DNA from: Halorussus pelagicus
GTDB lineage: Archaea; Halobacteriota; Halobacteria; Halobacteriales; Haladaptataceae
NCBI RefSeq assembly: GCF_004087835.1
Contig: NZ_CP035119.1
Span: 1,860,001 to 1,924,000 of the forward strand
DNA length: 64,000 bases
Direction of reading: 5' to 3'
Below are positions 1-64,000 of the stretch, in pieces (position 1 is the first letter of the stretch; every line of letters starts with the position of its first letter). Made by a program: the position numbers and the translations under genes. The notes beneath the pieces are model-generated. The model was not told where the DNA came from, made no database searches, and saw nothing but the letters and a program-made list of their open reading frames with translations.

Positions 1-231
1 TCCGGGACCGCCGACGTGAAAGCGCGCGCCGTACACCTCGTTCTGGAGAAGTTCTTCGCGCGCGCCTTCGGGCGCGAACTCCCAGATGTCGGTGCTGACG
101 TGGCCCGAACAGGCCAGCGGTTCGCCCACCGCTCCGCGTTCGAGCGCCAGCACGTCGTACCCTCGTTCGGCCGCGCGCCGGGAGAATCGGGACCCGGCCG
201 GACCCGCCCCGACGACTACGAAGTCGTACAT
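1..231 (-). CDS. Geranylgeranyl reductase family FAD-dependent oxidoreductase (N-terminal part only)
   Basis: The first 77 codons of a gene that runs off the left edge. The protein opens MYDFVVVGAGPAGSRFSRRA, a Rossmann FAD-binding motif (GxGxxG at residues 8-13), followed by an LALERGAVGEPLACSGHVS stretch typical of geranylgeranyl reductases. Family members reduce isoprenoid double bonds, for example in archaeal membrane lipids or quinone side chains. The substrate cannot be told from this fragment. The start ATG (complement of 229-231) precedes the FAD motif at the usual distance. Family call is fairly sure, exact role is not. Confidence 0.8.
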   Translation of the reverse strand, partial: MYDFVVVGAGPAGSRFSRRAAERGYDVLALERGAVGEPLACSGHVSTDIWEFAPEGAREELLQNEVYGARFHVGGPG

Positions 232-381
232 CGCTCGGGCGTACTACCCTGTGGCCCAAGTATTCACCGCTCTACGCGCGGTTCGTCCGTGGCACCCGGC
301 GTTCCGCTTTCCGCTTGACGCGTTACTCCCGTTCGGCGCTCCGCCGCCCCTCGGCACGCCGTCTACGGTCGAGCGCGCCAC

Positions 382-954
382 CTACCCCTCGACGTTCGGC
401 GGTGCCTCCTGCTGAGCGAGTTGCCGCCGTCGCACGTAATGGGTCGCCGCCGAGAGCGCGAACGCCGCGACGATGAGGACGCCCCAGATTTCGTCGGGAA
501 TCGCCTCGAACGGCGGGAGTCCCAGCAAGTCTCCGAGAACGAGAATCGCGCTCACGACCGCGAGTCCGAGGTAGTACCGAATCCACGGAAACTCGTCCTG
601 CGGTCGGAGGTATCCCTCCAACTGGGCCGCGTTCCCCGACAGTTCGACGACCCCGCGGTTCTGGTTGTAATCGACGATGCCAGCGTCCGCAAGTTTCGGG
701 AGATGCGTCTGGTACAGCGACGTGTAGACGGACTTGCGCTCGTTGGCCGACAGGCCCTCGACGGTCGTGTCGTTCTCCCACGCCGCGACCTGCTCGGCGA
801 GTTCGCTCAGCTCGACCGGACGGTCCTGCTGCTTGAGGTAATGAAGCGTGTACCGTCGCCGCCGGTTCTTCAACACGTCGAAGATGAGGTCTTCGGACAG
901 TGTTTCTTGTTCCGGTGAGTTGTCAGCCGAGCTCATGCTACGGAAATCGCTCAA
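382..954 (-). CDS. Winged-helix (DUF7344-like) regulator with two C-terminal membrane segments
   Basis: A 190-residue protein. Residues about 20-115 form a winged-helix DNA-binding domain of the haloarchaeal DUF7344 type: LIFDVLKNRRRRYTLHYL, then a KSVYTSLYQTHLPKLADAGI recognition region. Two hydrophobic segments follow (about 128-145, YYLGLAVVSAILVLGDLL, and 155-172), then a basic end, so it should be a membrane-anchored transcription factor. It is monocistronic with AT-rich upstream DNA (about 1020-1075). Its target is unknown. The start could also be the internal Met at residue 7 or 8. Confidence 0.8.
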   Translation of the reverse strand: MSDFRSMSSADNSPEQETLSEDLIFDVLKNRRRRYTLHYLKQQDRPVELSELAEQVAAWENDTTVEGLSANERKSVYTSLYQTHLPKLADAGIVDYNQNRGVVELSGNAAQLEGYLRPQDEFPWIRYYLGLAVVSAILVLGDLLGLPPFEAIPDEIWGVLIVAAFALSAATHYVRRRQLAQQEAPPNVEG

Positions 955-1144
955 TCGCTTGTTGCGCCGGTGCCACCGCCACCCATCCCATCACGGTACG
1001 CCAGTTTCACCCGGACCACACTTTGTTATCCAGTCCTTAGCCCTCCACGCACATAATATAATTGTCAGGAATCCGCGGTAATACGTCTATTCCCCGAGTT
1101 AATGTGGTACTATCCGACCAGTAACGGGAAATACTGAAGAGTAT

Positions 1145-4096
1145 TCAGTCGTCGGTCGCCGGTGCGGCGCGGCGGTCGGCCCGCGGGCCGTCGATGTCAA
1201 CGTCGGGAAGCAGGTCCCGGAGGTAGCGTCCGGTGTGTGAGTCGTCGTTGCGGGCCACTTCCTCGGGAGTTCCGGAAGCGACGACCTCGCCGCCGTTCTC
1301 GCCGCCCTCCGGACCGAGGTCCACGACGTGGTCGGCGTTCTTCACGAGGTCGAGTTCGTGTTCGATGACGGCGACGGTGTTGCCCTTGTCGGTGAGTCGT
1401 TGCAGGACCTCGATGAGCTTTCGCTCGTCGGCCTTGTGGAGACCCGTGGTCGGTTCGTCAAGCAGGTAGAGCGTGTCGCCGGTGTCTTTCTTCCCTAACT
1501 CCTCGGACAACTTGACGCGCTGGGCTTCCCCGCCCGAGAGCGTCGTGGAGGGCTGACCGAGGTTCATGTAGTCGAGACCAACGTCTTTCAGCAGGCCGAG
1601 TCTGCGCGCGATGCGCTGGTCGTGTTCGAAGAAGTCGTAGGCCTCCTCGACGGACATCTCCAGCACGTCCGCGATGGTTGCGCCCTTGTAAGTCACGTCC
1701 AGCGTCTCGTCGTTGTAGCGCGCGCCGTCGCACTCTTCGCAGGGGACGTACACGTCCGAGAGGAAGTTCATCTCGATTTTCACGGTGCCCTGTCCGCCAC
1801 ACTCCTCGCACCGGCCGCCCTTCACGTTGAACGAGAACCGTCCTTTCTCGTAGCCGCGCTGTTTCGAGAGCTTCGTCTCGGCGAACAGTTCGCGGATGTA
1901 GTCGAAGACGCCGGTATAGGTCGCGGGGTTCGACCGCGGGGTCCGCCCGATGGGCGACTGGTCGATGAGTCGCACCTTCTCGACATTCTCTATCCCCTCG
2001 ATGGCGTCGTGGTCGCCGGGGTCCACGGAGGTGTTGTCGTTCATCTCGCGGGCCAGCCCCTTGTAGAGGATGTCGTGCATCAGGGTGGACTTGCCGGACC
2101 CCGAAACGCCGGTAATCGCGGTGAACTGGCCGACCGGGAGTGCTACGTCGAGGTCCTTGAGGTTGTGCTGGCGCGCGCCCACGACGGTCAGTGAGTCGTC
2201 GCTCTCGCGGCGCTCGTCGGGCACGGGAATCCGCTTGCGCCCGGCGAGGTAGTCGCCCGTGACGGACTCCTCGCAGGTCTCTATCTCCTCGGTGGTGCCC
2301 TGCGCGACGACTTCGCCGCCGCGCTTGCCCGGACCGGGACCCATGTCGATGACGTTGTCGGCTTGGCGCATCGTCTCCTCGTCGTGTTCGACCACGAGGA
2401 GCGTGTTCCCCAAGTCGCGCAGTTCCTTGAGCGTGTTGAGCAGTCGGTCGTTGTCGCGCTGGTGGAGTCCGATGGACGGTTCGTCAAGCACGTAGAGGAC
2501 GCCGACGAGTCCCGAGCCGATTTGGGTGGCGAGTCGAATCCGCTGGCTCTCGCCGCCCGAGAGCGTCGATGCCTCGCGGTCCAGCGTCAGGTACTCCAAC
2601 CCGACTTCCTCCATGAAGCCCAGACGGGCGCGAATCTCCTTCAGAATCTCCTCGGCAATCTTGGTCTCGCGCTCGTTGAGTTCCGCCTCCAGTCCCTCGA
2701 AGTGGACCAGCGCGTCGCCGATGGACATCTCGTTGACCGCCGTGATGGAGGTGCCGTCCACGTACACCGACCGGCTCTGGTCGTTGAGTCGGGTCCCCTC
2801 ACACTCGGGGCACTCCGTGACCGCCATGTACTCCTCGATGTGGTCGCGGGTGCTATCGGAATCGGTCTCGACGTAGCGGCGTTCGAGGTTCGGGATGACG
2901 CCCTCGAAGCGCTCGTCCTTCTCGCGGGTGCCGTTCTTGGTCGTCCACTCGAAGTGGACCGTCTCGTCAGTCCCCCAGACGAACGCCTCTTGCACGTCCT
3001 CGGGCAGGTCCTCGAAGGGCGTGTTCACGCTCACGCCGAAGTGGTCGGCCACGTTGTCGAGCTGTCGCCGGTAGTACGTCCGGTTGTAGCTCCACGGCTC
3101 GAAGACGTTCTTGAGCGGTTTCGAGGCGTCTTGGACCACCAACTCCTCGTCTACCTCCTTGGTTTCGCCGATGCCCTCACACTCCGGGCACGCGCCGTGG
3201 GGACTGTTGAACGAGAAGCTTCGCGTCTCGATTTCCCGGAAGTCGATGCCACAGTGCGTGCAGGCCAACTCCTCGGAGAACTCCACGACGAGGCGGTCGT
3301 CGGTCTCTCCCGCCAAGTCCCCGGTCGAGCGCGCGGTGGCACCGCCGAGGTCTTCGGCGGCCTCCGCGGGCGGGTCCGGGAGGACGACCTTGAGAGCGCC
3401 GTCGGTCTCCTCCAAGGCGGTCTCGACGCTGTCGGTGATTCGACTCCGCGCTTCCGGCGAGACGGTCACTCGGTCCACGATAACGTCGATGTCGTGGTCG
3501 TAGTTCTTGTCGAGGTCCGGTCGGTCGAGTGTGAGATCGAACTCTTCGCCGTCCACCTCGACCCGCGAGTACCCCTCCGAGACCAACTCGTCGAACAGGT
3601 CCTCGAAGGCACCCTTCTGGTCGCGGACCACGGGGGCCGCGATTTTCGCCTTGGTGCCCTCGGGGAGTTCGAGGACGCGCCGGACCATGTTCTGGGCGCT
3701 CTGCTCGCCCACCTCGCGGCCACACTCCGGGCAGTGGGGCGTCCCGATGCGGGCGTACAGCAGGCGGAAGTAGTCGTGGAGTTCCGTGACGGTCCCGACC
3801 GTCGAGCGGGGGTTGTTCGCGGCGTTCTTCTGGTCGATGGAGATGGCTGGCGAGAGTCCTTCGACGTTCTCGACCTGCGGCTTGTCCATCTGCCCGAGGA
3901 AGTTGCGGGCGTACGCCGACAGGCTCTCGATGTACCGGCGCTGGCCCTCGGCGTAGACCGTCTCGAACGCGAGCGACGACTTCCCCGAACCCGACAGCCC
4001 CGTCACCACGTTGAACTGCTCGCGCGGAATGGAGATGTCGAGGTCCTTGAGGTTGTGTTCCTCCGCGCCCTTCACGTCGATGTACTCTTTGCTCAT
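1145..4096 (-). CDS. uvrA: Excinuclease ABC subunit A
   Basis: Full-length UvrA, 983 residues, the damage-recognition ATPase of bacterial-type nucleotide excision repair (with UvrB and UvrC, not in this window). There are two ABC modules: Walker [10 protein letters not shown] at residues 33-41 and GVSGSGKST in the second half, with [12 protein letters not shown] and [12 protein letters not shown] signatures. Several CxxC pairs ([38 protein letters not shown]) make the zinc modules. It ends in an acidic halophilic tail. A long open frame on the opposite strand is a coding shadow. No partner gene is adjacent. Confidence 0.97.
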
Positions 4097-4220
4097 CGTT
4101 TTCGCGTCCCGAGAGACTGTTTTTCCGTGCGCTGTGCCGTCTCGTTCATCAACAGGTAACAGGGATTGCGGGCACTTAACCGGACTGTAATCGGAAAGTC
4201 GGCGTCGGTGCGCTTCTGAC

Positions 4221-4825
4221 TCACGGCCGTCGAGTCGCTTCCTCCGAGAACACCTCCACGACGCTCGGGTCGAACCCGCGCTTCGAGAAGACGGTCAGTA
4301 CCCCTTCGGGAAGTACGTCAGCGTCGGTCGCTCCGGCGAGCGTCCGGCCCGCGATGGGAGTGTCCCGTCCGACCGTAATCTCGAATATCTCCGCGCCGTC
4401 TGCCAGATGCATGAAGTCCTCGATAGAGGGCCGCTGGACCGCCCGATAGAGGTACTCGGCAATGAGGTTTTCGGGATTTTCGAGGACATTGACGCTCAAC
4501 TCGCGGAACAGTCGCTTGTGTTCGGGATTGTGGACGACCGACACCTGCGAGGGAATTTCGAACTGCTCGGCGAGCAACATCACATCACGTTGGTCGCGTC
4601 CGACTCGGTGGTACTGACGATGGCGTCGGCCTGCGCGGCACCCGTCTCCTCAAGCGTCTCCATTACGGTGGCGTCGGCGGTCATGACGAGACAGTCGTGG
4701 TTCTGGGCCGCCCGCTCCGTGGTGGCGTCGTCTTTCTCCACCACGACGACGTTGTGGCCTTCCTGCGTCGTGTGGTCAAGCAGTTGCGAGCCGATGTCAC
4801 TGGCTCCGACGACGATGATGTGCAT
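4221..4825 (-). pseudogene. Frameshifted TrkA-type NAD-binding (RCK) protein
   Basis: Two abutting frames together make one TrkA/KtrA-like protein. The first (4825 to 4580, 81 aa) starts MHIIVVGASDIGSQLLDH, an RCK_N Rossmann fold, and stops after STTESDATNVM. The second (4583 to 4221) continues directly as MLLAEQFEIPSQVSVVHNPE, the rest of RCK_N, then an RCK_C domain (EIFEITVGRDTPIAGRTL). The family sequence reads NVMxMLLAE, so one base is missing at about 4581-4584 (codons ATG TG ATG). Family members gate K+ uptake channels. It is probably inactive, unless the frame is rescued by the ATGTGATG stop/restart or the shift is a sequencing error. No TrkH/KtrB gene is in the window. Confidence 0.82.
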
Positions 4826-4843
4826 AACAGATTCAATAAACGC

Positions 4844-4858
4844 TAAAATATAAATTTA
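4844..4858 (-). promoter_or_regulatory. TATA-like promoter of the RCK gene
   Basis: The strongly AT-rich motif AAATTTATATTTTAG on the minus strand lies about 20-33 nt before the ATG at 4825, the usual place for a TATA box of a leaderless haloarchaeal transcript. The flanking 100 bp are far more AT-rich than the surrounding genes. It suggests that the broken gene still has a promoter. Confidence 0.5.
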
Positions 4859-5016
4859 TATCTTTCGAATCGATAGATATAGTCGCAAATATTTTCGAAT
4901 AGCTAACACAGTACGAGGAGACGACAGTTCCGAGGAGAACCGGCCGGACCCGCCTTCGGAGGTCCCCGACGGCCGCGAGTTTAGTTGAGGCAAGACCGGG
5001 CGAGCGGATTCTTGAC

Positions 5017-5187
5017 GTGCGCGAGGTTGATGGCTACACGGAGGTCGTCAAGGAACAACCCTGCGCGGAGGGGTGCGAAAACTGCCCGCACGGGCCGTAT
5101 CTCTATCGAGTTCGCGTGCGCCCGCCGGTCGAACCGGACGCGGAACCGACGTTGCGCTGGGACCTCATGGGTCCCGTCATGGACTGA
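5017..5187 (+). CDS. Small Cys-rich hypothetical protein (56 aa)
   Basis: A short frame starting at GTG 5017 encodes VREVDGYTEVVKEQPCAEGC, then ENCPHGPYLYRVRVRPP and LRWDLMGPVMD. The pattern C-x3-C-x2-C-x-HGPYLYRV suggests a metal-binding fold and its codon use looks haloarchaeal. The frame is open upstream to about 4903 but has no ATG, so the real start may be upstream (an ATT lies 9 nt before the GTG) or the 5' end may be lost. It converges with the zinc-finger gene ending at 5196. I do not recognise a family. Confidence 0.45.
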   Translation: MREVDGYTEVVKEQPCAEGCENCPHGPYLYRVRVRPPVEPDAEPTLRWDLMGPVMD

Positions 5188-5195
5188 GAGTCCGG

Positions 5196-5405
5196 TCACT
5201 CGTCGTCGAGATTGTACGTCCGCTTCCTGATGGCCCCGCAACTCGGACAGACGTGGGTGTAGCGGACCTGTCGGCCGGAGGTTCGAACTCGCCAGTGTCC
5301 GCCCTCGTCCTCGTGGCCACACTTCGGACAGTCGAGGTCTTCGCGGTCCATGTGGGATGCCATTCGGTCGAATGCCGTCGAACCAACGTCGTTTCGGTGC
5401 GACAT
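5196..5405 (-). CDS. HVO_0649-type small zinc-finger protein
   Basis: 69 residues with two CPxCG motifs, CPKCGHEDE at about 26-30 and CPSCGAIRKR near the C-terminus, separated by GHWRVRTSGRQVRYTHV. This matches the haloarchaeal HVO_0649 family of tiny single-domain zinc proteins. Their individual roles are mostly unknown; some of this class affect biofilm and motility in Haloferax. Internal Met codons at residues 15 and 19 are possible alternative starts. Confidence 0.8.
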   Translation of the reverse strand: MSHRNDVGSTAFDRMASHMDREDLDCPKCGHEDEGGHWRVRTSGRQVRYTHVCPSCGAIRKRTYNLDDE

Positions 5406-5457
5406 GGAAAAGACAAATGAGTCGGGAGCAAATAAATCTAATGCTTAGAATTTCGCT

Positions 5458-5521
5458 TTCGGTATCTAAAACCGAATTCTGCTTTCGTATCAGAAGTGGT
5501 TTTCATTTTTTGCCACTTCTG
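5458..5521. promoter_or_regulatory. Two inverted repeats upstream of the Lrp-type regulator
   Basis: TTCGGT (5458-5463) and ACCGAA (5471-5476) form one inverted repeat. CAGAAGTGG (5491-5499) and CCACTTCTG (5513-5521) form a second, perfect 9-bp repeat with a 13-nt AT-rich centre. Both lie 70-130 bp before the ATG at 5590, with a TATA-like GTTTTTATC at about 5560. They could be operators for the Lrp-type product (autoregulation is common in that family), or a stem-loop in the 184-bp intergenic gap. The role is inferred only. Confidence 0.4.
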
Positions 5522-5589
5522 CCTCTCCCCGGCGCCCGAAATGATGCGGAAAGACGGAGTTTTTATCGATTCCGAGAGTACAGACGGGT

Positions 5590-6360
5590 ATGAGTTATCG
5601 AATCGACGAGATAGACAAGCGCATCCTCTACCATCTGGCGGCCGACGCGCGGAACACCTCGGCACCCACCATCGCCGAGAAGGTGGACGTGACCTCCGCA
5701 ACGATTCGCCACCGCATCCGGCAGATGGAGGACGCCGGGATTATCGAGGGCTATCACGCCGATATCGACTACGAGCGGACCGATGGGCGCATCGTCAACC
5801 AGTTCACTTGCACTGCGCCGGTCGCCGACCGCCATCGACTCGCGCAGGCCGCGCTACAGGTCTCTGGCGTGGTGAACGTCCGGAAACTGATGGCCGGGCG
5901 CGAAAACCTCGTCGTGACCGCGGTCGGCACGAACACCGACGACGTGACCCGCATCGCGCGGGAACTCTCGAACCTCGGTCTCGATCTTGAACGCGAAGAC
6001 ATCGTTCAGGAGGAACTGTTTCACCCCTACCACCCCTTCGGTGCGGAGGACGAACCGAGCAAGTCGTTCGCGGACGTGCAGAACTTGGCCGGAGGGGCCG
6101 AGGTCATCGAGTTCACGGTCCCCGAAGACGCCGCCATCACCGGCCAGACGCTCGAAGCCGCCAACGAATCGGGCGTCATCGATGGCGACTCGCTGGTCAT
6201 CAGCATCGAGCGCGGCGACGCCGTGCTGACCCCGCGGGGCGACACGGTGGTCGAAGCGGGTGACGTGGTCACGCTGTTCGCGCCGGAGTCGGTTCCGGAC
6301 GGAACCGTCGAAGCCTTCGAGACCCCGACGAGCGACCGCGTCGCCGACGGCGACGAGTGA
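5590..6360 (+). CDS. Lrp/AsnC-type regulator fused to a TrkA C-terminal (RCK_C) domain
   Basis: 256 residues. Residues 1-60 are an AsnC/Lrp helix-turn-helix (IDEIDKRILYHLAADARNTS, ATIRHRIRQMEDAGIIEGYH). Residues about 70-140 are the Lrp alpha-beta effector domain (VSGVVNVRKLMAGRENLVVT). Residues about 165-240 are an RCK_C ligand domain (AEVIEFTVPEDAAITGQTLE, ending GDVVTLFAPES). RCK_C domains bind small ligands, c-di-AMP in many bacteria. The chimera suggests transcriptional control by an ion-homeostasis signal, plausibly of the TrkA-like gene about 0.8 kb away. An AI-2E-family permease follows 68 bp downstream. Confidence 0.85.
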   Translation: MSYRIDEIDKRILYHLAADARNTSAPTIAEKVDVTSATIRHRIRQMEDAGIIEGYHADIDYERTDGRIVNQFTCTAPVADRHRLAQAALQVSGVVNVRKLMAGRENLVVTAVGTNTDDVTRIARELSNLGLDLEREDIVQEELFHPYHPFGAEDEPSKSFADVQNLAGGAEVIEFTVPEDAAITGQTLEAANESGVIDGDSLVISIERGDAVLTPRGDTVVEAGDVVTLFAPESVPDGTVEAFETPTSDRVADGDE

Positions 6361-6428
6361 GCGACCGACCCGACTGAGGGCCGCTCCCCGCCGGGGCGCT
6401 TTTCGTCTCGGCTCTCGCACACGTCTTC

Positions 6429-7403
6429 ATGGACGGCGAAAAGGCGTTTGCGCTCGCCCTGCTCGCGGTCGCGCTCTACGCTTCGCTACTCGTGGTCTGG
6501 CCGTTTTTCACCTACGTCGCGCTCGCGGTGTTTCTGGCCTACGCACTCTTCCCCCTTCAGCGCCGACTCGCGCCCCGTATCGGCCCGCGGAAAGCCGCGG
6601 TCGTCCTGATGGCCGGGGCTACCGTGCTGTTCGTCCTGCCGTTCGTGCTGATGGCGCAGGTGGTCGTTCAGCAGGCCGTCGAGGTTGCAGAGCGCGTCCA
6701 GTCCGGCGAAATTGACGTGGGACTGCTGGAGGAGTTTCTGGCCAGCGACCTCGGGCAGGACATCGTTTCGGCGGTGCAGTCGGGCGCGGGCCGGGTGTTC
6801 GAGCAGTCGGTCGGCGTGGTCGGCGGGGCCTCGACCGCCGCGGTCGGCGTGACGATTCTTGGCTTTCTGCTCTACTACCTGCTGGTCGGCGGCGAGGAAG
6901 TGGTCGCGTGGTTCCGGGAGGTGACGCCGCTCCCGAGGGACGTACAGGAGACGCTTCTGGCTGACCTCGACCGCCTGACCTACGCGGTCCTCATCACGCA
7001 GGGAGTCATTGCACTCGTGCAAGCGATTCTAACCGGACTCGGCCTGCTGGTCCTCGGTTTCTCGAACGTCCTCTTTTGGACGGTGTTCGCGGTCGTCCTC
7101 GGCTTGCTCCCGTTCGTCGGGTCAATGTTCATCTGGATTCCGGCCGCGCTCCTGTTGCTCGTAACCGGGCGACCGCTCGGCGGCGCGGCCCTGCTCGTCT
7201 ACGGATTCGGCGTCATCAACCTCACCGACAACTATCTCCGGCCGGTCCTCGGCGGTCGGAGCGCCGACCTGAACCCCGCCATCCTCGTCATCGGCATCTT
7301 CGGCGGACTGGTCGTTTTCGGGTTCACGGGCATCTTCGTCGGTCCCATCGTGTTGGGGTTCACAAAGACCATCGTCGCCGTAGTCGCCGACGAGTACGTG
7401 TGA
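6429..7403 (+). CDS. AI-2E family transporter (permease)
   Basis: 324 residues with about seven or eight hydrophobic segments in the order of the AI-2E transporter (PF01594) family. There is an N-terminal pair (ALLAVALYASLLVVWPFFTY), a long loop at about 90-125 and a C-terminal cluster ending GIFVGPIVLGFTKTIVAVVA. Members of this broad superfamily export signals or act as Na+(Li+)/H+ antiporters. The substrate cannot be assigned here. The placement after an RCK_C regulator would fit an ion-related role (inference). Confidence 0.85.
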   Translation: MDGEKAFALALLAVALYASLLVVWPFFTYVALAVFLAYALFPLQRRLAPRIGPRKAAVVLMAGATVLFVLPFVLMAQVVVQQAVEVAERVQSGEIDVGLLEEFLASDLGQDIVSAVQSGAGRVFEQSVGVVGGASTAAVGVTILGFLLYYLLVGGEEVVAWFREVTPLPRDVQETLLADLDRLTYAVLITQGVIALVQAILTGLGLLVLGFSNVLFWTVFAVVLGLLPFVGSMFIWIPAALLLLVTGRPLGGAALLVYGFGVINLTDNYLRPVLGGRSADLNPAILVIGIFGGLVVFGFTGIFVGPIVLGFTKTIVAVVADEYV

Positions 7404-7528
7404 GCGGATGTCCCCGCCGTCGAAACCCGTCCAGAAGTAACCGTTCGGCAGTCGCTCGGCGGACCGACGCCCGCGGCCGGTCGAAACTTTCGACTCGGAG
7501 TCCGTATCTCTGCGACAACTTCACGTAA

Positions 7529-7540
7529 TTATTTAAATAA
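7529..7540 (+). promoter_or_regulatory. TATA box for the LURP-one-like gene
   Basis: The palindromic TTATTTAAATAA is centred about 25 nt before the ATG at 7560, as expected for a leaderless archaeal transcript. Confidence 0.6.
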
Positions 7541-7559
7541 GAACCGACAAATCCGGGCT

Positions 7560-8129
7560 ATGGTGACGGACATCGCCGCCCTCGATTTGACCGACGACGA
7601 GTACACCGTCGTTCAGTCGCTGATTCGCAACAAGTACAAAGCGACCGACGCCGACGGGAACGTCGTCCTGCGCGGCAAACAGAAGATGCTCAAGATGAAA
7701 GAGGAGTTCCCGTTCACCGATGGCGACGGAAACCCCGCCTTCACGGTCAAAGCTGGCGGTATCCTCGACATCGCGGGCGACTACACGCTGACCGACGACA
7801 AGACCGACGAACCGGTCGTCGTCCTTGACGAAAACTACTCCATCTTCACCGACCAGTGGAAGATTCGGGACCCCGACACGGAGGCGCTCATCGCCGAAAT
7901 CGAGTCTCAGAGTACCCTCGTCTCAGTTCTCCGTCACTTCATCGGCGTCGCGGGACTCATTCCTCACGCCTACGAAATCACTGACGCCGACGGCGACCAC
8001 GTTGGCACGATAGACGGCAAGTTCTCGCTCAAGGACACCTACGACGTGACCATCGATGACGACAGCGACGTGCCCAAGGAGGCCGTCGTTGCGGCCGCGA
8101 TGGTCGTGGACGCCATCGAAGGGAACTGA
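7560..8129 (+). CDS. LURP-one-related (tubby-like C-terminal fold) family protein
   Basis: 189 residues. After a short lead (LTDDEYTVVQSLIRNKYKAT) come repeated beta-hairpins alternating DADGN, GDGNPAF, YTLTDDKTDEPV, YSIFTDQWKIRDPDTEA and ITDADGDHVGTIDGKFS. This is the LURP-one/scramblase-like beta-barrel pattern (PF04525). No signal peptide or membrane segment is seen, apart from a mildly hydrophobic VLRHFIGVAGLIPHAY helix that usually threads the barrel. The molecular function of archaeal members is unknown. Confidence 0.8.
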   Translation: MVTDIAALDLTDDEYTVVQSLIRNKYKATDADGNVVLRGKQKMLKMKEEFPFTDGDGNPAFTVKAGGILDIAGDYTLTDDKTDEPVVVLDENYSIFTDQWKIRDPDTEALIAEIESQSTLVSVLRHFIGVAGLIPHAYEITDADGDHVGTIDGKFSLKDTYDVTIDDDSDVPKEAVVAAAMVVDAIEGN

Positions 8130-8144
8130 CGGCTCCTCACCGAG

Positions 8145-9281
8145 TCAATACTCCGGCGCTCGCGCCGAGCGGTCGCTTCCCTCGACGAACGGCAGGTCGG
8201 CGATTTCCGCCGGGACTTCCTCGCCCTCGACCCGAACCGTCAGGTCGTCGCCCGGTTCCCCATCGTCTACTTCTCCGACCTCGAAGTCCACCACGGCGAA
8301 CGCGATGGGTTCCCCGGCGGTCGGACTCTCGACCGCTCGCGTCACCTCACCGACCGCTTCGTCGCCCGAAAAGACGGCCGCGCCCGAGTCGGGAACTACC
8401 TCGGGGCGCAGGCCGACAAGTCGCTGGCTCGGTCGGCCGCGGTTCTCGACGCGCGAGACGACCTCTTGGCCGACGAAACATCCTTTGTCGAAGTCCACCG
8501 CGTTCCGGAGACCGACGACGTTCGGGATGCGACCATCGAGTTCCGACTCGAACAACGGCGTCCCGGCCTCCAGCGTCAGCGACTCCCACGTCTTCCTGCC
8601 GAACGGCGCGGCGTTCAGCCCTTGGTTCAGGAGCGTGTCGAAGACGAGTTCGGCGTTCTCGCGCTCGTCGCCGGTCTCATTGACGGTCGCACCGGTGGTA
8701 CAGACCACCTCGAAGCCCTCGTCGCCGGTCAGCGCGTCGGTCCGAATCACGGTGACGCCGACCGAGGCGATTCGCCCGCGGACGAACGAGAGATGTCCCG
8801 CGGGCGAGGATGCGCCGTTGAGGACGCTCGCTATCTTCTCGGTGGCCTTCGGGCCGTGGACGCCGAACACCGCGAAGTCGTCGCTGGCGACCGAAATCTC
8901 TACGTCCTGAATGAACACCTTCTCGCGCCACTCGTCGGCGAGGGCCGCGGCCACGCCCGGCGGAACGAACAGCAGGAGTTGCTCGCCCGCGTTGTAGACG
9001 TACATGTCCAACTCGATGCCGCCCTGCGGGTCGAGCAAGAGCGCGTACACTCCCTGTCCGTTCTCGGTCGGCACGTCGTTCGACACCACGTTATCGACGT
9101 ACTCCACGCGGTCGTCGCCGCCGACCGTGACCACGCCGTAGGGCATCTCGGTGACGCCGACGACGTTCCGGACCGCGGCGTGCGCGCGGTCGGGTCGCCC
9201 GTAGTCGGCGGGAATCTCCCGGTCGCCCACCGCGGTCCACTCCGCCCCGAGGTCGGCCTGCTCGTCCTCGATGACAGTCAT
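8145..9281 (-). CDS. YgfZ/GcvT-domain protein (aminomethyltransferase-like, folate-binding)
   Basis: 378 residues from ATG 9281; the frame is open further upstream, but family alignment begins here (MTVIEDEQADLGAEWTAVGD). It has the GcvT-like fold and the YgfZ signature KGCFVGQE at about residue 280. YgfZ proteins bind folate and help Fe-S cluster enzymes such as MiaB; aminomethyltransferases of the glycine cleavage system are related. The KGCxxGQE Cys favours a YgfZ-like role. It converges with the LURP-one gene with a 15-bp gap. Confidence 0.85.
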   Translation of the reverse strand: MTVIEDEQADLGAEWTAVGDREIPADYGRPDRAHAAVRNVVGVTEMPYGVVTVGGDDRVEYVDNVVSNDVPTENGQGVYALLLDPQGGIELDMYVYNAGEQLLLFVPPGVAAALADEWREKVFIQDVEISVASDDFAVFGVHGPKATEKIASVLNGASSPAGHLSFVRGRIASVGVTVIRTDALTGDEGFEVVCTTGATVNETGDERENAELVFDTLLNQGLNAAPFGRKTWESLTLEAGTPLFESELDGRIPNVVGLRNAVDFDKGCFVGQEVVSRVENRGRPSQRLVGLRPEVVPDSGAAVFSGDEAVGEVTRAVESPTAGEPIAFAVVDFEVGEVDDGEPGDDLTVRVEGEEVPAEIADLPFVEGSDRSARAPEY

Positions 9282-9414
9282 CTCTACGTCGGAGTCGGTG
9301 ACGAACGGGATTAAAGGGTCGGAATTCGGGATGGAGACGTGAGGCCCGCGGTAACGGATGCTGGACGGGTTGGGAACGCCGTGACTCGCGTCCGGACTCG
9401 CCGATGAACGCGCT

Positions 9415-9711
9415 TCAAAGCGGCAAACGCTCGATAATCTGGTCCACGAACGACGGCTCCTCCGCATCCTCTTCGGGGTCCGGAATCACTCGGTCGTCGG
9501 GCGTGATGAGCGTCCGGTGGTCGCCCTCGTTGGCCGCAATGAGACCGTCCTCCTTGAGGTTGGCGAGCGCGGTCTCCAAGTCGTCGATGTCGGTCTCGAC
9601 GTGCGAGCGGATTTCGAAGACCGTCATCCCGTCGTCGTTCCGGTCAACGAGCGCGTCGAGTACCGCAACCTCGACCTCCTCGCGGTTTCGGTACTCCCGC
9701 TTTGCCTTCAT
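9415..9711 (-). CDS. DUF6432-type small winged-helix-like protein
   Basis: 98 residues from ATG 9711. Its MKAKREYRNREEVEVAVLDA opening, with a VFEIRSHVETDIDDLETALA helix pair and an LKEDGLIAANE wing, resembles a winged helix and the haloarchaeal DUF6432 family. The same frame stays open to 10326, but that extension lies opposite the PUA gene and has shadow composition. Role unknown; possibly DNA binding. Confidence 0.75.
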   Translation of the reverse strand: MKAKREYRNREEVEVAVLDALVDRNDDGMTVFEIRSHVETDIDDLETALANLKEDGLIAANEGDHRTLITPDDRVIPDPEEDAEEPSFVDQIIERLPL

Positions 9712-9879
9712 ACGCGACAGTATGACCGGAGGGTTTTTACCTTTATCTGAAAACCGGGTCGAGTTGCGCGCTCGTCCGACTCGCCGGGACCGTCCGACCC
9801 GCCGCGGAGCGTCGAACCCGTCGTCGGTCGTTCGACTGAAGGCGGGAGTATTAAGCCCCGAAGCGACGCAGGGTGGTGT

Positions 9880-10359
9880 ATGGAAATCAAGTCTCGCCAC
9901 CACCTCCGGAGCGACGAGGTGCGGGAGATAGAACAGCGACTCGCAGACCGACTCGGCGTCGAGTTGAACGCCGACAGCTACGAACTCGTGGAACTGGAGG
10001 ACTCGGAGTTCGACCTCGTCCTCGTGGACGGCGAACCCGCCGTCCTCTACTTCGAGGACGAACCGTTCCTGACCGTCCGCGGGGCCAACAGCTACGAGCC
10101 ACAGACTCGCGTCGTCACCGTGGACGCGGGCGCGGTCTCGTTCGTTAGCGACGGCGCGGACGTGATGCGGCCCGGCATCGTGGAGACCGACGACGAAGTT
10201 GCCGCGGGCGACCTCGTTGCCATCGCCGAGGAGTCTCACGGCAAGGTGCTGGCAATCGGCCGCGCCCAGACCGACGGCGACGACATGGTGGGCGACGAGG
10301 GGAAGGTCGTCTCGTCGGTCCACCACGTCGGCGACGAACTGTACGAGTTCATCGTCTAA
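9880..10359 (+). CDS. PUA-domain RNA-binding protein (DUF1947/MCT-1-like)
   Basis: 159 residues. An N-terminal domain (MEIKSRHHLRSDEVREIEQR, about 1-75) precedes a C-terminal PUA domain (VDAGAVSFVSDGADVMRPGI, then AIAEESHGKVLAIGRAQ and GKVVSSVHHVGDELYEF). This is the archaeal relative of MCT-1 and the Tma20 part of the DENR complex, which act in translation initiation and ribosome recycling; in archaea the role is inferred. A GC-poor promoter segment (GGAGTATTAAG) lies about 25 nt upstream. Confidence 0.88.
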   Translation: MEIKSRHHLRSDEVREIEQRLADRLGVELNADSYELVELEDSEFDLVLVDGEPAVLYFEDEPFLTVRGANSYEPQTRVVTVDAGAVSFVSDGADVMRPGIVETDDEVAAGDLVAIAEESHGKVLAIGRAQTDGDDMVGDEGKVVSSVHHVGDELYEFIV

Positions 10360-10454
10360 TACGACCGTTTCCGGCGCTCGGGAATTCGTCGGCGCCGAAT
10401 TTCCGTCCGTGAAAAAATCGACCGAAACGCCGAACGACGAACCGCGTCAGGGAG

Positions 10455-11213
10455 TCACTCGCCGCTCTCGCCGTCGTCGGCCGATTTGTCCATCCCGTCG
10501 CCGTCGCTCGCCGACTCCATCTCGTCGTCCTCGTAGGTCTCTTCGTATCGCTCGACGGCCATCTCGAAGCCCTCTTCGGCCAGTTCGTAGGTCTCCCGGA
10601 GGTCCGCGATGGGCGTCTCGGTCGCGTCCACGCGCAGGTCGTCGTAGTACGGTTCCATCTCGCGGTCCTCGGTCGATTCCACGAGGAGCGCCGCGCTCTG
10701 GACGTGCAACTCCTCGCGCTTGTCGCCGCCCTCCGCGTGGCCCGCTTCGAGCGCGTCTATCAGTCGCTCGGCGAGCGGTCGGTCCTCGCCGCGAGCGGCC
10801 TCGTAGGCGTCGGCGGTCGCCTCTACGACCGACTCGCCGGTCAGTAGGTTTCCGGCGACCGTGTAGCCCTCGCCCTCGACGTGGCCGTACCAGTCCTTGC
10901 ACTCCGCGCCCGAGAACGCGAAGGTGCCGTCCGAATCGACGCCGTGGAGTTGGCGCTGGGCCGCGCCGTCGTCGGCGTCGAGCAGGGCTTGCAGTGCGTC
11001 CTCAACCGCGAGACCGTCGTCAAGATACTCGATTCCCTTGCGGCCCAACTCGACGTTGACGAGGCTCTGGGTCGCCACTGCACCGTTCTCGCTGGCGAAC
11101 GGACAGAGCGTCCCGACTCCCGGCAGGCGCGTCGTCACCGCGACGCCGAATCTGGTCTGGGGGTCGCCGTCGCTGTCCTCGTACTCCTCGCGGACGCAGA
11201 TGCTGAAGGTCAT
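10455..11213 (-). CDS. DUF1028 family protein (Ntn-hydrolase-like fold)
   Basis: 252 residues. MTFSICVREEYEDSDGDPQT, then GVAVTTRLPGVGTLCPFASE, ATQSLVNVELGRKGIEYLDD and EGYTVAGNLLTGESVVEATA are the DUF1028 hallmarks. This family is predicted to have an Ntn-hydrolase fold and often accompanies peptide or amino-acid catabolism genes. It has an acidic low-complexity tail. No partner gene is adjacent; the catalytic role is unproven. Confidence 0.85.
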   Translation of the reverse strand: MTFSICVREEYEDSDGDPQTRFGVAVTTRLPGVGTLCPFASENGAVATQSLVNVELGRKGIEYLDDGLAVEDALQALLDADDGAAQRQLHGVDSDGTFAFSGAECKDWYGHVEGEGYTVAGNLLTGESVVEATADAYEAARGEDRPLAERLIDALEAGHAEGGDKREELHVQSAALLVESTEDREMEPYYDDLRVDATETPIADLRETYELAEEGFEMAVERYEETYEDDEMESASDGDGMDKSADDGESGE

Positions 11214-11294
11214 ACTCCAACCAAGGACCGACGCGGCAAAAAGTGAGGCGTCTCGGTCGTCGCGCGACTGGTGTTCGATTGGGAAGTCGCCGCG

Positions 11295-12881
11295 TTACTG
11301 GACTTCGACGGCGAAGTCGTTGACTTCACCGTACGCGCCCGTGGCGTCCGCGGTGTCGAAGTCGTTCCAGCCGAGGCGGACCCGAACGAGGGTCTCGCCG
11401 GTCGCGGCGTCGCTGGGCACGTTGACCGTCGCGGTGTACGTGCTGGTGTCGTCGCTGACGTTCTCCATGATGATTGTCTCGCTCGCGCTCGACCAGTCGT
11501 TGTTCTGGTCCCAGTCCACGTAGACGTTGGCGTAGTGGCTGTCGAAGCCTCCGTCCGAGTAGTCGAACGAAATCTCGAACGAGTCGCCCGCGCTGACCGT
11601 GAGGGGACCCGAGCAGGTGAAGTCCTCGTAGGCGTTGGCGGCCGAACTCTTCGAGACCTGTCCGCCGAGGGCGACGTTGTCGATGTTCTCGGCACCGCTG
11701 GAGCCGGTTCCCGATGGCCACAGCGTGGCGTCGAGGCAGTCGCCGCCACCACCGCCACCGCCGCCGTCGCCGTTGAGCGCGGCCTCAACGTCGAGGAGAC
11801 CGGCACCCTGCTCGTTGCTGGTGAGACCGATATCTTCGGCGGTGTTTTTGAGCGTCTGCCGGGCCTCGGTGTTGCTCGCGCCGTTGGCCATCAGTTGTGC
11901 GGCCGCGCCCGAGACGTGCGGGCAAGACATCGACGTGCCCGAGAGCGTGCTGTAGCCACCGTTGGTGTACGTCGAGTAGACGCTCCCGCCGGGTGCGGCG
12001 AGTTCGATCTGCGACCCTGTCGAGGAGAAACTCGACAACGAGTCGTCCTCATCGGTCGAAGAGACCGCCAGCGCGTTGCTGTACGCCGCGGGGTAGCCCA
12101 CACAGTCCGAACACGGGCCGGAGTTCCCGGCTGACGAGACCACGAGAACGCCGTTGTTGTGCGCGTAGTCAATCGCGTCCTTCAGCGTGGAGGTTCCGGA
12201 ACTCGCGCCGAGACTGAGGCTGGCAACGTCGTAGCCTTGGTCGGCGGCCCACTCGATGCCCGCCGCAACGTCGGCGAACGAACCGCTTCCGTCGTCGCCC
12301 AGCACCTTGCCAGCGTGGAGCGTGGCTTCGGTGGAGACGCCGACGACGCCTTCGGAGTTGTTGACGGCGTTGGCGATACCGGCACAGTGAGTCCCGTGTC
12401 CGTCACCGTCCTCCCACGTTCCCTTGCCCGAGAAGTCCTTGCCGGTGCCGAGGTTCGCTTGTAGGTCGGGATGGTCGGAGTCGATACCGGTGTCGAGGAT
12501 GGCGATGTCGGCACCGTTGCCGGTCTCGCCGTTGCTGTGAGCTACGTCGGCGTCCACGCGGTCGATACCCCACGGGAGAGTCTGGGCGTGAGCGTGGACT
12601 GTACCGTTCTTCTCCACGTAGCGGATGTTCTGGCGACGCGCCAGTGCCTTCGCGGCCTTCGCGTTCATCTTGACCGTCATGATGTCGAGCGAGTTGAACT
12701 TCCGAACGACGTTGCTCGCGGCGGTTGCGACGGCACTGCGGCCCTGACCGCCGCGGAAACCGACGTTGACCTCGACGGTCCCTTTCGCACCCGCTAGTCC
12801 GGCCACTCCGGTCGCGGCCAGCGACCCGCCAGCTACCTTGAGCACGTTACGCCTCGACACACCATTGTCATTGTTTGACAT
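11295..12881 (-). CDS. Tat-exported subtilisin-like serine protease with GEVED-type C-terminal domain (halolysin-like)
   Basis: 528 residues. Tat signal SRRNVLKVAGGSLAATG at 9-25; I9-type propeptide to about residue 90; S8 catalytic domain with Asp130 (ILDTGIDSDHPD), His162 (GHGTHCAG), oxyanion Asn253 (AGNSG) and Ser317 (SGTSMSCPH). A Gly-rich linker (373-380) leads to a domain about 145 residues long that includes VYVDWDQNNDW and ends GEVNDFAVEVQ, the GEVED signature. It is secreted folded and matured by loss of the propeptide. Its catalytic region is almost identical to the protease just upstream, while the C-terminal module is unrelated. Confidence 0.93.
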   Translation of the reverse strand: MSNNDNGVSRRNVLKVAGGSLAATGVAGLAGAKGTVEVNVGFRGGQGRSAVATAASNVVRKFNSLDIMTVKMNAKAAKALARRQNIRYVEKNGTVHAHAQTLPWGIDRVDADVAHSNGETGNGADIAILDTGIDSDHPDLQANLGTGKDFSGKGTWEDGDGHGTHCAGIANAVNNSEGVVGVSTEATLHAGKVLGDDGSGSFADVAAGIEWAADQGYDVASLSLGASSGTSTLKDAIDYAHNNGVLVVSSAGNSGPCSDCVGYPAAYSNALAVSSTDEDDSLSSFSSTGSQIELAAPGGSVYSTYTNGGYSTLSGTSMSCPHVSGAAAQLMANGASNTEARQTLKNTAEDIGLTSNEQGAGLLDVEAALNGDGGGGGGGGDCLDATLWPSGTGSSGAENIDNVALGGQVSKSSAANAYEDFTCSGPLTVSAGDSFEISFDYSDGGFDSHYANVYVDWDQNNDWSSASETIIMENVSDDTSTYTATVNVPSDAATGETLVRVRLGWNDFDTADATGAYGEVNDFAVEVQ

Positions 12882-13062
12882 GCACTAAATTAACTGTGGT
12901 GAAACCATTTAATAATTTCTATAGAAAATAAAATAAATCTAGAGTCTAACCACTCTAAATATACCGCTACCACTCGCCACTGACGATTTGCTACAACTGG
13001 GGAAAAATCGACGCGTGTCCACGTCGCCGAAACGACCCGCACCAACGAAAACGGCTCGGCAA

Positions 13063-13079
13063 CTCTCTCTCTCTCTCTC
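13063..13079. repeat. (CT)n dinucleotide run
   Basis: Eight and a half CT units directly abut, and include, the stop codon of the minus-strand protease gene (TGA at 13080-13078). It is a potential slippage site at the end of the coding region. Confidence 0.8.
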
Positions 13080-14808
13080 AGGCCGAGACGGTCGTCGTCT
13101 GGCTGGCAGTGTTGCCGTTCGAGTCGGTGACGGTGACCGTCACGTCGTAGCTTCCGCTTCCCTTCTTCTCCTGTAGCCGGTCGGACCCGGACGCGCTGGA
13201 CCCGCTGACCGACGTGGTCGAGGAGTCAACGGTCGAGGACTGGGCGAGTGCGAGGGCAACCGACGAGAGGTCGCCGTCGGCGTCCGAGACGCTCCAGCTA
13301 ACCTCGAAGCGCGCCCAGCCGCCGTTGCTCCGGTTGTTGACGCTGAGCGAGTCAACGGCCGGTCCGGTGGTTCCGCCGGACCCGCTCGTCGTGAAGGTGA
13401 CGGCACTCCCGGCGTCGGTATCTCCGTCGCTGGCCTCGGCGACCGCGCGGAAGTCGTAGTCCGTGTTGCCGTTCAGATTCGACACGTCCGCGCTGAAGCT
13501 CCCGGCCGTCGAGAGCGTCTGGGTGGCGGTCGTGCTGTCGAGGGTCGTCCCGCTCTCGCCGTACTCGAAGTACACGTCAACGGAGGACGCCCCGCCGAGG
13601 TCAGTGAGGTCGCCGCTCAGCGTGGCGGACGACGTGCCGACGTTCGAGGCGCTCCCCGTCGAGACCGCGAGACTCGGGTCGCTGCCGCCACCGCCACCAC
13701 CGAGTGCCGCTTCCACGTCGAGGAGACCGGCACCCTGTTCGTTACTACCGAGACCGATATCTTCGGCGGTGTTCTTGAGCGTCTGTCGGGCCTCGGTGTT
13801 GCTTGCACCGTTCGCCATCAACTGGGCGGCCGCGCCTGAGACGTGTGGGCAGGACATCGACGTGCCCGAGAGCGTGCTGTAGCCGCCGCCCGTGTACGTC
13901 GAGTAGATGCTTCCGCCGGGCGCGGCGAGTTCGATTTCCGACCCCGTGGAGGAGAAACTCGACAGCGAGTCGTCCTCGTCGGTCGAGGAGACCGCCAGCG
14001 CGTTGCTGTACGCCGCGGGGTAGCCCACACAATCGGTACAGGGTCCGGAGTTTCCGGCCGACGAGACCACGAGGACGCCGTTGTTGTGCGCGTAGTCAAT
14101 CGCGTCCTTCAGTGCGGTCGTGCCCGAACTCGCGCCGAGGCTGAGGCTGGCAACGTCGTAGCCTTGGTCTGCGGCCCACTCGATGCCCGCCGCAACGTCG
14201 GCGAACGAACCGCTTCCGTCGTCGCCCAGCACCTTGCCAGCGTGGAGCGTGGCTTCGGTGGAGACGCCGACGACGCCTTCGGAGTTGTTAACGGCGTTGG
14301 CGATACCGGCGCAGTGGGTGCCGTGACCGTCGCCATCCTCCCACGTTCCCTTCCCGCTGAAGTCTTTGCCCGCGCCGAGATTCGCTTGCAGGTCGGGGTG
14401 GTCGGAGTCGATACCAGTGTCGAGGATGGCGATGTCAGCACCGTTGCCGGTCTCGCCGTTGCTGTGAGCTACGTCGGCGTCCACGCGGTCGATACCCCAC
14501 GGGAGAGTCTGGGCGTGGGCGTGGACCGTACCGTTCATCTCCACGTAGCGGATGTTCGGGTTCTTCCGGAGACCCTTGGCCGCCTGTGCGGGCATCTTGG
14601 CGGTCACGATGCTGAGCGAGTTGAAGTTCCGTACGGTCTCGTCGGCCTGACTGAGCGCGACCTGTCGCCCGCGCTCGGACTTGAACCCGACGTTGACCTC
14701 GACCTGCCCCTTCGCTCCTGCGAGTCCGGCTAGTCCGGTCGCCGCCATCGACCCGCCCGCGATTTTCAGTACGTTTCGCCGCGAAACACCATTGTCAGTA
14801 TCAGCCAT
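13078..14808 (-). CDS. Tat-exported subtilisin-like serine protease with fibronectin/PKD-like C-terminus
   Basis: 576 residues from ATG 14808; the frame could start 21 nt earlier, but MADTDNGVSRRNVLKIAGG aligns with the downstream paralogue. Tat signal, I9 propeptide, then an S8 domain with the same DTGIDSDHPD, GHGTHCAG and SGTSMSCPH triad blocks. After a GGGGGS linker come an FN3-like domain (ATLSGDLTDLGGASSVDVYF) and a PKD-like domain (SWSVSDADGDLSSVALALAQ, VTVTDSNGNTAS). These probably bind substrate or surface. It is separated from the second protease by 196 bp with its own AT-rich promoter (GTATTAAATTA about 25 nt before this start). Confidence 0.93.
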   Translation of the reverse strand: MADTDNGVSRRNVLKIAGGSMAATGLAGLAGAKGQVEVNVGFKSERGRQVALSQADETVRNFNSLSIVTAKMPAQAAKGLRKNPNIRYVEMNGTVHAHAQTLPWGIDRVDADVAHSNGETGNGADIAILDTGIDSDHPDLQANLGAGKDFSGKGTWEDGDGHGTHCAGIANAVNNSEGVVGVSTEATLHAGKVLGDDGSGSFADVAAGIEWAADQGYDVASLSLGASSGTTALKDAIDYAHNNGVLVVSSAGNSGPCTDCVGYPAAYSNALAVSSTDEDDSLSSFSSTGSEIELAAPGGSIYSTYTGGGYSTLSGTSMSCPHVSGAAAQLMANGASNTEARQTLKNTAEDIGLGSNEQGAGLLDVEAALGGGGGGSDPSLAVSTGSASNVGTSSATLSGDLTDLGGASSVDVYFEYGESGTTLDSTTATQTLSTAGSFSADVSNLNGNTDYDFRAVAEASDGDTDAGSAVTFTTSGSGGTTGPAVDSLSVNNRSNGGWARFEVSWSVSDADGDLSSVALALAQSSTVDSSTTSVSGSSASGSDRLQEKKGSGSYDVTVTVTDSNGNTASQTTTVSA

Positions 14809-14953
14809 CTGGTACACAATACCAAGCACGTAATTTAATACTTTCTGTTAATAAAATAACTTATTTGGGCCATCGGTTTCAATAGATTAATACGTCGAAG
14901 TTGAGGGTTTGTCTGACGTAAGAACTATACGGTTTCGCTCGGCCCATACCCCT

Positions 14954-15310
14954 ATGGGCTTCATGAGCAAAATCCTCGGCGACAGGGACGCACATACGGC
15001 CGAGGACTACGTGGAACTCAATCTCGACGATTTCGACACTGCGTCCGGCGACGCCGCGATGCAGGTCCACATCGCCGAGATTCAGGGCCAACAGGACGTA
15101 ATCGCTATCAAGGACGCCATCTACGACGGCGACCTCGTGGTCGCGGACATCACCCGACTTCGGACCGAGGACACCACCGTAGAGCGCATCACGAACGAAC
15201 TCCAGCAGGTCGCCCGCGAGGTGGACGGCGACATCGTCCAGAAGGGCGACGACCAGATTCTCGTGACCCCGACCGGCGTGAAGGTCAGTCGGGAGAAACT
15301 GACCCGCTAA
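14954..15310 (+). CDS. sepF: Cell division protein SepF
   Basis: 118 residues. The N-terminal MGFMSKILG is a membrane-targeting amphipathic helix, followed by an acidic linker (EDYVELNLDDFDTASGD) and the SepF core (IAEIQGQQDVIAIKDAIYDG, then DGDIVQKGDDQILVTPTGVK). Archaeal SepF anchors FtsZ1/FtsZ2 to the membrane at the division site and is essential in Haloferax. The start at 14954 keeps the amphipathic helix; 14963 is an alternative. Confidence 0.92.
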   Translation: MGFMSKILGDRDAHTAEDYVELNLDDFDTASGDAAMQVHIAEIQGQQDVIAIKDAIYDGDLVVADITRLRTEDTTVERITNELQQVAREVDGDIVQKGDDQILVTPTGVKVSREKLTR

Positions 15311-15332
15311 GGTCTCGCCCCAATTTCTCCGT

Positions 15333-16775
15333 CTACTTCAGCGCGCGTTCGACGCTTCCGGCGACGCTCCGGGCTTTTTCGGCGAGCGGAGCGGCGATCT
15401 CTCCGGTCTCGACCGCGGCGTCCAGTTCGTCGTCGTCCACGCGCTCGACGGTCCCGTCCGGGAACTTCACCACGTCTACGTGGAGGTCCACGTAGCGCGC
15501 GGCCTCGGGGAACAACTCGACGGGCGTGCAGACGTTGACGTAGGTGCCCTTCGACTCGCCCTCCTCGCTCCGGTAGACCGTCGGGTACCACCAGCGACCC
15601 TCTCGGAACTTCGTGATCGCCGCGTCGCCCGACTCGCGGGACGTGCCGAGCGCGTCGTAGGTGCCCCCGCCCGTCATCTTCCTGCGCACCGTGACCTTCC
15701 CCTCGTCCGGAGAGCAGGCCGTGACTTCCCCGCGACCGAGCGAGAAGCATCGGCCGTCGGGCTTGCCGTGTCGAATCTCGATTCGGTCGCCCGCGGCGGG
15801 ACCGAACTGTCGGAGCGCCGCGCCCGTGGGGAACTCGTCGTCGTCGCCAAGTGCGTCGGTCTCCGTCCAGAGGTCCTCCACGAAGTCCACGGCGGCGCTG
15901 GCCGACTCGCGGGCGGCCTTCACGCGGTGGTGGCCCGGCATCGTGGTCGTCACGTCGCGGCGCTCGGCGTCGAGCGCGAACCGGGACTCTCGGCCGAACC
16001 AACACCACGTCGTCGCCTCGGGCGCGGCGAGTTTTCTGGGGAGGTCGGCGCGACTCCCGTCCGACGTCGAGTCGGGCGCGTCAGCGAGTCCGGCGTCGAT
16101 GGTCTCGGCGCGCTCGACGGCCCGACCGAGCGCGTCGCTCATCGCGTCCATCCCGGCGTCCTCGGCGGCGTACTCCCAGCGGACGCCCCAGTCGTCGGGC
16201 ACCTCGGTCGGAAGCATCTCGGTCGTCCGCGCGAGTTCCGTCCGGGTCGCCTCGTCGCCCGAGGCGACGATTTTATCGACGCCGGTCGAGAGGCTGACGA
16301 CGCCGCCGAACGCCTGTAACTCCGCGCCGAGAACCGGCCGGTGGTCGGCCCACGGCGGCGCGGGGTCGTGAACCTGCACCCGGACGCGGTCGCCCTCATC
16401 GATTCGGCGGTCCACTCTCCCGAACGAAAGGTAGCCCTCCCGGTCGCCGAGGTCCACGACCGCGCCGCCGCCGAGCGTGTCGGTCACGACGGCGTCGAAG
16501 ACGGTCCCGCGCGGGGCGGGGTCGGTCCACCGGAAGGTATCCACGCCGAGCGACGCGAGGTCGTCGGCGACTCGCTCAACTGTCTCGGGGTCGCCAACGA
16601 CGCCCGCGCCCTGTCGGTCGTCGGTGGTCTCGACGCTGGCGTCGTACTCCTTGGCGGCAAACTCGGCGTCGAAGCGCCGCCGGATGGGCGGCGAGGCCTG
16701 TACGACATCGAACTCCTCGCGGAAGCGTTCGGTCAGTGCGGTGGTGTAGATACCGCGAATCCGAAGCCTACTCAT
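15333..16775 (-). CDS. fau-1: RNase FAU-1 (RNase E/G-type RNA-binding protein)
   Basis: 480 residues. An N-terminal RNase E/G-like region has an S1-type RNA-binding segment (VVDLGDREGYLSFGRVDRRI at about 105-125). The C-terminal DUF402 domain includes KMTGGGTYDALGTSRESGD, FREGRWWYPTVYRSEEGESK and VELFPEAARYVDLHVDVVKF. FAU-1 of Pyrococcus binds AU-rich RNA and has endoribonuclease activity, with a role in rRNA processing. It converges with sepF, with only 22 bp between stops. Confidence 0.9.
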   Translation of the reverse strand: MSRLRIRGIYTTALTERFREEFDVVQASPPIRRRFDAEFAAKEYDASVETTDDRQGAGVVGDPETVERVADDLASLGVDTFRWTDPAPRGTVFDAVVTDTLGGGAVVDLGDREGYLSFGRVDRRIDEGDRVRVQVHDPAPPWADHRPVLGAELQAFGGVVSLSTGVDKIVASGDEATRTELARTTEMLPTEVPDDWGVRWEYAAEDAGMDAMSDALGRAVERAETIDAGLADAPDSTSDGSRADLPRKLAAPEATTWCWFGRESRFALDAERRDVTTTMPGHHRVKAARESASAAVDFVEDLWTETDALGDDDEFPTGAALRQFGPAAGDRIEIRHGKPDGRCFSLGRGEVTACSPDEGKVTVRRKMTGGGTYDALGTSRESGDAAITKFREGRWWYPTVYRSEEGESKGTYVNVCTPVELFPEAARYVDLHVDVVKFPDGTVERVDDDELDAAVETGEIAAPLAEKARSVAGSVERALK

Positions 16776-16893
16776 AATGATTCGTGGGGCGGAAGAATCG
16801 GGGGTCGGTCGGCGGCGCGCGCTACGTTCATGGCCGAAGGCTCGGGCGGCGGACCCTTCGGTTTAGCGATTCGAGCGAGCGCCGGGGTGAGCG

Positions 16894-16992
16894 GTGGTCG
16901 GTAGTGTGCGCGGCAGTGGTCGGTAGTGTACGCGGCAGTGGTCGGCAAGCGACCAGTTGCGGGCGGCAGTGGTCGGCGGGTGACGGGCGGCG
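16894..16992. repeat. Degenerate 22-31 bp tandem repeats (GTGGTCGG units)
   Basis: Two near-identical 22-bp units (16894-16915, 16916-16937; GTGGTCGGTAGTGTRCGCGG core) are followed by longer degenerate units starting GTGGTCGG at 16938 and 16969. They fill the gap between fau-1 and the small 17011-17196 frame. The units are contiguous without spacers, so this is not a CRISPR. Probably a variable-number tandem repeat. Confidence 0.75.
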
Positions 16993-17010
16993 GTGGTTCG
17001 CGGGTTGGTC

Positions 17011-17196
17011 TCAGTCGTCGGCCGGGACGGTGCCGGTCCAGTTGGCGTCGGTCGTCGCGGCCGTCGATTCGAGACTCTGGGTCTCGCGCTCCGCGTCGGG
17101 AGCTTCGGTCTCGGTCGTCTCCTCGCTCTGGTCGTCGTTGTCTCCGCTTGGCGGGGCTGTGTACATGATACCTCGGCTGTTACTTCGGTAGCTCAT
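17011..17196 (-). CDS. Small acidic hypothetical protein (61 aa)
   Basis: MSYRSNSRGIMYTAPPSGDN, then an acidic low-complexity stretch rich in E, T and D, ending NWTGTVPADD. It has a haloarchaeal composition, an AT-rich region upstream (CTTATGAA about 30 nt before the start) and is divergent from the prsW-like gene. No domain is recognisable. The gene is plausible but weakly supported. Confidence 0.45.
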   Translation of the reverse strand: MSYRSNSRGIMYTAPPSGDNDDQSEETTETEAPDAERETQSLESTAATTDANWTGTVPADD

Positions 17197-17329
17197 CGTG
17201 TTGAAATCAAAGGCCGATTCTCATTCATAAGGTTTCTCCTGCGAGTGTTAATGTTATATAATCACGATTAAGGTGTGAAAGGTCGCGGCGGAGCCAGATA
17301 ATTGAGAGTGGGGTTCGTAGGTCCCGGCG

Positions 17330-18574
17330 ATGGACGCTCCACGCGACCCGATAGAGGAAGGTTCGACCGATTCGGCAGATCTCTACGACATCGCTACGTG
17401 GGAACGGAGAAGTTGGCTGGACAAGCTCTCGGGTGGCATCTACACCGCGACGCGGCGGCTCGGGCAGGCTTTCGTCGTCGTCCTCGCGCTCGCCATCCTC
17501 GCCGTCCAGTTCGCACTGACCGGACTGGCGGCTATCGGCGACCCCATTATCGGTGCCTTCGTCCTCATGTCGGTCGTCCCGGCGTTCGGTCTGGCCGCGT
17601 ACATCTGGTACGCCGACGTGACGACCTCCGAACCGCTCTCGCTGCTGGTCGGCACGTTCCTGCTCGGCGTGCTGTTCGCTGGCTTCGCTGGCATTGTCAA
17701 CACGGGCGCGAGTCTCGCGCTCAATCAGCTTCCGATAGCGCCCGCCGTCACCATGCTGGCGTTTTTCTATCTGGTCGTCGCGCCCGTCGAGGAACTGGTA
17801 AAGTGGCTCGCCATCCGCCTCTACGCCTTCCGGAGCGACCGCTTCGACGCGGTCATCGACGGCGCGGTGTACGGCGCGATGGCTGGTCTCGGGTTCGCCA
17901 CCATCGAGAACGCCATCTACATCACGCAGGGCATCACCGAAACCGCCACTATCGGCTCTCAGCAAATCGCCACGGCAGGCCAGACCGCCGCGGCCCGCCT
18001 GCTCGCGGGACCGGGCCACGTCATCTACTCGGCGTTTGCGGGCTACTACCTCGGACTGGCGAAGTTCAACCGCGAGAACGCGGGTCCCATCGTGGTCAAG
18101 GGCCTACTCATCGCGGGGTTCATCCACGCGACGTACAACTCGCTGGTGACGTATCTCTCCGACATCATCCAGTTCGCCGGTCTCTCTATCGGGCCGGGCG
18201 TCGCGTTCCTCGGGTTCGTCGCGGTCTACGACGGCGTGTTCGGCTACCTGCTCTACCGGAAGATTTCGCGCTACCGCAACGCCTACCGGCAGGTCGATAT
18301 GGGCACGAGCGTCACCTTCGAGAACGACCGCGTCGGCCGGGAGCGCGCCGACTTCGAGGAATCGACCGACGGCGTCGGCGACTTCGAAACCTCCCAAGCG
18401 GCCTCCGAGCGTCGGCGTGCCGACCGCGAGCGAGTCGGCGACGCCCCTGCCGAAGCCGACTCGGACAGGGACGGCCCGGACAGTGACGACCGCACCGAAA
18501 GCGAACTCGCCGAGAGCCAGCGACCCGACCGGAATAGCCCCGAGTCGTGGCCCGCAGAAGACGAGTCGAAGTAG
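17330..18574 (+). CDS. PrsW-family intramembrane metalloprotease
   Basis: 414 residues with about eight membrane segments between 40 and 310. PrsW motifs are present: APVEELVKWLAIRLYAFRSD (the EExxK glutamates), GLGFATIENAIYI, GPGHVIYSAFAGYYLG and FIHATYNSL, which supply the conserved Glu/His residues of this Abi-like family. The last 100 residues are a charged, disordered cytoplasmic tail. PrsW cleaves membrane-bound anti-sigma factors in Bacillus; the archaeal substrate is unknown. Confidence 0.88.
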   Translation: MDAPRDPIEEGSTDSADLYDIATWERRSWLDKLSGGIYTATRRLGQAFVVVLALAILAVQFALTGLAAIGDPIIGAFVLMSVVPAFGLAAYIWYADVTTSEPLSLLVGTFLLGVLFAGFAGIVNTGASLALNQLPIAPAVTMLAFFYLVVAPVEELVKWLAIRLYAFRSDRFDAVIDGAVYGAMAGLGFATIENAIYITQGITETATIGSQQIATAGQTAAARLLAGPGHVIYSAFAGYYLGLAKFNRENAGPIVVKGLLIAGFIHATYNSLVTYLSDIIQFAGLSIGPGVAFLGFVAVYDGVFGYLLYRKISRYRNAYRQVDMGTSVTFENDRVGRERADFEESTDGVGDFETSQAASERRRADRERVGDAPAEADSDRDGPDSDDRTESELAESQRPDRNSPESWPAEDESK

Positions 18575-18604
18575 TTCCTCGCGCGCCAGAAATCCGACGC
18601 CGCG

Positions 18605-18699
18605 AGAGTTCTGCCCAACGCATCCGCGAAACTCCTGCCCAACGTATCCGCGAAAATCCTGCCCAACGTATCCGCGAAACTCCTGCTGAACGCCTCTCG
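18605..18699. repeat. 24-bp tandem repeat, about four units
   Basis: Units of AAACTCCTGCCCAACGTATC plus CGCG: one degenerate (to 18628), two nearly exact (18629-18652, 18653-18676) and one decayed (18677-18699). They lie between the convergent stops of the PrsW-like gene and riboflavin synthase. The 24-bp period would encode an 8-residue repeat (TPAQRIRE) on the plus strand, but with no start signal or gene context I treat it as non-coding. Confidence 0.85.
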
Positions 18700-18709
18700 A
18701 TTCCGATTT

Positions 18710-19345
18710 TTAGCGCTCCGTCGCGCCGAGAATATCGGTCTCTCGCGTCTCGAACCCGGCGTCGTCGAGTAGGCGCTCGGCGTACTTCGCAATCACGTCC
18801 ACTTCGAGGTGAACCGAGTCGCCCACGGACTTCGCCGAGAGGTTCGTAATCGTCCGGGTCTCGGGGATGATTGCGACCGAGAAGCTGTTTTCGCCGCGCT
18901 CGGCGACAGTGAGGCTGATGCCGTCCACCGTGACCGACCCCTTGTCCACGACGTACTTGCCGAAGCCTTCGGGAATGGCGAACTCGTACTCCCAATCCTC
19001 GCCCACTTCGCGCACGTCCACGACTTCCGCGGTCGTATCGACGTGGCCCTGCACGACGTGGCCGTCGAAGCGCCCGTCGGCGGGCATCGCGCGTTCGAGG
19101 TTCACGGGGTCGCCCGCCTCGACTTTGCCGAGGTAGGTCTTGTTGACGGTTTCGCTGGCGAGGAACACCTCGAACCAGTCGTCGCCGAACTCCTCGACGG
19201 TGAGACAGACCCCGCTGACGCTGACGCTCTGGCCTCGGTCGAGGTCGCCCGTCACTTCCTCGCCCGCGATGCGAAGCCGACGCCCCTCGTCGGTCACTGT
19301 CACGTCCTCGATTTCGCCAGCTTCCTCAACGATTCCGGTAAACAT
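18710..19345 (-). CDS. ribE: Riboflavin synthase (alpha-type)
   Basis: 211 residues with two lumazine-binding repeats. MFTGIVEEAGEIEDV opens the first, with GVCLTVEEFGDDWFEVFLAS; the second has GHVVQGHVDTTAEVVD, GSVTVDGISLTVAERGENSF and VAIIPETRTITNLS. It converts two 6,7-dimethyl-8-ribityllumazine to riboflavin plus the pyrimidine. The size is that of bacterial-type RibE, as in haloarchaea. It stands alone here with no other rib gene. The end DILGATER is a slightly short tail. Confidence 0.93.
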   Translation of the reverse strand: MFTGIVEEAGEIEDVTVTDEGRRLRIAGEEVTGDLDRGQSVSVSGVCLTVEEFGDDWFEVFLASETVNKTYLGKVEAGDPVNLERAMPADGRFDGHVVQGHVDTTAEVVDVREVGEDWEYEFAIPEGFGKYVVDKGSVTVDGISLTVAERGENSFSVAIIPETRTITNLSAKSVGDSVHLEVDVIAKYAERLLDDAGFETRETDILGATER

Positions 19346-19476
19346 ATCGAATTTGTGGGTCCGGTCGGATGAAAAGGATTCCGGAGTCGAGAGTATCGCG
19401 CCTCGATATTCTCGCGGTGCCGTTTGTCGCAGCGTCCCCGCGGGCTTTTTGACGGCGCGCGCGAAAGCGCTACGTG

Positions 19477-19722
19477 ATGAACAAACCGGGCATCATCGGC
19501 ACGCTCCAACTCGCCGCGACCCTCGTGTTCGCGCTTCCGGTCGGCCTGCTCGGCGTCCAGTTCCTGCTCGACGGCGATACGCTCCTCGGCGGCGGGTTCG
19601 TCGTCGTGGCGGTCATGATGGTCGTGCTGGAGGAGTATCTGACGACACCGACCGACGTTCCGGGCACCGTCGCCCAGAAGACCCTCGGCAAAGTCGCAAA
19701 GACGCCCGACGACGAGGAGTGA
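19477..19722 (+). CDS. DUF7533-type small membrane protein
   Basis: 81 residues from ATG 19477 (a GTG lies directly before it). Two membrane segments (IIGTLQLAATLVFALPVGLL at 5-27 and GGGFVVVAVMMVVLEEYL at 38-55) are followed by a basic, then acidic tail (QKTLGKVAKTPDDEE). It resembles haloarchaeal DUF7533 proteins of unknown role. Divergent from ribE. Confidence 0.72.
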   Translation: MNKPGIIGTLQLAATLVFALPVGLLGVQFLLDGDTLLGGGFVVVAVMMVVLEEYLTTPTDVPGTVAQKTLGKVAKTPDDEE

Positions 19723-20001
19723 GACGCCGCGGCGCGCGGCTTCGGGGAGCACTCGGAGCGCGATTTCGCTCACGGCGGTTATTCTGTTGGCTTGCTACCA
19801 CGTATTATCCGCTGTGTTCACTGTCAACGCCGAGTCGATAGAACGACCGAACACTTCGAGGTTCACCACCATCAGTCCGGTTCCGACCCCATCCCACAGC
19901 ATATCTTCTGTTCGTCGGAGTGTCTGCGCGAGTATCTCCCCGAATAAAACTGGCAGTCCTTCTCGAAGTTGCCCGAATCCCCCCGTTAGTTCGGACCTCT
20001 C

Positions 20002-21828
20002 TCACTGTGCGGGCGGCTCTTCGACCTCTTCGAGTACGTCCGGGATGCCCTTGTCGTTGCGCTCGTTGTAGAGCAACACGTCGATGGGAAGCGTCGGCGC
20101 GCCGCCGACCAGATTCTCCATGACGACCAGTCGCTCGCGGGCGCGGGACATGCCGACGTAGAAGACGCGGCGCTCGTTGTCGGTCAGGGTCGGCACAGGG
20201 TCGGTCGTGGAAGTGAACTCCTCGCCGTCAACGGGACCGTCCACGGTTGCGGCCATCTGCTCGACCACCTTCTCGGTCAGGTCCGTGCCGACGAAGACGT
20301 GGTCGGCCTCGCGGCCCTTCGCGGAGTGGATAGTGCCGATGCGGACGCGGTCGGCAGGCATGTCCTCGTAGTCGCCGCCGAAGTAGGCCCGCATCGAGTT
20401 CTTCTGGAAACTCGTGACCTTCCGGACCATGTCGGCCGCGGAGGCCGGGCCGGGCATGAACGGCGCGAAGTCGGTCACGAACTCGGGTTCGACCTCTATC
20501 TCCGCGAGGTCGTCGGTGTCGGCCTCCTCCTTGCGCTCGTCGATGGCGTCGAAGAGGTCGTCGCGCTCGTTGGTGCCGAACGCCGAGTCCTGAAGCATGT
20601 CGGCCAGTCGTCGGGCCTGCAGGCCCGTAATCGGCTTCTCGGCGTCGATGTTTTCGACCGCGCCCACGTACTGCTGGAGGCGGTCGGTCCACATCCGCTG
20701 GTCGGTCAGGCACTTGAACGGGATGCCCTCGTCGATGAACTCGTCGATGAACCGGAACATCTGGTAGCGCGCCCGGAACAGCAACATGAGGGTGCCGTCG
20801 TGTTCCTCGATGGTGTACCGGACGTTCCGGACGAGTTCGAGCATCGAGGGGCTATCGACCTGCTCGACGGTGCCACCCTGCTTGCGCGGCGAGAGGTTCT
20901 TCTCTTGGCGCTTGTCGATGTGGTGGACCTCCTGTTGGACGACGCGTAGAATCTCGGAGGGGAGTCGGTGGGAGGTGTCCAAAATCACGTCGTTACCGCC
21001 CTCTTCGAGGAGCAGGCCGGGGTCGGCACCCTGCCACGCGTAGACGACCTGATCGTCGTCGCCCGCGATGAGGACCTGCTCCATGTGGGGTTTCCACTCC
21101 TCGTACACGTCGTACTGGAGGCTGGTGATGTCCTGAAACTCGTCGATGACCAGATACTCGACGTTCGGGAGGAGCGACCGCTGGCGCACGCGCTGAAGCA
21201 TGTCTGCGAACCCGACCAGGTCGTTCTCGCCCTTGTGATTTCGCCACCCGCGGATGGCCTCGGGAACGTCGAGTCGGTCGTCGTCGCTGGGCCACGTCGG
21301 CGTGTACTTGTTCCCCTCTTGGGCGTTCTCGTCTATCTCTGGCGGCAGGCGGACCTCCTCGTCGTTCCACTGGAAGGGCACGTCGTACCAGTCGGACACG
21401 TCGCGGCGGGTCCGCTGAAGCCACTGGCTCGTGGCGATAATCTTGTTGCCGAGCGTGGTCGAGCGCGCGGTTCGACGGCCCGCGCCGCTGTACTCGTCTT
21501 CGAACTCGATGCCGAAGTCCTCACAGAACTCCTTTTTGTCGGACTCGCCGACCACGTCGTTTCGGGAGAGGTCCAGCAGTTCGTAGGCTTTCGCGTGCAT
21601 CGTGCAGACCGACCCCTGAAGCGAACGGGGGTTGAGGTCGCGGCGCTCGGCGAGACGCTCTCGAACCTCGTTGGCGGCCGCGCGCGTGTACGAGACCAGC
21701 AGAATATCGTTGACGCCGACGCCGTCTTGGTCGAGGAGCGCTTCGACCCTGTCGAGCAGTTCGGTGGTCTTCCCACTACCCGGCCCACCGAACAGACGGG
21801 TCACTCGCTCCTCCGTTTCTTGACTCAT
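20002..21828 (-). CDS. UvrD/Rep-family ATP-dependent DNA helicase
   Basis: 608 residues from ATG 21828 (MSQETEERVTRLFGGPGSGK). Superfamily 1A motifs: Walker A GGPGSGKTTELLDR, motif Ia SYTRAAANEVRERLAER, Walker B YLVIDEFQDITSLQ, motif III AGDDDQVVYAWQGADPGLLL, and C-terminal IGTIHSAKGREADHVFVGTD and RVFYVGMSRARERLVV. It should be a 3'-5' helicase of DNA repair. It is shorter than bacterial UvrD. The frame is open again for about 60 codons after the stop at 20002 (see findings). Confidence 0.93.
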   Translation of the reverse strand: MSQETEERVTRLFGGPGSGKTTELLDRVEALLDQDGVGVNDILLVSYTRAAANEVRERLAERRDLNPRSLQGSVCTMHAKAYELLDLSRNDVVGESDKKEFCEDFGIEFEDEYSGAGRRTARSTTLGNKIIATSQWLQRTRRDVSDWYDVPFQWNDEEVRLPPEIDENAQEGNKYTPTWPSDDDRLDVPEAIRGWRNHKGENDLVGFADMLQRVRQRSLLPNVEYLVIDEFQDITSLQYDVYEEWKPHMEQVLIAGDDDQVVYAWQGADPGLLLEEGGNDVILDTSHRLPSEILRVVQQEVHHIDKRQEKNLSPRKQGGTVEQVDSPSMLELVRNVRYTIEEHDGTLMLLFRARYQMFRFIDEFIDEGIPFKCLTDQRMWTDRLQQYVGAVENIDAEKPITGLQARRLADMLQDSAFGTNERDDLFDAIDERKEEADTDDLAEIEVEPEFVTDFAPFMPGPASAADMVRKVTSFQKNSMRAYFGGDYEDMPADRVRIGTIHSAKGREADHVFVGTDLTEKVVEQMAATVDGPVDGEEFTSTTDPVPTLTDNERRVFYVGMSRARERLVVMENLVGGAPTLPIDVLLYNERNDKGIPDVLEEVEEPPAQ

Positions 21829-21947
21829 TACCACAATCCCATGTCCCCCGTACTCATAAAGGGACGTGAATCGGTTCGGCCGCCGAACCCGCCTCCAGCG
21901 TCGCTACTGTTGGGCGTCGTTCGACGGAGGAGAGCGACGAAAACGAG

Positions 21948-22109
21948 TTAGGAGGTGTTGCGCGGCGACCGTGCCTCGCGCACTTCGCTGCCGTCCCGAA
22001 TCTTGTCCTCGCACTCGGGGCAGACTCGCGGGTCGTCTACCTCGCGCGGTGTGAACACTCGCGCGTACGCTTCGGTCACGAACGAACCGCAGTTCTGGCA
22101 CTCAGGCAT
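21948..22109 (-). CDS. DUF7563-type small zinc-finger protein (53 aa)
   Basis: MPECQNCGSFVTEAYARVF, then PREVDDPRVCPECEDKIRDG and a basic tail. The two motifs CxxC (4-7) and CPEC (32-35) form one zinc site, as in the haloarchaeal DUF7563 family. The real frame differs from the longer overlapping frames here and is recognised by its motif and codon use. Function unknown. Confidence 0.85.
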   Translation of the reverse strand: MPECQNCGSFVTEAYARVFTPREVDDPRVCPECEDKIRDGSEVREARSPRNTS

Positions 22110-22356
22110 TTCTCTTCTTCCACTACTGAAATCTTACACTATATTTCTATCGACACCGAACGCGACATCCCGTTGCTCCGACTAAGCGGCTCTTACCGCC
22201 AAACGTCGGTTCTCAGCTAGTCGTACAGTAATTTTATACTTCGGTTGTTCCGACTCGTTGGACGCTGGCGACCCTTTGTGCATCGGATTTTCTGGCACCG
22301 ACAACGGCGCTATCACTCACGACGACGCTATCGCTCGGCGTCTCGCACAATAGGCA

Positions 22357-22485
22357 TTACCCGAGCAGTCTCATTAGGACGCCGACGCCGATGGTAAGCA
22401 GGCCCAGAACCGTCGCAATCGGCGGGACGGGCACGAACAGCAGGACGACTCCCGCGAGGACGACGAGCGTCGAAATTCGGACCAT
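22357..22485 (-). CDS. Small two-helix membrane protein (42 aa)
   Basis: From ATG 22485: MVRISTLVVLAGVVLLFVPV, then PPIATVLGLLTIGVGVLMRL. Two hydrophobic helices are joined by a PVPPI turn, a frequent pattern in very small haloarchaeal membrane proteins. The frame extends 90 nt upstream, but that part lacks membrane or domain character. Function unknown. Confidence 0.65.
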   Translation of the reverse strand: MVRISTLVVLAGVVLLFVPVPPIATVLGLLTIGVGVLMRLLG

Positions 22486-22579
22486 GCGCTCGCCACGACT
22501 CGGAGTCGGAAAGCGATTGTCACGGTCTTCGCCGGGTCGCGCGCCGAAAAAAGAGTTAGTCGTCGGGAACGACACGCTG

Positions 22580-22654
22580 CACCGATCAGGGAGACGGCGA
22601 GTCTACAGGCGGGGCAGGCCAAGTGCCTCGGGGCTTGACCCCGAGGCGGTTCAC
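22580..22654 (+). mobile_element. Probable solo right end of an IS200/IS605 (TnpB-type) element
   Basis: A perfect 9-bp hairpin, GCCTCGGGG (22625-22633), loop CTTGA, CCCCGAGGC (22639-22647), is followed by GG and TTCAC (22650-22654). Haloarchaeal IS605/TnpB elements typically end with such a hairpin plus TTCAC. Upstream GGCGGGGCAGGCCAAGTG also looks like the end of that scaffold. No tnpA or tnpB frame remains. The end coincides with the stop codon of the neighbouring zinc-finger gene. The left limit is a guess. Assignment is from pattern memory, not a search. Confidence 0.5.
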
Positions 22655-22827
22655 GGTCGCCAACCGCACACCGAACACTCGCTCGCGGACGTATCGTGAA
22701 GCCCGCTACACTCCGGACACTGTTTCTTGTTATAGTTCTCCTGCCACCCGACTGTCTCCGTTTCGTGGCCACGCTCGGACAGGAATTCGTCGAAAACGTC
22801 GTCGTCGCCGGTCGGTGCGGTCGCCAT
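22651..22827 (-). CDS. HVO_0416-type small zinc-finger protein (58 aa)
   Basis: From ATG 22827: MATAPTGDDDVFDEFLSERG, ending KKQCPECSGLHDTSASECSVCGWRP. Two CPxC/CxxCG knuckles form a single zinc site at the C-terminus, as in the haloarchaeal HVO_0416 family. It is preceded by AT-rich DNA (GTATAAAACC reading toward the upstream gene). Its TGA overlaps the TTCAC end of the presumed IS605 remnant. Function unknown. Confidence 0.82.
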   Translation of the reverse strand: MATAPTGDDDVFDEFLSERGHETETVGWQENYNKKQCPECSGLHDTSASECSVCGWRP

Positions 22828-22999
22828 ACATGGTATGATAATGCACACCAGTATAAAACCGTGTCGGTGTAACAGTTAGCGTACCAACGTTTCGAAACGG
22901 CGTACTTCCCGCGTAGCGAACCCTCTCACGTCGAGTAGGCCGAGCTTAACCGCCAAAACCGGGAGAAACAGCGCGAACTGGGGAGAGTGACGGCGACGA

Positions 23000-23668
23000 C
23001 TACTCGAATTTGACGCCCACGTCGTGCATCCCTTCGTTCTCCATTGCGAGGTTGATGAGCAAGGGCGTCAGACTCTCGACCTCGGTCGCGTTGGCGATTC
23101 CGCCCGCCTTCAGCGCGCGCAGGCCCTCTATTTGGTCGGCCAGTTGGACGACCGTCTCGATTGCGTCATCGTCGTCGCCAACGACCAGCGTGTCGAGGTC
23201 CAGTTCTACGTCGAGGTTAGCGAGGCGGTCCGCCGAGAGATTGTGGAAGGCCCCGACCACGGGGACGCCCTCGGGCGCGGCGTCGGCGACCAGTCGCGTG
23301 ACGCTCCCGGCCTTCGGGGGCTTGTAGTGAAAGCCCTCGTCGTCGCGGTCCATCCCGACCGCGGGCGAGACCAGTACGTCGGCGTCCTCGATGCGGTCGG
23401 CGACCTCCGCCACGAGGTCGCGGGCGTGGAACGCGGGCACCGCCAGCACCACTACGTCCGCGCGGTCGGCCGCCATCTCGTTGGCGAACCCCTTGACCTC
23501 GCGTTCGACGCCGACGCTGGCGAGTTCGGTCTCGTACTCTTCGGCCTTCCCGCGGGCCTTCTCGGGGTCGCGCGAGCCGAGTAGAATCTCGTGATTGGTG
23601 TCTCGCGCCCACCGGAGCGCGAGGGCCTGTCCGATGTCGCCGGTCCCGCCGAGCAGTGCGATTCGCAT
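23000..23668 (-). CDS. npdG: F420H2:NADP oxidoreductase (NADPH-dependent F420 reductase)
   Basis: 222 residues from ATG 23668 (MRIALLGGTGDIGQALALRW). GxGxxG-type NADP site at 7-13, then LGSRDPEKARGKAEEY (NADP phosphate recognition), VVVLAVPAFHARDLV and a C-terminal KAGGIANATEVESLTPLLIN, all typical of Fno/NpdG. It moves hydride between F420 and NADP in the cytoplasm. The longer upstream frame is not family-like. Confidence 0.92.
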   Translation of the reverse strand: MRIALLGGTGDIGQALALRWARDTNHEILLGSRDPEKARGKAEEYETELASVGVEREVKGFANEMAADRADVVVLAVPAFHARDLVAEVADRIEDADVLVSPAVGMDRDDEGFHYKPPKAGSVTRLVADAAPEGVPVVGAFHNLSADRLANLDVELDLDTLVVGDDDDAIETVVQLADQIEGLRALKAGGIANATEVESLTPLLINLAMENEGMHDVGVKFE

Positions 23669-23693
23669 ACCGTATTGTCGGGTCGGGGACCGA

Positions 23694-24110
23694 TTAAACG
23701 TTCCCACTCCGCCCGCTCTCGCCTCCGAGCGTGGCCCGAATCCGGTCGTACCCGGCCCGGTCGGCCGCCCGCCGACCCAGACGGATGCCGACCAGTACCG
23801 ACCCGGCCCGCCCGACCGTCCCGGCGGCCGAGTCCGGCCCGGCGACGACGCCGACCGCCTCCATCCCGAGGTAGGCGACGACGAACATCGTCAGGAAAAA
23901 CAGCGTCAGGCGACCCGCGCCGTCGCTCGGGAACCCGGCCACTTCCCCGCCCACGTACCAGTGAGCTATCGGGAGTCCAGCGACCGACGCGCCGACGACG
24001 TAGGGGTGTATCCGGGTCGGGTTCGGCGCGAGGAGTGCCCCGAGGAGATACGCGAGGAACCCGCCAACGGCGACCGTCCAGACCCATCGCTCGACGGTTT
24101 GGAGGGTCAC
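23694..24110 (-). CDS. Hypothetical membrane protein (138 aa)
   Basis: GTG start at 24110 overlaps the stop of the upstream gene (GTGA), so the pair is translationally coupled. Three or four hydrophobic segments (WVWTVAVGGFLAYLLGALLA, VVGASVAGLPIAHWYVGG, LTLFFLTMFVVAYLGMEAV) are followed by a basic C-terminus. No family recognised. Confidence 0.7.
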   Translation of the reverse strand: MTLQTVERWVWTVAVGGFLAYLLGALLAPNPTRIHPYVVGASVAGLPIAHWYVGGEVAGFPSDGAGRLTLFFLTMFVVAYLGMEAVGVVAGPDSAAGTVGRAGSVLVGIRLGRRAADRAGYDRIRATLGGESGRSGNV

Positions 24111-24481
24111 GAGTCGCTCGCGTCCCCAGTCCTGCGGAGTCGCGCCAGTCCGCCGAAGTACGCCACCCACACGGCGAACGCGACGCCTGCCAGCGTGAGC
24201 GCGGTACGACCGCCGGAGGTGGTTTCGAGACCGACGGCGAACGAGACTGCTTGCCACGCGAGACTGAGGGTAACTAAACTGCCGACGAACCGGAGGTAGC
24301 GACGCCACCACGGACTGACCGACTGGTCGCCGTACAGCCAGAGCGCCGACACCGCGACGAGGAACGTCGGGACGACGTACAACACCTGCGTGAACGGGTC
24401 GGGCGGAGAGAGAAGCGCGCCGGAGATGAACGAGACGACGAGCGCGTCCGCGGCCGTCGCCCCGAGTCGAGACCAATCCAT
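24107..24481 (-). CDS. Hypothetical four-helix membrane protein (124 aa)
   Basis: MDWSRLGATAADALVVSFIS begins the first of about four membrane segments (VVSFISGALL, VLYVVPTFLVAVSALWLYG, FVGSLVTLSLAWQAVSFAV, LTLAGVAFAVWVAYFGGLA). It is co-transcribed with the next gene by a 4-bp overlap. I do not recognise a family; the two may form one membrane complex (inference). Confidence 0.7.
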   Translation of the reverse strand: MDWSRLGATAADALVVSFISGALLSPPDPFTQVLYVVPTFLVAVSALWLYGDQSVSPWWRRYLRFVGSLVTLSLAWQAVSFAVGLETTSGGRTALTLAGVAFAVWVAYFGGLARLRRTGDASDS

Positions 24482-24517
24482 ATCCGAACAACCGACGACG
24501 CGGAAATAAAGTTCCCG

Positions 24518-25453
24518 CTACGCCAGCAGGTCCGGCAGGTCGTTCACGGAGTCGATGACCGCGTCCGCGCCCGCTTCCTCGTACTTCCGGCGGCCCGACT
24601 CTCCGGTCAGGCCGCCCGTCAGGACTCCGACGCCGACGTACTCGCGGTCGGGGTCGGCCTCGGCGGCGTTTCGCGCGGTCTTCACGTCGTCTAGGGTGTC
24701 GCCGACGAAGACGACTGAATCGACATCATCAGAGTGCGTCTGATTGCTCGAAGCGCCGTGCGCTTCGGCGTTGAATCGCTCGGCCAGCGTGACCAGCGCG
24801 CGGGGATGAGGCTTGCCCTCCTCCCAGTCGTCCATCGTGAACCGCCGGTCGTCGGGCACGTCGAGACCCGCCCGGCGCTGGGCGATGTCGGCCTCGTCGG
24901 CCGGGCGGCCGGTGACGATTCCGAGAGGGTAGTCCGCGAGCGCGTCCAGCGTCTCGGCGTCGAGGATGACCGGTTCGTCGTGGATGAACCCCGGTTCGTC
25001 GAGGTCCGGGTCGCTCCCCTCGATGTCGGCGTAGAGGTCCGCGCCGAGGTAGAGTTGCTGGAACACCTCGCGCAGGCGCTCGGGGTCCCAGTCGCCCCGT
25101 GCGCGCTCGCGGGCCGCCGCGTCGAGCGCGTCGTCCACGACCGCTTCGGCGGCATCGAGACCGTCGGCGGACTCGGCGTCGTCGCTCTCGGCCCGGCGCT
25201 CGGCGATTCGGTCGGTGAAGGCGTCCACCTTGAGGGCGAGTCCTTCCCGGCGCGCGAGGACGAACAGCGCGGCGGCGTCGGTCAGTTCCCAGTCGTTGTT
25301 GAACCCGCCAGCGTCCTTGAACGCCTGAATCTCGGCCTTCTCGATGGTGTCGCTGTGAACGCGCTCGATGGACTCCACGATGGCCCGTCGGTAGGAGTCG
25401 GCCACGTCCACGACCACGCCGTCGATGTCCAGCACGACCGCGTCTGCTTGCAT
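24518..25453 (-). CDS. HAD superfamily IA hydrolase (TIGR01548 type)
   Basis: 311 residues. HAD motif [15 protein letters not shown] at 9-22 (nucleophile Asp), a helical cap at 30-140, motif [19 protein letters not shown] and GKPHP, motif [22 protein letters not shown]. The cap carries an acidic low-complexity insert ([18 protein letters not shown]) typical of halophiles. The TIGR01548 subfamily has no proven substrate. Monocistronic. Confidence 0.88.
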
Positions 25454-25523
25454 GCGTTGGGGTAGTGAACCGGCGTTGAAGGGGCTTTCGACGGAGATTG
25501 ACGGGAACGCGCCTCGGCCGCGC

Positions 25524-25807
25524 TCAGTCGGATTCGCGCGCGCCCTTCCACTGGGCGACGTGCGTGAGCGTCACCAACCCGAGACTGCCCGCGATATTTT
25601 CGGCCGTGACGACGAGCGTCGTCGCAGCCAGCGTCCCGAGACCGATGTTCGCGCCCAAGAAGACGCCGAACGCGACGATGCCGAAGACGACGGTGACCCC
25701 GCGATAAAACTGGTCGAGACGAGTTCGAGCGTCGATTGGTCGAGTCGGCGCTCGCCCTCTGCGACCGCTCGCTCGAAGATTTCCTCGGGGTCGGGCGCGA
25801 CGGTCAC
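25524..25807 (-). pseudogene. Decayed formate/nitrite transporter (FNT) family gene
   Basis: The start (MTVAPDPEEIFERAVAEGER, ELVSTSFIAG) matches the N-terminus of haloarchaeal FNT/YfdC-like channels. After a GGGG run at about 25696-25700 the frame shifts by one base. It then reads VTVVFGIVAFGVFLGANIGL and [19 protein letters not shown], ending WKGARESD, which matches the extreme C-terminus of the same family. About 170 residues of the middle are gone and the parts are joined at a shared FG/FLG motif. So it shows one internal deletion plus one frameshift. The product cannot be a channel. Confidence 0.75.
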
Positions 25808-25902
25808 AGAAAATGGTCGGTCGGTGCGACGTTAAACCTCGTGGCAGTAGAACCTCTCGAGGGGAGACCCACCGTATCGCTGGTCAGACGCTCTCGTCGT
25901 CA

Positions 25903-26250
25903 CTATGTCGTGACGCACGCCGTCAGTTGCTCCTCGACGACCCATCCGCTCGGGGAGGCGTCGTTCCAGATGACGTAGGCCCACACCGTCCCGTCGAGGG
26001 TCTGGCAGACCTTATCGACGCGGCCCTTCTCGTAGTTCTGGACTTTCCCCACGAGGTCCTCCTCCGTGCCGCCGCACTCGCTGAACACGAGTGCCGCGCC
26101 GTTGCTCCCGTCGGCGTAGACACATTGGCCGCTGGAGACGCCGTCGGTCGTCACGGCGCTCGCCGACCCCGCGAGCGAAGCGACGCCGAGCGCGCCGCCG
26201 ATACTTCGAAGGACGGTACGTCGAGTCTCTGCTCCGCTATCGTTGAACAT
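25903..26250 (-). CDS. Small Tat-exported protein with SH3-like domain (115 aa)
   Basis: MFNDSGAETRRTVLRSIGGA is a twin-arginine signal (RRTVLRSIGG; cleavage near SASA-V). The mature part has an SH3b-like pattern, NYEKGRVDKVCQTLDGTVWA then YVIWNDASPSGWVVEEQLT, and three Cys (CVYADG, SECGG, LTACVTT plus KVCQT) that could pair. It is likely an extracellular protein; partner unknown. Confidence 0.65.
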   Translation of the reverse strand: MFNDSGAETRRTVLRSIGGALGVASLAGSASAVTTDGVSSGQCVYADGSNGAALVFSECGGTEEDLVGKVQNYEKGRVDKVCQTLDGTVWAYVIWNDASPSGWVVEEQLTACVTT

Positions 26251-26293
26251 TGCGTCCGAAGCATTATTATTTTCAAAACTTATTCTTTTGCAT

Positions 26294-26683
26294 TTAATCC
26301 CGCGCCACGAAGATGGTCTCGCCGGGCACCGTCTCGCGCTCGACTGGGACCGCGGGCGGGTCGCCGCCCAACGTCGTGAACAGGAACGCGGCGTCGTGGC
26401 GGCGGGCCGCGTCGAGGACCGGCCGGTGCAACTCGGGCGGGAGATTCAGCGCGTAGACGGCGTCGGCGTCGCGGTAGAGCGCGGGGTCGGGGTCGAGAAC
26501 GTCGTCCTCCGCGAACGCGACGTTCGCGGGAACCTCGCGGGGATAGATGTCGGTCGCGGTCACGGTTTTTCCGGCGTCGGCGAGCGCGGCGGCCACGTCG
26601 GTCCGCTCGCCGATACCAACCTCTACGAGGCGTTCGAAGTCGGACAATCGGGCGACGATAGCACGACGGGTTCGGGGGCGCAC
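26294..26683 (-). CDS. UPF0146 family protein (SAM-methyltransferase-like fold)
   Basis: 129 residues from GTG 26683 (VRPRTRRAIVARLSDFERLV). The VEVGIGERTDVAAALADAG, VTATDIYPREVP, FAEDDVLDPDPALYRDADAV and YALNLPPELHRPVLDAARRH blocks match UPF0146, a truncated Rossmann methyltransferase-like family of archaea with no known reaction. Divergent from amzA, with only 39 bp between start codons, so they share a promoter region. Confidence 0.82.
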   Translation of the reverse strand: MRPRTRRAIVARLSDFERLVEVGIGERTDVAAALADAGKTVTATDIYPREVPANVAFAEDDVLDPDPALYRDADAVYALNLPPELHRPVLDAARRHDAAFLFTTLGGDPPAVPVERETVPGETIFVARD

Positions 26684-26722
26684 GGCGGGAAGTTTATGGG
26701 TCGGTCCCGCATAGTGTTTGCC

Positions 26723-27244
26723 ATGCTCGTTGACGTTGTTCCGGTCGGGAACCTCTCCGCGAAAGTCAAGCGGCAGGCTTCGACCGCCCTGCGTTCCGTC
26801 TACGACTGCGACGTTACTATCCACGACTCTCAGCCCATTCCGACCGGGTCACACGACGAGAAGCGCGACCAGTACCGCGCCGAGGAGTTCATCGAACTCG
26901 CTGGACGAATCGGGTCGGGGGAGAAGAACATCGCCATCACGCCCAAGGACCTCTTTTACCGCCGCCGAAACTACGTCTTCGGTCTCGCCTACCTCGACGG
27001 CAACGGGAGTGTCATCTCGACGTATCGGCTTCAGACTTCCAGCGACGGCGGGTTCTCCAACCGGAGCGCGGGCGAAATCTTCTCCGACCGGGTGCGCAAA
27101 GAGGTCGTCCACGAAATCGGCCACACGCTCGGTCTCGAACACTGCGACAACAAGCGGTGCGTGATGAACTTCTCGCCGACCGTCCGCGAGGTGGACGTGA
27201 AAGAGGAGAACCTCTGTGGGTCGTGCCAGCGGGAAGTGCTGTAG
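26723..27244 (+). CDS. amzA: Archaemetzincin family zinc metalloprotease
   Basis: 173 residues from ATG 26723 (MLVDVVPVGNLSAKVKRQAS). Zinc motif HEIGHTLGLEHC with the downstream Met-turn CVMNFS and the conserved four-Cys arrangement (C at the motif end, CDNKRC, LCGSCQ) of archaemetzincins. Family members are small proteases present across archaea with undefined substrates. The TTTATGGG at about 26691-26698 fits a TATA box. Confidence 0.94.
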   Translation: MLVDVVPVGNLSAKVKRQASTALRSVYDCDVTIHDSQPIPTGSHDEKRDQYRAEEFIELAGRIGSGEKNIAITPKDLFYRRRNYVFGLAYLDGNGSVISTYRLQTSSDGGFSNRSAGEIFSDRVRKEVVHEIGHTLGLEHCDNKRCVMNFSPTVREVDVKEENLCGSCQREVL

Positions 27245-27324
27245 GCTGACGACACTCCGTTCTGCGACCGCGACTACTGCTGATTTCTCCGAAAAAAGAC
27301 CTATCGAGCGTTCTCCGCGAAAAA

Positions 27325-28656
27325 TTACCCGCGTCTCGGAATCGGAAGCCCTCGCCACCTGACGCCTTCGATTAGCGCCCCCAGCAACGAGACGACTGCG
27401 ACCGCGAGCCACGGGACCTGATTGCCAACCCACGCGGGCAGGACGTACTTCGAGATGGCGACGGCGAAGCCGAAGTATCGATGGAGGAGCGAGTCCTGCC
27501 CGCCGTCGGGGATGTTCGCCTCGGTCGCGGTCGGGCGGTCGCTACTTCCCTCGGCGTGAGCACCGTCGCTCCACTCGGCCGGGAGTCGGTCAGCCTCGTA
27601 GGGGAGCGCACCGGTCTCGACTGCCCAGACGATTTCGCCGTCGTCGCTCACCTCAACGACGCGGTCGTTGTACGAGTCGGCGACGAGCGTGTGGCCGTTC
27701 GGTTGCCGGTCGGCGTCTCGGGGCCACTTGAGCGTGGCACCGCCGCCGAACTCCCAGACCACGTCGCCCGACGCGTTCAGTTCGACGACGCGGTCGTGTT
27801 CGCTGTCGGCGACGATTAGGTGGTCGTCGGCGATGCGGTCGGGGTTGTGCTGTTCGTACAGCATGTCGCTGTTCCCATCGAACTGGTTCGGTCCGACGAC
27901 CGGTTCGACGCTGACGCCCCGGTCGATCGGCCCGGACCCGTTCTCGACGTGGAGTTCGACCACGGTGTCGAAGTTCCGGAGGCTGACTTGGAAGACGCCC
28001 GGCCGGAGGCGGTCCACGTCGTTCATGTGGGTCCAGTCGCTTTCGGGACCCATTCGGTCGGGCCGGTCGTAGGTGTCGGTGGCGTTCCACTGCCACTGAA
28101 TCTCCTTGTCGCGGTTCACCGCGAACACGCGGTCGTTGCCCATATCGACCATCACCCAGCGGTCCTCGCCCGCGACGGTGTAGTGGTCCGAGTCGTGGAG
28201 TTCGTGTTCGTGAAGTTCGGCGTCGAACCACGCGTACTCCCAGACGACCTCGTTGTTCGTCTGGTTGAGGATGGCGAGACTGTTCCGAACGCAGTTCGAG
28301 AACCCGTCGTTTCGGTACTGCTCGGGGCAGTTCGCGTCCGAAATCTCGGTCGCTGAGGACACCTGCACGCGGTCGGGACCCAGCGCCTCCACGTCGAACA
28401 CGTCGTGGGGGTCGTCGTACTCCCAGACGATGTCGCCTTGGGGGTTGAGTTCGACCGCTTTGCCCTCGTGTTTGTACCCCTGTAGCGCGACGAGGGTGTT
28501 GTTCTCGGGCGATTCCTCGTTGACGGTCACGCGCGGTTGGTCGGGGGCGGCGAGAACGCCGACCGTCGTGACTGCGAGGCTGAGAACCGCGAGACACGCG
28601 AACAGTTTCGCACGGCGCTCGGAGCCAGTTCCGAGCCAGTCGGGAAGACGTGTCAC
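27325..28656 (-). CDS. Arylsulfotransferase (ASST)-like beta-propeller membrane protein
   Basis: 443 residues. N-terminal membrane segment (LFACLAVLSLAVTTVGVLAA), an extracellular propeller with repeats such as AVELNPQGDIVWEYDDPHDV, DTVVELHVENGSG, HDRVVELNASGDVVWEFGGG and NDRVVEVSDDGEIVWAV, then two C-terminal membrane segments. The fold matches arylsulfotransferase/NHL families. ASST enzymes transfer sulfate between phenols; a sensing or structural role is equally possible. Glycosylation sequons (NNT, NQT, NGS, NAS) fit an exported domain. Confidence 0.82.
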   Translation of the reverse strand: MTRLPDWLGTGSERRAKLFACLAVLSLAVTTVGVLAAPDQPRVTVNEESPENNTLVALQGYKHEGKAVELNPQGDIVWEYDDPHDVFDVEALGPDRVQVSSATEISDANCPEQYRNDGFSNCVRNSLAILNQTNNEVVWEYAWFDAELHEHELHDSDHYTVAGEDRWVMVDMGNDRVFAVNRDKEIQWQWNATDTYDRPDRMGPESDWTHMNDVDRLRPGVFQVSLRNFDTVVELHVENGSGPIDRGVSVEPVVGPNQFDGNSDMLYEQHNPDRIADDHLIVADSEHDRVVELNASGDVVWEFGGGATLKWPRDADRQPNGHTLVADSYNDRVVEVSDDGEIVWAVETGALPYEADRLPAEWSDGAHAEGSSDRPTATEANIPDGGQDSLLHRYFGFAVAISKYVLPAWVGNQVPWLAVAVVSLLGALIEGVRWRGLPIPRRG

Positions 28657-28751
28657 TGACGGGGGCTATGTGTGCGTTGACGAAAACCGTTCGGTTCTGC
28701 GCTCGGGACGGGACAAAGAATCTTCAGCGGAGAGCAGCGGGCCGAATCCCG

Positions 28752-30566
28752 TCAGGGCGCGTAGTAGTATTCGCCTTCCTTCTTTTGCTCGCGGTCGAGT
28801 TGGCTCCCCGGCTTGTTGATGCGGGGTCGGCCGACGTTCTCGTCGCGCCGGAAGGTGATGTCGAGGTTGGCGAGGAAGTCGTTCATCCCGTCGCGCATCC
28901 CCTTGGGTTCGCTGGCGCGACCCTGAACCGCGGGTTCGCCGTCGAACACCATCAGGCGGTCGGCCAGCAGGTCGATCATGTAGATGTCGTGGTCGATGAC
29001 CATGACCGTCGCGTCCTGCTGTTCGGCGAACCGGCGGATGGCGTTGGTCGCGCGGACGCGCTGTTCCACGTCGAGGTACGCCGACGGTTCGTCCAGCAGG
29101 TAGAGGTCCGCCGACTCCGAGAGGCAGGCCGCGATGGCGACTCGCTGGCGCTCGCCGCCCGAGAGGTCGGTGAGTTGTTGCTCCATGATGCGGTCGAGTT
29201 GGAGCGGTTGGCCGATTTCGGTGTTCCAGTACGACGACCCCACGCGGTCGGTAATCGACCGCAGGAACGTGTCGGTCCGCATCGGCTGGTCGATTTCGAT
29301 GTACTGGGGCTTGTAGGCGATGTCCAGATCGAAGTCGGCCTCGCCCTCGTCGGGTTCGAGGCGGCCCGCCAGCAGTTGGGCGAACGTCGATTTCCCGATG
29401 CCGTTCGGGCCGACGATGCCCAGCACTTCGTTCTCCCGAATCGTGCCGCCCTCCACGTCGAGAGCGAACTCGCCCTCGCCGTAGGACTTCGAGATATCGG
29501 GATACTCGACCAGCGTGTCGGCCCGCGTCACCTGCCGCGGCGCGTGTTCCTCGAACTCGATGGCGTTGGGCCGGATGCGCATGTTCTCGTTCTGGAGATA
29601 CCCTTTCAGGTACTCGTTGATGCCGTTCCGGACCGACTTGGGCGAGGTGATGACACCGTACGCGCCGGGTTCACCGTACGCGACGTGGAGGTTGTCCGCC
29701 ACGAGGTCCAGAATTGCGAGGTCGTGTTCGACCACCAGCATCGACTTGCCGTGTTCCTCGGCCATCTCCTGAATCAGGCGCGCGGCCTTCACGCGCTGGC
29801 TGATGTCGAGATACGGCGTAATCTCGTCGATGAAGTAGAAGTCAACGTCGCGGGCGAGACACGCCACCAGCGCGACTCGCTGGAGTTCGCCGCCCGAGAG
29901 GCTGTCGATGTCTTGGTCGAGGACGTGTTCGATGTCGAGTCGTTCGAGTAGGTCGTCCAAGACGCCCCGCTCGTCGGTCTTCTCCAGTAGTTCCGAGGTC
30001 GGACCGCTGAATCGGTCCGGAATCTTATCGACATACTGGGGCTTGCGCGCGACGCTGACCTCGCCGTCGCGCACGTCCGCGAGGTAGTCCTGCAACTCCG
30101 TCCCGCGATAGGCGTCCAGCACCGCGTCCCATCCCGGCGGGTCGGCGTGCTGGCCGAGGTTCGGCGCGAGTTCGCCCGCCAGAATCTTGACCGCGGTGGT
30201 CTTCCCGATGCCGTTCGGCCCGAGGATTCCTGTGACCTGCCCCTCAAGCGGAACCGGCAGACCGTACAGCGAGAAGGCGTTCTCGCCGTAGCGGTGGACT
30301 GGTTCGTCCTCCAGCTCTTGGGGGAGATTGATTATCTCGATGGCGTCGAACGGACACTTCTCGACGCAGATGCCGCAGGTCTCGCCGAGGCAAATCTCCT
30401 CGCTGATGTGTACTTGGTCTGGGTCGCCCTCGTCGGCGTCGTCGCCCCGGAGCGTGATACACTCCTTGCCGGTCCGGTTGGGCGGGCAGTAGTTCTTACA
30501 CTCGTACCCGCACCGGTCCGGTTGACACCGCTCTAAGTCCACGACCGCGATACTGTCGTCCGCCAT
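28752..30566 (-). CDS. rli1: Ribosome recycling ATPase Rli1 (ABCE1)
   Basis: 604 residues. Two 4Fe-4S clusters: CQPDRCGYECKNYCP at the N-terminus and CLGETCGICVEKCPF. Two ABC modules have GPNGIGKTT and GPNGIGKST Walker A and LSGGELQRVAL and LSGGERQRVAI signatures, with a hinge between (KGYLQNENMRIRPNAIEFEE). Rli1/ABCE1 splits ribosomes after termination together with aRF1/Pelota and is essential. It directly follows an EMC6-like gene, with 3 bp between. Confidence 0.96.
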   Translation of the reverse strand: MADDSIAVVDLERCQPDRCGYECKNYCPPNRTGKECITLRGDDADEGDPDQVHISEEICLGETCGICVEKCPFDAIEIINLPQELEDEPVHRYGENAFSLYGLPVPLEGQVTGILGPNGIGKTTAVKILAGELAPNLGQHADPPGWDAVLDAYRGTELQDYLADVRDGEVSVARKPQYVDKIPDRFSGPTSELLEKTDERGVLDDLLERLDIEHVLDQDIDSLSGGELQRVALVACLARDVDFYFIDEITPYLDISQRVKAARLIQEMAEEHGKSMLVVEHDLAILDLVADNLHVAYGEPGAYGVITSPKSVRNGINEYLKGYLQNENMRIRPNAIEFEEHAPRQVTRADTLVEYPDISKSYGEGEFALDVEGGTIRENEVLGIVGPNGIGKSTFAQLLAGRLEPDEGEADFDLDIAYKPQYIEIDQPMRTDTFLRSITDRVGSSYWNTEIGQPLQLDRIMEQQLTDLSGGERQRVAIAACLSESADLYLLDEPSAYLDVEQRVRATNAIRRFAEQQDATVMVIDHDIYMIDLLADRLMVFDGEPAVQGRASEPKGMRDGMNDFLANLDITFRRDENVGRPRINKPGSQLDREQKKEGEYYYAP

Positions 30567-30569
30567 GAT

Positions 30570-30878
30570 TTAGAAGGTGACTCCGTTCGTCAGCAGAATC
30601 GTCCACGTCACGAACCACATCGAGAACGTCATGAACAGCACGTAGAGGTGGTCTTTCGTGGAGAAGTCCTCCACGTCGATGCCCATCACTTGTAGGACCG
30701 GCAACTGGACGAAGACGAATCCGGCCACGATGGCCAGCCCTAATTGGTCTTTCGCCGCGGTCCCGAGAAACGCCGCGGAGACTAACGCCGCCGCGACGCC
30801 CGCAAGCGTGGCGATTGCCGTCACCGTCACGCCCCGGACGTGGGAAGACCGCCGCTCGGATACCTGTTCGGTCGCCAT
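30570..30878 (-). CDS. EMC6-like membrane protein
   Basis: 102 residues with three hydrophobic segments (VTVTAIATLAGVAAALVSAA, LAIVAGFVFVQLPVLQVMGI, FMTFSMWFVTWTILLTNGV). The size and topology match archaeal proteins annotated as EMC6-like. EMC6 is a subunit of the eukaryotic ER membrane insertase complex. Its gene ends 3 bp before rli1 and both are on one transcript, linking membrane biogenesis with ribosome recycling (inference). Confidence 0.75.
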   Translation of the reverse strand: MATEQVSERRSSHVRGVTVTAIATLAGVAAALVSAAFLGTAAKDQLGLAIVAGFVFVQLPVLQVMGIDVEDFSTKDHLYVLFMTFSMWFVTWTILLTNGVTF

Positions 30879-31033
30879 GAGTGTCCTTCAGGGACCCGAG
30901 TTGAAGGCCTTTTTGTTACGCACGGGCGTCGGCGCGGGTCGGTCGTCTCGCTCGGCGCGGACCGACGCCGCGGCCGGAGAGTGCCAGACGTTCTCAATAC
31001 TTTTATGCTGGTCGCGTGTTTCGATTCGTAACG

Positions 31034-31315
31034 ATGGCAACTCAGTCCGAGTTAGAGGACATTGACGACCTGCCGCCGAGCGCGAAGTTGGTCTTCAAAG
31101 TGCTCGAATACAAGGGTGCGCTCACTCAGAAAGAGATAGTCGAGGAATCGATGTTGTCGGCCCGCACGGTCCGATACGCCCTCGAACGACTCGAAGAGCT
31201 AGAGGTGGTCCAAGAGGACGTGTACTTCGCCGACGCCCGCCAGAACCTCTACGAAATCGACGTATCGTGTGACACGTCGGCCGACTGCACCGACGCTCAG
31301 AACTGCGCCGATTGA
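31034..31315 (+). CDS. Small winged-helix transcription regulator (93 aa)
   Basis: From ATG 31034 (MATQSELEDIDDLPPSAKLV). A wHTH occupies most of it: KVLEYKGALTQKEIVEESML, SARTVRYALERLEELEVVQE, then a beta wing (DVYFADARQNLYEIDV) and a short Cys-containing tail (CDTSADCTDAQNCAD). The three Cys may sense metal or redox. A TATA-like CTTTTATGC lies about 31000-31008. Confidence 0.8.
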   Translation: MATQSELEDIDDLPPSAKLVFKVLEYKGALTQKEIVEESMLSARTVRYALERLEELEVVQEDVYFADARQNLYEIDVSCDTSADCTDAQNCAD

Positions 31316-31352
31316 GGCGCGTCTCGCCTCGCCGACCGGACTGTTTTCTCGA

Positions 31353-32114
31353 TTACTCCTCTTCGAACCCCGACTGCATCCCCGCGTGGACGTACGCCGC
31401 CAAGATGTCGCCGATTCGGGTGTCGGCGGTCCAGAGCGCGGTCTCCTCGAACGGTTCCGGGTCGTCGTCGGTCCGGACCGACAGCAACACCGTCGCGTCG
31501 TCTACCAGTAGCGTCCGCCCGGTGAACCCGCCGGTCTGCTCGCGGGTGGCGACCACGACCCGAACCGGCGCGTCGGCGAACCGCTCGGCGACCGCCTCGT
31601 CCTCGGTGACGACGACGACCGAAACGCCCGCTATGGCGCGCTCTCGGAGCGACTCCTCGACGGTCTCCGGGAGCAGGCCGTCGCTCCCCGCGACCAGAAT
31701 CACGCGCTCGATGGAGTTTTCGACGAGGTTCGTGACGCGCTCGTGAATCGCGTGGAGACCGTGGAGCGTCGCCACCTCGCGCTCGTCGCCGCGGTCGGCG
31801 TGTTCGTTCCGGACCGCTTCGAGATTTCGGAAGGCCCGTTCGTGCTGGCGCTCGACGGCCTCGCGCAACTGCTCGCGGGCGGCCGCGAGACTCACCGGCC
31901 GGTACTCCTTGGGCGAGGACTCGACGACCTCCACGAGTCCACGACTCGCCAAGTCGTCGGCCGCGCCGTACACCTGCGACCGCGGCACGTCCGAGACCCG
32001 ACTGACCGCTTGGGCGCTCCCGGTGCCGAGTCGCTGGAGCGCGACGAACACCTGCGCCTCGTAATTCGACAGGCCCAGTTCCCGTAAGGCCTCGACCGCC
32101 TCGTGTGCGCTCAT
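31353..32114 (-). CDS. TrmB-family transcriptional regulator
   Basis: 253 residues from ATG 32114 (MSAHEAVEALRELGLSNYEA). N-terminal TrmB winged helix (SNYEAQVFVALQRLGTGSAQ, RSQVYGAADDLASRGLVEVV), a coiled region (about 75-110), and a PLD-like/TrmB effector domain (ENSIERVILVAGSDGLLPET, GRTLLVDDATVLLSVRTDD). Divergent from a large MMPL/RND transporter with a palindrome and shared TATA in the 59-bp gap, so it most likely controls both genes. Confidence 0.88.
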   Translation of the reverse strand: MSAHEAVEALRELGLSNYEAQVFVALQRLGTGSAQAVSRVSDVPRSQVYGAADDLASRGLVEVVESSPKEYRPVSLAAAREQLREAVERQHERAFRNLEAVRNEHADRGDEREVATLHGLHAIHERVTNLVENSIERVILVAGSDGLLPETVEESLRERAIAGVSVVVVTEDEAVAERFADAPVRVVVATREQTGGFTGRTLLVDDATVLLSVRTDDDPEPFEETALWTADTRIGDILAAYVHAGMQSGFEEE

Positions 32115-32121
32115 CAATTTA

Positions 32122-32137
32122 TTGTAGAAATCTACAA
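32122..32137. promoter_or_regulatory. Palindromic operator between TrmB regulator and MMPL transporter
   Basis: TTGTAGA-AA-TCTACAA, a perfect 7+7 inverted repeat with a 2-bp centre. It starts 8 bp from the regulator ATG and ends directly before the TATA-like ATTTATACT. This position covers the regulator's transcription start and the upstream promoter element of the transporter. It fits a dimeric wHTH operator (inference). Confidence 0.7.
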
Positions 32138-32139
32138 CC

Positions 32140-32149
32140 ATTTATACTA
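32140..32149. promoter_or_regulatory. Shared bidirectional TATA box
   Basis: ATTTATACTA on the plus strand lies about 25-33 nt before the transporter ATG (32174). Its complement AGTATAAAT lies about 25-33 nt before the regulator ATG (32114), so one element can serve both leaderless transcripts. Confidence 0.6.
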
Positions 32150-32173
32150 GGCGGTCGAACGACTCGACAACCA

Positions 32174-34795
32174 ATGGGCTTCGCCGACCGATACGCCGAC
32201 GCGCTGACGACGTACAGCAAGGTGATTCTCGCGCTCCTGCTCGTCTCGACCGCGGCGGTCGGGTACGGTGCCGCGAACATCGACGCCGGACTGACTATCG
32301 CCAGTTTCGGTAGCGACTCGACCGAAGCCCAGAAACTCGACTCCCTCCAGTCGAACTTCACGACCGGCGACGAGAACACCTCGGTCACGCAGGTCGTCGT
32401 CCGCGGCGACGACGTGCTGACCAAAGAGTCACTGCTCGAAACGCTCCGCCTCCAACAGCGACTCCGCGAGAACGAGACGGTGAACGCGACGCTCCGCGAC
32501 GGCGAATCGACTGCGGGTCTCTCGAACCTCGTGGCGACCGCCGCGATTCGACAGGAGCGGTCAACGGGCACCGGAGCGAACGCGAGCGATAGAAACGCCA
32601 GCGCAGGCGGGCCGAGTGACTCCGGCGCACCGCCCGCCGGGCAACCGAGCCTCGACGACCAGATAGCCCAACTGGAGTCGATGTCCCAGTCCGAAATCGA
32701 CGACGTTCTGCTGACTGTCCTCGACCCCGACCGGACCGCGGCCGGTCCGGTTGACCCCTTCACCCTGTTGGCGACCGACTACGAACCGGGGACGACGACG
32801 GCCTCGGCCCGCGTGACATTCGTCTTCCAGCAGGCCGACACCTCCGGCGACTCCCTGCCCGAGGACATGGTGGCGGGCCAACTGGCCGCGCAGGCCATCG
32901 CCGACCGGACGGTCGAATCCACCGATGTGTTCACTTTCGGCGCGGGCATCGTCGATGAGGAGTCCGGGCAAGCGACCGGAGAGAGCTTCGCGGTCATCAC
33001 CCCCTTCGCGTTCCTGTTGGTCGTCGGCGTCCTGTTTGTCGCCTACCGCGACCTGCTGGATGTGGCGCTCGGACTCCTCGGAACCCTGCTGGTCCTCGTC
33101 TGGATGGGCGGGTTCATGGGATGGGCGGGCATCGGCGTCACCCAGATACTCATCGCGGTGCCGTTCCTGCTCATCGGTCTCTCCATCGACTACGCGCTTC
33201 ACGTCGTCATGCGCTACCGCGAGGCCCGCGCCGAGAATCCCGACAGCGACCCGCGTGAAGCAATGCGCGCCGGTCTCGCGGGCGTGACGGTCGCCTTGGC
33301 GGCGACCACCTTCACCACCGCGGTCGGGTTCACCTCGAACCTCGTCAGCCCTATCGAGACCATCCGCCAGTTCGGTCTCGTGAGTGCGTTCGGCATCGTC
33401 TCGGCGTTCGTCGTCTTCGCCGGTCTCCTGCCTGCGCTCAAACTCGAACTCGACGGCCTGCTCGAACAGGTCGGCTTCGACCGCCGGAAGCGCGCGTTCG
33501 GAACCGGCGCGAGCGCGGTCAACCGCCTGCTCGGGGTCGGGGCGACTGCGGCCCGCAAACTGCCCGTCGCCGTCGTCCTCGTCGCGCTGGTTGCGAGCGC
33601 GGGCGGGGCGTACGCCGCGACGGACATCGACACCTCGATCAATCAGGTCGATTTCCTGCCGCGGGACTCGCCCGACTGGATGGACTCGCTCCCCGAACCG
33701 CTCCGGCCCGGCGACTACGACCTCCGGGAGAACGTCGTCTTCCTCAACGACAAGTTCGTCCAGTCGCGCGACCGCTCGCAGGCCCAGATACTCGTTGAGG
33801 GACCGATCACGTCGTCCGACACTCTCGACCGACTCGCCACCGCCCGCGAGGAAATAAATGGTTCCTCGACCGCCATCACACTCGCCAGCGGGCGACCGAG
33901 CGTTGACGGGCCGCTCTCGACCATCGAGCGCGTTTCGGCCCGCAACGAGACGTTCGCGCGGGTCGTCGCCGAGCGCGACACCGACGGCGACGGCGTGCCC
34001 GACCGCGACCTCGGAGCAGTCTACGACGCCCTCTACGCGGCGGCCCCAGACGAGGCGGCGGCGGTCGTCTCCCGCACCGACGACGGCGAGTACCGCGCGC
34101 TCCGCCTCGCGGTCGCAATCCGCGGTGGGTCGGACACCGGCGCGGTCACCAGCGAGATGCGAGCGGTCGCCGACGGTATCGAAACCGATGGCGATCTGAC
34201 CGCGACCGCCACCGGCCAGCCGATTATCAACGAAATCGTCCAGCAGGGTCTGCTCACCACGCTGGTCCAGACGTTCCTCATCACGCTCGGGGTCATCGTG
34301 GCGTTCCTGACGGGGATCTTCTACCGGCGCTACGGCACCCTCTCGCTGGGCGCGGTCACGATGGTTCCGGTTGTCTTCGCACTGAGTTGGATTCTGGGCG
34401 CGATGTACCTGCTGGAGATTCCGTTCAACACCGAGACGGCCATCATCGCCAGCATCGCCATCGGTATCGGCGTTGACTACGCTATCCACATCAGCGAGCG
34501 GTTCGTCGAGGAAGTGTCCGCCAGCGCCGACGCCGCGGCGGCGTTAGAGACCACGCTGGCGGGGACCGGCGGCGCGCTACTGGCCAGCGCGGTCACGACC
34601 GCGGGCGGGTTCGGCGTCCTGCTGTTCGCGCTGGTGCCATCGCTCCAGCGGTTCGGACTGGTGACGGGAACGACAATCGTGTTCGCGTTCGTGTCGAGCG
34701 TGGTCGTTCTGCCGAGTCTGCTCGTCCTCTGGTGGCGCTATCTCGGCACCGACGCCGCAGTCGGCGGAACGACGGTCGGCGCGACCGGCGATTAA
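32174..34795 (+). CDS. MMPL/RND-family transporter
   Basis: 873 residues from ATG 32174 (MGFADRYADALTTYSKVILA). The RND/MMPL layout is duplicated. TM1 is followed by a large extracellular loop (about 40-270, Asn/Gly/Ser-rich) and TM2-6 (GESFAVITPFAFLLVVGVLF, LIAVPFLLIGLSIDYALHVV). A second TM and loop (about 460-690) lead to TM8-12 (IIASIAIGIGVDYAIHISER). The GLSIDYALH and GVDYAIH motifs are the SSD-like GxxxDY of MMPL proteins. It probably exports lipids or hydrophobic compounds using the ion gradient. Regulated by the divergent TrmB gene. Confidence 0.9.
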   Translation: MGFADRYADALTTYSKVILALLLVSTAAVGYGAANIDAGLTIASFGSDSTEAQKLDSLQSNFTTGDENTSVTQVVVRGDDVLTKESLLETLRLQQRLRENETVNATLRDGESTAGLSNLVATAAIRQERSTGTGANASDRNASAGGPSDSGAPPAGQPSLDDQIAQLESMSQSEIDDVLLTVLDPDRTAAGPVDPFTLLATDYEPGTTTASARVTFVFQQADTSGDSLPEDMVAGQLAAQAIADRTVESTDVFTFGAGIVDEESGQATGESFAVITPFAFLLVVGVLFVAYRDLLDVALGLLGTLLVLVWMGGFMGWAGIGVTQILIAVPFLLIGLSIDYALHVVMRYREARAENPDSDPREAMRAGLAGVTVALAATTFTTAVGFTSNLVSPIETIRQFGLVSAFGIVSAFVVFAGLLPALKLELDGLLEQVGFDRRKRAFGTGASAVNRLLGVGATAARKLPVAVVLVALVASAGGAYAATDIDTSINQVDFLPRDSPDWMDSLPEPLRPGDYDLRENVVFLNDKFVQSRDRSQAQILVEGPITSSDTLDRLATAREEINGSSTAITLASGRPSVDGPLSTIERVSARNETFARVVAERDTDGDGVPDRDLGAVYDALYAAAPDEAAAVVSRTDDGEYRALRLAVAIRGGSDTGAVTSEMRAVADGIETDGDLTATATGQPIINEIVQQGLLTTLVQTFLITLGVIVAFLTGIFYRRYGTLSLGAVTMVPVVFALSWILGAMYLLEIPFNTETAIIASIAIGIGVDYAIHISERFVEEVSASADAAAALETTLAGTGGALLASAVTTAGGFGVLLFALVPSLQRFGLVTGTTIVFAFVSSVVVLPSLLVLWWRYLGTDAAVGGTTVGATGD

Positions 34796-34817
34796 CTCGG
34801 ACGGCGCGGCTGCGGTC

Positions 34818-35303
34818 CTATTCGCTCACGAGCGAGGTCCGCCCGGTCACCGTCTCGGCCTCCAACTTGTAGAAGCCGAGTTCGGTCGGGTCGCGGTCGT
34901 CGGTCCACGGACTGGCCGGAAACCACGCGTTTCCCGCGAACGCCGCGTACGCGTCTTCGACCTCCGCTTCCGGAACGCGCTCGATGGGTCCCCGAACCAT
35001 GACGCTGGTCCAGTCGGGCGGTCTGACCTCGGGAACGAGTAGCGTGGCGCTCTCGGTGGCGTCGAGATAGGCCATCTTCTCGCCGCGCTCGTCGGTCTGG
35101 AGATGGAAGTAGGCGGTCCCCTCGCCGTCGTACCCGAACGACATCGGGAGCGAGTAGGCGTTCCCACCCTCCGCGAGCGTCAGACATCCCCACCCTTTTC
35201 GTTCGAGAAAGGCGCTCGCGGCGTCGGAGTTCATTTTCACGTCCGAGCGTTCTCCGCCCGACACGCCTTCGTCGTTCGTCTCAACTACGTCGTCGGTGAA
35301 CAT
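34818..35303 (-). CDS. Pyridoxamine 5'-phosphate oxidase-like (FMN-binding split barrel) protein
   Basis: 161 residues from ATG 35303. The split barrel is recognisable from FLERKGWGCLTLAEGGNAYS, LPMSFGYDGEGTAYFHLQTD, GEKMAYLDATESATLLVPE and SVMVRGPIERVP, the PNPOx-like flavin/F420-binding family common in haloarchaea. The reaction is unknown. The gene has its own AT-rich promoter (TATATAACT reading upstream). Confidence 0.82.
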   Translation of the reverse strand: MFTDDVVETNDEGVSGGERSDVKMNSDAASAFLERKGWGCLTLAEGGNAYSLPMSFGYDGEGTAYFHLQTDERGEKMAYLDATESATLLVPEVRPPDWTSVMVRGPIERVPEAEVEDAYAAFAGNAWFPASPWTDDRDPTELGFYKLEAETVTGRTSLVSE

Positions 35304-35599
35304 CGTCCTATCTTTTCCTTGTTCTACCGGATCTATATAACTGGTCCTCCATTCCAAGGAACTGAAAACACAGCGTCCGTACAGTCCTGAGCGACGACTC
35401 TTGGCCGCTCCTCGTCGCGGAGAGGGGAACCGTCGCTCAGAGCCGGTCTCGGAGGCGGTCTTCCAACGGGTTGAGGCGTAGTTCCAAACAAGTCGTCAGA
35501 AGTTGGGACGGAAACAGCTACGTCGAGCGCGTTCGGGACCGACTCTGAACGGGGACGCGTCGAGAGGGACCGAGACTCCGACTTACGGCCCGGACCGAC

Positions 35600-37465
35600 C
35601 TACGCCCCGACGACCGTAATCGCCTGCTCGCGGTCGATTGCTCGCTCCAGTTCCTCCGCAATCGCACTGCCCCGCGAGACCTGAATATCGCCGCCCCGTC
35701 CAACCGTCGCCGTGAACAGGTACTCGCTGTCGGCCTGCACCTCGACGGTCTCGCCCGCGTGGCCGTCGGTCGGCAGGACGATGTGCCGGGAGGTGATTTC
35801 CGGCGTCACGACTTGGCCGGGCGTGGCTCCTGCTCCGCCTGCGCCGCCCGCACCGCCTGCGCTCGCTCCGGACGCCGATTGGGGTTTCTCGTCGTGGGTC
35901 CGCACGTCGATGTCGATGCCGAGGCGGTTCTCGATTTCGTCGATTCGGCCGCCGCCCTTCCCGATGACGTAGGAGATGTCGTCCTCGGTGACGTAGACGG
36001 TGGCGCGGTTCTGGCCCTGCACGTCCACGTCCACCGCACCGCGGGCGACCGATTGAATCTCTCGCTCGATTTCCTGTTTCGCCAGTTTCGAGACGCCGCT
36101 CTCCTCGCGCTCGCTCTCGTCGAGGGGGACGGTGACGACCTGTCGGTTGAAGGTGTAGATTTCGTACTCGGGGCGGCCGGTCTCGAAGTCCTGAATCATG
36201 ATGACCGGGCGAGCGAGGTCCTCCTCCATCAGGCCCTCGGGCACCTTCACCTGCGTCGTCACGTCGTAGACCTTCTCGACCTTCCCGGCCTCGATGTAGA
36301 CAACGGTGTCCACGATTTGGGGAATCATGCCGAGTTCGACCCGGCCGACGAGGCGCTGGAGCGCGTCGATGGCCCGCGTCGCGTGAACGACGCCGATCAT
36401 GCCGACGCCCGCGAGTCGCATGTCGGCAAACACCTCGAAGTCGTCGGTCTTCCGGACCTCGTCGTAGATGGTGTAGTCGGGCCGGACCATCAACAGCGAG
36501 TCGGCGGTCTTCTCCATCTCGCCGCTCAGTTCGGTGTACTGCGTGATTTCCGGGCCGACTTGCAGGTCTCGGGGCTTTTCCATCGTCTTGACCGCGAAGT
36601 CGTTGTCCGCGAGGAATTCGCCGACGGCCTGCGCGAAGGTGGACTTCCCGGCACCGGGCGACCCGGAGATGAGAACGCCGCGTTGCTGTTCGAGCAGTCG
36701 CTCTTTGAGTTCACCGGCGAACTCGTAGTCCTCCATGTCGGTCTTGACGATGGGCCGAACCGCGGTAATCTCCCACGCGTCGGCGAACGGCGGCTCCGCG
36801 ACGGCGATTCGGTAGTCGCGGAACTGGACGATGGTCATCCCCTGCTCGGAGAGTTCGATGAACCCCTCGTTGCTCCGCTTGGCGGAGTCGATAATCTCGC
36901 TGGCGTACTCCTTGAGTTGTTCCTCGGTCGAAACCTCGTCGCGTATCTGCTCGTAGTGCATGTCGCCGATGTCGCCGCGCTTAGCCATCGGCGCGACTCC
37001 CGCCCGGAGGTGGAGGCTCATCGTCTGCTCGTCGAAGAACTCCTCGATGGCGAGGCGACCGATGTCGCCGTCGTCGGTCTTGGGCGCGATGTACTCCACG
37101 TCCAATCCTTTCGCCTTCGCTACCTCGGCCTGCACGCTGTCGCTGGTGACGAACGCGGCGTCGTGGTCGGCGGCCAGTTCCCGGATGTAGGCGTCGATTT
37201 CGCCTTCGTGGGCACGGCCCGCGGCCTCGGGGTCCGGACGCTCGCCGACGTATTCGAGGTCGATGTCGCCCTCGTCGGCGAGGTCAGCGAGTCGCTGGAG
37301 TTCCGAGAGACCGTTCCAACCGCTCTCTTGGCCGCGGTTGGCCTGCGCTTCGAGTTCGGCGACGACTGCCTCCGGAATCAGGACGGTCGCGCCAGCGAAC
37401 TCGCCCTCGACGCGCTCGGAAATCCGGCCGTCGATGACGACGCTGGTGTCCGGTAGAACGTTCAT
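35600..37465 (-). CDS. PIN domain / PilT-like ATPase / KH-domain protein
   Basis: 621 residues from ATG 37465. PIN nuclease domain at 1-140 (MNVLPDTSVVIDGRISERV, VTSDSVQAEVAKAKGLDVEY). RecA-like secretion-type ATPase with Walker A GSPGAGKSTFAQAVGEFL and Walker B-like YTIYDEVRKTDDF. KH-like RNA-binding region near the end (VIGKGGGRIDEIENRLG), then a beta domain. This PINc/VapC-ATPase is conserved in archaea and suggested to act in RNA metabolism at the membrane or ribosome. An upstream in-frame ATG at 37492 is an alternative start. Confidence 0.92.
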   Translation of the reverse strand: MNVLPDTSVVIDGRISERVEGEFAGATVLIPEAVVAELEAQANRGQESGWNGLSELQRLADLADEGDIDLEYVGERPDPEAAGRAHEGEIDAYIRELAADHDAAFVTSDSVQAEVAKAKGLDVEYIAPKTDDGDIGRLAIEEFFDEQTMSLHLRAGVAPMAKRGDIGDMHYEQIRDEVSTEEQLKEYASEIIDSAKRSNEGFIELSEQGMTIVQFRDYRIAVAEPPFADAWEITAVRPIVKTDMEDYEFAGELKERLLEQQRGVLISGSPGAGKSTFAQAVGEFLADNDFAVKTMEKPRDLQVGPEITQYTELSGEMEKTADSLLMVRPDYTIYDEVRKTDDFEVFADMRLAGVGMIGVVHATRAIDALQRLVGRVELGMIPQIVDTVVYIEAGKVEKVYDVTTQVKVPEGLMEEDLARPVIMIQDFETGRPEYEIYTFNRQVVTVPLDESEREESGVSKLAKQEIEREIQSVARGAVDVDVQGQNRATVYVTEDDISYVIGKGGGRIDEIENRLGIDIDVRTHDEKPQSASGASAGGAGGAGGAGATPGQVVTPEITSRHIVLPTDGHAGETVEVQADSEYLFTATVGRGGDIQVSRGSAIAEELERAIDREQAITVVGA

Positions 37466-37618
37466 GTCCCTCTTTTCGGGCGGCGCGTTCATACCCTTTA
37501 CGAGCGAGCGACTCTGGGGAGGCCCCGTCTCGTCCGAGTCGAGGACCGCCGCGACGAACCCACGACCCGGCGTTCCGCCACCCCCGGCTTCAAGCGACTC
37601 GCGGCCCACGGGTCAGCC

Positions 37619-38713
37619 ATGACCGAACTACTCGAACTCACCCGCGAACTCGTCTCCATCCCGTCCCACGAGGACGAGACCGAGGCGGGCGACTACATCG
37701 AGAACTGGCTCCGCGAGGAGACCGACGGCGACGTGACCCGCGACGAGACCGGGAACGTCATCGCCCGCCGCGGTCCCGACGAGGGCGAATCGCTCGCGCT
37801 CGTCGGCCACCACGACGTGGTGCCACCGGCCGACTCCCAGACCGACGCCGACGGAGGATACGTCGTCGAGGAGCGCGACGGCCGCCTCTACGGCAGGGGC
37901 ACCGCCGATATGAAGGGCGCGGTGGCGGCCGCGATGCTGGCGTTCCGCGACGCCGACCTCTCAGGCGAGACCGCTCCGGAACTCGTCTTCGCCAGTTTCG
38001 TCGGCGAGGAGCAAGGCGGCGTCGGCGCTCGCGCCGCCATCGAACGAGGGTTCGCGCCCGACTACGCCGTCGTCGGCGAAGGCTCGACGGGCTACTCCGC
38101 GCCGGGCGTGACCGACGTGGCAGTCGCGCACAAGGGCCGCCGGGGGAGTACCGTCACTGCCCGCGGCACGGCGGCCCACGCCAGCAACCCCGAATCCGGC
38201 GAGAACGCGGTCTACCGGGCCTGCGATGCGGTGGACGTGATTCGGGACCTCGACTTCCCCGCGGTCGAGGTGTTTGGCGAGGAGGTCCGGGGAAGCGTCG
38301 CCGTCACGGAAATCGAGGGCGGGAGCGCGTGGAACGTGATTCCCGAAACGTGTGAGGTGACGGTGGACGAGCGCACGGTTCCCGGCGAGCGCGCGCCGCT
38401 TGAGCGCGTCGAGAGCGAGGGCGTCGAGTGGACTGTTGACCAAGACCTCCCGGCGATGCGCTGTGACGACGAAGCGTTCGCCCAGACCGTGCTGGCGGCC
38501 GCGAGCGAGGAACAGGAGGGACGAGCGGGCAACCCCGAACTCGTCTCGAAACCCCATGCGACCGACGCGGGATGGTTGGCCGAGACCGGAACGACCTGCG
38601 TGGTCTGTGGTGCGGCCGAACCCGGCGAGGCCCACACCGACGCTGAGAGTGCAAGCATCGCGGTGCTAGAACGTTGTGAGGGGATTTACCGCGGCGTGGC
38701 CGAGCGGTTCTGA
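37619..38713 (+). CDS. M20 family metallopeptidase (ArgE/DapE-like)
   Basis: 364 residues. M20 motifs: ALVGHHDVVPPADS (first metal ligands), YGRGTADMKGAVAAAMLAF, FVGEEQGGVGARAAIERGF (catalytic Glu-Glu), a dimerisation lid (GSTVTARGTAAHASNPESG) and a C-terminal His region. It hydrolyses N-acyl amino acids or small peptides; the substrate is not clear. Divergent from the PIN-ATPase gene. It precedes two M32 peptidases, hinting at a peptide-utilisation block. Confidence 0.88.
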   Translation: MTELLELTRELVSIPSHEDETEAGDYIENWLREETDGDVTRDETGNVIARRGPDEGESLALVGHHDVVPPADSQTDADGGYVVEERDGRLYGRGTADMKGAVAAAMLAFRDADLSGETAPELVFASFVGEEQGGVGARAAIERGFAPDYAVVGEGSTGYSAPGVTDVAVAHKGRRGSTVTARGTAAHASNPESGENAVYRACDAVDVIRDLDFPAVEVFGEEVRGSVAVTEIEGGSAWNVIPETCEVTVDERTVPGERAPLERVESEGVEWTVDQDLPAMRCDDEAFAQTVLAAASEEQEGRAGNPELVSKPHATDAGWLAETGTTCVVCGAAEPGEAHTDAESASIAVLERCEGIYRGVAERF

Positions 38714-38801
38714 GTCGCCCGCGGTCGGGTCGCCGTGATGGGTCGTCCCTTTCGAGTCGAAACCCGACTTTTGATAATGGGTGACACCCTACGAAGAGTC
38801 G

Positions 38802-40334
38802 ATGGCAAGCGAAGCCGCCGCCGACGAGGCGTCCGACACCTATTCGAAGTTCGTACAGCAGGTACAGCGACTGTCGAACGTCAAGCAGGCCGGAATGGTA
38901 CTCAGTTGGGACCAAGAGGTCATGATGCCCGAGGGCGGCACGCCCGCCCGGTCGAAACAGCGCTCGGCGCTCTCGACCGTGGCCCACGAGATGCTCACGT
39001 CCGACGAGATGGCCGAGATGCTCGACGAACTCGAATCGCGGGACCTCGACGACGAGCGCGCGTCGGTCGTCCGCGAGATTCGACGCCAGCACGACCGCGC
39101 CGCCAGCGTCCCCCAAGACCTCGTGGAAGAGATTTCGGAGGTCTCGTCGGAGGCGATGCCGGTCTGGCAGAAGGCCAAAGAACAAGACGACTTCTCGACG
39201 TTCGCGCCGACGCTCGAAAAACTGGTCGAACTCAAGCGCGAGTACGCCGAACACATCGACCCGGACCGCGACCCCTACGAGGTCCTGTTCGAGGAGTACG
39301 AACCGTATCTCGGCGTCGAGACCGCCGAAGAGGTCCTTCAGCGCCTGCGCGACGAACTCGTCCCGCTCGTGGACGCGATTCGGGAGTCGGACGCCAACCT
39401 CGCCACCGATACGTTCTCCGGCGAGTTCGACACCGACACGCAGGAAGACCTCACCCGCGACGTGCTGGACACGTTGGGCTACGACTGGGACCACGGCCGC
39501 CTCGACACCGCGCCCCACCCGTTCTCGTCGGGCAACCAGTTCGACGCCCGCGTCACGACCCGCTTTTCGCCCGACGAGCCGGTTGGCGCGCTGATGGCGA
39601 CGGTCCACGAATTCGGCCACGCGACCTACACGCTCGGACTCCCCCGCGAGGAGTACGGCACGCCGCTGGGCGAGTCCCGTGACATGACGGTCCACGAGTC
39701 CCAGTCGCGCCTCTGGGAGAACCACGTCGGGCGCTCGCGGGCGTTCTGGGAGCGTTTCCTGCCGAAGGTGAAAGACCGCTTCCCCGAGAAGCTGGCCGAC
39801 GCCAGCGTTGACGACGTGTACGAGGCCGCCAACGAGGTCTACGAGGACAACCTCATTCGGGTCGAAGCCGACGAACTCACCTACCACATGCACATCGTGG
39901 TCCGGTTCGAAATCGAGCGCGACCTCATCCGGGGCGACCTCGACGTGGAGGACGTACCCGAGGTCTGGAACGACAAGTACGAGGAGTATCTGGGCGTCCG
40001 GCCCGACTCCGACGCCGAGGGCTGTCTACAGGACATCCACTGGAGCCACGGCGACTTCGGCTACTTCCCGACCTACTCGCTCGGGAGCGTCCTCGCGGCC
40101 CAACTGTTCGATAGCGCCGAGGACGACATCGAGAATCTGGACGAGAACGTCGCCGAGGGCGACTTCGAACCGCTCCACGACTGGCTGACCGAGAACGTCC
40201 ACCAGCACGGGTCGCGTTACACCACCGACGAACTCGTCCGGCAGGCTACCGGCGAAGAGTACACCGCCGACTACTTCCTCGACTACGTGAAGGACAAGTA
40301 CGGCGAGTTGTACGAACTGGACGAGTACCAGTAG
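38802..40334 (+). CDS. M32 family carboxypeptidase (first of a tandem pair)
   Basis: 510 residues from ATG 38802 (MASEAAADEASDTYSKFVQQ). Zinc motif HEFGHATYTLGL at about residue 270, N-terminal MVLSWDQEVMMPEGGTPARS and C-terminal YSLGSVLAAQLFDSAEDDI typical of thermostable carboxypeptidase 1 (Taq CP). A cytoplasmic metallo-carboxypeptidase that trims peptide C-termini. It has a close paralogue immediately downstream (142-bp gap). Confidence 0.93.
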   Translation: MASEAAADEASDTYSKFVQQVQRLSNVKQAGMVLSWDQEVMMPEGGTPARSKQRSALSTVAHEMLTSDEMAEMLDELESRDLDDERASVVREIRRQHDRAASVPQDLVEEISEVSSEAMPVWQKAKEQDDFSTFAPTLEKLVELKREYAEHIDPDRDPYEVLFEEYEPYLGVETAEEVLQRLRDELVPLVDAIRESDANLATDTFSGEFDTDTQEDLTRDVLDTLGYDWDHGRLDTAPHPFSSGNQFDARVTTRFSPDEPVGALMATVHEFGHATYTLGLPREEYGTPLGESRDMTVHESQSRLWENHVGRSRAFWERFLPKVKDRFPEKLADASVDDVYEAANEVYEDNLIRVEADELTYHMHIVVRFEIERDLIRGDLDVEDVPEVWNDKYEEYLGVRPDSDAEGCLQDIHWSHGDFGYFPTYSLGSVLAAQLFDSAEDDIENLDENVAEGDFEPLHDWLTENVHQHGSRYTTDELVRQATGEEYTADYFLDYVKDKYGELYELDEYQ

Positions 40335-40475
40335 CACCGCGGCCGTTCTCCGTCGCCGTTTAGCTCCTTTCGAATCCCCATTCTGAGCGTTCGGTTCGGT
40401 GCGTCGTCTGCTGGCGAACCCCACGCTCCTCGCCGCCACCCTCATTTTGATACGTCGGGAAAGCGAGGAGAACAC

Positions 40476-41957
40476 ATGGCCGAAGCTTACGACGACTTAC
40501 TCGACCGATGTAAGCGAATCACCGCACTGAACGACGGCGGCGGCGTCCTCTACTGGGACCAGCAGGTGATGATGCCCGAGGGCGGCACGCCCGCCCGCGC
40601 CGAGCAACTGTCTGCGCTCTCGGCGGTCGCTCACGAGCAATTGACCGCTGACGAGACCGGCCGACTGCTCGACGCCGCCGAGAGCGAGGACCTGTCCGAC
40701 GAACAGGAGGCGGTCGTCCGCGAGATTCGCCGCGAGTACGACCGGAAGGCGAAAGTCCCCGAGGAGTTGGTCGAACAGCACAGTCGCCTCCAGTCGGAGG
40801 CCCAAGACGACTGGCGCGAGGCGAAAGCCAACGACGACTTCTCGGCGTTCGAGCCGATTCTCTCGGACCTGCTCGACCTTCGGGTCGAGAAGGCCGAACA
40901 CATCGCCCCCGACCGAGACCCCTACGAGGTGATGTTCGAGGACCGCGAACCGTATCTCGAACTCGACACTGTGGAGCGAATTTTCGAGGAACTGAAAGAC
41001 GGTCTCGTCCCGCTCATCGAGGACATCCGGGCCAGCGAGGCGGTCCCCGACGCCTTCGAGGGTGAGTTCGACACCGAGACGCAGGAAGCCCTCTCGCGGG
41101 ACGTGCTTGACCTGTTGGACTACGACTGGGACAGGGGCCGCCTCGACACCTCCGCCCACCCGTTCATGTCGGGCACGCAGTTCGACGCCCGCATCACGAC
41201 CAGATTCGACGAGACGGACTTGCTGGGCGCGGTCAGTTCGACTGTCCACGAGTTCGGCCACGCGACCTACGCGCTCGGGCTTCGGGACGACGCCTACGGC
41301 ACGCCCCTCGGAGAAGCGCGCTCCAGTGGCGTCCACGAGTCCCAGTCGCGCTTCTGGGAGAACCACGTCGGGCGCACGAAGGAGTTCTGGGAACTCGTCT
41401 TGCCGACCGTGAAAGAGCGCTTCCCGCAGGTCTCGGACGTGACGCCGGAAGAGGCTTACCGGACTGCCAACCGCATCGAGTCGGACAACCTGATTCGGAC
41501 CGAGGCCGACGAACTCACCTACCACATGCACATCATCCTCCGGTCGGAGATAGAGCGCGAGTTCGTCTCCGGCGACCTCGCGGTGAGCGAGATTCCGACC
41601 GCGTGGGACGACAAGATGGAGGAATATCTGGGCGTCCGACCCGACACCGACGCGGAGGGCTGTCTACAGGACATCCACTGGACCGGCGGGTTCGCCAGCT
41701 TCCAGAACTACACGGTCGGGAGCGTCCTCGCGGCCCAGCTCTGGGCGACCATCGAGGACGAGTTAGACGACCCGCGCGACCTGATTCGGGCGGGCGACTT
41801 CCAGCCCATCCGCGACTGGCTGACCGAGAATATCCACCGCCACGGCCAGCGCTACACGACCGACGAACTGATTCGGGAGGCTACCGGCGAGGACCTGACC
41901 GCCGACTACTTCCTCGACTACGCCGAGGAGAAGTTCGGCGAGATATACGGCCTGTAG
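40476..41957 (+). CDS. M32 family carboxypeptidase (second of a tandem pair)
   Basis: 493 residues. Same layout as its neighbour: VLYWDQQVMMPEGGTPARAE, zinc motif HEFGHATYALGLRDDAYG, ESQSRFWENHVGRTKEFWEL and YTVGSVLAAQLWATIEDEL. It lacks the extra N-terminal acidic lead of the first copy. Similarity runs the whole length, so it is a tandem duplication with clear divergence. Each gene has its own upstream spacer. The two may differ in side-chain preference (inference). Confidence 0.93.
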   Translation: MAEAYDDLLDRCKRITALNDGGGVLYWDQQVMMPEGGTPARAEQLSALSAVAHEQLTADETGRLLDAAESEDLSDEQEAVVREIRREYDRKAKVPEELVEQHSRLQSEAQDDWREAKANDDFSAFEPILSDLLDLRVEKAEHIAPDRDPYEVMFEDREPYLELDTVERIFEELKDGLVPLIEDIRASEAVPDAFEGEFDTETQEALSRDVLDLLDYDWDRGRLDTSAHPFMSGTQFDARITTRFDETDLLGAVSSTVHEFGHATYALGLRDDAYGTPLGEARSSGVHESQSRFWENHVGRTKEFWELVLPTVKERFPQVSDVTPEEAYRTANRIESDNLIRTEADELTYHMHIILRSEIEREFVSGDLAVSEIPTAWDDKMEEYLGVRPDTDAEGCLQDIHWTGGFASFQNYTVGSVLAAQLWATIEDELDDPRDLIRAGDFQPIRDWLTENIHRHGQRYTTDELIREATGEDLTADYFLDYAEEKFGEIYGL

Positions 41958-42066
41958 AGTCGTCTCGGCGGGGTTCTCCGTCTCGAGAAAAATCGCGTTG
42001 GTTTTCCGGCGAGAAGGTCGATTCGTTCGGTCGCCGCGAACGCTCCCGAAAGAGCGGCGTCGTCGA

Positions 42067-42333
42067 TTACGCTCCGGCCTGTTCGAGCGCGTCTTCGAGT
42101 TCGTCGCGCTGGGTGACGCCGACGAACCGCTCGACGACGCCGTCGTCGTTCTCGACCACGATGGTCGGGATGGAACGGACCTGATACTCGTTGGCAACGT
42201 CCTGATGCTCGTCTACGTCGATCTTCTCGAACTCGACTTCGCCCCAGTCACCCTCCATCTCTTCGAGAATCGGGTCTTGGGTCTTGCAGGGTCCACACCA
42301 GTCCGCGTAAAAGTCCTTCAGCGTGACAGTCAT
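42067..42333 (-). CDS. trxA: Thioredoxin
   Basis: 88 residues from ATG 42333 (MTVTLKDFYADWCGPCKTQD). It has the full WCGPCK redox motif at about 12-17, the cis-Pro loop SIPTIVV and the usual helix ends, though it is shorter than bacterial thioredoxin because the first beta strand is missing. A general protein disulfide reductase. It lies between the M32 gene (convergent) and the divergent sec61-beta gene. Confidence 0.92.
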   Translation of the reverse strand: MTVTLKDFYADWCGPCKTQDPILEEMEGDWGEVEFEKIDVDEHQDVANEYQVRSIPTIVVENDDGVVERFVGVTQRDELEDALEQAGA

Positions 42334-42466
42334 TGGTGGTCTGGCGGAATTATCTTCGCCGCCCGCATAAGGGTTTCCCACCACCCCGGCTTTGCCGCGT
42401 TCGATTTGTCGCCACACTCGGCGGCGCTCCGAAAGGTTTAGGCGAGGGGCGACCGGACCACTGTGT

Positions 42467-42631
42467 ATGAGCAGTGGTGAGAACTCCGGCGGACTGATGT
42501 CCAGCGCCGGACTCGTCCGATACTTCGACGCCGAGGACCGCAACGCCATCCGCATCGACCCCAAGACCATCGTCGCGTTCGGCGTTCTCTTCGGCGTCTT
42601 CATCGAGGTTCTGAACATCCTCGGACTGTAG
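42467..42631 (+). CDS. Preprotein translocase subunit Sec61-beta (SecG)
   Basis: 54 residues from ATG 42467: [38 protein letters not shown], then a single C-terminal membrane helix ([16 protein letters not shown]). This is the archaeal Sec61-beta pattern: tail-anchored, with the RYFD..D.NAI.IDPK box. It is the small subunit of the SecYE-beta translocon. Confidence 0.92.
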
Positions 42632-42688
42632 CGACACCGTTTCTCCGGCGGCTAGTTCTATCGCCCCCGTTGTCGTGCTCGGCGTGAG

Positions 42689-42790
42689 ATGTTTCTTCCA
42701 GTCCGAGAGCGTGCCGTCGGCGAGATCTTCGGCGCGGCGGGCGCGCTCTTCAATCGGGACGACCCGACCGCCGAGGCGCGCAACTTTTGA
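42689..42790 (+). CDS. Possible 33-aa protein upstream of pdxT
   Basis: An ATG frame reads MFLPVRERAVGEIFGAAGAL then FNRDDPTAEARNF and stops 23 bp before pdxT. The codon use (GC-rich third positions) and amphipathic helix look real, but length and lack of a known family leave it uncertain. It could be a leader or a small co-transcribed protein. Confidence 0.3.
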   Translation: MFLPVRERAVGEIFGAAGALFNRDDPTAEARNF

Positions 42791-42813
42791 CGACCGACTC
42801 CCTACTCGCGGAT

Positions 42814-43437
42814 ATGACTCTCAAAGCGGGCGTCGTCGCCGTGCAGGGCGACGTGAGCGAACACGCCGAGGCCGTCCGGCGCGCTGGCGAGGCCCACGGA
42901 CGCGAGACCGAGGTCGTCGAAATCCGGAACAGCGGCGTCGTCCCCGACTGCGACCTGCTGCTCTTGCCCGGCGGGGAATCGACCACCATCTCGCGGTTGC
43001 TTCACGACGAGGGTATCGCCGAGGAAATCGTCGCCCACGTCGAGGCTGGCAAGCCCGTGCTGGCGACCTGCGCGGGCCTCATCGTGGCTTCGACCGACGC
43101 GGGCGACGACCGCGTACAATCGCTGGACCTCGTGGACGCGACCGTCGAGCGCAACGCCTTCGGGCGACAGAAAGACAGTTTCGAGGCACCCCTCGAAGTC
43201 GCAGGTCTCGACGACTCGTTCCCGGCCGTCTTTATCCGCGCGCCGGTCATCGCGGACGTGGGCGAGAGCGTCGAGGTGCTGGCGGAGTGGGACGGCCGCC
43301 CGGTGGCGATTCGGGACGGCCCGGTCGTCGCCACCTCGTTCCATCCGGAACTGACGCCCGACTCGCGGGTTCACGGACTGGCGTTCTTCGAGAACGACGG
43401 CGTGACCCTCCCCGAGGCTACGGCTTCCGACCAGTAG
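42814..43437 (+). CDS. pdxT: Pyridoxal 5'-phosphate synthase glutaminase subunit PdxT
   Basis: 207 residues from ATG 42814 (MTLKAGVVAVQGDVSEHAEA). Class I glutaminase: oxyanion LLPGGESTTISRLL, nucleophile Cys in VLATCAGLIVAS, FGRQKDSFEAPLEV and His-Glu in TSFHPELTPDSRVH. It supplies ammonia to PdxS for PLP synthesis; pdxS is not in the window. A 9-codon upstream frame extension is not family-like. Confidence 0.94.
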   Translation: MTLKAGVVAVQGDVSEHAEAVRRAGEAHGRETEVVEIRNSGVVPDCDLLLLPGGESTTISRLLHDEGIAEEIVAHVEAGKPVLATCAGLIVASTDAGDDRVQSLDLVDATVERNAFGRQKDSFEAPLEVAGLDDSFPAVFIRAPVIADVGESVEVLAEWDGRPVAIRDGPVVATSFHPELTPDSRVHGLAFFENDGVTLPEATASDQ

Positions 43438-43473
43438 GGCAGACTTTTCTTGCTGGCCCTCCTCGATGCGGGC

Positions 43474-43923
43474 ATGGAGGTCGATATCGACGCAGTGCGA
43501 GTTGCGATGACCGACGAGGGGCCGGTGCCGGTCGTCGTCCTCGCACCCGACGACGACGGGGTGCTCCCGATATTCATTGGCTTCGAGGAAGCCGTCAGCA
43601 TCGCTCGCGGCATGGAGGCCGAGGACATCGGCCGCCCGCTGACTCACGACCTCACGCTCGACCTCGTGGAGGAACTCGGCGGGCGCGTCACCCGCGTCGT
43701 GGTTTCGGCGCTGGAAGACAGCACCTATATCGCCGACCTTCACATCGACACGCCGCGGGGCGAGGCCGAAGTGGACGCCCGACCCAGCGACTCGCTGGCG
43801 CTCGCGGCCCGGACCAACGCGCCGATAGAGGTGGCCGACGACGTGTTCGCGTCCGGGCGGCGCGACCGCGAGGAGTTCGACGAGCTACAGGACATCCAAG
43901 AGGTCGCGGAGTTGGGACCATGA
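43474..43923 (+). CDS. Bifunctional nuclease (BFN/DUF151) family protein
   Basis: 149 residues from ATG 43474 (MEVDIDAVRVAMTDEGPVPV). DUF151 core: VVVLAPDDDGVLPIFIGFEE, ARGMEAEDIGRPLTHDLTLD, VVSALEDSTYIADLHIDT and VDARPSDSLALAARTNAPIE. Plant and Thermotoga members have reported RNase/DNase activity. It overlaps hisE by ATGA, so the two are translationally coupled. What a BFN protein does with histidine synthesis is not known. Confidence 0.88.
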   Translation: MEVDIDAVRVAMTDEGPVPVVVLAPDDDGVLPIFIGFEEAVSIARGMEAEDIGRPLTHDLTLDLVEELGGRVTRVVVSALEDSTYIADLHIDTPRGEAEVDARPSDSLALAARTNAPIEVADDVFASGRRDREEFDELQDIQEVAELGP

Positions 43924-44264
43924 CCGGCGACCAGAGCGGTGAGGTGGCCGACCGCGAGGACGCCGCCGCGCCCGAAGATACCGCGGCGATTCTGGACGAA
44001 CTATTCGCGGTCGTGGAGGACCGCAAAGAGACCCTGCCCGACGAGTCCTACACCGCGTCGCTGTTCACCCACGAGAAGGGCGAGAACGCCGTGCTGGAGA
44101 AACTGGGCGAAGAGACCACCGAACTCCTGCTGGCCGCGAAGGACGACGACCACGAGGAAATCGCCCACGAGAGCGCCGACATCGTCTATCACCTGCTCGT
44201 CCTGCTGTCGATGAAGGAGATGGACCTCGCCGACCTGCGCGCGGAACTGCGCGAGCGTCGGTGA
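43920..44264 (+). CDS. hisE: Phosphoribosyl-ATP diphosphatase
   Basis: 114 residues from ATG 43920. The all-alpha NTP-PPase core is clear: LDELFAVVEDRKETLPDESY, TASLFTHEKGENAVLEKLGE, ETTELLLAAKDDDHEEIAHE and SADIVYHLLVLL, with the EExxE and ExxD metal ligands. It makes PR-AMP from PR-ATP in histidine synthesis. An acidic N-terminal tail of about 25 residues is halophile-specific. 4-bp overlap with the BFN gene. Confidence 0.93.
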   Translation: MTGDQSGEVADREDAAAPEDTAAILDELFAVVEDRKETLPDESYTASLFTHEKGENAVLEKLGEETTELLLAAKDDDHEEIAHESADIVYHLLVLLSMKEMDLADLRAELRERR

Positions 44265-44334
44265 AAACTGGTCGATTTTTGGCTCTTCTCGTTCTTCCGT
44301 CGGTGGCTCTCGAATCTCTATTTCCGTCAGGCGG

Positions 44335-44500
44335 TCGGCGCGCGCTGGCGCGGTCCTTGTGACCGCGCCGATACGTGCGAGGGCCGAGTAGCGCAGCGTA
44401 GCGAGCAACGCAGGCGGTTGGGGAGGACGAGGTGCTGTGCGGTGTGGGGCGGTGCGGTTGACTCCATCGATCACGCCTGAAGCTAGCTCTCTTCCTCTTC
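44335..44500. repeat. Structured intergenic repeat element, copy A
   Basis: About 165 bp between convergent genes (hisE and the ASCH gene), related to copy B at 53740-53900. It opens with a perfect 9-bp hairpin, GGCGCGGTC (44347-44355), CTTGT, GACCGCGCC (44361-44369). It continues with GCAGGCGGTTGGGGAGG (44410-44426), GTGCTGTGCGGTG and GACTCCATCG, and ends CGCCTGAAGCTAGCT (44474-44488). In copy B the hairpin has a different sequence but pairs perfectly. It has no coding character. Likely a structured RNA or mobile-type repeat. Confidence 0.72.
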
Positions 44501-44544
44501 TTTCGATGCCACAAACAACTCCGTAAAGAGAACCGTCCGGAGAC

Positions 44545-44862
44545 CTACCCCTCTACTTTCTCGAACCGGTGCAGGACGACCTCGCTGTCGTCGTCCCACT
44601 CAAACTCGTCGTGCGCCCGGTTCAGTATCTCGCGGTACTGCTCTAAGTCCCGCATACCCTCTTTCCGGGCGTCCTCGTCGGTCAGGTCGCCGAGCGTTCG
44701 CTCGCGGATTGCGACGACCTCGAAGGCGTCGCCGTCCGCCTCGAAGCGGTCGCCCTCCTCGGCGTACTGGCGTCCGCGGTGAATCTGGGTGATTTCGCCG
44801 TCTTTCGCTCCGTTTCGCATTCGCTCGTTCGGAAGCAGCGTATCGGCGTCGATTTCGGCCAT
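44545..44862 (-). CDS. ASCH-domain protein
   Basis: 105 residues from ATG 44862 (MAEIDADTLLPNERMRNGAK). The beta-barrel pattern ITQIHRGRQYAEEGDRFEAD, FEVVAIRERTLGDLTDEDAR, KEGMRDLEQYREILNRAHDE and SEVVLHRFEKVEG matches small ASCH/PUA-like RNA-binding proteins in archaea. It probably binds RNA; target unknown. Divergent from the AIR-synthase-like gene. Confidence 0.78.
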   Translation of the reverse strand: MAEIDADTLLPNERMRNGAKDGEITQIHRGRQYAEEGDRFEADGDAFEVVAIRERTLGDLTDEDARKEGMRDLEQYREILNRAHDEFEWDDDSEVVLHRFEKVEG

Positions 44863-44971
44863 GCTCGTGCGTTCGGACTCAACCGGGAAAGTCGTTCGGT
44901 CGTCGCTCCGCTGGAAGCGACCCCACGGCCGAACCACCACCGATTAGTCCGCGCCGCCACAACCGCCGCCA

Positions 44972-45991
44972 ATGACCGACCTCGGCAAGGTAGACCGCTC
45001 GTTCTTCGACCGGTACATCTACCCCAACCTCGGGACCGACCGCGACGACGTGACGCTCGGACCGCAACACGGCGTTGATTTCGGCGTCGTGGAGGTCGGC
45101 GACCGCGCGGTCGTGATGGCCAGCGACCCCCTCTCGCTCGTTCCGGCGCTCGGGTTCGAGAAGGCGGGATGGTTCGCAGTCCACGTCGCGCTCTCGGACG
45201 CCGCGGTCTCCGGAATCCCGCCCTCGCACCTCTCGGTCACGTTCACGCTCCCGCCGGAGATGACCGACGAGCAGTTCGGCGCGGTCTGGGAGGCGTTCGA
45301 CCGCGAAGCCAGCGAACTGGGCGTCAGCATCGTCACGGGCCACACCGCGCGCTACGGCGGGTGTCAGTACCCGTGGGTCGGCGGCGCGACGACGCTGGCG
45401 GTCGGCGACCCCGACGCGGTGGTCCGCCCCGACGGCGCGACTCCCGGCGACCGACTGCTCGTGACGAAGGGTCCCGCGGTCGAAGTCGCTGGCTTTCTGG
45501 TCACGCTGTTCGAGGACGCGGTGGACCTCTCCGACTCGACTATCGAGACCGCCAAGGAGCGATTCTGGGACATGAGTCCGGTCCGGGACGCGCTGACCGC
45601 CGCGGCCGCCGGGCCGGTCACCGCGATGCACGACGCCACCGAGGGCGGTCTCCGGGGCGCGCTGGTCGAACTCGCGGGAGCGGGCGGCGTCCGCCTCGAC
45701 GTGGACGCCGACGCGGTGCCCGTCCTGCCGGGCGTCGCGGAGTCCTGCGAGTTTTTCGGCATCGACCCGTGGGCCGCGACCAGCGAGGGGACGCTCCTGC
45801 TGACCGTCGAATCGGGCGGCGTCGAGCGCGTGCTGGACGCCCTCGACGACGAAGACATCCCGGCCGCCGAAATCGGCGAAGTGAGTGCGGGCGAGGGCGT
45901 CTTCGTGGACGGCGAGCGCGCCGAAAAGCCGGAGGCAGACCCCTCGTGGGAAGTCTTCGAGGAGTACGCCGACCGAGTCGGCTTGGAGTGA
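44972..45991 (+). CDS. AIR synthase-related protein (PurM/HypE-like)
   Basis: 339 residues. The PurM N-domain (MTDLGKVDRSFFDRYIYPNL, VVMASDPLSLVPALGFEKAG, VALSDAAVSGIPPSHLSVT) and C-domain (GDRLLVTKGPAVEVAGFLVT, AMHDATEGGLRGALVELAGA) are complete. ATP-binding GGxTEGGL-like DATEGGL is present. Relatives include HypE and the haloarchaeal AIR-synthase-family proteins of unknown substrate. It is distinct from PurM itself by motif differences. Confidence 0.85.
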   Translation: MTDLGKVDRSFFDRYIYPNLGTDRDDVTLGPQHGVDFGVVEVGDRAVVMASDPLSLVPALGFEKAGWFAVHVALSDAAVSGIPPSHLSVTFTLPPEMTDEQFGAVWEAFDREASELGVSIVTGHTARYGGCQYPWVGGATTLAVGDPDAVVRPDGATPGDRLLVTKGPAVEVAGFLVTLFEDAVDLSDSTIETAKERFWDMSPVRDALTAAAAGPVTAMHDATEGGLRGALVELAGAGGVRLDVDADAVPVLPGVAESCEFFGIDPWAATSEGTLLLTVESGGVERVLDALDDEDIPAAEIGEVSAGEGVFVDGERAEKPEADPSWEVFEEYADRVGLE

Positions 45992-46048
45992 CTGACGGAG
46001 GCCGTTGGTACCCCTTGGTTTATTAATAATTAGGGCGTAGTCCCCGCC

Positions 46049-46459
46049 GTGAGACGAATTTGGTTCGCGCTCTTCGGCGGTCTGTTCGGCGCTGTCGGCG
46101 TCGCGTTTCTCGGGGCGTTCCGGGCCGACGCGCTGGCTGACCCCACCTCGCTGGCGACGTTCTCGCTCTGGCTTGGAGCCTCGACACTGTACGTCCTCGG
46201 TGGTCTCGACGCCTCAATCGGGGATTTCGACTGGTACCAACTCGTCGGTCTCGGAAACGTTTGTCTGGGTCTCCAGATGGTCGCGCGCGCCGCGATGACG
46301 CTGGCCGACGGAACCGGCGAGACCGAACCCCTCCTGGCCACGTTCGGTGGTGTTGTCGGCGGGCTAACGCTGGCGTACATCGGTCTCGACTGGTTCCGCG
46401 GCGGTCGGCACTTCGACCTCTCGACCTTCGAGGAGTCGCCCACCGCTGACCCCGAGTAG
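46049..46459 (+). CDS. Hypothetical membrane protein (136 aa)
   Basis: GTG start at 46049 (read as MRRIWFALFGGLFGAVGVAF). Four hydrophobic segments (FALFGGLFGAVGVAFLGAF, LATFSLWLGASTLYVLGGL, YQLVGLGNVCLGLQMVAR, LLATFGGVVGGLTLAYIGL) and an acidic tail. A TATA-like TTTATTAATAA lies about 20-30 nt upstream. No family recognised. Confidence 0.72.
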   Translation: MRRIWFALFGGLFGAVGVAFLGAFRADALADPTSLATFSLWLGASTLYVLGGLDASIGDFDWYQLVGLGNVCLGLQMVARAAMTLADGTGETEPLLATFGGVVGGLTLAYIGLDWFRGGRHFDLSTFEESPTADPE

Positions 46460-46512
46460 TGGTGTTCCCTGCCGAGAACGCTTAACCGCTCGTAGAGCGT
46501 ACAGAATACGGA

Positions 46513-46878
46513 ATGACCAACTGGTACGCAGTCGCCATCGGGTTCGTCGTCATGACGGTGGTCGGCGTCGTCGGAATCGCCATTCCGGGACTCGGCCAAC
46601 TCACCGCGGGACTGGTCGGCGGATTCCTCGCTGGCTACATGGCGGCGGGCGGGACCGGTCGCGGCGCGTGGCACGGCCTGCTGGCGGGATCGCTCGGGGG
46701 CGTTTTCGTCGCCGTCTTCCTCGGGGTCGCGGTCAGCGTCCTCGGCGTGGCCGAGTTCGGTCCCTTCGGGTCGCTTCTCGGCGGTGGGGCGTTCCTCGTC
46801 GTTCTCTTCGTCACGTTCGTGATGGGACTGGAGAGCGCGCTCGCCGGAGCAATCGGCGGGTGGATAGCCAAGGAGTGA
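46513..46878 (+). CDS. DUF5518-type membrane protein
   Basis: 121 residues, almost all hydrophobic: four membrane segments with Gly zippers (VVGIAIPGLGQLTAGLVGGF, LAGYMAAGGTGRGAWHGLLA, GSLGGVFVAVFLGVAVSVLG, FLVVLFVTFVMGLESALAGA). The GxxxG-rich pattern and size match haloarchaeal DUF5518 proteins of unknown role. Follows the previous membrane gene by 54 bp. Confidence 0.75.
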   Translation: MTNWYAVAIGFVVMTVVGVVGIAIPGLGQLTAGLVGGFLAGYMAAGGTGRGAWHGLLAGSLGGVFVAVFLGVAVSVLGVAEFGPFGSLLGGGAFLVVLFVTFVMGLESALAGAIGGWIAKE

Positions 46879-47012
46879 GTCGGACCCAGACTGAAAGCCG
46901 CCACGCACTCCTCGCTCGCCGACAGGCGAACAAATCGCCCGATATTGGAATTACTCTCGGTAACTAACTCAGGAGAGGTAACTTTTACACGGCGGGAAGC
47001 GTACTCGCGCTC

Positions 47013-47384
47013 ATGAGTGACAACGATAGACTCTCGGTCTGGTGTGCCGGAAAGGATTGGTGTCCGATTACCTCGACCGCGACGCTAATCGGTAAGAAGT
47101 GGCACCCCGTGGTCATCCATCGACTCCTCCACAGCGGCCCGATGGGTTTCAACGAACTCAAAGACGACGTGGACGGTATCTCCAGCAAGGTTCTCTCGGA
47201 TAGCCTCGACGACCTCGAAGAGAAAGGGCTTTTAAACCGCGAAATCGTGAGCGAGAAGCCGGTTCGTGTGCAGTATTCGCTGACTGAGCGCGGCGCGTCG
47301 CTCGAATCGCTCATCGAGGAGATGCGTGACTGGGGTGCCGAACACCTCACCGCCGCCGCCGAAAAAGAAGACGCGATTTCGTAG
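47013..47384 (+). CDS. HxlR-family winged-helix transcription regulator
   Basis: 123 residues. WCAGKDWCPITSTATLIGKK has the conserved N-terminal Cys and GKKW motif of HxlR proteins, then HPVVIHRLLHSGPMGFNELK, ISSKVLSDSLDDLEEKGLLN and PVRVQYSLTERGASLESL. HxlR members often sense reactive electrophiles or oxidants through the Cys. A TATA-like AACTTTTACA lies about 25 nt upstream. Target unknown. Confidence 0.88.
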   Translation: MSDNDRLSVWCAGKDWCPITSTATLIGKKWHPVVIHRLLHSGPMGFNELKDDVDGISSKVLSDSLDDLEEKGLLNREIVSEKPVRVQYSLTERGASLESLIEEMRDWGAEHLTAAAEKEDAIS

Positions 47385-47491
47385 ACGCGACGCGATTTCC
47401 TATCGCACTATATCATTTATCGCGGTCGGTGTGGAGTTCACTCTGCTCACACTGCTGGCGCGCCAGCGAGCGAAGAAAGCGTCTCTCGACC

Positions 47492-47665
47492 TCAGGAGCG
47501 GGTATCCGGTGGCGACTCTCCTGCACCAATCGGGAGCGTTATCGTCCGGTCACTGGCCAAGAGTGCGAAGAGTGCGAAGAGCGCGTAGAGCGCGGGTTCG
47601 TTCGTCCAAATGCCGATGACCCCCAGAATACCGAGGACGCCGAGGCGGTTCACTGGGACTTCCAT
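47492..47665 (-). CDS. Small membrane protein with YALFALFALL repeat (57 aa)
   Basis: From ATG 47665: MEVPVNRLGVLGILGVIGIW, TNEPALYALFALFALLASDR, then TITLPIGAGESPPDTRS. Two short hydrophobic helices are separated by a TNEP turn. The second is encoded by imperfect 9-bp DNA repeats (AGTGCGAAG/AGCGCGTAG), so its length may vary. Family unknown. Confidence 0.55.
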   Translation of the reverse strand: MEVPVNRLGVLGILGVIGIWTNEPALYALFALFALLASDRTITLPIGAGESPPDTRS

Positions 47666-47784
47666 ACTAGAGTGGTTCGATTTCTTCTGGAAAAATCTGT
47701 GGGCGATTCCGAAAAGCCGAGAAGTGTCCCGACGGAGCGACCGCTCCGTACCTTTAAATCCGGAGACGTGACGAACCTCGCTCG

Positions 47785-48348
47785 ATGGGACACCGCGCAC
47801 TCCTCGCGTATCGACGCGACGACGCCGACCGCTCGACTGCCGACGCTCGTGATTCGGACGACGAAACCGCAACCTACGACCTCCACCGCTCGCACTGGGG
47901 CGGCGCGGAGTTCGCCCTCCTCGACCACCTTTCGGCCGACGCGCCCTACGCCACGGACACCCAGTTCGCCGTGGACCTCGAGCCGATAGCGACGGACCTC
48001 TCGCTGGCCGCCATCGCGGCCGACCACCTCGATTTTCTGCATCACGAAGCGTTCTACCGCGTCTCGGCGGCGTACCGAACGACCGCGTTCCACACGGTCT
48101 GGTTCGGTCTCGAAACCGACAGCGAGACCGTCGAGCGGAGCGAGACGGTTGGCCACGGCGCGCTGGTTGAGGCGGTCCCCGAGAACTCGAACTACCTTCG
48201 CGGATGGGTCCGTGGGACGAAAGCCACGCTCGGCGAGATGGTGGACCGCGGCGTACTCGACCCCGAGATGGCCCGCGACTTTCTCGCCGCGCGCGTTCGC
48301 TCGTGGGGCGACAATCGGGAGGTGATTCTCCCGGAACGCCATCGGTAG
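47785..48348 (+). CDS. DUF6735 family protein
   Basis: 187 residues: MGHRALLAYRRDDADRSTAD, YDLHRSHWGGAEFALLDHLS, HHEAFYRVSAAYRTTAFHTV, VPENSNYLRGWVRGTKATLG and MARDFLAARVRSWGDNREVI. This is a haloarchaea-restricted family (DUF6735) with no known activity. The many conserved His/Trp suggest a ligand site. TATA-like CTTTAAATC is about 25-30 nt upstream. Confidence 0.8.
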   Translation: MGHRALLAYRRDDADRSTADARDSDDETATYDLHRSHWGGAEFALLDHLSADAPYATDTQFAVDLEPIATDLSLAAIAADHLDFLHHEAFYRVSAAYRTTAFHTVWFGLETDSETVERSETVGHGALVEAVPENSNYLRGWVRGTKATLGEMVDRGVLDPEMARDFLAARVRSWGDNREVILPERHR

Positions 48349-48402
48349 TGCCGTCCGTTCGACACGCGCCGTTTTAGTGCGCTCGCCGCCTACGCCGCGG
48401 TA

Positions 48403-49191
48403 GTGACACTCGAAGACGGCGACTCCGCCGAGACCGACGCCTCGGACGCTGGCTCTCGGGCGGCCGACGCGCCGACCGCCGACACGCTCCACCGGCCCGA
48501 CCCGGCGACCGCCCGCGAGCGCATTGCGGCCGCCATCGACCGCGCCGAGTTGATAACCGTCTTCGGACGCTGTACGGTCGCGTACGACGGCCGGGCCGCC
48601 AGCCACCTCGGTCCCGGCGACCGACTGGTCGTCCTCAAACCTGACGGGACCGCGCTGGTCCACACCGACGAGGGCCAACAGCCCGTGAACTGGCAACCGC
48701 CGGGATGCGCCCACGAGGTCCGCCTCGCCGACGGCGAGGTCCGCGTCGAGAGCCACCGCACCGCGCCGGACGAAGAGCTAACGGTCGCCTTCGAGCGAGT
48801 CGAGCAGGTCTCGACGTTCGACGTGACCGACCGAGGAGACCTCTCGGTGCAGGGAACCGAGGAGGACCTCCGCCAGCGGATTCTGGAGGACCCGGACCTC
48901 GTGGAGGCCGGGTTCAAACCGCTGGCAACCGAGCGCGAAACGGCCGCCGGAGCGGTGGACATCTACGGCAAGGACCGCGACGGCGCGACGGTCGTCGTGG
49001 AACTCAAGCGCAAGCGCGTCGGCCCGGACGCGGTGGGCCAGTTGGACCGCTACGTCGAGGCGCTGGAGAGAAACCTGCACGCGAACGCCGAGATTCGCGG
49101 AATTCTGGTCTCGCCGTCGGTGACCGAACGAGGGCGGCGACTGTTAGCAGAGAAGGGCTTGGAGTTCGTCTCGGTTGGTCCGCCGGAATGA
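48403..49191 (+). CDS. nucS: Endonuclease NucS
   Basis: 262 residues from GTG 48403. N-terminal beta-sandwich (TVFGRCTVAYDGRAASHLGP, VHTDEGQQPVNWQPPGCAHE) and C-terminal RecB-like nuclease with GAVDIYGKDRDGATVVVELK (Asp and Glu-x-Lys catalytic residues) followed by RKRVGPDAVGQLDRYVEALE. NucS/EndoMS cuts mismatched or branched DNA and works with PCNA. It is notable that MutS also occurs 2 kb away. The acidic first 40 residues are halophile-specific. Confidence 0.95.
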   Translation: MTLEDGDSAETDASDAGSRAADAPTADTLHRPDPATARERIAAAIDRAELITVFGRCTVAYDGRAASHLGPGDRLVVLKPDGTALVHTDEGQQPVNWQPPGCAHEVRLADGEVRVESHRTAPDEELTVAFERVEQVSTFDVTDRGDLSVQGTEEDLRQRILEDPDLVEAGFKPLATERETAAGAVDIYGKDRDGATVVVELKRKRVGPDAVGQLDRYVEALERNLHANAEIRGILVSPSVTERGRRLLAEKGLEFVSVGPPE

Positions 49192-49233
49192 GGAGGGCGG
49201 CGCGTATAAGCCGCGCTACCGAGGGGTCCCGGT

Positions 49234-49743
49234 ATGGATAATCGGCGCGCGTTCTGGTTCGGGGTCGGCACGCTCCTCGTCGGCGGGTACGTCCTGTTTC
49301 ACGCCGGTCTCCTCCCGGTGCCCGCCGGGACCGACGACCGCCGAAGCCTCCGGGTCACTGACTGCGCCGGAACCGAGAAGGTTCACCTCAACGCCGCGGT
49401 CGCGGACTCGTTCGCCGAGCGGTACGTGGGCCTGAGTCGAACCGAGTCGCTGGCTCCCGGCGAGGGCCTGCTCCTCGCGTACGACGAGAACGGGTCGAAG
49501 GGCATCGCCATGCGGAACATGGACTTCCCGCTGGGCGTGGTGTTCGTGTCCGTGGACGGCGAGGTTACGGGCATCAAGACGCTGGATGCGGCCGACTCTC
49601 CGTTGTCATACCACCTGCTGTACGAGACCATGTCGGAGTCGGGCCGGTACGTCGTGGAGACGAACGCTGGGTGGGCCGCAGAACGTGGGGTGTCGGTGGG
49701 CGACTGTGTTCGGTGGCTTTCGTGGTCTAGTCGCGGAACGTAG
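49234..49743 (+). CDS. DUF192 family exported protein
   Basis: 169 residues: MDNRRAFWFGVGTLLVGGYV is a membrane anchor/signal; then VHLNAAVADSFAERYVGLSR, GEGLLLAYDENGSKGIAMRN, MDFPLGVVFVSVDGEVTGIK and VVETNAGWAAERGVSVGDCV, the DUF192 fold. It is likely extracytoplasmic. Function unknown. No partner is adjacent. Confidence 0.85.
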   Translation: MDNRRAFWFGVGTLLVGGYVLFHAGLLPVPAGTDDRRSLRVTDCAGTEKVHLNAAVADSFAERYVGLSRTESLAPGEGLLLAYDENGSKGIAMRNMDFPLGVVFVSVDGEVTGIKTLDAADSPLSYHLLYETMSESGRYVVETNAGWAAERGVSVGDCVRWLSWSSRGT

Positions 49744-49895
49744 TGTCGAAGACGTGTTCGACGCGTCCGTTCCCTCTGTCTGTCGCAGACGGAACGACCA
49801 CACTGAATTCACGTTCGCGGCGACGATCATAGGACCCATCCTATATTTCACATTCAGAGAGTAAAATATAATACTTTGCAGAGGAATGAAATAAT

Positions 49896-50786
49896 ATGGA
49901 AGATAATTCCAATAGGTGTTCCAAGCCAAACAATCAGCCGGAAGGCGATAACAACTCCCTGCGGCGTACGTACCTCAAGACGGTTGCGGGAACTGGGGCA
50001 GCGATTACGGGGGTATCGTTGCTCTCGTCGTCGGCCTTGGCGTACACCGACCCGTCGGATGCTTACGCTACTGAGTACGATTCTCACATCCCGGGCTTCG
50101 GACATCCATCCACCAATAACGGACCCATTCGCCTGTATCTGACCAACAAATGGGAAACGTCCGACCTAGACATCGTTCTCGACAGCGTGAAACTCATGAT
50201 GCAGAACCTCGAAGAAGCCACCGACAAGGTCAACGGCTGGAAGATCGAGGCGTACAACACCAACGTCGATGCGTTCTTCGATTCCTATTCCGGTGATCCG
50301 ACCGACCTCAACAAACAGTACATCGATGAGTTCGGCCACACGGACGAAGGTGGAGCGAACCTTTGGATCGGCGACGACGGTTCGATGGACGGCGTGACCT
50401 ACAGCAACAACGTCTGGAACAACGCCTACGACACGTCCGAGACCTACCCCTATGCGAGCAAGCATCCGAAGACGCTCTTCGATTATTCCGAGCAGAGGCA
50501 CGTCTCGTGGTCGGCCTGTCACGAAATCTGGCACCAACTCTGTGCTCCTGTCCCGATTTGGGCGGGTAACTACGATGGCGAATCAACGTACTCTCACCAC
50601 GTTGGAAACGTCGTCCCTTCGGAGCACTACGACGCGACCGTCACGACGATTGGCACGTCACCCGGAGCCGACGACTGGAAAGAGGGGGCGTGTCGAACCA
50701 CCAACGCTGATCCGTCGTCCAACTCGGTACAGATTAGCGAGTGCGAGGCTGGTGCGGTAGACGACGTCATCTCGTACTTTTCGTGA
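49896..50786 (+). CDS. Tat-exported putative zinc metalloprotease (HEIWH), family unrecognised
   Basis: 296 residues. A long polar lead precedes a Tat signal (LRRTYLKTVAGTGAAITGVS at 22-41, cleavage near ALA-YTDP). The mature protein has CHEIWHQLC with HExxH at 209-213, further His at 234, 235 and 244 as possible third ligands, and four Cys that could form disulfides (208, 216, 266, 283). An Asp/Tyr/Trp-rich sequence with few Lys suits secretion in high salt. It is preceded by a distinctly AT-rich promoter (49850-49895). I do not recognise the family; protease activity is inferred from the motif. Confidence 0.75.
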   Translation: MEDNSNRCSKPNNQPEGDNNSLRRTYLKTVAGTGAAITGVSLLSSSALAYTDPSDAYATEYDSHIPGFGHPSTNNGPIRLYLTNKWETSDLDIVLDSVKLMMQNLEEATDKVNGWKIEAYNTNVDAFFDSYSGDPTDLNKQYIDEFGHTDEGGANLWIGDDGSMDGVTYSNNVWNNAYDTSETYPYASKHPKTLFDYSEQRHVSWSACHEIWHQLCAPVPIWAGNYDGESTYSHHVGNVVPSEHYDATVTTIGTSPGADDWKEGACRTTNADPSSNSVQISECEAGAVDDVISYFS

Positions 50787-50871
50787 CGACCGGTAATTGG
50801 GCCGGAACTCGAACCTAAGCTCGTGGTTGCACGTTGGGGCGCGTTCGCTCGGACGTGTATTCACCATCGAT

Positions 50872-53598
50872 TCACTCCACTTCGCGCGTCAACTCGGCCA
50901 GTTCGTTCATCGCCTCCAGCGGCGTCATCGTCGCCACGTCCACCTCGCGGAGGCGCGCGGCGAGTTCGTCCTCGGGACCGTCGGCGACGGCCTTCGGCGG
51001 GGAATCGGCGGTAGGTTCGTCCTTCGAGTCGTCGGCGCTCCTCTCGTCCGCCGGTTCCACGTCGGCCGACTCCGCCTCCGCCAGCAATTCGCGCGCTCGC
51101 CCGACCACCTCGTCGGGAACCCCTGCCTCGCGGGCGACCTGCACGCCGTAGGAGGCGGTGGCCGCGCCCCGGCGAACCTCGTGGTCGAACGTCACGTCCT
51201 CGCCGGTTCCCTCCGCGGCAAAGTGGAGGTTGAACGCGCCCGGCAGTTCCTCGGCGGTCTCGGTCAGTTCGTGGTGGTGCGTCGCAAAGAGCGTGAGCGC
51301 GCCCACCTCGTCGTGGACGTGTTCGGTCACAGCGCGGGCGATGGCCAGTCCGTCGGTCGTACTGGTGCCCCGTCCAACCTCGTCTAACAGGACCAACGAG
51401 TCGTCGGTCGCGCTTTCGAGAATCGCGGCGAGTTCGGTCATCTCGACCATGAACGTCGAGCGCCCGCCCGCGATGTCGTCGCTCGCGCCGACGCGGGTGA
51501 AGATTCGGTCCACCGGCGCGATGCGGGCGCTCGCGGCCGGGACGAAACTCCCGGTCTGGGCGAGGACGGTGATGAGCGCGACCTGCCGCATGTACGTCGA
51601 TTTCCCCGACATGTTCGGCCCGGTGATGACCGCGAAGGAGTCGGCGGCGTTCGCAGTGTCACGCTCACCGCTCGGCGGCGAAGCCGCCCGTTCGAGGTGC
51701 GCGTCGTTGGGCACGAACGACTGTTGGGTGCGCTCGACGACCGGGTGGCGGCCGCCCTCGATGTGGATTCCCTCGCCGCCGATTTCCGGGCGGGCGTAGT
51801 CGCGCGTGGCCGCTACCTCCGCCAGCGCGGCCAGCACGTCGAGTCGGGCGAGCGCGTCCGCGACCGCCTGCACGCGCTCGGACTCGGCGGCGACCGTCGA
51901 GCGCACGTCTCGGAACAGTTCGTGTTCGAGGTCGTCGGCCCGACTCTCGGCGCGCAGAATCTCGTCCTCGCGCTCCTTGAGTTCCGGCGTGTAGAACCGC
52001 TCGGAGTTTTTGAGCGTCTGTCTGCGCTCGTAGTCGTCTGGCACCGCGTCGAGGTTCGGGTTCGTCACCTCGATGTAGTAGCCGTGGACCGAGTTGTGCC
52101 CGACCTTCAGCGAGCCGATACCGGTCCGTTCGCGCTCTTGCTGTTCGAGGTCGTCTATCCACGCTTTCCCCTCGCGCTCGGTCTCGCGGAGGTCGTCCAG
52201 TTCCTCGTCGTAGCCCCGCTGAATCACGTCGCCCTCGGTGATTTCGCGGGGCGGGTCCTCCCGGATAGCGCGGCCTATCAGCTCTCGCACGTCCGCGAGT
52301 TCGTCGAGGTCGTCGCGGAGTTCGACCAGCAACTCGGCGTCGAAGTCGGCCATCGCGGCCTTCAGGTCGGGCACCACGTCGAGGGTGGTCTTCAGCGACC
52401 GCAGGTCGCGGGCGTTGGCCCGCCCCCGCGAGATGCGGGCGACGAGGCGCTCGATGTCGTACACATCCCGGAGCAGGTCTCTCGCCTCCTCGCGGGTCTG
52501 CACGTCGTGAGTCCACGCTTCCACGGCGTCGAGTCGGGCCTCGATGCGGTCGGGTTCCAGCAGGGGTCGCCGGAGCCAGTCTTTGAGCTTCCGGCTCCCG
52601 AGCGCGCAGGCGGTCTCGTCCAGCACCCCGAGCAGGGTCACGTCGGCGTCGCCGTGGACCGTCCGGCGCTCGAACAGTTCGAGGCTGGAGAGCGCCACTC
52701 GGTCCAACAGGACGTACTCGCGGGGTTCGTAGCGCGTGAGGTGATTGAGATAGTCGAGGTGGCCGTCCTCGCCTGCGTGCCCGCTGGCACGTTTTCCGCC
52801 GCGGGTGTACTCGGCGTACGCCAGCAGGGCACCGCAGGCACGAATCTCGGCGTCGTGGGCCGTCGTACTGCTCGACGCGTTTCGCGCTTCGGTATCGCCG
52901 ACGAGCAGGGTGTCGGGCGACCCGAAGTAGGCTTCGACGCGCTCGCGGGCCGTCTCCGAGTCGAAGGCCGCCGAGTCGTAGGGTGTGACCATGCAGTCGG
53001 CGTCGAAGAACGCCGCGCCGTCTTCCGCGGCGGGTTCCACGATGGCCTCCGCGGGCGCGAAGCGACTCACCTCGTCGGCGATGGTCTCCTCGCGCTCGGC
53101 GCTGGTCGCGTAGAAATCGCCGGTCGAAACGTCCAGCAGGGCCAGTCCGTAGCGGTCGGGGTCCTCGGTCAGACAGGCCACGAAGTTGTTGTCCTCGGTG
53201 TCGAGCAGTTCGTCTTCGGTTAGCGTGCCCGGCGTCACGATGCGGGTCACCGCCCGGTCCACGACGCTCGTGGTCTCCTCGGGGTCCTGCACTTGGTCGG
53301 CGACCGCGACCCGGTAGCCCGCGTCGAGCAGGGTCTCGATGTACGACTCGGCGCTGTCGATGGGGATACCCGCCATCGGGTAGGTGCCGGTCGAGTCCTC
53401 GCGCTGGGTCAGCGCGATTTCGAGCAGTCGAGCGGTCCGCTCGGCGGCCTCGCAGAACGTCTCGTAGAAATCGCCCACCTGAAACAGCACGAGCGAGTCG
53501 TCGTACTCCCGACAGAGTTCGAAATACTGGCTCATCATCGGCGTCAGCTCGTCCTCGTTTTCGGCCATCTTCTCGGGAGGCCCCAGCGCCGCGTCCAT
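50872..53598 (-). CDS. mutS: DNA mismatch repair protein MutS
   Basis: 908 residues. Mismatch-binding domain I ([20 protein letters not shown], with the F-x-E motif), connector, lever/clamp, and C-terminal ABC ATPase: Walker [56 protein letters not shown] and [14 protein letters not shown] Glu/Asp-rich insert sits near the end ([15 protein letters not shown]). Bacterial-type MutS1, the partner of MutL. No mutL is adjacent. Start [20 protein letters not shown]; Met11 is an alternative. Confidence 0.95.
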
Positions 53599-53739
53599 GG
53601 GTAGGGTACAGGGACTACGGCCCGAAATACCCCTCGGAACCGGGCGACGGCACGGTCCCGCGCGACCGACTCGATGCTGGCTGTCCCCGCCTCGCTGGCG
53701 TCGTTTGTTGGTCTCTCTCGACTACTGACTCGTCCACTT

Positions 53740-53900
53740 GGCGCGTGCTGGCGCGTCGCCGACGGCGACGCGCCAACCGCGCGAAGGCTGAGGACCGCAG
53801 GCCTGTGGCCGAGGACTGCAGGCGGTTGGGGAGGTGTGAGGCTGTCGCGGTGCGGTGCTGTGCGGGCGACTCCATCGCTCAAGCCTGAAGCTAGCTTCTG
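53740..53900. repeat. Structured intergenic repeat element, copy B
   Basis: Related to copy A at 44335-44500. The hairpin is longer here: GGCGCGTCGCC (53750-53760), loop GAC, GGCGACGCGCC (53764-53774), 11 perfect pairs. The shared core is GCAGGCGGTTGGGGAGG (53819-53835), then GTGCTGTGCGG, GACTCCATCG, and the end GCCTGAAGCTAGCTT (53883-53897). It lies in the 475-bp gap between divergent mutS and a thioredoxin-like gene. The rest of that gap (53900-54073) holds CCCCACCGAAACC twice and no gene. Confidence 0.72.
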
Positions 53901-54073
53901 TCCGTCTGTATCCTCCATCACCAGCTCCTACTTGCCTTCATCCTCCGTCGCTAACTCCGACACAGTTCGACAACTGTTCAACCACGCCGACCCCACCGAA
54001 ACCGTCCCCACCGAAACCCCGCAAACGCGCCGCGGGCGGAAGGGCTAACCGCCACCGACAACTACGCTGAGAT

Positions 54074-54421
54074 GTGACTGACGCTCTCACCACCGACAAA
54101 CCCGTCCACCTCGCCGACGCCGACGAACTGGACGCCTTCGTCGCCGAGAACGACCTCGCGCTGGTCGATTTCTACACGAAGGGCTGTTCGCTCTGTCAGG
54201 CCATCGAACCCGTGGTGGGCAACGTCGCGCGCGCCACCGACGCCGCGGTAGGGATGCTCAACCCCCGCGACGACCTCGAACTGGTCGATACCTACGACGT
54301 GCGGAGCGTGCCGACGCTCCTGCTGTTCGAGGACGGCGAGCTAGTCGGCAGGATGGCCGAGGGGTTCCGCGGGACCGAAGCGGTCGTGGAGTTCGTGGAG
54401 TCGCGCGGACGAACCGAGTGA
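54074..54421 (+). CDS. Thioredoxin-like protein with CSLC active site
   Basis: 115 residues from GTG 54074. Thioredoxin fold: FVAENDLALVDFYTKGCSLC, then QAIEPVVGNVARATDAAVGM, VRSVPTLLLFEDGELVGRMA and GTEAVVEFVES. The active site is GCSLCQ instead of WCGPCK and the cis-Pro is present (VPTLL), so a specialised redox role is likely. A DsbA/FrnE-like gene follows 96 bp downstream. Confidence 0.88.
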   Translation: MTDALTTDKPVHLADADELDAFVAENDLALVDFYTKGCSLCQAIEPVVGNVARATDAAVGMLNPRDDLELVDTYDVRSVPTLLLFEDGELVGRMAEGFRGTEAVVEFVESRGRTE

Positions 54422-54517
54422 GTCGTCGGTTCCGGTCTCTCTTCGGTGCCGCCCGCGAGTACCGGAAATCCCGGCCGTCGATGGGCCGCTTTTCAGGCTT
54501 CGGCGCTAACCGTATCC

Positions 54518-55153
54518 ATGAGCCAGCACTCCACCGACGCGTTGGCGGTCTACTCCGACTACGTCTGTCCGTTCTGTTACCTCGGAAAAGCCGCGATGGA
54601 AGAGTACCGCGAGGAGACTGACGACGCGCCGGAGGTCGAGTGGCGCTTCTACGACCTCCGAGGGTACAAGCGCAACCCCGACGGGAGCATCGACCACGAC
54701 GTAGACGACGGCAAGGACGACGACTATTTCGCGCAGGCCCGCGAGAACATCAATCGTCTCAAAGAGCGCTACGACGTGGAGATGAACCTCGACCTCTCGA
54801 AGAACGTCGATTCGTGGAACGCCCAGCAGGCCGCCCTCTACGTCCGCCAGACCGAGGGCAAGGAACTCTTCCTCGATTTCCACGAATCCGTCTTCGACGC
54901 GCTCTGGCAGGACGGCCGGGACATCGGCGACACCGACGTGCTGGCCGATCTCGCCGAGAGCGTCGGTCTCGACGGCCGGGAAATCCGGGACGCGACGACC
55001 GACGAGACGCTGGAAGCGGAACTCCGCGAGCGCTTCGAGCAGGCCCAACAGGCGGGCGTGTCGGGAATCCCGACGTTCGTCTACGCGGGCCACGCGGCGC
55101 GCGGTGCGATTCCGCCCGAGCAGTTCGAGCGACTGGTCGAAGGTGGCGAATAG
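54518..55153 (+). CDS. DsbA family oxidoreductase (FrnE-like)
   Basis: 211 residues from ATG 54518 (MSQHSTDALAVYSDYVCPFC). CPFC motif at 17-20, the large alpha insert (NINRLKERYDVEMNLDLSKN, QAALYVRQTEGKELFLDFHE) and cis-Pro loop SGIPTFVYAGHAARGAIPPE of FrnE-type DsbA proteins. No signal peptide, so it works in the cytoplasm. The thioredoxin-like neighbour is its plausible partner. Confidence 0.9.
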   Translation: MSQHSTDALAVYSDYVCPFCYLGKAAMEEYREETDDAPEVEWRFYDLRGYKRNPDGSIDHDVDDGKDDDYFAQARENINRLKERYDVEMNLDLSKNVDSWNAQQAALYVRQTEGKELFLDFHESVFDALWQDGRDIGDTDVLADLAESVGLDGREIRDATTDETLEAELRERFEQAQQAGVSGIPTFVYAGHAARGAIPPEQFERLVEGGE

Positions 55154-55195
55154 AAATACAAAGCCTACTTACAGGTACGAGACAGTCCTCGTTAC

Positions 55196-56113
55196 ATGGC
55201 TGTCAGTCGAATATTTAATCAGTTCACGCTATTCGACATTTTCGGCAATCTCATCCCTGGTACCATCGTTTTGGCGGCCGTCGTCTCCGTCTTTCCGATG
55301 GAAAACGCGACCCAAATCGCGTCCGCACCGCTCGGAACCCAATTTCTGCTCGCAATTATCGCGTTCGCGCTCGGCCACGTCATCCAACAGCACGCCTCCG
55401 AGGCCGCGGGGAAGCGCGAAACGTTCAAAAACACTATCCTCTCGGCACGGTCGTACAGCTACTCCCCTTCGACCGCGCTGGACGATTACGGACGTAAACG
55501 GAAGGCCCTCTACCTTCCGTACTATTGCTGGAACGAACGCGTCGGCGACCCGATTCGGAAGCGCTTTCGCGGCTCCATCGTGGGGCGACTCGCGGTGCTT
55601 CCCGCTCGGCTTTATCGTTCGGTAGTCGAAGCCGTGTTGCTGGTAAAGATTAAGAAAGACGAACCTTTGCCAGATAACCGACTCGCCAGCAAGGTCTGGA
55701 TGATCTGTAAGAAAAAATACCGGCTCGATAAGAACTACGACAACTACGGCGATCTGCTCCACCTCATGTCGAGCGACTTGGAGAACCACGGAACATCGCG
55801 TGCGCTTCGGTTTCAGGCTATTCGCAACTTCCAGCGCGGAATGTGGATCGCCTGCTTCTACGCCTCCATTCTCTATCTGTGGGTTTCGCTCTCTGATTTC
55901 TTGCCCTCGCTGTTCTACGATGCGCTGGCCGCTATCGGTCTCCGACCGTGGACTCCGGCTATTATCGACATCTGGAGTCCGGTCTGGACGCTGATGGTGG
56001 TGACCGGAGTCGTCTCCTACTCCTTCTGGGAACTCAAAGAGAAGTACGAGGAGGAGTTTATCGAGTACCTGTTTACCGACTACGTTACGTCTCAGTCCGA
56101 GGATTTGACGTGA
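55196..56113 (+). CDS. Hypothetical membrane protein (305 aa)
   Basis: MAVSRIFNQFTLFDIFGNLI opens with an FDxFGNLIPG pattern seen at the start of several uncharacterised membrane proteins. TM segments: IPGTIVLAAVVSVF, LGTQFLLAIIAFALGHVIQQ, then a long basic cytoplasmic part (about 80-215; KIKKDEPLPDNRLASKVWMI), and two C-terminal TMs (GMWIACFYASILYLWVSLSD, WTLMVVTGVVSYSFWELKE). By eye its codons are less GC-rich and its residues less acidic than those of neighbours, suggesting transfer. It abuts the convergent 56115-56393 gene. Function unknown. Confidence 0.72.
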   Translation: MAVSRIFNQFTLFDIFGNLIPGTIVLAAVVSVFPMENATQIASAPLGTQFLLAIIAFALGHVIQQHASEAAGKRETFKNTILSARSYSYSPSTALDDYGRKRKALYLPYYCWNERVGDPIRKRFRGSIVGRLAVLPARLYRSVVEAVLLVKIKKDEPLPDNRLASKVWMICKKKYRLDKNYDNYGDLLHLMSSDLENHGTSRALRFQAIRNFQRGMWIACFYASILYLWVSLSDFLPSLFYDALAAIGLRPWTPAIIDIWSPVWTLMVVTGVVSYSFWELKEKYEEEFIEYLFTDYVTSQSEDLT

Positions 56114-56114
56114 C

Positions 56115-56393
56115 TTAGACGCGAACTCCCACCGACCGGTCGTTCGAGTCCTCTCCAATGCGCGAGAAGTGCCACACCGTGTGCCGCTCGTTCTGGCTCT
56201 CCAGCGTCGCCGTGATGGTGTCTCCTTCGGTGAGATGCTCGATTTTCCGCTCGGTGTCGGAGTCATACTCTCCGTTCATCTCTACCGCCACGAGGAGTCC
56301 GGACCGTTCGGGGTCGAGGTCCTCCAGCCAAACGTCACCTTGGGCTTCGACGATGTCTTTCACCCGGTAACGCGATTGAATCTCGTGGCTCAT
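56115..56393 (-). CDS. Hypothetical small beta-rich protein (92 aa)
   Basis: From ATG 56393: MSHEIQSRYRVKDIVEAQGD, VWLEDLDPERSGLLVAVEMN, then RKIEHLTEGDTITATLESQN and VWHFSRIGEDS. Alternating hydrophobic residues suggest an OB-like small barrel. It ends 1 bp after the 55196-56113 gene (convergent). No family recognised. Confidence 0.68.
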   Translation of the reverse strand: MSHEIQSRYRVKDIVEAQGDVWLEDLDPERSGLLVAVEMNGEYDSDTERKIEHLTEGDTITATLESQNERHTVWHFSRIGEDSNDRSVGVRV

Positions 56394-56656
56394 CGTACAA
56401 TGCACTCTCTATTCCACGGTATATGATTGTTGCGGAGACGCGGGGAGACGAACGAAGTCGTCTTTCTACACCGTGGGCCGAGGCGGCCGGGACCGTCCCG
56501 AGCGCGGCGAGTAGCGCCCCACTGCGCGCTATCGGGCGAGTATGCATTGTTCGTCGTCGGTTTCGTAGCGCTATGTAGTCGTTGCATCCCGGCGAAGTGG
56601 CCGGACTCGTCGGAACGGAGGCGGGATTGTGCCCCGGTCTCGTCGGGATTCGGACG

Positions 56657-57424
56657 CTACTCCTCGTCGGCCACGCTCGGGTGCATCTCCGGGTCGTCGT
56701 CGCGGGAGTCGGCGAAGTAATCACCCATCACGGCAAGCGAGTCGGCCTCGCGGCGCTCGCGCTCGGCGTCGTCGATTTCCTCGCATCCCGGCGGCACGTC
56801 GCGGCCGCGTCCGGTGAAGTACCGCTCGGGAGCCACCCAGTCGTGGTAGAATGGTCGGTCGTCGTCTTCTAGTAGCGTCACCGCGACTTCGGCCCCGTGT
56901 CCCGCGGCGACGATAGCCTGATGAGGCTTGCCCGCGAGTCGCCCGGCGGCGTACAGCCCCTCGACGCTGCTCCGTCCCCGCTCGTCGGTCGAGACGAACG
57001 TCTTGCCGCGCTCGACCAGTTCCAGCGCGCCGAGCGGTTCGAGGTAGTCGGTCGCGTTCTTCGTCGCGGCGACGACGTACCGGGACCGATAGCTGTCACC
57101 GTCGGCGGTCTCGACGACGAAGCGACGACCGGTCGTCGCTTCGTCGTCGCCGCCGTCGTCGGCCCTGCTCACTCGCGTCACTTCCGCCTCTCGGGACTCG
57201 CACCCGGCGCGCTCGGCGTGGTCGGCCATCGCGTCGAGCAGGAGACGGGCGTCCACGCCCGCCGGGAATCCCGGATAGTTCTCCAGTCTGGCGTTTCGCC
57301 GGAGGATGGAGCCGCCAGCGTCCAGAATCAGTGTTTCGAGGTCGTTCCGCGCGGTGTAGATGGCCGCCGAGCGGCCCGCGACGCCGCCGCCGACGACGAC
57401 CACGTCGTAGGTGTCGTCCGCCAT
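56657..57424 (-). CDS. FAD/NAD(P)-binding oxidoreductase, thioredoxin reductase-like without CxxC
   Basis: 255 residues from ATG 57424. GxGxxG at VVVGGGVAGRSAAIYTARND, LENYPGFPAGVDARLLLDAM as in thioredoxin reductases, RYVVAATKNATDYLEPLGAL, and the C-terminal FAD motif GLYAAGRLAGKPHQAIVAAG. The CxxC redox pair and the second NADPH Rossmann domain are missing, so it is not a classical thioredoxin reductase. The haloarchaeal members of this group have no defined substrate. Confidence 0.85.
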   Translation of the reverse strand: MADDTYDVVVVGGGVAGRSAAIYTARNDLETLILDAGGSILRRNARLENYPGFPAGVDARLLLDAMADHAERAGCESREAEVTRVSRADDGGDDEATTGRRFVVETADGDSYRSRYVVAATKNATDYLEPLGALELVERGKTFVSTDERGRSSVEGLYAAGRLAGKPHQAIVAAGHGAEVAVTLLEDDDRPFYHDWVAPERYFTGRGRDVPPGCEEIDDAERERREADSLAVMGDYFADSRDDDPEMHPSVADEE

Positions 57425-57583
57425 GTGTCTCGGTGCTATCTCGGAAAGGCGGGCCAATAGCGTCGTCGTTCCTCGGTCGATTCCTCGGCGTGGAAACTGT
57501 CTCTCTTTGGTGGCGTCACGACGGCGACGCGTCCAGTTTTCCCCCGCCGAAAACTACGTCACAGTGGACCCCGACCGTCCGCT

Positions 57584-58657
57584 ATGGACGCAACCGCCCT
57601 CTCGGAGTTCGGCCGCCGCGACTGGGAGACGGAAACTGACATCGAACCGCTCCGATTTGCGATGATTGGACTCGGGTGGTGGACCCGCGAGGAGGCCATC
57701 CCCGCGACCGAGGAGAGCGACCGGTGCGAGACCACCGTCGTCGTCAGCGGCGACCGCGACAAGGCCGAAGACGTTGCCGAGGCGTCCGGGAACGCCGAGG
57801 TCGCGCTGACCTACGACGAGTTCCACGACGGCGCGGCGACCGACGAGTACGACGCCGTCTACGTCGCCACGCCGAACGCCAAGCACCTCGCGTTCGTCGA
57901 GTCGGCCGCCGAGTTCGGCAAGGCCGTCCTCTGCGAGAAACCGATGGAGGCGACCCCCGAGCGCGCCCGCCGGATGGTCGAGACCTGCGAGGGCGAGGTG
58001 CCCCTGATGGTCGCCTACCGGATGCAGACCGAACCCGTCGTCCGGCGGGCGCGCGAACTGGTCGCCGAGGGTGCCATCGGCGACCCGACGCTCGTCCACG
58101 GGAGCATGTCCCAAGACCTGCTGGAGATATTTTCGAACCCCGACCAGTGGCGACTCGACCCCGACCTCTCGGGTCCCGGCGCGTCGGTGATGGACCTCGG
58201 CATCTACCCGCTGAACACCGCGCGCTTCGTCCTCGACGCCGACCCCGTCGAGGTGTCGGCGCTCGCGCGCTCGGAGGGCGAGGCGTTCGCGGACGTGCCC
58301 GACGAGGCCGCCACCTTCCAGATTCGGTTCGACGACGGCACGCTCGCGGCTTGTTCGGCCAGCCAGCACGCCGTCCGTTCGAGTCACCTCAAAATCGTCG
58401 GCACTGAGGGCGAAATCAGCATCGAACCCGCCTTCTTCGACCGACAGGACCGCCACTTCGCGCTCGAAATCGACGGCAATCGCGCGAACGTGGAGTACGA
58501 GCAGGCCGACCAGATGCTCGAAGAGTTCGACTACTTCGCCCATCAGGTCCGGACCGGCGGCGACCTCCACGCCGACGGCCGCCACGGTCTCGTGGACATC
58601 GAGGCGCTTCACGCTATCTACGAGAGCGCGGCAAACGGGTCAAGCGTGGAGTTGTAG
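57584..58657 (+). CDS. gfo6: D-xylose 1-dehydrogenase (NADP+), Gfo/Idh/MocA family
   Basis: 357 residues. [20 protein letters not shown] (Rossmann), [40 protein letters not shown] (EKP motif), and [20 protein letters not shown]. It closely resembles the haloarchaeal xylose dehydrogenase Gfo6/XacA, which oxidises D-xylose to xylonolactone in the first step of the oxidative pentose pathway. No other xylose genes (xacB-E) are in the window, so the sugar assignment is by family only. Confidence 0.87.
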
Positions 58658-58729
58658 AGCGCACTCGTCGCACGCGTCGAGAGAACTGCAAAAAGTAGCG
58701 TTCGGTTCACACGCGCGAAAGAACGGCGT

Positions 58730-59299
58730 TCAGCCGAGAATGTACCCCAGTTTCGGGTACTTCTCGACCAGCACCTCGCCGCCGATTTCGTACTGCTCGA
58801 TGATGGCGTCCAAGCCGAGGATGCGGCCCGCGCCGAACGCCGCGACGGCGAGGAACACCAGCATGTACGCGAAGTCGCCGTTGATGATGCCGTGGGCAAC
58901 GTCCCAGTTGCCGAAGTAGAACATCAGCATCATGAACGCGCCGAAGAACGCCGCGAGGCGGGTCAGCGCGCCCACGAGCAGGCCGAGACCGATGAGCACC
59001 TCGCCCCACGGCACGGCGATGCTGAGGAAGTCGGCGAACCACGGCGTGCTTCCCATCCAGTGGAACACGCCCACCATCGGACTCTCGGCCGGGACCGCGT
59101 TCATCAGGTAGCCCGTCGCGCTGAACGGTTCGGCCGCCGTGACCTTGTCCCACCCGGAGTAGAGGAAGGCATAACCCATCATTAGCCGCAGTGCGAGGAC
59201 GAACCACGCGCTCAGGCTGTGGGCCTTCCCGTGGACCGTGATGCCGCCAATCGTGCTCTCGAACTCGTTCACTCGGGTTTTGATGTCGTTAGTGGCCAT
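58730..59299 (-). CDS. DoxX-family membrane protein
   Basis: 189 residues. Four membrane helices after a soluble lead (MATNDIKTRVNEFESTIGGI): WFVLALRLMMGYAFLYSGWD, VPWGEVLIGLGLLVGALTRL, AAFFGAFMMLMFYFGNWDVA, FAYMLVFLAVAAFGAGRILG. RLMMGYAFLYSGWDK is the DoxX signature. DoxX is a quinol oxidase or thiosulfate:quinone subunit in thermoacidophiles, but haloarchaeal members have no proven activity. Confidence 0.85.
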   Translation of the reverse strand: MATNDIKTRVNEFESTIGGITVHGKAHSLSAWFVLALRLMMGYAFLYSGWDKVTAAEPFSATGYLMNAVPAESPMVGVFHWMGSTPWFADFLSIAVPWGEVLIGLGLLVGALTRLAAFFGAFMMLMFYFGNWDVAHGIINGDFAYMLVFLAVAAFGAGRILGLDAIIEQYEIGGEVLVEKYPKLGYILG

Positions 59300-59431
59300 C
59301 GTGAGTCACCTTACAGTTGAACGGACGACCGGGGAGGGTATATAAATGGACCGCGGTTCTCACGTTCCGAGAATAAGAGTTCGACAGCGAATACGTTAGA
59401 CTTGTTGACGTGTACACTCGCCCCGGCGGCG

Positions 59432-60265
59432 TCAGTCCGCGCTTACCGGACACGACTCGTCGGCGTACTCGACCTGCGAGAGCGTTTCGATGGGGTCGTC
59501 GCCACAGACCGGACACTCGGGGTTCTGGCGGAACTCGACCTCCTCGAAGGTCATGTCCATCGCGTCGTAGAACACCATCCGACCGTCGAGCAGTTCGCCC
59601 GTGTCTAGACCTCCGCTCTCGCAGAGGAGGTACTTGATGGTCTCCGTGGCCTGAATGCACCCCAGCGTTCCGGGAAGCACGCCCAACACGCCGGTACTCG
59701 CGCAGTCGGCGACCATCCCCTCGGGCGGCGCTTCGGGGAACAGACACCGGTAGCACGGTCCCTCCGTGGTGAACGTCGTGACCTGCCCCTCGAACTTGTA
59801 GATGGCACCGTGGGAGAAGGGCGTCCCCGAGAGCGTGCAGGCGTCGTTGACGAGGTAGCGCGTCCGGAAGTTGTCCGTCGCGTCCACCACGAAATCGTAC
59901 TCCGCGATGAGTTCTTCGACGCTCTCGGGTTCGACTCGCACCTCGTGAGTCTGTACGTCCACGTCGGGGTTCTGGTCGGCCACGAAGTCCGCGGCCGACT
60001 CGACTTTCGGTCGCCCAACGTCGTCGTTGCCGTGGATAATCTGGCGCTGGAGGTTGCTCAACTCCACCTCGTCGTCGTCGGCGACGCCGAGGGTGCCAAC
60101 GCCCGCGGCCGCGAGGTACTGGATGGCCGGTGCGCCGAGACCGCCCGCCCCGATTACTAGCACGGCGGCGTCGAGCAGGGCCTGCTGGCCGTCGGGTCCC
60201 ACCTCGTCCATGATGATGTGGCGCGAGTAGCGGTCGAGTTGCTCCGGGTCGAGCGAGAGGCTCAT
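59432..60265 (-). CDS. ubaA: SAMP-activating E1-like enzyme (MoeB/ThiF family)
   Basis: 277 residues. Adenylation motifs GAGGLGAPAIQYLAAAGVGT, SNLQRQIIHGNDDVGRPKV and DFVVDATDNFRTRYLVNDAC; catalytic Cys in VADCASTGVLGVLPG; zinc pairs CYRCLF and CPVCGDD. In Haloferax UbaA activates SAMPs for sampylation and for sulfur transfer to tRNA and molybdopterin. It is the single E1 of most haloarchaea. SAMP genes are not adjacent. Confidence 0.92.
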   Translation of the reverse strand: MSLSLDPEQLDRYSRHIIMDEVGPDGQQALLDAAVLVIGAGGLGAPAIQYLAAAGVGTLGVADDDEVELSNLQRQIIHGNDDVGRPKVESAADFVADQNPDVDVQTHEVRVEPESVEELIAEYDFVVDATDNFRTRYLVNDACTLSGTPFSHGAIYKFEGQVTTFTTEGPCYRCLFPEAPPEGMVADCASTGVLGVLPGTLGCIQATETIKYLLCESGGLDTGELLDGRMVFYDAMDMTFEEVEFRQNPECPVCGDDPIETLSQVEYADESCPVSAD

Positions 60266-60381
60266 GGCCGACCGTTGGCCGTCTCGGCCTAAAAACCCGC
60301 CGCTGGTCAGGCCGTCGGCTGTTCAATTGGCGACCGATAAAAAGCGAGTTCGGCGGGTGCGAAGCGTGCAGTCTACGAGTG

Positions 60382-60972
60382 TTACTTCGCGCGACCCTGA
60401 CCGCTGTTGTTGCTCGGGCGAGTGTGTTCCGTGCCCTTGCCACGCTGCTGGAGTCCGCGGTTGCTCTGGCCCGCACTGGTCAGGCCGCGGAAGGCCCGAC
60501 CCTTGTGGGAGTCGTCGCAGATCCAGTTGAGGTCGTCGTCGTTCTCGATGGCGGGATGCTCGGGGTCCAGCAGAATCACTTCGAACCACTTCTGACTGCC
60601 GTCTTCGCCGACCCAGTAGGAGTTGAGCACGCGCAGGTTCTTGAACTTCCGACTGGAACGCTCCTCACCGATGCGCTGGAGGTTCTTGCGTCGGTAGATT
60701 CGGTTGACACCCTGTCGCTTCGTTCGGCGACCGGCCTTGAACCGCTCCTTGCGGGCCGAGCCTTTGCGAACGCTGACGCGAGCGACGACGACGCCCTGCT
60801 TGGCCTTGTAGCCCAGTTCGCGGGCCTTGTCGAGGCGGGTCGGTCGCTCGATGCGCTCGATGGCGCCTTGGTCGCGCCAGTCCTGTTTTCGCTGCCACTG
60901 GAGTTCGGCGAGGTCGCCGTCGTCCGGGTCCTTCCATGCGTCTTTGATGTGTGAGTAGAAGCTCTTTGCCAT
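60382..60972 (-). CDS. rpl15e: 50S ribosomal protein L15e
   Basis: 196 residues (MAKSFYSHIKDAWKDPDDGD). Strong L15e matches: RLDKARELGYKAKQGVVVAR, VSVRKGSARKERFKAGRRTK, VLNSYWVGEDGSQKWFEVIL, HPAIENDDDLNWICDDSHKG, RAFRGLTSAGQSNRGLQQRG. A basic rRNA-binding protein of the large subunit with an acidic-tuned N-terminus. The upstream 200 bp carry two long hairpins, unlike the leaderless promoters of its neighbours. Confidence 0.96.
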   Translation of the reverse strand: MAKSFYSHIKDAWKDPDDGDLAELQWQRKQDWRDQGAIERIERPTRLDKARELGYKAKQGVVVARVSVRKGSARKERFKAGRRTKRQGVNRIYRRKNLQRIGEERSSRKFKNLRVLNSYWVGEDGSQKWFEVILLDPEHPAIENDDDLNWICDDSHKGRAFRGLTSAGQSNRGLQQRGKGTEHTRPSNNSGQGRAK

Positions 60973-61002
60973 GGTTTATCACCACGGGCGTTGCGTGGTT
61001 CA

Positions 61003-61102
61003 GCCCGCGAGATGCGACGCATCTCGCGGGCCACATTCCGTCCTGCGGCCGACGGCGTGCGGAACCGCTCGGCGTTCGCCGCCCGAAATCGCGGCGAACG
61101 CC
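61003..61102 (-). promoter_or_regulatory. Two strong hairpins in the likely 5' leader of rpl15e
   Basis: Hairpin 1: GCCCGCGAGATGC (61003-61015), loop GAC, GCATCTCGCGGGC (61019-61031), 13 perfect pairs. Hairpin 2: GGCGTTCGCCGC (61071-61082), loop CCGAAATC, GCGGCGAACGCC (61091-61102), 12 perfect pairs. The nearest TATA-like sequence (CCTTAAACAC on the minus strand) lies about 61177-61186, so a leader of roughly 170-190 nt is possible. The remaining part of the 60973-61327 gap shows no gene. The role is inferred. Confidence 0.6.
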
Positions 61103-61327
61103 TCGCGCACTGCCCGCGGCCCACAGGTGCCCGCTGGTGCCCGTCTCCCAGCGAGTTAGGCGTATTTTGCGTGGGTTAGTGTTTAAGGCCTTCGCCTTGG
61201 AGCCATGTTCCGAATTGCGGTTTGATGGCGAGGCTTTGGCCAGTCGATGTGGTCTCTCCGGACGTTGTGGGTGCTTCGTGTTCTTTCGCGGACAACGGAC
61301 GACCCCGCGAAAACCGAGTTCACCTAT

Positions 61328-61696
61328 TCACTTCTTCACTTCTATCCAAGCGACACCACCATCGTAGTCATCGTAGATGCTGATACTCATCTCGCTTCCG
61401 TAATCGCTCGGATAGCTGGTAACGCTAGCAGGCGCGTCAACTCGAAATTCATCGTCCGTGTTGTCGTCTGCGCTCATGTCGATTTTGAGGTAGGCGTCCC
61501 CGCTTATATCGTAACCGTATCGGAGGTCCTGAGCGTCGTCGAGCAGTGCTCCTATGAGTCCATCTCCATAGTCATCTTTCGACCACTCACCGACTCGTTC
61601 CCACGATGCTGCGCTAGCTGTGCCAAGCACCGCTGTCGCACCCGACATCGTTGCAATAGTTGCTCCACTTTGTTTCAGTAGTTTTCTTCTATCCAT
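61328..61696 (-). CDS. Small Tat-exported hypothetical protein (122 aa)
   Basis: MDRRKLLKQSGATIATMSGA is a Tat signal with cleavage near TASA-A. The mature part (RVGEWSKDDYGDGLIGALLD, YGYDISGDAYLKIDMSADDN, SEMSISIYDDYDGGVAWIEV) is acidic, Tyr/Gly-rich and ends KK. Base composition is clearly lower in GC than nearby genes and it borders an AT-rich gene desert, so it was probably acquired recently. No family recognised. Confidence 0.6.
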   Translation of the reverse strand: MDRRKLLKQSGATIATMSGATAVLGTASAASWERVGEWSKDDYGDGLIGALLDDAQDLRYGYDISGDAYLKIDMSADDNTDDEFRVDAPASVTSYPSDYGSEMSISIYDDYDGGVAWIEVKK

Positions 61697-62442
61697 GGCT
61701 ACATGCTACGATTTTATCTCTTAATTAAAAAATATTTTTACCAGATTAGATTAGTTAAAATTATTATATTATATGGGATTCCGTACGTATTACTGCTATC
61801 TTGGTTCTATGGGCTATTTCCGGAACACCAGTCGTCTTAATCAGTAGTTGAACCAATATTCAATGTCTCGGAATGCGATTTATTTTGGCGGTCTAACCGC
61901 ACGAGTAACTGCCGACTCATTGGCTGCGGTTCCTGCATAAACGCCCGGAAGCGCCTCGACGGACAGTGCGTTCACCACCACATCTCGGTCACTCCGCTAG
62001 ACCATGCGGAAGGTTCGGTGAACTCGCGGTCGGACTCGACACGCGCCACCGCCCGCGCCACGCTTTTCCGCCGTTCGGAATCGTTTATCCTGTCGTTGCG
62101 AACGATGGTGAGTGATTCGTTGTATCAGTAGCCGTTCTCCCACTCGACACACGTCTAATTTGGGGTCCGGCGTCGAACCATCCTGCGCTCGCACCGCGTC
62201 CGTTTGCGTACGGGCGTTCGCATCGGTACGGCGACGAACGCTGTCACCGAGACTGGATAAATCACGAGTTGTCGTTTGCCGTTTCGGACCGTTTCACGGG
62301 GGACTCGGTGTCCTCGGCCAACCAGCGAGGATTAGCTACCTGATAACTAAGCACGTGGGCTAGAGATATGGAGACATGTTCGGAACTATCCGACGTGTGA
62401 GAACCGTCGAGAAACGGACGCGGTATCTCGGGGGACGATAGC
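61697..62442. other. 746-bp gene-free, AT-rich to mixed region
   Basis: The first about 150 bp (61697-61860) are very AT-rich (TTAATTAAAAAATATTTTTA and similar), the rest mixed. No frame has convincing codon use or a known motif on either strand. It may hold decayed sequence next to the Tat-exported small protein gene. I see no RNA gene, though a non-coding RNA cannot be excluded. Confidence 0.6.
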
Positions 62443-62595
62443 GTGGCGATTCTCGAACTCGCCCTCGCCTTCTTTGTCCTCGCGGTCATCGCGGGGGCGC
62501 TCGGGGCGGGCGGCGTCGCGGGACTGTCGATGGACATCGCCAAGTGGCTCGTCATCGCCTTCCTCGTGCTGGCGGTCGTCTCGCTGGTCATCTGA
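62443..62595 (+). CDS. DUF1328 family small membrane protein (50 aa)
   Basis: GTG start at 62443: [20 protein letters not shown], then [20 protein letters not shown] and [10 protein letters not shown]. Two membrane helices joined by a [14 protein letters not shown] loop, the exact DUF1328/YtjA pattern. Function unknown in any organism. It converges with rio2, with 16 bp between. Confidence 0.85.
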
Positions 62596-62611
62596 CCGCG
62601 CCCGCGAGGCC

Positions 62612-63529
62612 TTACGCCTCGGTCGCGTACTCGCGGACCGACTCGAACTCGCCGTCCGCGATGGCGTCGGCGAGCGCTTCGGCGTCCACGTCGTCGGGCA
62701 CGAGTTGGGGGTACTTCCGGCGGAAGTAGCCGACCACGTTTTTTACGTCGCGTTCGAGGAACTCCTCGGCGTTCTCGTGGTCGGTCGGGGTCGCTTGGGG
62801 CCAGTCGAAGATGGTGATACCCTCCTCGTTGACGAAGACGTTGTACTCGCTCATGTCGGCGTGGACGTAGCCCTCGGCGTAGGCGTCGGCCATCTCCGAG
62901 AGGACGAGGTCGAGAATCGGGACCACCTGCTCGTCTTCGAGTCGCGTCCGGGAGAGTTCCACGCCGTCGATTTTCTCCATCACGATGGCGTGGCGGTTGT
63001 GGTCCACCGGCCGGGGAACCTTCACGTCGGGGTAGAGCGCTTCGAGGGCCTCGTACTCGCGCTCGGCGGCCTTCCGCGCGGTGTAGAGCCACGAGACGTG
63101 TTCGCGGTCGGAGGTGTAGTCGCGCTCCTTCATCACTTCCCGGAAGTTGGTGTACCCCTCGCGGTGGTACTTCAGCGCGAGCGGTTTGTACGACTGGACC
63201 TCGTACACGTCGCTCTCTTTGCCGACGCCGAGGGGCGACCCGAACCCCTCGACGCTCTCGCGCTCGGCGAAGGTGTGGAGCGCCAGCGCGTCGTAGCCCT
63301 CGAACTTGAGACTGTAGCCCTCGTACTGAATCGTCTGGCGCTGTATCAGTTCCCGGTCGAGACAGCGGTCGAGTCGGTACTCGACCTCCTCGGCGGTCAG
63401 CCGCGAGAACTCGGGAATCTTCTCGCGGGCGACCCACTCCGAGAAGCGCATCCCCTGCTCGATGCCCGACAGCAGGTGGAAGTCCTCGGGTTCCAACTCT
63501 GCCAGCATGCCCGCGACGTTCTGAACCAT
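62612..63529 (-). CDS. rio2: RIO2-type serine/threonine protein kinase
   Basis: 305 residues. N-terminal winged helix (GMRFSEWVAREKIPEFSRLT, EVEYRLDRCLDRELIQRQTI), then the RIO kinase: GVGKESDVYEV (flexible P-loop), VMEKIDGVELSRTRLED, catalytic YVHADMSEYNVFV and metal-binding TIFDWPQA. Rio2 is an archaeal/eukaryal kinase-ATPase that helps late small-subunit maturation. Acidic C-terminal tail. Confidence 0.95.
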   Translation of the reverse strand: MVQNVAGMLAELEPEDFHLLSGIEQGMRFSEWVAREKIPEFSRLTAEEVEYRLDRCLDRELIQRQTIQYEGYSLKFEGYDALALHTFAERESVEGFGSPLGVGKESDVYEVQSYKPLALKYHREGYTNFREVMKERDYTSDREHVSWLYTARKAAEREYEALEALYPDVKVPRPVDHNRHAIVMEKIDGVELSRTRLEDEQVVPILDLVLSEMADAYAEGYVHADMSEYNVFVNEEGITIFDWPQATPTDHENAEEFLERDVKNVVGYFRRKYPQLVPDDVDAEALADAIADGEFESVREYATEA

Positions 63530-63752
63530 TACCGCTTCCTAAACGGTCGGTCGGTAAAAGCCCCGCGCGTCACGGAAACGAGGACGGTCCGGGAGCGGTC
63601 CAAACCGGCGACTGAAGCGCCCGCGCGCCGACCACGCGACGAACGACTTTTAAACGTCGCCGTTGCGTGGTGTTGTAAATCACATATTGCGATACAAAAT
63701 CCTTCCGAGCGAGATAGCTCCGACGCTTCTCGCCGTCCACTCCCTCGCTCCC

Positions 63753-64000
63753 TCACCGCCCGAACGTCCCAGTGAAATCGGCGGAATCGCGGGCCTTCGC
63801 GCCGATTTCGTCCTCTACTGTCGGTCGAAGCGCGCCGGGTTCGGCGTCCAACTTCTCGTCTAACACGTACAGCATGAACCGGTACTCGTGGGGGTCGTCG
63901 CCCTCCGGCGGACAGGGACCGCGATACCCAACCTCGCCGAAGTCGTTCTCGCCTTGGCGCGCACCGCCGAGGTCCGGCAGTTCCTCTCGGGGCGCGACGC
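63753..64000 (-). CDS. YbhB/YbcL (Raf kinase inhibitor-like) family protein, C-terminal part
   Basis: The C-terminal 82 codons of a gene that enters from the right edge. EVGYRGPCPPEGDDPHEYRF then MLYVLDEKLDAEPGALRPTV and a DFTGTFGR end match the PEBP/YbhB family (GPxPPxGxxHRYxF motif, with HE in place of HR). It has a phosphatidylethanolamine-binding-like fold; the role in archaea is unknown. The N-terminus lies outside the window. Confidence 0.87.
   Translation of the reverse strand, partial: VAPREELPDLGGARQGENDFGEVGYRGPCPPEGDDPHEYRFMLYVLDEKLDAEPGALRPTVEDEIGAKARDSADFTGTFGR

What the first reader, a model, noticed from the sequence alone, without database searches (positions are those of the whole stretch)
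44335..44500. Intergenic element with a hairpin kept by compensatory change (copy A, pair with 53740-53900)
Seen directly: two intergenic blocks about 9.3 kb apart share GCAGGCGGTTGGGGAGG, a GCTGTGCGG run, GACTCCATCG and CCTGAAGCTAGCT in the same order. Each opens with a perfect hairpin whose stem sequence differs (GGCGCGGTC/GACCGCGCC in A, GGCGCGTCGCC/GGCGACGCGCC in B) while pairing is complete in both. A second, weaker pair (GCGT/ACGC in A, GCAG/CTGC in B) precedes the same GGCGGTTGGGG core. Compensatory change in two copies argues for a functional folded RNA, or for a structured DNA element that spreads. It sits between convergent genes here, so it is not a simple promoter.
Basis: partly seen in the sequence, partly recalled or inferred. 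Interest (0 to 1): 0.7.

Follow-up and report, generated by a model that had tools for sequence, protein, structure and literature searches.

The report
Haloarchaeal repeat of swappable hairpin cassettes
The two blocks are copies of a previously undescribed repeat scattered between genes of many salt-loving archaea. It is built from interchangeable hairpin pieces whose loops look made for folding single-stranded DNA rather than RNA, and closely related species swap the pieces in and out at the same sites.

Summary
Copies A and B are two of at least 51 copies in this Halorussus genome. The family occurs patchily in 18 of 77 sampled haloarchaeal genera, and no Rfam family matches. Each copy is a mosaic: an outer-stem hairpin domain, optional extra hairpins, a variable hairpin, an almost invariant GGNTGGGGAGG core, a G-rich run and an AGCTAGCT tail. 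Pairing is strongly supported. Between sister species 93% identical, sites are mostly shared but whole hairpins are replaced while core and tail stay. So the 'compensatory change' is largely cassette exchange. Loops flanked by tandem G·A are overwhelmingly GNA triloops or GNAB tetraloops, motifs known to stabilise DNA hairpins, and rarely GNRA. G·T pairs are nearly absent. Hairpins of the same design sit beside IS200/IS605 tnpA genes. Best reading: a non-autonomous mosaic repeat that folds, and probably moves or recombines, as single-stranded DNA. The agent is unknown: many copy-rich genomes lack Y1 transposase. A transcribed RNA is not excluded.

The parts
44335..44490 (+). Copy A of the repeat (whole element, from the 5' domain to the tail palindrome)
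   Evidence: R1 hit 44335-44382, 56.5 bits; sequence; orthologous site occupied in four Halorussus genomes in the same orientation and absent in two
44338..44378 (+). Copy A outer stem GCGCG 44338-44342 / CGTGC 44374-44378, closing the 5' domain
   Evidence: helix 1 of A1, 99.1% of cells paired
44347..44369 (+). Copy A stem 1 GGCGCGGTC/GACCGCGCC
   Evidence: helix 2 of A1, 9 of 12 pairs changed on both sides
44388..44409 (+). Copy A variable hairpin (M3): GT-A-GC-GCA-GC[GTA]GC-GA-GC-A-AC, GNA triloop
   Evidence: sequence; family grammar tested
44416..44432 (+). Copy A core GGTTGGGGAGG plus following GG; possible two-layer G-quadruplex
   Evidence: G tracts invariant, loop positions vary, in copies found independently of the core
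44432..44459 (+). Copy A G-rich run GCTGTGCGGTGTGGGGCGGTGCGG
   Evidence: sequence
44460..44489 (+). Copy A tail GACTCCATCG...CCTGAAGCTAGCT with AGCTAGCT palindrome at 44481-44488
   Evidence: sequence; same tail in family
53738..53898 (+). Copy B of the repeat (whole element)
   Evidence: R1 hit 53738-53786, 61.6 bits; sequence; same site occupied in two other Halorussus genomes, absent in several
53741..53782 (+). Copy B outer stem GCGCG 53741-53745 / CGCGC 53778-53782
53749..53775 (+). Copy B stem 1 TGGCGCGTCGCCG/CGGCGACGCGCCA
53792..53817 (+). Copy B variable hairpin (M3): GG-A-CC-GCA-GGCC[TGT]GGCC-GA-GG-A-CT; loop is TGT, not GNA
   Evidence: sequence; grammar
53824..53841 (+). Copy B core GGTTGGGGAGGTGTGAGG
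53868..53898 (+). Copy B tail GACTCCATCGCTCAAGCCTGAAGCTAGCTTC

Best explanation
Copies A and B belong to an undescribed haloarchaeal interspersed mosaic repeat of about 150-300 bp. It is a non-autonomous, REPIN/PATE-like element made of exchangeable hairpin cassettes. SHOWN: high copy number, intergenic position, fixed order of parts, pairing with covariation, free combination of cassettes, replacement of whole cassettes at sites shared by sister species, and tail-to-tail inverted pairs in some genomes. INFERRED: the top strand is shaped to fold as single-stranded DNA when exposed (for example on the lagging-strand template or during recombination), through GNA/GNAB loops, tandem sheared G.A pairs and a possible two-layer G-quadruplex at the core. 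Cassettes are swapped between copies by ectopic recombination at the conserved anchors. The element spread through single-stranded intermediates, probably with the help of an HUH-type or other trans-acting enzyme not yet identified.
For: Copies: 51 strong R1 hits in the genome, up to 115 per genome in relatives; best pairs about 70-83% identical to each other with unrelated flanks. Pairing: stem 1 has 9 of 12 pairs changed on both sides, 93.4% of cells paired against 85.5% shuffled and at most 66% slid. M3: 109 of 149 GA-NN-GNA-NN-GA motifs complementary against 39 expected, maximum 55 in 2,000 re-pairings; A.A-type helices 250 of 308 cells paired against 183, maximum 201. DNA-type loops: all but one of 39 loops between tandem G.A in this genome are GNA or GNAB, none GNRA; over all loci about 127 GNA, 18 GNAB, 6 GNRA. 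GNA minihairpins: 52 against 11.3 in shuffles, maximum 19. GNA/GNNA are extraordinarily stable DNA loops (PMC4686876) and GNNA/GNAB stable DNA tetraloops (PMC8373063). G.T and A.C equally rare in long stems: 4 and 3 against 741 Watson-Crick. Exchange: site A in two species 93% identical keeps M3 and core but has a different stem-1 interior; H1 swapped in about 5 and M3 in about 6 of 11 shared copies compared by eye. Six Halorubrum orthologues each carry a different M3. Cassette types combine independently, all p>0.2. M3-type hairpins occur 5' of tnpA at IS200/IS605 loci L189, L190, L192.
Against: Genomes with 39-115 copies have no Y1_Tnp (PF01797), so that transposase is not the present mover. 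No clean empty site or target-site duplication was found; the one copy absent from G014 lies in a region that differs beyond the element. No near-identical dispersed copies, so no sign of recent movement. Copy B's M3 loop is TGT. The predicted DNA fold of copy A is no better than shuffles (z -0.41); copy B is (z -3.15), but so is its other strand. The G.U argument is weak: RNase P of a Halorubrum also has only 2 G.U in 64 standard pairs. Many Halorubrum copies have a TTATAAA box about 20 nt upstream, which could be a promoter.
Confidence: 0.55

Rival explanations
1. A family of structured non-coding RNAs: each copy is a small RNA gene whose transcript folds into the helices, and helices are kept by selection on RNA.
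For: Strong covariation; one strand carries the special loops; tandem G.A also stable in RNA (general knowledge); TTATAAA boxes upstream of many Halorubrum copies.
Against: GNA/GNAB loops dominate and GNRA is rare; G.U hardly above A.C; in Halorubrum the TATA-like box is only about 20 nt from the element, which would place a start inside the outer stem; Halorussus copies show no such box in the flanks inspected; no Rfam match; whole hairpins are swapped between orthologues.
Confidence: 0.2
2. A double-stranded DNA or cruciform element kept for a host role (transcription end point between genes, supercoil barrier or nucleoid-protein site), as proposed for bacterial REP/BIME, and homogenised by gene conversion.
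For: Intergenic, convergent position enriched: 12 of 29 against 7 of 44 intergenic gaps in the window (A corrected by hand); long perfect palindromes; sites mostly shared between sister species.
Against: Also found between divergent genes, e.g. copy B; patchy, with none in G008 of the same genus; GNA loops and tandem G.A make sense only for one folded single strand.
Confidence: 0.15
3. A classic MITE moved by a DDE transposase through terminal inverted repeats; the tail-to-tail composites with TCGGCGCG...CGCGCCGA ends are the mobile form.
For: About ten composites with inverted ends in G001.
Against: Single copies such as A and B have no terminal inverted repeat; no target-site duplication seen by eye in the composites; the 18-37 nt spacer between tails is unrelated from pair to pair.
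Confidence: 0.06

Closest known systems
Bacterial REP / BIME / REPIN elements (PMC3116915, PMC2817692)
   Same: Many intergenic palindromic copies, mosaic composites, inverted pairs (REPIN-like doublets in G001), one-strand hairpins.
   Different: Longer and multi-hairpin with swappable cassettes, invariant G-rich core, no RAYT/Y1 gene needed, archaeal.
PATEs, palindrome-associated transposable elements of Haloquadratum walsbyi (PMC3119063)
   Same: Haloarchaeal, non-coding, palindromes, no target duplication, heterogeneous sequence, link to IS605-type ends.
   Different: PATEs carry two near-terminal palindromes and some show recent strain-specific insertion; here hairpins cluster at the 5' side, copies are old, and there is a conserved core and tail. 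No direct sequence comparison could be made (supplement not held).
IS200/IS605 subterminal hairpins
   Same: M3-type hairpins with the same grammar lie 5' of tnpA at L189, L190, L192.
   Different: The element encodes no transposase and its core and tail are not found at those ends.
Integron attC sites
   Same: From memory only: structure kept while sequence varies, folded single-strand recombination site.
   Different: No integron integrase or attC core motif was looked for or seen.

Membership tests
REP/REPIN | High-copy intergenic palindromic repeat | tested here: met
   51 copies, all 29 classified ones intergenic
REP/REPIN | Associated RAYT (Y1 transposase) | tested here: not met
   No PF01797 in G001, G002, G003, G010, G016, G019, G027 despite 39-115 copies
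REP/REPIN | Inverted pairs with spacer | tested here: met
   About 10 tail-to-tail pairs in G001, G004 L285, L287; not the usual state in G000
PATE | No terminal inverted repeats, no target duplication | tested here: inconclusive
   No terminal inverted repeat in single copies; no clean empty site found
PATE | Near-terminal palindromes related to an IS605-type transposon | tested here: inconclusive
   M3-type hairpin shared with 3 of 18 tnpA loci; ends themselves not alike
IS200/IS605 MITE | Mobilising Y1 TnpA in the genome | tested here: not met
   Absent from many copy-rich genomes
Known RNA family (Rfam 15) | Match above gathering score | tested here: not met
Non-coding RNA gene | Transcription | not testable with these tools
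   No RNA-seq held
MITE (DDE type) | Terminal inverted repeats and target-site duplication | tested here: not met
   Single copies lack both; composites have inverted ends but no duplication by eye

The most novel reading that the evidence does not exclude
A genome-wide system of single-stranded DNA 'Lego': chromosomal elements whose hairpins are selected as folded DNA (GNA/GNAB loops, tandem G.A, G-quadruplex core) and are continually exchanged as cassettes between sites by a dedicated recombination activity that recognises folded single strands in molar K+.
Probability: 0.25. Interest if true: 0.85.

Novelty: new variant of a known kind. Interest (0 to 1): 0.62.

Why it matters
If right, this is a large, apparently undescribed repeat family in at least 18 haloarchaeal genera whose copies are built from swappable hairpins with a readable design code for folded DNA. 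It would give archaea a counterpart of bacterial REP/BIME elements, show rapid cassette exchange at fixed chromosomal sites in polyploid organisms, and offer a natural data set for testing which DNA hairpin loops evolution uses in vivo. It also warns that covariation, usually read as proof of RNA, can come from exchanged DNA hairpins.

Tried and rejected
Rfam at gathering and at E<=1: nothing relevant. IS200 TnpA as current mover: rejected by absence from copy-rich genomes. Terminal inverted repeats around Halorubrum copies: only a few near matches, not general. G-quadruplex energy in ViennaRNA: uninformative, since the thrombin aptamer also scored zero. Naive hairpin finder for M3: picked wrong hairpins, replaced by explicit motif tests. 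Viral contigs: 9 pattern hits, none an element on reading; phages: none; only Halorussus plasmids. Literature: no paper found that describes the family; the 2025 RepRanger survey holds no mention of haloarchaea.

Full report
OBSERVATION. Genes: copy A sits between hisE (+) and an ASCH-domain gene (-), convergent; copy B sits between mutS (-) and a thioredoxin gene (+), divergent.

FAMILY. The window lies in a Halorussus genome: relatives G004 and G010 share contig lengths with H. aquaticus NZ_CP100400.1 and H. amylolyticus NZ_ML974131.1. The core pattern occurs 35 and 56 times against 4 and 1 for reversed controls. A covariance model of the 5' domain, built from 23 copies, gives 51 hits at E of about 1e-6 or better in the genome. 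It gives 115 hits in G001, 23 and 21 in G004 and G014, 4 in G013 and none in G008. In the class, 75 of 292 genomes and 18 of 77 genera carry the strict core, with one control hit. Named hosts include Halorussus, Halorubrum, Halosimplex, Haladaptatus, Haloparvum, Halobium and Haloglomus. The R1 model finds nothing in G027, a copy-rich genome of another family, so 5' domains diverge between genera while the core stays.

ANATOMY. 5' outer stem GCGCG/CGCGC enclosing stem 1; optional hairpins M1 and M2 either inside or after this domain (L017, L006 inside; L004, L009 after), and in L024 and L260 a further module inside M1; variable hairpin M3; core GGNTGGGGAGG-N-GTGAGG; G-rich run; one of two middle boxes and one of two tails ending in AGCTAGC. 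In copies found through the 5' model alone, the G tracts of the core are essentially invariant and the loop positions vary, as a quadruplex would allow. Quadruplex formation was not shown.

STRUCTURE. Stem 1: 9 of 12 pairs changed on both sides, 93.4% paired, well above shuffled and slid controls. M3 comes in two main grammars: 2-bp steps separated by tandem G.A and closed by a GNA triloop, or 2-bp steps separated by A.A and GCA/GA. Both show far more complementarity than re-paired controls. Loops between tandem G.A are GNA or GNAB in 38 of 39 cases in this genome. Over all loci about 127 are GNA, 18 GNAB and 6 GNRA (some other loop sizes counted there are chance matches). GNA and GNNA/GNAB loops are established stable DNA hairpin loops (PMC4686876; PMC8373063, citing Yoshizawa 1997 and Nakano 2002), whereas RNA favours GNRA and UNCG (general knowledge). 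Long stems hold 741 Watson-Crick, 4 G.T and 3 A.C pairs; a haloarchaeal RNase P has 62, 2 and 0, so this argument is only supportive.

EVOLUTION. Site A is occupied in the same orientation in G000, G010, G014 and G016, holds two inverted copies in G012 and an expanded degenerate array in G001, and is empty in G009 and G013. Site B is occupied in G000, G002 and G015, is a 3' remnant in G004, and is empty in several others. In the 93% identical pair G004/G014, 18 of 20 G004 copies have an orthologous locus. In 11 pairs with a core in both, I judged by eye that stem 1 was replaced in about 5 and M3 in about 6, while core and tail stayed alignable. At site A itself the stem-1 interior was swapped and the GNA loop changed only at N. 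Six Halorubrum species share one site and each has a different M3. Module types assort independently across the genome (crude classification). Thus most of the covariation comes from exchanged ready-made hairpins. In one tail-to-tail pair the 21-nt spacer is inverted between G004 and G014 (L285/L303). G001 has about ten such pairs, with spacers of mostly 33-37 nt and unrelated sequence.

MECHANISM. I prefer a single-stranded-DNA reading: the special loops, tandem G.A and the G-rich core all lie on one strand, and the same M3 grammar appears 5' of IS200/IS605 tnpA genes, whose transposases act on folded ssDNA (abstract of PMC6006769). Present Y1 transposase is absent from many copy-rich genomes, so either another enzyme acts or spreading is past and only recombination continues. 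Haloarchaeal polyploidy and gene conversion (general knowledge) would supply cassette exchange. Transcription could not be tested; the upstream TTATAAA box in many Halorubrum copies keeps RNA open.

NOVELTY. No Rfam family, no paper found and no phage match. Closest kinds are REP/BIME/REPIN and haloarchaeal PATEs; the defining RAYT association is not met. I file it as a new variant of the interspersed palindromic repeat kind.

Noticed in passing
L189, L190, L192 (IS200/IS605 loci), about 180 nt 5' of tnpA: Long hairpin with CCCCCNCCCT/AGGGNGGGG arms (GCTAAGCCCCC...GGGNGGGGATACAGCGCC) whose tip is an M3-type hairpin cassette; L191 has a related one.
   Followed up: partly
L285 against L303: 21-nt spacer between two AGCTAGCT tails is inverted between two sister species, hinting at recombination at the tails.
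   Followed up: partly
G001 loci L321-L331: Tail-to-tail composites with inverted TCGGCGCG ends and spacers of near-constant length but unrelated sequence.
   Followed up: partly
Halorubrum loci such as L073, L108, L109; G000 L020: Copies continue into another module with GGTGGGACTGAAAGGGGC...GGCTGGGGCTTTGG arms; one Halorussus copy (L020) has a GTGGACTGAAAGGGGC version.
   Followed up: no
5' flanks of many Halorussus copies (e.g. L021, L028, L330): Pyrimidine-rich TTTTCCACG often precedes the 5' end; possible target or true element end.
   Followed up: no
window 60992-61073 (-): Match to the Rfam eL15-Euryarchaeota ribosomal protein leader, 35.7 bits.
   Followed up: no
L207 3505-3905 (G001 site A): Tandem expansion of the GTGCGGTGCTGTGCGGGGCG run of the element.
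   Followed up: no
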